From Chrysochromulina parva (Eukaryota; Haptophyta; Prymnesiales; Chrysochromulinaceae), in NCBI GenBank assembly GCA_002887195.1, contig PJAB01001052.1:1-17802 (forward strand): a DNA stretch of 17,802 bases, written 5' to 3'. Numbering within the stretch: position 1 is the first letter of the stretch; the number at the start of each line of letters is the position of its first letter. Below the pieces are notes generated by a model, which searched no databases, had not been told where the DNA came from, and saw only the letters and a list, made by a program, of their open reading frames with translations. Below are positions 1 through 17,802 of this stretch, piece after piece. Both the position numbers and the translations under genes were made by a program.

Positions 1-120
1 AGATGGCACTCAGATGGCACTCAGATGGCACTCAGATGGCACTCAGATGGCACTCAGATGGCACTCAGATGGCACTCAGATGGCACTCAGATGGCACTCA
101 GATGGCACTCAGATGGCACT
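1..120. repeat. 11-bp minisatellite inside an intron
   Basis: About eleven head-to-tail copies of an 11-bp unit (cagatggcact), nearly perfect, running off the left edge. Because 11 is not a multiple of 3, all three plus-strand frames stay open and encode the same peptide repeat; these are not genes. On the minus strand, the sense strand of the flanking gene, the unit reads ctgagtgccat. The array lies 3' of the splice donor at 169-168, so it is intronic in the gene at 1-2399. Degenerate units continue to about 160. Confidence 0.95.
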
Positions 121-2399
121 GGAAATCAGACTCTCTCAGACTCACTCAGAAGCACTCAGAGGTGCTCACCTCCTCAATGCGATCGAGCATCCACTCAATC
201 TGCACAATCTGGTTAGTCTCCATCGGCGTGTATCTCGCGTTTTTACTGCCGAGCAGCAAGCAGTCCATGTCGCTCGCTACCTGATAAGGGAGGTCATCAG
301 AGGTCATCCGAGATACCAATCAGACCCAATCACATCACGCGGCTTCGCTATCGCTCGCTACCGGTCGCATCTGATCAGAGCCAATCAGAGCCAATCAGAG
401 CCTATCAGAGCCTATCAGAGCCTATCAGAGCCAATCAGCGCGCGGGCTCTGGTGACCCAATCAGCAATCAGCGCGGCTCCGGTGACCCAATCAGCGCGGC
501 TCGCTACCGGTCGCATCTGATCTTCCTCGTGCGCCATCAGCAGCCCTCGAGGGTTGAGCGGTCTCATCGTATCATATTGCCAGATGACCGACGGCGGCGT
601 CGCGCTTGTGTCGGTGACTGCTTTCAGGTTCAGGTCCATCAAGCTGGGCTCGCTCGCGCGTCCCGTGTCGCCGAAGCCACCTGCATCATGCCCAATGTCC
701 TTTCGGATCACGTAGGTTTCCCACAGCAATCTTGCGGGCATCTCGAGCCCGAAGCACTCAGTGGTGTCGGCAAACTTGTCGATGTTCTCCATGAGGCTCG
801 TGACTCGCTCTTCCTCCTCCTCTTCCTCCTCCTCCTGGTCGCCACTGGCCATCTTGCCTGTCATCATCTCGAGAAACTCAGGAAACTGCAGTTGAGAGAG
901 TCGAGAACTTTCGAGATCAGTCGATATTGCAGATTGCAGTTCAGAGAGTCGAGAGATCAGTCGAGATCAAGTTGAGAGAGTCGAGATCTTTCGAGATCAG
1001 TCGATATTGCAGTTGAGAGAGTCGAGAGATCAGTCGAGATCAAGTTGAGAGAGTCGAGAACTGTCGAGATCAGTCGAGATCCCGCAGCACTGGTGGGGTT
1101 TTCCGGCCGAGTGACGGCCTGAGGGGGCTGCCGCACCTCGATGATCCCCGAACCATCGGCGTCGACGTCGGAGATCATCTCGAGCAGCTCCTCCTTCTCG
1201 ACCTCGAAGCCGAGGGCACGCATTGCTATCTCGAGCTCGCGGTAGTCGATCGAGCCAGAGTGGTCGTCATCGAAGAGGTTGAACACATCGCGAAGCTCTT
1301 CGATCTGCTCTTCCGAAAGCCCTTGCTTCTTTGGCTTCTTGGCCTTGCGCGATGCTGGAGTGCGACGCACCTCTCGCGCTTCGCCATCTCGGGCGCCGTC
1401 TCGGTCGGCGTACAGCTCAGTCCCGGGTGGTGACATGTGCCATTCGGCTGCCTGGCAAGCTGCTTGGAAATCAAAGTCCAGATCCTTGAGCGTGCCTTCC
1501 GTAAAGGCTTTCAGCTGACGGCGCGCCTTGCGACTGACGCGCAGCATCTCCTCTTCCACACGTCGTAATTCCTCAAGAGCAGTGGCGCGTGACTCCTAGT
1601 GAACGGTCGGAGATTCGGCAGGAGAGGGGTACCAGTCAGGAGACATCCGGAGACATCCGGTGCAATCAGAGGTCATCGGTGGCAATCAGAGGTCATCAGT
1701 GGCAATCAGAGGTCATCTGAGGTACTGAGAGCAGTAGAGGTCATCAGAGGTCATCATCAGAGGTCGTCGTCAGAGGTCATCAGTAAGTACCCGGTTCCGG
1801 TAAAAGACTCGGCAGCGTTGGTCCGCAGTCATAGTCACCACGCGCCGCTTGTGAGCTTCTTCCGAGATCTGCAGAAACGGCACGAAGCCCGCCAGCAGCC
1901 CCTTGCGCGCGCTCTTGCCCTTGATGCTTAGCGCCTTGCCCTTCGCTCTCCCCGTCATCATCATGTAGAGCGCCTCGCGGCCCGTCGGGCGAAAAACGCC
2001 AAACCAATGCGAGTCGTCGGGGTCCTCAAGACGGCTGCGCCGCGCGAGTCCCTTGGCACGCAGGTAGCCGAACGGCCCGCGTGAATCGCCGGGGCCCAAA
2101 AAGTCGCAGACCAGCTGACGCGGGTCCCTTTTCACAAAGTTGCCCAGTCCCCTTTTCAAGATTGCTAGCCGCTCCGCCCTCGTTCGATCCTTGAAGGCCA
2201 CGTTCTGCGGCATTTGGTCCTTTGCCACCAATCGCAACGGAGTGGTCTCGATGGGCTTTGGCCGTTTTCGGATGCCGAAGCAACCGAAATCGCCGAATTC
2301 GAGGAGGAATGCAAAGTCGCGCGGCTCAGCTACTGCAGTGGTGACAAGCTGCATCGCAGGTGAGCGATAGCCCGGTGAAAAGCTAATGGATGGCGGCAT
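1..2399 (-). CDS. Class II adenylyl cyclase-like domain protein with inserted centrin-type EF-hands (3' partial)
   Basis: Spliced model: exons 2399-1791, 1595-1137, 885-508 and 280-170, continuing past the left edge; every junction is phase 0 with GT-AG ends. Residues 160-167 (KGKSARKG) followed by GFVPF resemble the lysine motif of class II (CyaA/edema-factor fold) adenylyl cyclases, and residues 483-489 (VASDMDC) contain a DxD pair like that family's metal-binding aspartates. From family knowledge these would bind ATP and Mg and make cAMP; activity is inferred, because the catalytic histidine region lies outside the window. Between the motifs, residues 296-370 form a centrin-like EF-hand pair with loops at 312-323 and 348-359, both with complete ligand positions; intron 2 splits the second loop. 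A basic stretch precedes the pair and a Glu run follows it. No signal peptide or membrane segment is seen. ATG 2399 is the first Met of the open frame. This is an algal gene, not a toxin. Alternative: an inactive member of the fold. Confidence 0.65.
353..522. repeat. 24-bp direct duplication spanning an exon-intron boundary
   Basis: A 24-bp segment at 499-522 covers the exon 3 end and splice donor (CCG|GTAGCG in sense). It recurs identically inside the intron at 353-376, in the same orientation. A 9-bp part (gctcgctac) recurs again at 272-280, exactly at the start of exon 4, so the intron has GTAGCGAGC at both ends. See findings. Confidence 0.85.
371..438. repeat. 10-bp minisatellite in intron 3 of the cyclase-like gene
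   Basis: Six to seven tandem 10-bp units of the form ccaatcagag or cctatcagag. In the sense (minus) orientation they read ctctgattgg or ctctgatagg, each with a CTGAT core. The array is the middle of the 227-bp intron 507-281. Looser copies of related units extend to about 300 and 480. Confidence 0.9.
886..1080. repeat. Higher-order minisatellite in intron 2 of the cyclase-like gene
   Basis: Short units (gttgagagagtcgaga, ttcgagatcagtcgat, attgcag) are arranged in longer blocks that recur at about 891, 971, 1011 and 1044. In sense they give CGACTGATCTCGA and CTCTCTCAACTGCAG; the last copy forms the actual acceptor of the intron 1136-886. The repeat therefore contains many possible acceptor-like AG sites. 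Confidence 0.85.
1630..1785. repeat. 10/20-bp minisatellite in intron 1 of the cyclase-like gene
   Basis: Tandem units of aggtcatcag and tggcaatcag type, with variants such as agacatccgg, fill most of the 195-bp intron 1790-1596. In sense they read ctgatgacct and ctgattgcca. Confidence 0.9.
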
Positions 2400-2973
2400 G
2401 GCGCGCGAGTCCACGGGGCCGCCGGACGACGTCGATTTGGGAAATGAAAGAGGTTGCAGAGAGACGCGGCCTCTATTTATCAGGTCTTAAAAGAAACATG
2501 TTATTAACATAATGAGACCAGTTTCCTAAATGGTAAGATAAGCAAAACAAAACATTCCATCGCCCACCGGCTCCTCACTCCTCTGGACCTCTGCTGGCCC
2601 CTGCCGTCGGCAGTGCGTCGGCTCCGTTACAAGCTCCCCGTTAGCGCCATTCGATAGTCTCCGCCTTCAGCGCCATCGCATCTGCCACAGCCCGCTTCCA
2701 TCACCGATTACCGTCTGTTTCGCTGCCACCGGTTCCACTGCCATCGGCTCTCGGCTCTGAGCTCAGCAGTCAGCTGACCGCCGCGAGGGATCTACATGAC
2801 GATACAACCGTGCGAGGGTACGTTCACCGGCTTCGCCACTCGGTTAATTCGACTAAGATTAACCCAAGGATATAACCCAAGTTGGATCCGGCAACCGCAC
2901 GCGCGTCGGCCGTCGCACCTCCGTCCCGACCGAGACGCGAACAGTCTCCAACCTCTCTACCGCACTTCTCTTC
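2400..2973. other. Intergenic region between EME1-like 3' end and cyclase-like gene
   Basis: No supported gene. It should hold the 3' UTR of the gene at 2974-4011 and the 5' region of the gene at 1-2399. A distinctly AT-rich patch (about 2471-2560) contrasts with the surroundings and contains a 13-bp palindrome at 2498-2510 (ATGTTA-T-TAACAT). A plus-strand open frame at 2796-3254 has no recognisable features and overlaps the EME1-like gene. Confidence 0.6.
2471..2480 (-). promoter_or_regulatory. Possible TATA-like element of the cyclase-like gene
   Basis: On the minus strand this reads ataaatagag, about 75 bp upstream of the ATG at 2399, in the only AT-rich patch of the upstream region. Position and composition suit a TATA box, but promoter rules for this organism are unknown to me. 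Confidence 0.25.
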
Positions 2974-4011
2974 CTAGCCCACGCACCGTTCGGCGGCCTC
3001 CTCTTTGGTCGCGAGCAGCACGCGGTAGAGGCGGCGGCTCCGCGCGGGCCCGAGGCGCTTGGCGCCCACGCGCACATCCTGCAGCCCGCCTTCGCCCGCA
3101 CGCAACAGGTGATTGTGCAATCGGCGCAGCGACGGATACTGCTGGGCCACTGCCACCGCCGCCGTCTCAGGTAGCAGTTGGCACAGCGCGCCATGCCAGC
3201 TCTGCTGCAGGCTGCGAGGCACCCCCTTGTTGTGAAGTACATCGTGCGACGTGAGCCCCGCGAGGAAGGCGGCGCCGAGGGAGCCGCCGAGGGAGGGTCG
3301 GCCGGCGGGCGCCGTGCCGCCGGCGCCCGCGCCGCTTGGTCCGCCGCTCGCTTCTTGGAGGACGAGAGTGTACTTGGCGAGCAGCTCAGAGAGCTCGCGG
3401 TCGTTGAGGAGGCGGCGTGCGCTCATGCCCACCTCGAGTTGGGCGGTGCTGAGGGCGAGCTCGAGGCCGGGCACGGCGCGACCGCACACGACCAGCGAGA
3501 GTGCGCACCCCGGTGCCCACGCCTCCGCTTGCGCCCGCACGCGCCCGAGCGTCGGCACGAGCGTGCCCGCACCCGAGGCGCGCACCACCTCGGTGCTCGT
3601 CCACACGAGCACGAGCCGCGGCAGCGTGTGCAAGGCGGCGGCGGAGGAGCCGTCGCCACGAACCCAGTGGACCGAGTGTGCTGGCAGCGCCGCGTTCTCG
3701 CGAACAGAATACGCGCATCCGGCCGCGGCGAGGCACCCCTCGAGTGCGGGGTGTCTCGCGGTGAGAGAATCGTGAAGGATGGTCATGAGCGGCTGCCCCG
3801 CGGTGGCAGGCGCAGGCGGTGCGGCCGGCGCAGCCGGTGGCGCAGCAGGAGCCGGACGATGCGGAGCTAGAGGCTGAGGCGGTAGAGTCGGCGGCGCCGC
3901 AGCTGGCGACGAGAGGGTCGTGGGCGCGGGGTACACCTGGTCCGTGCGGTTGTCGTTGGTGGGCGCGTCGTCGTCCTCGGAGCAGGATGGGCTCTCCCAA
4001 GCAAAAGCCAT
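2974..4011 (-). CDS. EME1: EME1-like non-catalytic subunit of the MUS81 structure-specific endonuclease
   Basis: A 345-residue single-exon frame with ATG at 4011 (context aaaATGG) and a TAG stop. Residues 1-30 are acidic, 30-75 are Pro/Ala-rich and probably disordered, 75-220 look like an ERCC4-type nuclease fold, and 275-335 form a tandem helix-hairpin-helix segment with QYPSLRRL and LGPARSRRLYR, as in the C-terminus of EME1 proteins. No GDxnERKxxxD catalytic motif is present, which fits EME1 and not MUS81. By family knowledge it pairs with MUS81 in the nucleus to cut branched recombination and replication intermediates. It is divergently transcribed from the UBE2O-like gene with 196 bp between the ATGs. 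It is shorter than animal EME1, with the loss mainly at the N-terminus, and a stretch at 222-245 is Gly/Ala low complexity. The family call rests mainly on the C-terminal domain. Confidence 0.72.
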   Translation of the reverse strand: MAFAWESPSCSEDDDAPTNDNRTDQVYPAPTTLSSPAAAPPTLPPQPLAPHRPAPAAPPAAPAAPPAPATAGQPLMTILHDSLTARHPALEGCLAAAGCAYSVRENAALPAHSVHWVRGDGSSAAALHTLPRLVLVWTSTEVVRASGAGTLVPTLGRVRAQAEAWAPGCALSLVVCGRAVPGLELALSTAQLEVGMSARRLLNDRELSELLAKYTLVLQEASGGPSGAGAGGTAPAGRPSLGGSLGAAFLAGLTSHDVLHNKGVPRSLQQSWHGALCQLLPETAAVAVAQQYPSLRRLHNHLLRAGEGGLQDVRVGAKRLGPARSRRLYRVLLATKEEAAERCVG

Positions 4012-4207
4012 TTTGAAGGTGTGATTGGGGAGCTGTGGCTATGTTCACACCCCTTTTCTACTCACCCAGATTTCGATCGACGTAGATCAGACTAACTTTG
4101 GGAAGAGGCGCGATTCCGTCAGCGCCGAGGCCTCGCCGCCTCTTTTGCCGCAGCGCCTGCCTGCGCAAGACGACTATTATCAGCCCTGATCCAGTTGAGC
4201 CCGATCG
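4012..4207. promoter_or_regulatory. Short divergent promoter region
   Basis: Only 196 bp separate the start codons of the minus-strand EME1-like gene and the plus-strand UBE2O-like gene, so the two must share or overlap their promoters. No clear TATA box is visible. A CCAAT-like pentamer on the minus strand at about 4022-4028 is too close to the EME1 ATG to count as evidence. Confidence 0.5.
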
Positions 4208-7200
4208 ATGAACACAACTCAGCGCCGCCGTCCCCAGGCCATCTTTACGGACGACCTGGTGCAGCCTCTCGAAGGTGAGCGTGCACGCCTCCTGGGACCA
4301 CCCGATGCTGCCTTCACTCCATCAACGCTCCCCTCCCCTCTCCCCTCTGCACGCAGGCACCATTGACGACATCGGCATCGTCGAGCGCGCGCCCAACAGC
4401 AGTGACGAGGAGAGTGGGCCGGACGACGACGACGACATCGACGACGACGACGACATCGACGACGACGAGGAGCGGCCACGCCGCAAGCTTCCGCCGGGCG
4501 CGGTCAAGGTGCGCTGGAGCCGTCGTGAGGACGTGCGCACCGAGTACACGGAGAACCTGCGGCTCGTCGACCGCGTCTTCCTGCTTGGCGACATCGTTGC
4601 GAGCGCAGCCGACCAGATCGGGCAGACGGGCGTCGTGGTCGGCATGCGCATGTTCTGCGACGTGCGGCGCTCGGACGGCACCATCCTGCGCCGTGTGCCG
4701 ACGCCGGTGCTGCAGCCGCTGGCGGTGTGCCGGCCGGGCGCGCTCATCGTGCACACCGTGTGCCACTGGCTCGGGCGCATCGACGAGGTCTACGACAACG
4801 TGCACCTCGCATTCGACGACGGCAGCGCATGCAAGGTGATGCGCACTGGGGCCAACACCCTCAACGTGCACTCGCCCACGATGGACGAGCAGACGTGGTT
4901 CTGGCCAGGGATGCGCGTCTCGGCGACGCGCGAGGTGCTCCGGCGCGCCAAGTGGACCAAGGGCTCGTACCGCAGCGGCTACGTCGGCCAGGAGGCCACT
5001 GTGACACGCGTGCAGGCGGCGCAGGCCCTAGTACGCTGGCTCGCGGCGGCGCCCGTGGATGGGCACGATCGGCTCGAGCACGCGTCCATCCAGCCGCCAC
5101 CTGACATTCAACGCCCCTCGCACCTGCTCGAGCTCCAGCACCACCACGCGCGCACGTGCTGGCGACTGGGCGAGCACGCCACCATCGCACCGGACGAGGT
5201 AGAGAGGCTGCTGCTCAAGGCGGCCACCGCCGCCGGAGCTGAGGAGGACAATCAGCAGAATGGCAGCACCGGTGCGGCCCCCGCGGGCGCCGCCGCCGCC
5301 ACCGGCTCAGGCGGCGGCAAGAAGCAACGCAAGGAGAAGAAGCGCGTTCAAGCCATCGAGAGTTGCGTCGAGGTGCTCGCATGCCATACGCGGGTGGACG
5401 TGCTCTGGCAGGACGGCACGCGCGACACGGACGGTGAGGCGACGGTGTACGCGCCCGCCAAGCACGTCGACGGCTACTACGAGTTCTGGCCGCAGGACTT
5501 AGTCGTGGGCAAGTCACCCACGGCCGCGCCCGCGGACCGACGCGGCGAGATGCCACCAGTGGGTGTGGTCGAGAGCGTCAACCATGAGCAGCGTATCTGC
5601 GTCGTGACGTGGCGCGGCGCTGAGGCGGGCGCGGATGGCACGCCCGGGCACGCCGCCAAGCGCGAGGTCGTGCCCGTCTACGAACTCTCGCCCCATCCCG
5701 ACTTTAGCTTCAAAGTGGGAGATGTGGTGCTGCGGCTTGGGCGCGAGGCGGCGTCGACGCTGCATAGCGCCGCGGCCGAAGGCAACGGACCGACCGCCGC
5801 CGGCGCGAGCGGCGGGGCCGGCGCCGACGCTAGCGGCGCCGGCCCCGCCGATGACGTCGATGACGTCGATAACGACGACGACGTCGGTGCCGGCGGCGCG
5901 GTCGGTGCCGGCGACGACGAGGTCGGTGCCGGCGGCGCCGACTTGGAGCTCGCGCGGAGCAGCCTGCGCTACATCGGCGAGGTGGTGACGGTGGGCACAT
6001 TGCTCACTGTGCGTTGGATGGACGGTACGCTCGGCACGGTGAAGCCGGAGGAGGCGTACCTCGTCAACACCGAAGAGGAGGATGAGCAGCCGCCCGAGGA
6101 GGACGAGGGCTCGCATGATGACGAGGGGGACCCTGCCTATGCGTACGACGATGACGAAGCTTCGGAAGCGATCGAAGCCGATCGCGTGCCGGTGGCTCGT
6201 CGAGCTCGCGCGCGTGGTTCTGACGACGAAGGGGATGGCGACTCCTCGGGCTGGGAAACGGTCGACGATGACGCGGACGAGGATGACGTCGTCGACGACG
6301 AGACAGGCGAGGAGGACGAGGGAGGTGTCCCTGCGGCCGCTGCCGCCACGGCGCGCAGCGCGCCAGCGGCCGGCGACAGGGCGGAGCCCATGCAGGTCAC
6401 GGCCGCGGCGCCCAGCGACGCCGAGGACGCCTCCTCTGGGAGATCGAACCCAAGGGACGCGGAGCCTGCTGCGGAGGGGGCCGCGGCAGAGGGCACCGGC
6501 GCCGAGGCGGCGCCAGGCCCGATCTCGACTGTGATCTCGACTGCGCATACACAGGGGTTGTACTACTCGGAGGCGGACGAAGAGGGCGAGGAGTCTTTTG
6601 CTTCGGCCGAGGACGAGGAGGAGCCGGAGCAAGATGCCCAGGCTGCCGAGGCGGAGGACGCGCGCGAGCGCGCCGCCCGCGCCGCCGTGCAGGCGATGGT
6701 CACGGCCGAGGCGGCGGCCGCCCGGAGTGCTGAGGAGCGCGCCGCCATCGCGGCGTACGCCGAGCACGACCATTTTTGGGTTGACGAATCCGAGGCGCCG
6801 TGGAGCTGGCACCACTACTACCACCCGCCGGGCGCCTCCGCCTCGTCCTCCTCCTCCGCCGCCGCCGCGCCGCCGCCGCCGCTGGTCCTGCCGCCCAAGT
6901 TTGCCAAGACGGCACAGAAGCAGTGGCGGCTGCTGCAGGCGGGGCTGCCCGAGGGCATTTACGTGGTCGCTTGCTCGGGGCGAGTGGACCTGATGAGCGT
7001 GCTCATCACCGGCCCGCCGGGCACGCCATACCAGGACGCCGTCTTCATCTTCGACGTGCAGCTGCCCCCCGAGTTTCCCCAGCAGCCCCCCCTCGTGCAC
7101 TATCTCTCGCACGGGCAGCGCATCAACCCGAACTTGTACGAGAACGGCAAGGTTTGCCTCTCGCTCCTCGGAACTTGGACGGGGCATCAATCGTGTGAGC

Positions 7201-8000
7201 TGTGGAACCCGGACACGTCGACCGTGCTCCAGATCCTTCTGTCCATCCAGGCGCTCGTGCTGTGCGAGATGCCCTACTTCAACGAGGCAGGCTACGACAA
7301 GCAGCTGGGTACCGTCGAGGGAGCCCACCATGCGCGTAGGTATAACGAGGGCGCGCTGCTGCTCACCATCAAGGCGATGACCACCACGCTGCAGCACCTC
7401 TCGCCCCCGTTTGAGCGCCTCACCCGCCTCCATTTCCGCACCGTGCGGCGGCGGGTCCTCGAGAGGCTCCACACCCTTCTCAAGCTCAAGCCACCCGACG
7501 AGGAACCGCCGCAGCCGCAGCTGCAGCTGCAGCCGCCGCTGCCACCGCCACCGCTACTGCCACCGCAGCCGTCCGCCGCGGGCACCTCGGGCGCTGTCGC
7601 GAGCAGAACGCCGGGCACGAGCAAAGCACCTGCCGTGGCGACGCCCGCGACAGCGCCCGAGTCGACGCCCGCGACAGCGCCGACGCACGCTTCTGAGGGC
7701 AGTGCCGCCGCCGCGCCCATTCGCACGGGACGTGGTACGGGTGCTGGTGGCGCGGGTGGCAAAGAGGCTCTCCCAGCTGCGACGACGGGCCCCGTGGCGG
7801 AGGCACAGCTGTGCGGCATTCTCAATGATATGCCCTCCCTCGGGTTCCTACACTCGCTGGCGCGTCAGATGGCTGCGCTTACAACCGCCTTTGACGAAAT
7901 CGAGCTCGACGACGAGTGCACGCCCGCTGCCTCTGCCGCAGCCGCCTGCAGCAGCAGCACCAGCGACGCCGGCGCACCCGCGCAGACCGAGGCATTATGA
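4208..8000 (+). CDS. UBE2O: UBE2O-like E2/E3 hybrid ubiquitin-conjugating enzyme
   Basis: Two exons, 4208-4274 and 4357-8000, joined in frame across an 82-bp GT-AG intron (gtgagc ... cacgcag after a pyrimidine tract), give 1236 residues, close to the usual size of UBE2O. The ATG at 4208 opens exon 1. Residues 40-65 form an Asp tract; 100-130, 474-485 and 560-590 look like small KOW/SH3-like beta modules (GDIVAS, VGDVVLRL, VRWMDGTLGTV); 600-860 are acidic and Ala-rich. Residues 870-1040 form the UBC fold, with Cys956 in NGKVCLSLLGTW as the catalytic cysteine. The C-terminal tail is Pro/Gln-rich. By family knowledge UBE2O acts without a separate E3 and ubiquitinates orphan, basic-patch-exposing proteins. 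A minisatellite-like tract at about 6523-6554 lies inside the coding frame (see findings). Confidence 0.9.
4275..4356 (+). other. Conventional 82-bp intron of the UBE2O-like gene
   Basis: GTGAGC donor directly after GAAG, a long C/T tract (4330-4349) and a cacgcag acceptor. Removing it links MNTTQRRRP... to the TIDDIG... frame (phase 1). Unlike most other introns here it carries no minisatellite and no flanking duplication. Confidence 0.85.
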
Positions 8001-8811
8001 GTATCCACTTACTGACAGAGCGCCTGTGACAGAGCGCCTGTGACCGCGCGCGTCTTTGCTCCACAGTCGGACGTGCGCGAGCGGCGCGGAGCTGTGAGAA
8101 CAACTCACGGCGGGCTGCAAGCTCTGGCGCCTCTCGCGCTGGGCCCCGTTGAGAGGGGCTTTGGCGCTTTGATGGCGCCGTAGGTCGTTTGATTGTTTTT
8201 CAGTAGAGGGCGCGCCGCCTACGCGATACAGTACACACGCGCTCGCGCTGAGTTTTTTATTTTTTACGTTACGCCCCGCTCTGTCCATACTCCATAGCGA
8301 TGGCAAGGTGAGCATCTAGCGGTAGCGGAGCGCTCTCCCGCTGCCGGCGCGAGCGTCTTCGCTCGCGTGCCGCGCGGCACGCCGGGCGGCGCGGGGGCCG
8401 CTCGTCGCGTCGACGCGCCCCCGGGCCGGGCCGATGGCCCCCGGATCGGCGAAGCTCTCGAGGACGCCCGGGGGCCCCCTTTAAACTACCTAACTTTCAT
8501 AGGTAGTCAAGGGGAGCGGAGTAAGAAGTCGATACAAGGAACACACTCACTTTCAGTACTCAAATGAGAGTCGAGCAAAAACTCCTTTTCCAATCTTGTT
8601 CCGCACAGTCGAAGGCTTTGAACGTCGAACCAGGTTCGTCGCGGCGCTCATTCCCGACCTCGAGGCACCTTGGTCGTAGGTCGTAGGGTTCGGGTCAAGG
8701 TTAGGGTTACTCATAGCGATGCATGCAGGCCACCAGATGGGCAGTGGCTCACTTTCGTCCGTTTGGGGCAGGGGGCAGGGTAGGGCAGGAGGCCATTCCG
8801 GTTCCGCAATT
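8001..8811. other. Intergenic region (convergent UBE2O-like and zinc-finger genes)
   Basis: No coding sequence is supported. A 15-bp tandem pair around tgacagagcgcctg (8014-8045) directly follows the stop codon. T-rich tracts at 8252-8266 may mark the UBE2O-like 3' end. A hairpin-rich block follows (8318-8525, listed separately). Near the zinc-finger gene, gggcagggt..ccattccggttccgc occurs twice (about 8775-8806 and 8841-8866); the second copy encodes part of that protein's C-terminus. Confidence 0.6.
8318..8525. other. Hairpin-rich block of unknown nature
   Basis: Several inverted repeats lie in a row: ggtagcgg/ccgctgcc; a perfect 7-bp stem gcgagcg-tctt-cgctcgc; a 14-bp perfect palindrome gtgccgcgcggcac; ccgat...atcgg; and an A/T-containing stem with ccccttt..actacct pairing to aggtagt..aagggg around an aactttcat loop (about 8479-8513). 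I do not recognise a known snRNA, rRNA or tRNA. It could be a structured RNA, a transcript-end structure or a small non-autonomous element. Confidence 0.35.
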
Positions 8812-9651
8812 TTAAGCATGAGGCAGTTGATTGGCAGTGGGCAGGGTGCCATTCCGGTTCCGCCTTTTCTTCTTCTTCGGCGCCGCCGCAGCCTTGGCCG
8901 CAGCCCGGGCTTGCTGCGCCTTCACTTTCGGGCAATCGGCCACCCTGTGCCCCTCCACATTGCAGTGGAAGCACTTTACGAGAACTGGTTGCACCTTGGG
9001 AGGGCTGGGCTCTTCGTCACTGCCCTCAGCGGCCCGCCGCAAGGGAGTCAACACGCCATCGGGCTCAGCGTGAGCAAACCTGCAGCTCTCTCCGCGCGTG
9101 CATCCTCCCTTTCGCCAGTCGAAGCACACGAGACGGCCTCCTGAGGTGGGCTTCTCCACCGGCTCGGCAGGCAGCTTGCGCTTCTTAGCCTTCGCGCAGT
9201 CGGTGCAGCGAGCACGCTCGACGCCGATGAACCCTTTCCGCAAGAAGTACTCTTGCTCACCGGCCGTGAAGATGAAGTCCGCCGAGCAGACCTTGCACGT
9301 CAAGGTCTTGTCTTGGCACGAGGCGACCGCACTGGGTGGCGGCTTGTAGGTGCCCTCTCGCCTGCGATGCCTCTTGGAGCCCGGCGAGGACCCATCTTTC
9401 GAAGCGCCGCACTTGAAGCACGATGCATTGCGTCCAAAGCACGATGCACTGCAGCTGGCGCATGTCCAGTCCTCTTGCACCTGCGGCTCCACCTCTTGCT
9501 CCTGCGTCGCAGCCCATTCTCGTTTCAATTTGCCTGCGATTCGAGAATGAGACATCTCCTCACCATTGCGTTTCAACCGTTTCGCTTCCTGCACCTCCTC
9601 TCGCGTCGGATCGCGCCCGAGGGCTGCCCGGAGCTTCTCTCGCATGCCCAT
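8812..9651 (-). CDS. Multi-zinc-finger protein (RanBP2-type, zinc-ribbon-like, CCCH, CCHC)
   Basis: A 279-residue single exon; ATG 9651 is the first Met after an in-frame upstream stop. Four different zinc modules occur in order: a RanBP2-type finger (61-82; Trp62, Cys64/67/78/81, Asn75), a treble-clef or ribbon-like CxxC...CxxC unit (Cys119/122/149/152), a CCCH finger (C176-x7-C184-x5-C190-x3-H194) and a CCHC zinc knuckle (C227-x2-C230-x4-H235-x4-C240). The N-terminus is charged and helical, and the C-terminus (253-268) is a very basic Lys/Arg/Ala stretch. RanBP2, CCCH and CCHC modules usually bind single-stranded RNA, so an RNA-binding role in processing or translation is likely but inferred. 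I do not recognise a named orthologue. It is divergent from the ELP3-type gene. Confidence 0.8.
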   Translation of the reverse strand: MGMREKLRAALGRDPTREEVQEAKRLKRNGEEMSHSRIAGKLKREWAATQEQEVEPQVQEDWTCASCSASCFGRNASCFKCGASKDGSSPGSKRHRRREGTYKPPPSAVASCQDKTLTCKVCSADFIFTAGEQEYFLRKGFIGVERARCTDCAKAKKRKLPAEPVEKPTSGGRLVCFDWRKGGCTRGESCRFAHAEPDGVLTPLRRAAEGSDEEPSPPKVQPVLVKCFHCNVEGHRVADCPKVKAQQARAAAKAAAAPKKKKRRNRNGTLPTANQLPHA

Positions 9652-10019
9652 CTTTGACCTGACGGCGCTCTCTGATCACTCGGTGTCCTCGTCGATTGCG
9701 CTGCCTTCGAAAGGAAACAACGTTTCAGGCGCGGGCTGCCTACGACATGCGATTCGTCAAAAAAGTCAAAACCGCGTCGAAAAACCGACGAGACGAAGAG
9801 CCACGTCGCGGCACTTGGCCCTCCCTCGTGCGTGGCTTTCCACTTTGTACGAGGTCTTCTTCCACATTGCAGGCGTCGTATCAGGCGCGTTCGGAGCACA
9901 CCGTTGATTGCCTCTGATTGCCTCCGATGACCTCCGATGACCTCTGATGACCGCTGATGACGCAGGTGCGCGGTGCGCGCGCTCGACGAGCGCCGAGCCT
10001 CGTTGATTGCCTGCGATGA
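9652..10019. promoter_or_regulatory. Divergent promoter region and unresolved 5' exon/intron of the ELP3-type gene
   Basis: This lies between the zinc-finger ATG (minus, 9651) and the ELP3-type frame (plus). An in-frame TGA at 10017-10019 closes the ELP3 frame upstream, and the frame's first ATG (10167) seems late, so a spliced first exon is likely. ATG 9747 (MRFVKKVKTASKNRR) is one candidate start; no donor is convincing. Confidence 0.4.
9904..9963. repeat. 10-bp minisatellite upstream of the ELP3-type frame
   Basis: Six tandem 10-bp units (gattgcctct, gattgcctcc, gatgacctcc, gatgacctct, gatgaccgct) end in gatgacgcag. On the plus strand this is the same sense-strand motif seen in the introns of the minus-strand genes, so it probably marks the first intron of the plus-strand ELP3-type gene. 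Confidence 0.85.
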
Positions 10020-10166
10020 CGCGTCGGCGACCCGGCCCTCGTGAGGCGAGGAGCTCGTCTGCTTCAAGTGCGACGTTGTCGGCGACCCTCGCCTGCTTCG
10101 ACGCGGCTCGAGCGCGAGCACAAGGAGCTAGTCAAGACTTTCAGCGCCAAGTGCGAGGAGCTCTAC

Positions 10167-11748
10167 ATGGAGAACCCGGACAAGTACAAAAACACGCGGT
10201 ACTACGCGAGCAACAGCGATCTTGAGGACATCTACCGCGCGTGGGACTCAGTCGTCGCCGAGGAGGAGCTGCCGGCGCTCGAGAAGGTCGTGCGGGCACT
10301 CGCGGCCGACGTGCCGCCGGACGCTCGTGCGTTCGAGCGCGACCTGCTCCAGCACCGCAAGGAGCACAAGATTACGTTTCGCAAGGCCTCGCTGCTGCAC
10401 GTTTACCACCGGCTCGTCGGCCTCGGTGAGATCGAGCCGTCGGAGCAGCTCTCGAGCCTGCTCGTCAAGAAGTCGTCCAAGTCGCAGTCAGGTGTGCTCG
10501 TGATCACGGTGCTCACCTCGCCGTACCCGACCGTGGACGGCAAGACGCAGCGCTTCTCGTGCGCTTGGAACTGCTACTACTGCCCCAACGAGCCGGGCCA
10601 GCCGCGCTCGTATCTTCACGACGAGCCCGCCGTCAAGCGCGCCAATGAGAACGGGTTCGACCCCGTGCTGCAGTTCACCGACCGGGCGGCGACGCTGGCG
10701 ATGAATGGACACCCGGTGGACAAGATCGAGCTGCTCGTGCTCGGCGGCACGTGGGCCTCGTACCCGCACGCGTACCAAGAGGCCTTTGTGCGCGACCTCT
10801 TCTTCGCCGCCAATACCTTCTGGCAGCGCGCGAAGCGGCCGAGGCTCTCCTTGCTCGAGGAGCAGACGATCAACGAGACCGCGCGCGTCAAGATCATCGG
10901 GCTCACATTGGAGACGCGGCCGGACACGATCGACGCCGCCGAGCTGCGCCGGCTGCGCCGGTACGGCTGCACCCGCGTCCAGCTCGGCGTACAGCACACC
11001 GATGATCGGCTGCTGCGCAAGATCAACCGCGGCCATGGGGTCGCCCACGTGGCGGTGGCCCTCGCGCGCCTCAAGGACGCCTGCTTCAAGGTTGACGTGC
11101 ATCTGATGCCGCAGCTGCCCTCGGCGACGCTCGAGGACGACCGCCAGATGTTCGCGCGCGTGCTGAGCGACCCGAGCCTGCAGGCGGATCAGTGGAAGAT
11201 CTACCCGACGCAGGTGGTGCCTTGGACCATCATCAAGAAGTGGCACGAGGCGGGGGAGTACGAGCCGTACGCGACCGATGCGCTCGTCGGCTTGCTGATG
11301 GAGGTGAAATCTCGGGTGCATCCGTGGATCCGGCTCAACCGCGTCGTGCGCGACATCCCGATCCAGTACGTGAGCGGCGGCCTCGACGTGCCCAACCTGC
11401 GCGAGGACGTCCTCTCCGAGATGGCGCGGCGTGGCATGCGCTGCCGATGCATCCGGTGCCGCGAGATTGGTGGCGAGGCGGTGCCCCACGGCAAGGAGCG
11501 GCTCGTCGCGCGCACGTACCTCGCCGCGGGCGCCGCAGAGCACTTTTTGTCCTTTGAGACGGCGGACGACAAGTTGATCGGCTTCCTTCGGCTGCGGCTA
11601 CCCACGACGCGCCGTCGGCGTGCGCGCGCCGCCAACCTCGCCACGTATCTCACGGCCGAAAGCTACGACCCGCCCAAGCCCCGCGTCGTGGCTCTCGCCG
11701 ACGCCGACGCGGAGGTGGAACGGCAGGATATTGCTAAGGGGGGGATGC

Positions 11749-11789
<41 letters not shown>

Positions 11790-12437
11790 ACAACAACGGG
11801 TGGCCCAATGGGTGCCGCCACTTCGGCTGGTCCCTTGCGTACCCTTCTCGCCTCCTGCGCCACGCCCTTGGTAGCGCTCGCGGCAGAGCTCGCAGAGGCG
11901 TGGCCTCTTGACCTGCTGCTCGGCGGCTCGCTGAGCGTGCTCAAGGCCCTGGGCGTGGCGGGCGTCGTAGTGGGCGCGACTGGCGTCGTGGTGGGCGAGG
12001 AGGAGGAGCACCAACCGTTTGTGGAGCTGCGCGGCGCCGCCCTAATCCGGGAGGTGCACGTGTACGGCCAGCTCATCGCCACCGAGGATAAGGGCGCGCA
12101 TGCATCACAGCACGTGGGGCTCGGCACTCGACTGATGGCGGAGGCTGAACGGCGCGCGCGCGCACATGGGTTCCTCCGCGTGGCTGTCATCGCTGGGGTT
12201 GGCTCGCGCGGCTTTTATCGAAAGCTGGGCTACCACCTCGACGAGCGCGACGGCAAGTTCATGCTGAAGCAGCTCGGGTGGCTCGCGCCGGGCTGGCACG
12301 TGCCCGCGGCGCACACGCTCGTGAGGACGCTTGCACTCGTGGCGCTGCTCGTGGCGATCTCGCTCATCTGGCACGCCGCGCTCAGCTGCCAGCCAGTTGG
12401 GAGGGAGTCTTGCCTCTCGGCGGCCCTGCTCGTGTGA
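10167..12437 (+). CDS. ELP3: ELP3-type radical-SAM tRNA-modifying/GNAT protein with C-terminal membrane anchor
   Basis: From the first in-frame ATG this is 756 residues; the frame is open back to 10020, so the N-terminus may be longer. A radical-SAM core carries C132-x3-C136-x2-C139 in CAWNCYYCPNEPG, then VLGGTW, LTLETRPD and GCTRVQLGVQ, characteristic of ELP3. The C-terminal GNAT domain (about 618-704) contains VHVYGQL, an acetyl-CoA loop (QHVGLG) and GFYRKLGY. By family knowledge ELP3 uses acetyl-CoA and SAM to make carboxymethyl-type modifications on tRNA wobble uridine. The NEPG variant of the cluster motif resembles the divergent ELP3 class of some protists, not canonical Elongator ELP3. 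Oddities are an insertion of about 135 residues in the GNAT domain (483-617), with a Gly run and a hydrophobic stretch, and a hydrophobic helix at 721-738 near the end, like a tail anchor. No intron was found inside the frame. Confidence 0.87.
11751..11789 (+). repeat. (GGC)n polyglycine tract in the ELP3-type gene
   Basis: Twelve GGC codons and one GGT encode 13 consecutive glycines at the start of the GNAT-domain insertion. It is a pure triplet microsatellite and likely varies in length between alleles. Confidence 0.95.
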
Positions 12438-12967
12438 AGGCGCGTGTGAAGACTCGTGTTTGAGAAAGGGCCCAGTCGAGTGCTGGCCTGTGGGCGGGTG
12501 CTTTCGTTTTGGTTTTCGGGGGGCCGTTGTTACACCACGCCACAAACTCGTGAACCGCGGCGTCTGACACGTGACGTTGACCGGTGTTTTTGACTGACTA
12601 GATGAAGAACCATAGGCCCGCCCGTCTCTGCTTATTTGCATGCTTTGGCACGGACCCACGGAGCACGGCGTGGAAATTTTCCTTGTTCTTGTACATCGAC
12701 TGGCCCAGGGCCACGCCAGGTGCAACAGCTTCCGTGAGAGCAAGCCGTCGTCCGCAAAGGGCACGCTCACACTCACATCTTGCACTCGATGTCGAGCGGC
12801 TACCGCCCCATGTTCTCGACGCTTGCTGATCGGATAAACTGCCAGATTCCAACCCTGACCAGCCAGAAATCAATTGCGCATCTCGCAAATCCCATCGCCA
12901 AGACGGTCATGGGACCGACAGTCTACGTCGCGCCGCACAGCCTGTCCCTCTGGCTGAACACCACTTG
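12438..12967. other. Convergent intergenic region (ELP3-type and anoctamin 3' ends)
   Basis: It should hold both 3' UTRs. Open frames here (for example plus 12602-12829 and minus 12105-12785) show no domains and overlap one another. I see no RNA gene or mobile element. Confidence 0.6.
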
Positions 12968-15900
12968 TTAGGCAGTCAACTCGTGCTCGCTCCCTTGCAA
13001 CTTGGGAGGCGCATGCAACTTGGCGTTGTACCGTACCAGGCGTTGGACAAGTTGCACGTCGGTGCCTCCATGCACCCCCGTCGATGCAGCCCCTTCTTGC
13101 TCGCTCCCTTGCATCTGGGGAGGCCCTTGCACCTTGGACCACGCCTTTGCTCCCGGCGTTGTGCGCTGGCACGTGTTGGAGAGCGATGCGTGCGAGGGCG
13201 CGAGGGGGGTATCTCGTGAAGCGAGCAGTCTACCTACTGGAAGCGTCGCGGCGCCGTTGCGTTTCGCGACACTGCTGAGTGGCGGATAGCAGCGGTTCGA
13301 GATTCGAGCGATCTCTGCGCCCTCGGCCGCTGCGGATCCCGCCACGAGCCATTCCTGATCTGGCTCCTCCTCCTCCGCAGCCTCGCGGCTGAACCACGCG
13401 GGGATGGCGGCATCATCCCACTCGAGCCGGGGCGGACGTGATGGCGCGCTCTCGCCCTCAAGCACGCGCGACCTCCCATCGAGCCCCTGGTTCGCGCTGT
13501 GAAAGACTTCGAGCGTGGCGCGCTTACGCCAGAGGATGTTCGCCCGCGCGATCGCGACCTCTGTGGTCACGTCGGGCAGTAGCGCGCTGATCACGTAGTG
13601 GACGCCGAGCATGAGGTGTTCACAGACGAAGAGGAAGAACACCTGATTGTCAGCGTTGATCTCGAAGATGCCGAAGACGCTGATCGGCAATGCCCCGCTG
13701 AAGACCGTCGAGGTGAACCCAATGAGGCCCATATTGGTGAAGATGCTCACTATGCCCATCACGGCAAGTACCTTGTGCCACGAGCCAATGTCCTGAGCGC
13801 CCGCGTAGCGCGGCCGCTGCGTATTGCGCAGCAGCTTGTACGCGTCAGTTCGGATCTCAGCCATGAACGAAAAGTAGCATACGACGGCCGCGATGGGGAA
13901 GGCGGGCGCAAAGAGCGTCACATACCTGTGGGGAGTGGGCGCGCCATGGTGAGCACTTGCATGCGAGAGCGGGCGCAAAGAGCGTCACTTACCCAAGCTG
14001 CGTCATGAGGAACAGGTACTCTGCAAAGCACCCTTCGTGTGGCTCGAGCATCGCCTGTTCCTCGTACGGGCTCCGCGGCTTGAAGTTGCCGCCGTGCCTG
14101 ATGAGAGACCTGCCTAATTTGGACTCTTCGGAGAGCCGTCGCATGAATGCCATCAGCCGAGGCAGCACATACTCGCTCACCTTGGCGAGGAGCTGCGTGC
14201 CGAAGGACGAGCGAGGGGATTATCAGCGGCCATCATCAGAGGCCCTCATCAGAGGCCAACATCAGCGGCCATCATCAGAGGCCATCAGCAGAGGCCATCA
14301 GCAGCGGCCATCACACCTGCGAGAAGATGACGAGAGAGGAGAGCAGTGTAGACAGCTCCGCCATGCAGAACGGGTTGAAGCCGCCATGCGTCCCCTTGAT
14401 ATACTCGGCCGTATAGTCAAAGTGGCTCGCGTCGTGGCAGTACTCAGTCATCCCGGGCAGTAGACTGACCTGTGAGGCCTCGAGGAATGCTATGTAGAAG
14501 AGCGTGGCGTAACTGTTGACGAAATAGAAGCACGAGGTCTTGAGCACGAGAGCGTCCTCGTACGCCGTCACAGTGCGGTAGTTTTCCCAATTGTTCAGCT
14601 TGACGGCGAGCAGCCCGTACAAGTAGTTGGTGAAGACGAGCCACGCAGAGTACAGCGCGGAGCCCATGCAGGAGCCCAGAGTCACCGCGTACCTGTGGGG
14701 AGTGGGCGCGCCATGGTGAGCACTTGCATGCGAGAGCGCTGAAGGCATGCATGAGCCCAGTGTCCGCGCGTACGTACCAGGACGCGAGCTTCACCTTCAC
14801 CCCCCTCCCCTCGAGCTGGAGAGCGGGGATGGAAGAAGCGTCCGAGTCGAAGTCAAGCTCGGCCACCCCGAGGAGGATAGCGTGCGTGCTCGACAGGGAC
14901 ATCATCAGGACGGAGCGGTACGCGAACAGCGTGGCCACGCCAATCATCACCATCGTCACAAAGGGCACGATCACGAGATACGAGAAGAGCGTGCGCCGTT
15001 GCCGCTGCCCAGCCGAAAAGCGCCGAATCACCGGTGCTGCCGCACTGAGACGGTCATGCTCATCGACCTCGATGAAGTCCTCGTCGCGCGAGTAGAAGCC
15101 GCGGGCGAGCTCGCCGCGGAATTGCGGACGCACGTGCTCCGTCGCCTCAAAGTCCTGACGAGGCAGCCAATCAGGCGGGGCACGTGAGAGGGCATGCAAG
15201 CTGGTCGGATCGCGCGCGTCCACGACCTCCATGTTCCAGGGGAAGGCATTCAGTGGAAATCAGAGCCAAATCAGAGCCAATCAGTGGCAATCGGTGGCAA
15301 TCAGTGCCAACAGTGCCACTCGGTGGCAATCCATGGCATCCGTGGCACCCATGGCAATCAGTGGCAATCAGTGGTCATCAGCGTCCACGTACCTCGACGT
15401 TCCAGCGGAAGGCGAGCTGCGCCTCCTCGCGCCTCCACGTCTTGGCAAACCAAGGGGTCCACACCATGATGAACACGGAGTACGCCGGCGCTAAAGGGTT
15501 GTCGACGGTGCCGTACCAAAAGCTGCCGAGGACGACGAAAAGCCCGACGAGCCCGGGCAAAAGCAGGCTGCGAGTGAGGTGCTGCAGGAACGCAAAGTAC
15601 AGCGCGAGCCGCTCACCAAAGTAGTCGCGGATCTGATCAAGAGGTTGGTCGGGCCACCAGCTGCACTGAGCATGTAGCCACTGCTCCGCGAGAGCACCGC
15701 TTCCGATGGTGGGCTCGTGCACGGGTACAACTGCCGTGAGTACCCCGCGCTCGATCTCGAGGCTCAGGTCGAGGTCGCACCCGCCCTCAGAGAGCCCGAG
15801 CTCGAGGGCGGAGATGATGAGCCGCTGACGCTCAAGCGAGCTGAACAAGGTGCCACTTGCCGCCCGCGCGAAGAGCTTCTGGGTTTCACGTGTGTAGTCC

Positions 15901-16331
15901 GTGTACCCACCGGTTTCGAGGCGCTTTTCCATGCTCGTCCGCTCCGCAAACTCCTCGAGCAGCCTGTCGGGCGCCGCGATCTTGAGCAGTACCTTCTCGC
16001 CACTTCTTGAGACCTCGCGTGAGAGCTCCAGGCCGATGAAGCGCATGCGCGAGACGATGGTGCGCCTCCGCAATGCAACCTCTGTCTTCTCAATGAGCTG
16101 GCTTCGCAGTCCGCTGCCAGGGTTATCATTGGGATGCACGAGGATGATGTCGTACTCATACTGTTGCCGGCTGGAGGACGCCTCGTCGATCGGCTTGGGC
16201 AGCACTCCGCTCGCAGACGGCCCATCGGACCGTGGACCATCGGCCGGCAGCAGGGGCCGCAAGCTCCCAGGCGGGCCGATGCAGACACCACGCTGGCCAG
16301 CGGACGGCACCGGGCGTCGGGTCCGCGGCAT
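12968..16331 (-). CDS. Anoctamin/TMEM16 family membrane protein
   Basis: Five exons: 16331-15393, 15226-14778, 14692-14317, 14192-13993 and 13925-12968 (stop TAA). The GT-AG junctions have phases 0, 2, 0 and 2 and give 973 residues. The N-terminus has a cytosolic dimerisation-type domain (58-225) and the signature LDQIRDYFGE (231-240). The first membrane segments lie at about 245-295, another at 394-416, then WENYRT and FVNSYATLFYIAF in exon 3, and MTQLGYVTLFAPAFP across the exon 4/5 junction. By family knowledge these proteins are Ca2+-gated chloride channels or lipid scramblases. By alignment from memory to mouse TMEM16A, the acidic residues E595, E646, E678 and D682 are kept, but the expected second acid of the TM7 pair is F649 and an Asn is Ala591. 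The C-terminal tail (about 760-973) is unconserved and ends in a duplicated 40-bp segment. Channel versus scramblase cannot be decided. Confidence 0.88.
12984..13137. repeat. Dispersed 40-bp direct repeat in the anoctamin C-terminal coding tail
   Basis: 12984-13023 and 13098-13137 match at 35 of 40 positions without gaps and encode KVQGPPQMQGSEQE and KLHAPPKLQGSEHE on the minus strand. Differences include both silent and amino-acid-changing sites. Confidence 0.85.
13902..13992 (-). repeat. 24-bp direct duplication flanking the cassette of anoctamin intron 4
   Basis: 13969-13992 (first 24 nt of the intron) and 13902-13925 (first 24 nt of exon 5) match at 23 of 24 positions. In sense both begin with GTA, then (A/T)GTGACGC. 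The copies lie exactly on either side of the 43-bp cassette. The single difference makes the intronic copy GTAAGT, a consensus splice donor, where the exonic copy has GTATGT. Confidence 0.95.
13926..13968 (-). mobile_element. Introner-like cassette, copy 1 (anoctamin intron 4)
   Basis: 43 bp forming the 3' part of the 67-bp intron 13992-13926. In sense it begins tctcgcatgcaag and ends cactccccacag, supplying the acceptor. It is identical over 43/43 bases to 14693-14735. Flanking direct duplications and the precise exon position suggest an insertion that created the intron. It has no coding capacity, so any mobilising machinery would be elsewhere. Confidence 0.75.
14221..14312. repeat. Minisatellite in anoctamin intron 3
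   Basis: Units of 10-13 bp built on catcagaggc and catcagcggc fill the 124-bp intron 14316-14193. In sense they read gcctctgatg and gccgctgatg. Confidence 0.9.
14655..14773 (-). repeat. 38-bp diverged direct duplication flanking the cassette of anoctamin intron 2
   Basis: 14736-14773 (near the 5' end of the intron) and 14655-14692 (start of exon 3) align without gaps over 38 positions with 30 matches, including gagcccag and the outer tac. They abut the second 43-bp cassette on both sides. An extra GTAC (14777-14774) follows on the donor side, so the frame-consistent donor is TG|GTACGT at 14777, 4 bp outside the duplicated block. Confidence 0.85.
14693..14735 (-). mobile_element. Introner-like cassette, copy 2 (anoctamin intron 2)
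   Basis: Identical to copy 1 at 13926-13968. It forms the 3' part of the 85-bp intron 14777-14693 and supplies the acceptor (ccccacag). Both copies sit in phase 2 introns, in the same orientation relative to transcription, next to targets beginning GTA. Confidence 0.75.
15216..15413. repeat. 32/33-bp duplication spanning both splice sites of anoctamin intron 1
   Basis: 15381-15413 (end of exon 1 plus donor) and 15216-15247 (acceptor plus start of exon 2) match at 29 of 32 positions with one 1-nt indel. Both copies contain GAG|GT in sense; splicing joins the exon half of one to the exon half of the other. Confidence 0.9.
15249..15384. repeat. Minisatellite in anoctamin intron 1
   Basis: Units of about 10 bp (agtggcaatc, agagccaatc, with variants such as catggcatcc) fill most of the 166-bp intron 15392-15227. 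In sense they read gattgccact and gattggctct. Confidence 0.9.
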
Positions 16332-16667
16332 GAATGGGGGGATGCGATCGCGAAATTGGCGCGATCTTTTGCCAAGTTTGGTGTTTCGTCAAAACTCTCA
16401 GATTCGAACAAGTATCGAATGTGGAAATCCCCATATTCAAGCCCCCAAACCAGCCCCCAAACCCTAATTTCTGTGCTTAGAATATCGAGCGCGGGAACAT
16501 GGAGCATATGCGAGAGGGAAGGTGCCGTGATACCTCGTCCTCGAACATGCCGGACTCGAAGTAGCTTGAACAGACTCGAACCAGTTGTCACTGTAGTGGC
16601 CCTACCTAAATCAACCTAGTGCGCTCAGCTTTCAATCGGTGAATTGTGATGATCGAGAGGGGCGATG
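16332..16667. other. Intergenic region upstream of the anoctamin gene
   Basis: It should hold the anoctamin promoter and 5' UTR and the 3' UTR of the EF-hand gene, both minus strand. There is a small tandem cccccaaacc(ag) pair at about 16443-16466. No gene or RNA is recognised. The frame upstream of ATG 16331 stays open for some distance, so a longer N-terminus is possible. Confidence 0.55.
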
Positions 16668-17261
16668 TCAGTGGTGCCTTAGTCCGCGCTGTGGTCGTAG
16701 AAGGAGTAGCTCATTGAGGTCGATGAAGCCGGACCGATCAATGTCGTACTGAGAGAACTTCTGATCAATGTGAGCCGAAGTGTATGAGGTTCCGACTTGC
16801 GCCGAGACGAGTTCAAGCAACGCCGAAAATTCAGTGGGCGAGAGCAGCCCGTCGCCATCAGAGTCATGATGGCACAGCAGCAGCGCGGTCTGCTCGATGT
16901 CTTCGTCGGAGGCGCCTGAGATGCCATCCTCCTCGGCCGACGCGCCGCCAAGCGGACTGGTCGTTTTGGCGGCAACTTGCTCAAAGTAGCCGCGCAGCTC
17001 GACATTCTTGTCATTCAGGACTCGCCGCTCGAGCGCAATCATGATGCGCCGCGTGACCACCTTCGCGTCAGCACCTGTGGCGACTTCGTAGTTACTGAAG
17101 GACATTCCGCGGCGGGCGACCATCTTGACTTGTAATTGACTGAGGGCGATGATCAAGAGCGCGGCCTCAGTCGCGTCGCGCTGCTTGCAAACAGACTCCA
17201 CTGCAGCGCGGTTGTCGATGTCGTGGATGAAATCGTTCGCCCTTTTCGCGGAAAGCCACGC
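16668..17261 (-). CDS. EF-hand calcium-binding protein (5' end unresolved)
   Basis: The frame is open from an in-frame TGA at 17264-17262 down to a TGA stop at 16670-16668. Its first ATG is at 17123; an upstream exon joined at an acceptor near 17261-17200 (for example the ctgcag before 17201) is also possible. Numbered from 17201, two EF-hand loops are intact: DSDGDGLLSPTE (113-124) and DIDRSGFIDLNE (153-164), each with Asp/Ser/Glu ligands at the expected positions. The upstream part (1-80) is helical with a short hydrophobic stretch (ALLIIAL). The protein probably binds Ca2+ through this EF-hand pair; partner and pathway are unknown. It is in tandem, same strand, upstream of the anoctamin gene. 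It could instead be the 3' exon of the gene cut by the right edge. Confidence 0.7.
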   Translation of the reverse strand, partial: AWLSAKRANDFIHDIDNRAAVESVCKQRDATEAALLIIALSQLQVKMVARRGMSFSNYEVATGADAKVVTRRIMIALERRVLNDKNVELRGYFEQVAAKTTSPLGGASAEEDGISGASDEDIEQTALLLCHHDSDGDGLLSPTEFSALLELVSAQVGTSYTSAHIDQKFSQYDIDRSGFIDLNELLLLRPQRGLRHH

Positions 17262-17264
17262 TCA

Positions 17265-17615
17265 GTACGACGCGGATTTTGCACTCGTGGTTCGCGGGCT
17301 CCCTTTATTAGGACACACAGCGGCATTGGGGAACGTGCGAACGAGTCCGAGACCGCGTCCCGTCGAGCTCCCGACGACCTGTTGCGGGCTCATATGGTAT
17401 CTTGGTATGGCCTGGAGCCTTGAATTGGTCGTCCCTTCTGTCCGGTCCTCGTGTTGAGAGTGTCGTATGGTTTTGAGGGGGGCTTGAGATTTCAACCAAC
17501 CGCGTCGCGCAAACGAGGGGTTGGGAGACGGGACTGCGCACCGGCACCGCGGTCGGCGCGGTGGCTCTATGGGGGGGCGACGGGACGGTCCCGCGATCAG
17601 AATTGCATCGGATAC
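17265..17615. other. Region between EF-hand frame and right-edge membrane protein
   Basis: No supported coding sequence. It is probably the 3' UTR of the right-edge gene plus the promoter, 5' UTR or intron of the EF-hand gene. On the minus strand cctaataaaggg (about 17303-17314) is a weak TATA-like candidate. A minus frame at 17262-17495 has no recognisable domain. Confidence 0.45.
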
Positions 17616-17802
17616 TCAGCGTAGCAGCGTAACAGCGTCGTTTGCCGTGCCGAGCAGCGTGAGGCCGGCTTTGTGCGGCCACACGCGCAGCACGAGCCAC
17701 AAGCACGCAAATGGGCTGCCGAGCACGCAGATGGCGAGCGTCCACAGTATGCCGTATATGCGGCCGTCGGTGGCGACGATGACACCACACAGACACAGGG
17801 CC
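17616..17802 (-). CDS. C-terminal end of a membrane protein (cut by the right edge)
   Basis: A frame open from the window edge to TGA at 17618-17616 gives 61 residues and has no internal Met. It is strongly hydrophobic: a partial segment at residues 1-10, then a likely membrane helix at about 15-40 (IYGILWTLAICVLG... LWLVLRV), followed by a short polar end. Codon use is GC-ending, as in the neighbouring genes. The family is not recognisable from this fragment. Confidence 0.5.
   Translation of the reverse strand, partial: ALCLCGVIVATDGRIYGILWTLAICVLGSPFACLWLVLRVWPHKAGLTLLGTANDAVTLLR

Follow-up and report, generated by a model that had tools for sequence, protein, structure and literature searches.

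The window, by which we mean the whole stretch of DNA analysed (17,802 nucleotides of contig PJAB01001052.1 from the haptophyte Chrysochromulina parva), carries an anoctamin gene with four introns on its minus strand. Introns 2 and 4 each contain a copy of the same short element. The layout is as follows.

12968-16331, minus strand: anoctamin gene, 949 amino acids in frame (PF04547, E 8.7e-99), with exons 16331-15393, 15154-14778, 14692-14317, 14192-13993 and 13925-12968.
15155-15392, minus strand: intron 1, a tandem-repeat intron with a core-like stretch close to its 3' end; missing in the paralogue.
14693-14777, minus strand: intron 2, 85 nt; absent from the paralogue, with homologues ungapped at the junction.
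14735-14773, minus strand: target duplication of intron 2, upstream copy, 31/39 identical to 14654-14692; the gene-model donor, 14777, is 4 nt upstream of this copy.
14708-14731, minus strand: 24-nt core, copy 2, with one mismatch to the consensus.
14693-14707, minus strand: tail of intron 2, ending in CACAG, the same as the tail of intron 4.
14654-14692, minus strand: target duplication of intron 2, downstream exon copy.
14193-14316, minus strand: intron 3, composed of 10-13 bp tandem repeats; missing in the paralogue.
13926-13992, minus strand: intron 4, 67 nt, consisting of an exon copy with the donor GTAAGT, then TCTC, the core and a tail with CACAG; clean empty site in the paralogue, homologues ungapped.
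13969-13993, minus strand: target duplication of intron 4, upstream copy and source of the donor, 24/25 identical to 13902-13926.
13941-13964, minus strand: 24-nt core, copy 1, with one mismatch to the consensus; holds the candidate branch point CTCAC.
13926-13940, minus strand: pyrimidine-rich tail of intron 4, whose terminal CACAG is the 3' splice site.
13902-13926, minus strand: target duplication of intron 4, downstream copy, which is the original exon.

The PF04547 profile scan was done on the 929-residue product of an early intron 1 model, and the corrected intron 1 gives the 949 residues listed. The acceptor first chosen for intron 1 was discarded, as it added 24 residues that are present in none of six homologues.

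The initial annotation reported that 13926-13968 and 14693-14735 are identical, that each stretch stops at the acceptor of an anoctamin intron (4 and 2, respectively), and that the exons around them are unrelated. The identity is real and somewhat longer, as 13923-13971 matches 14690-14738 at 49 of 49 positions, and in the gene model both introns run from GT to CACAG. The other half of each intron is a second copy of that intron's own downstream exon. Since the two target duplications are different sequences, segmental duplication of an exon was rejected as the origin of the pair. The two copies of the core in the window, counted at up to 3 mismatches, compare with none in 200 shuffles.

A paralogue on contig C463 is without all four anoctamin introns. 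For intron 4 it offers a clean empty site. Intron 2 is missing from it as well, but the exon stretch just upstream is unaligned, so that the empty site at intron 2 is inexact. The alignment with ANO6 is ungapped across the intron 4 junction, and six database homologues, of which P0001 by eye appears to be the product of the paralogue itself and P0003 and P0004 are almost one protein, are ungapped at junctions 2 and 4.

The 10-13 bp repeats of introns 1 and 3 are like TGATGGCCTC, and similar arrays occur at positions 1-121, 374-442 and 1655-1783 of the window and elsewhere in the genome. Given these arrays and the absence of introns 1 and 3 from the paralogue, there may be a second intron-making process. 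Near its 3' end, at about 15190-15215 on the minus strand, intron 1 holds CTTGCATGCCCTCTCACGTGCCCCGCC, by eye possibly a decayed core.

The element of introns 2 and 4 has many relatives. In sense orientation its core is the 24-mer GCATGCAAGTGCTCACCACGGCGC, of which the 45-Mb genome contains 1,791 copies when up to 3 mismatches are allowed (896 on one strand, 895 on the other); the 17-mer core GCATGCAAGTGCTCACC, also read in the sense direction, has 641 exact genomic copies. The reversed 17-mer and 24-mer patterns have no match genome-wide. Two samples were examined. The first consists of 181 distinct copies read from fetched loci, a set biased towards the window's cassette, of which 178 have at least 85 nt on both sides; in these 178, chosen by their similarity to the core, 20 of the 24 core positions are conserved at 94% or more. 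The second, in contig order, consists of 60 regions from the first 100 listed places of the 17-mer, other than those already sampled, and includes 66 exact copies.

The copies occur in two forms, as follows. A type II insert consists of the core, a pyrimidine tract and CACAG, and the GT donor comes from the duplicated start of the exon, so that splicing would restore the original coding sequence. A direct repeat is found in the flanks of 107 of the 178 copies, against 23 of 961 mismatched pairs, and of 45 of the 66 contig-order copies, against 6 of 1,500 in the null. Splice sites in register with the repeat, a GT or GC donor plus a YAG acceptor, are found in 62 of the 178 copies (C573, with TAG, being a doubtful case), and a further 45 have the repeat but no register splice sites. 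A scored repeat is missing from 71 of the 178 and from 21 of the 66, which counts against the explanation that we favor below. Measured from the splice site, the duplication in the 62 register copies extends over 9-47 nt, with a median of 28; the introns are 56-100 nt long (median 78), and their lengths modulo 3 are distributed 23/20/19, that is, with no bias towards multiples of three. The contig-order sample has 25 of 66 copies of type II in register, with duplications of 9-42 nt (median 27) and lengths modulo 3 of 9, 8 and 8.

A tract of at least 70% pyrimidine that ends in YAG within 45 nt after the core follows 127 of the 178 copies; the antisense control gives 5 of 178, and starts drawn at random from the upstream flank give 90 of 1,780. 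The genome search thus returns what had been anticipated for an introner, many copies ending at 3' splice sites. The core also contains CTCAC, a candidate branch point; its median distance to the AG is 28 nt, as would fit a branch point. Similar introns are therefore present at many unrelated positions, and in the anoctamin gene the C463 paralogue (clean at intron 4 only) and the ungapped homologues point to insertion into exons with empty sites; both are features by which introners are recognized. From the proteins, the intronless paralogue and the reading frames, we infer splicing. The proposal of an introner is supported on these grounds, as a family with a 24-nt core. The further suggestion of a tiny 43-bp element carrying only an acceptor holds for the acceptor, which is indeed carried, but the invariant part is 24 nt, a branch point is likely carried as well, and the donor is derived from a long target duplication.

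Three type II inserts (L013, L019 and L032, the last at C55 34624) appear directly after the acceptor of an existing intron, so that AG/GT opens the duplicated exon piece; such an arrangement could permit stepwise (recursive) splicing. In L020 (C1118) and L028 (C21), the upstream exon copy starts with GTGCTC, followed by the core sequence ACCAYGGCGC and then by exon again. From the sequence, this structure looks like a switch at the common GTGCTC.

The type I form is the mirror image. It consists of GTACGTTGATTGCCACTGATGACCTGCCTT plus the core and carries its own donor (GTACGT...), with the acceptor CAG coming from the duplication. The type I sequence GTACGTTGATTGCCACTGATGACC has 178 occurrences at up to 3 mismatches and none when reversed. 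The sample comprised 20 regions, partly chosen for a known following core, and contained 23 places, 21 of them with a core within 60 nt. A repeat adjoins the donor in 18 of the 23 at a score of at least 18 (control 9 of 500 pairs) and in 11 of the 23 at a score of at least 28 (control 2 of 500). Among these 11, L118 has a match to element sequence and was left out of the duplications; the remaining 10 strong cases have duplications of 17-40 nt. Of the 18, 15 have CAG ahead of the donor. The duplication is fixed at its right end in type I and at its left end in type II, in each case as splicing requires. That the fixed ends are opposite indicates that they reflect selection, with the cutting itself loose.

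The strumpellin gene on contig C650 offers a second example of type II introns within a recognizable gene. With its two type II introns removed, the product matches PF10266 over residues 2-542 (profile 56-597, E 4.9e-199); against solved-structure sequences the query has no match. The database protein P0131 (99% identity at 92% query coverage) passes through both junctions exactly, and both RNA and an intron-free allele are compatible with its origin. P0132 and P0142 have open frames through the second insert, with the duplication on both sides of the core. In a third strumpellin intron (L016, C650 19982-20060), the duplication and core form tandem units, 2 here and 3 in P0132, a variation in copy number.

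Some copies with a repeat have no register splice sites, and in these the unit length is mostly a multiple of three. In the contig-order sample, the unit length is divisible by three in 15 of 20 repeat-bearing non-register copies; in the first sample, this holds for 17 of 22 repeat-bearing copies without a scored tail (p 3.1e-5). Tail-less inserts of 24-26 nt with duplications of 24-32 nt are found at C191 7160 and C2149 8443 (24 nt each), at L123 (26 nt) and in one copy of L160 (25 nt). It is likely that these tail-less copies are exonic, in-frame insertions into coding sequence, and in several of the likely exonic copies the insert stops at GCGC, with no CACAG tail. The class also holds type I introns and intronic tandem units (C650 19982 and L135), so that the number of true exonic copies is not fixed. 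Two candidates were rejected as exonic: C650 19982 is inside the strumpellin intron, and the upstream copy at L135 looked intronic, since it belongs to a tandem pair in which its partner unit does have a tail. Codon bias, tried as a guide to the coding strand, gave 44 to 18 in calibration and proved too noisy.

The joints between duplication and insert are informative. In 17 copies there is no filler, and the duplication abuts the core. In 13 of these the exon goes on with G, the base with which the core begins (background 0.324, p 2.5e-4), and in 10 it goes on with GC (p 1.4e-5). This excess suggests a few bases of homology at the 5' joint. Twenty-nine copies have duplications at least 97% identical, and 24 of them, the copies having been chosen by core similarity, have 0-1 mismatch in the core; the tails are all different in 28 of 28 readable young copies. 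A simple model in which one master is copied does not predict variable tails with a nearly constant core, and this also counts against the explanation that we favor.

Neighboring copies were compared as well. Copies within 3 kb of each other are on the same strand in 57 of 59 pairs. Near-identical tails (distance at most 0.11) occur in 9 of the 59 near pairs, a count from which the same-site-pair filter also excluded the window pair, compared with 1.4% of 7,908 far pairs. Over all near and far pairs, the likeness of tails does not differ significantly (p 0.09), and local origin as a general rule was rejected, as tails are common to only a subset of neighbors. In C2150, a young copy has the filler CATCA, and the duplicated flank of its neighbor ends in these same letters, which implies that copies can extend back into the source's own DNA by a varying distance. 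In the window pair, the two inserts have the same tail and the same TCTC/CTC before the core, and the target duplication is more diverged at intron 2, which argues that the intron 2 insert is the older. Since the invariant part of the family is only 24 nt and the tail varies between copies, the 43-bp identity points to a local and recent relation of the two. Intron 4 was probably copied from the neighboring intron 2.

We consider it probable, judging from the sequences, that this is an introner family around a 24-nt core, whose members are inserted at a staggered break or pair of nicks that is patched with a short copy of a family intron. The first step would be a staggered break, or a pair of nicks, some 28 nt wide. 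A partial, short copy of an existing family intron would be joined in, with a few bases of homology at the 5' junction, and fill-in would produce the long target duplication. Some new copies would be derived from a neighboring copy within one gene, which is probably how the window pair arose. Selection would then retain those inserts that can be spliced or are in frame. The invariant core may combine a copying signal with the branch-point region. A search of the genome for enzymes covered three protein families, RVT_1, GIY-YIG and TnpB/Fanzor-type. It gave five RVT_1 matches, just over the cut-off, four GIY-YIG matches and no TnpB/Fanzor-type match. None of these three families yields an enzyme linked to the introner family, and this too counts against patched insertion as we propose it.

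It is tempting to go further and propose that the 24-26 nt unit is itself mobile. The unit is too short for inverted repeats or a promoter; it would enter by a staggered cut of about 28 nt, a route that the accounts compared below do not give for introners, and would be tamed as an acceptor-carrying intron, a donor-carrying intron or an in-frame protein segment. We regard this extension as plausible but somewhat short of probable.

On an RNA route, reverse transcription would copy an intron-derived RNA directly into the target at a nick (target-primed reverse transcription), leaving long variable duplications and variable 5' ends, as LINEs and SINEs do. The duplications here are long and variable, the 5' end is variable, the CATCA filler of the young C2150 copy speaks for this route, and the genome has the five RVT_1 matches. 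Type II displays the fixed 3' end, 5' truncation and variable duplication of LINEs and SINEs. Type I and the likely exonic copies, however, break the rule of a fixed 3' end: type I is fixed at its 5' end, and several likely exonic inserts stop at GCGC. The fixed end therefore follows the need of splicing and not a priming site, and the RVT_1 matches are few and marginal. We find the RNA route doubtful, though it is the likeliest of the rival mechanisms.

For Micromonas and Aureococcus it has been proposed that introners are MITE-like DNA transposons on which a transposase acts in trans; such movement seems unlikely here. Like published introners, the elements are short, non-autonomous and numerous, with a target duplication and a borrowed splice site. 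However, inverted repeats at the insert ends are no commoner than in controls: 62 type II inserts (35-74 nt, median 48) have a median score of 6, equal to that of mismatched pairs, and shuffles of the type I consensus have a median of 8, the score of the consensus itself. The terminal inverted repeats and the constant 3-9 bp duplication of MITE-type introners are thus not seen; the duplication varies from 9 to 47 nt here, and both ends are variable. Matches of an 861-nt query to the cassette are 41-63 bp long in the 40 of 195 candidates that were scored, and no longer relative is found among these.

A reading without mobility, in which pieces of exon were duplicated in tandem and the core arose as a branch-point motif through convergence or later homogenization, is very improbable. 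Tandem duplication of exon pieces containing AGGT is a known route of intron gain (PMC3443670). The 24-nt core, however, is far longer than a branch-point consensus, and the reversed pattern has no matches. The core is also found in the repeat-flanked inserts without register splice sites, with their excess of unit lengths divisible by three, which contradicts this reading unless those inserts are intronic. The model proposed for fungal introner-like elements, in which an excised intron is reverse-spliced, is scarcely credible here: the type II insert does have a branch-point-like motif and does end at a 3' splice site, but the 5' half of type II introns is a local exon copy and not that of another intron, target duplications would be unexpected and the flank repeats contradict this model, the likely exonic copies are without splice sites, and the fungal traits of a whole copied intron and no target duplication are not found.

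The published introners compared here have duplications of 3-9 bp and often inverted repeats, whereas in this family the duplications are long and variable and inverted repeats are undetected. A 2025 paper reportedly deals with horizontally transferred introners. Gozashti 2022 (PMC9860276) gives 3-9 bp duplications for some earlier introner families and inverted repeats in 72 of 177 families; in some families the element supplies one splice site while the other is co-opted, among them a Chrysochromulina family whose duplications are 4 bp long. The introners of Symbiodinium microadriaticum (their Fig. 2B) are like type II, as the insert carries the acceptor and the donor comes from the duplicated target; they have 4-bp duplications and inverted repeats, whereas here the duplications are variable, at 9-47 nt, no inverted repeats are detected and only the 3' half of the intron is shared. 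Family 5 of Chrysochromulina sp. TARA_PON_109_MAG_00232 (their Fig. 2C) is like type I, with no inverted repeats, a carried 5' splice site and a borrowed 3' one, but has a 4-bp duplication in contrast to the 17-40 nt of the 10 strong type I cases; this comparison is by description, within the same genus name. Similarity near both splice boundaries, the search criterion in that study, is lacking here: type II introns share the 3' half only, the 5' half being local exon.

The IE-C introners of Micromonas are short, and their branch-point motif is conserved (PMC3879977); the cited part of that account describes no duplication, and its authors favor reverse splicing or recombination, whereas target duplications are present here. 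Amoebophrya introners have 3-5 nt repeats (PMC7789003). New introns of Daphnia, attributed to staggered-break repair, have 4-12 bp repeats (PMC4202315), and the cited account describes no single common core, in contrast to the one core in about 1,800 copies here. Host repair by Pol alpha-primase/CST at breaks with 3' overhangs yields short tandem duplications, as here, but the cited portion of that work describes no recurrent insert or introns (PMC8355091). Introners in mirusviruses (PMC12768974) have, in the part cited, no bearing on the 24-nt core family. The titles and abstracts retrieved from the open-licence literature yielded no report of the 24-nt core or of long introner duplications. 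What differs from described introners, then, is the long variable duplication, the two mirror forms on one core and the likely in-frame copies.

As to the host, the ELP3 protein of the window is almost identical to a Chrysochromulina tobinii protein (100%, rounded, over 76% of the query, with two differences by eye), as fits C. tobinii or a very near relative. The C. tobinii genome is 59 Mb with an average of one intron per gene (PMC4580454). A scan of a viral collection, from which records near the window's genome were possibly excluded, found the core in one contig (L039, IMGVR_UViG_3300027760_000958). At 4400-4554, the end of that contig, the core is followed by a C/T tract and CACAG, and the remainder is by eye bacterial or phage-like. 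This contig is probably an assembly chimera.

The origin of new introns is a long-standing question. The mirror use of one core suggests that the fixed ends of introners may reflect selection for splicing rather than the cutting enzyme. With many young insertions, a duplication that records each event and likely neighbor donors, the copying route of this family can be read from the sequence. A search requiring likeness at the two splice sites would tend to overlook families of this kind, and intron gain of this type may therefore be under-counted.
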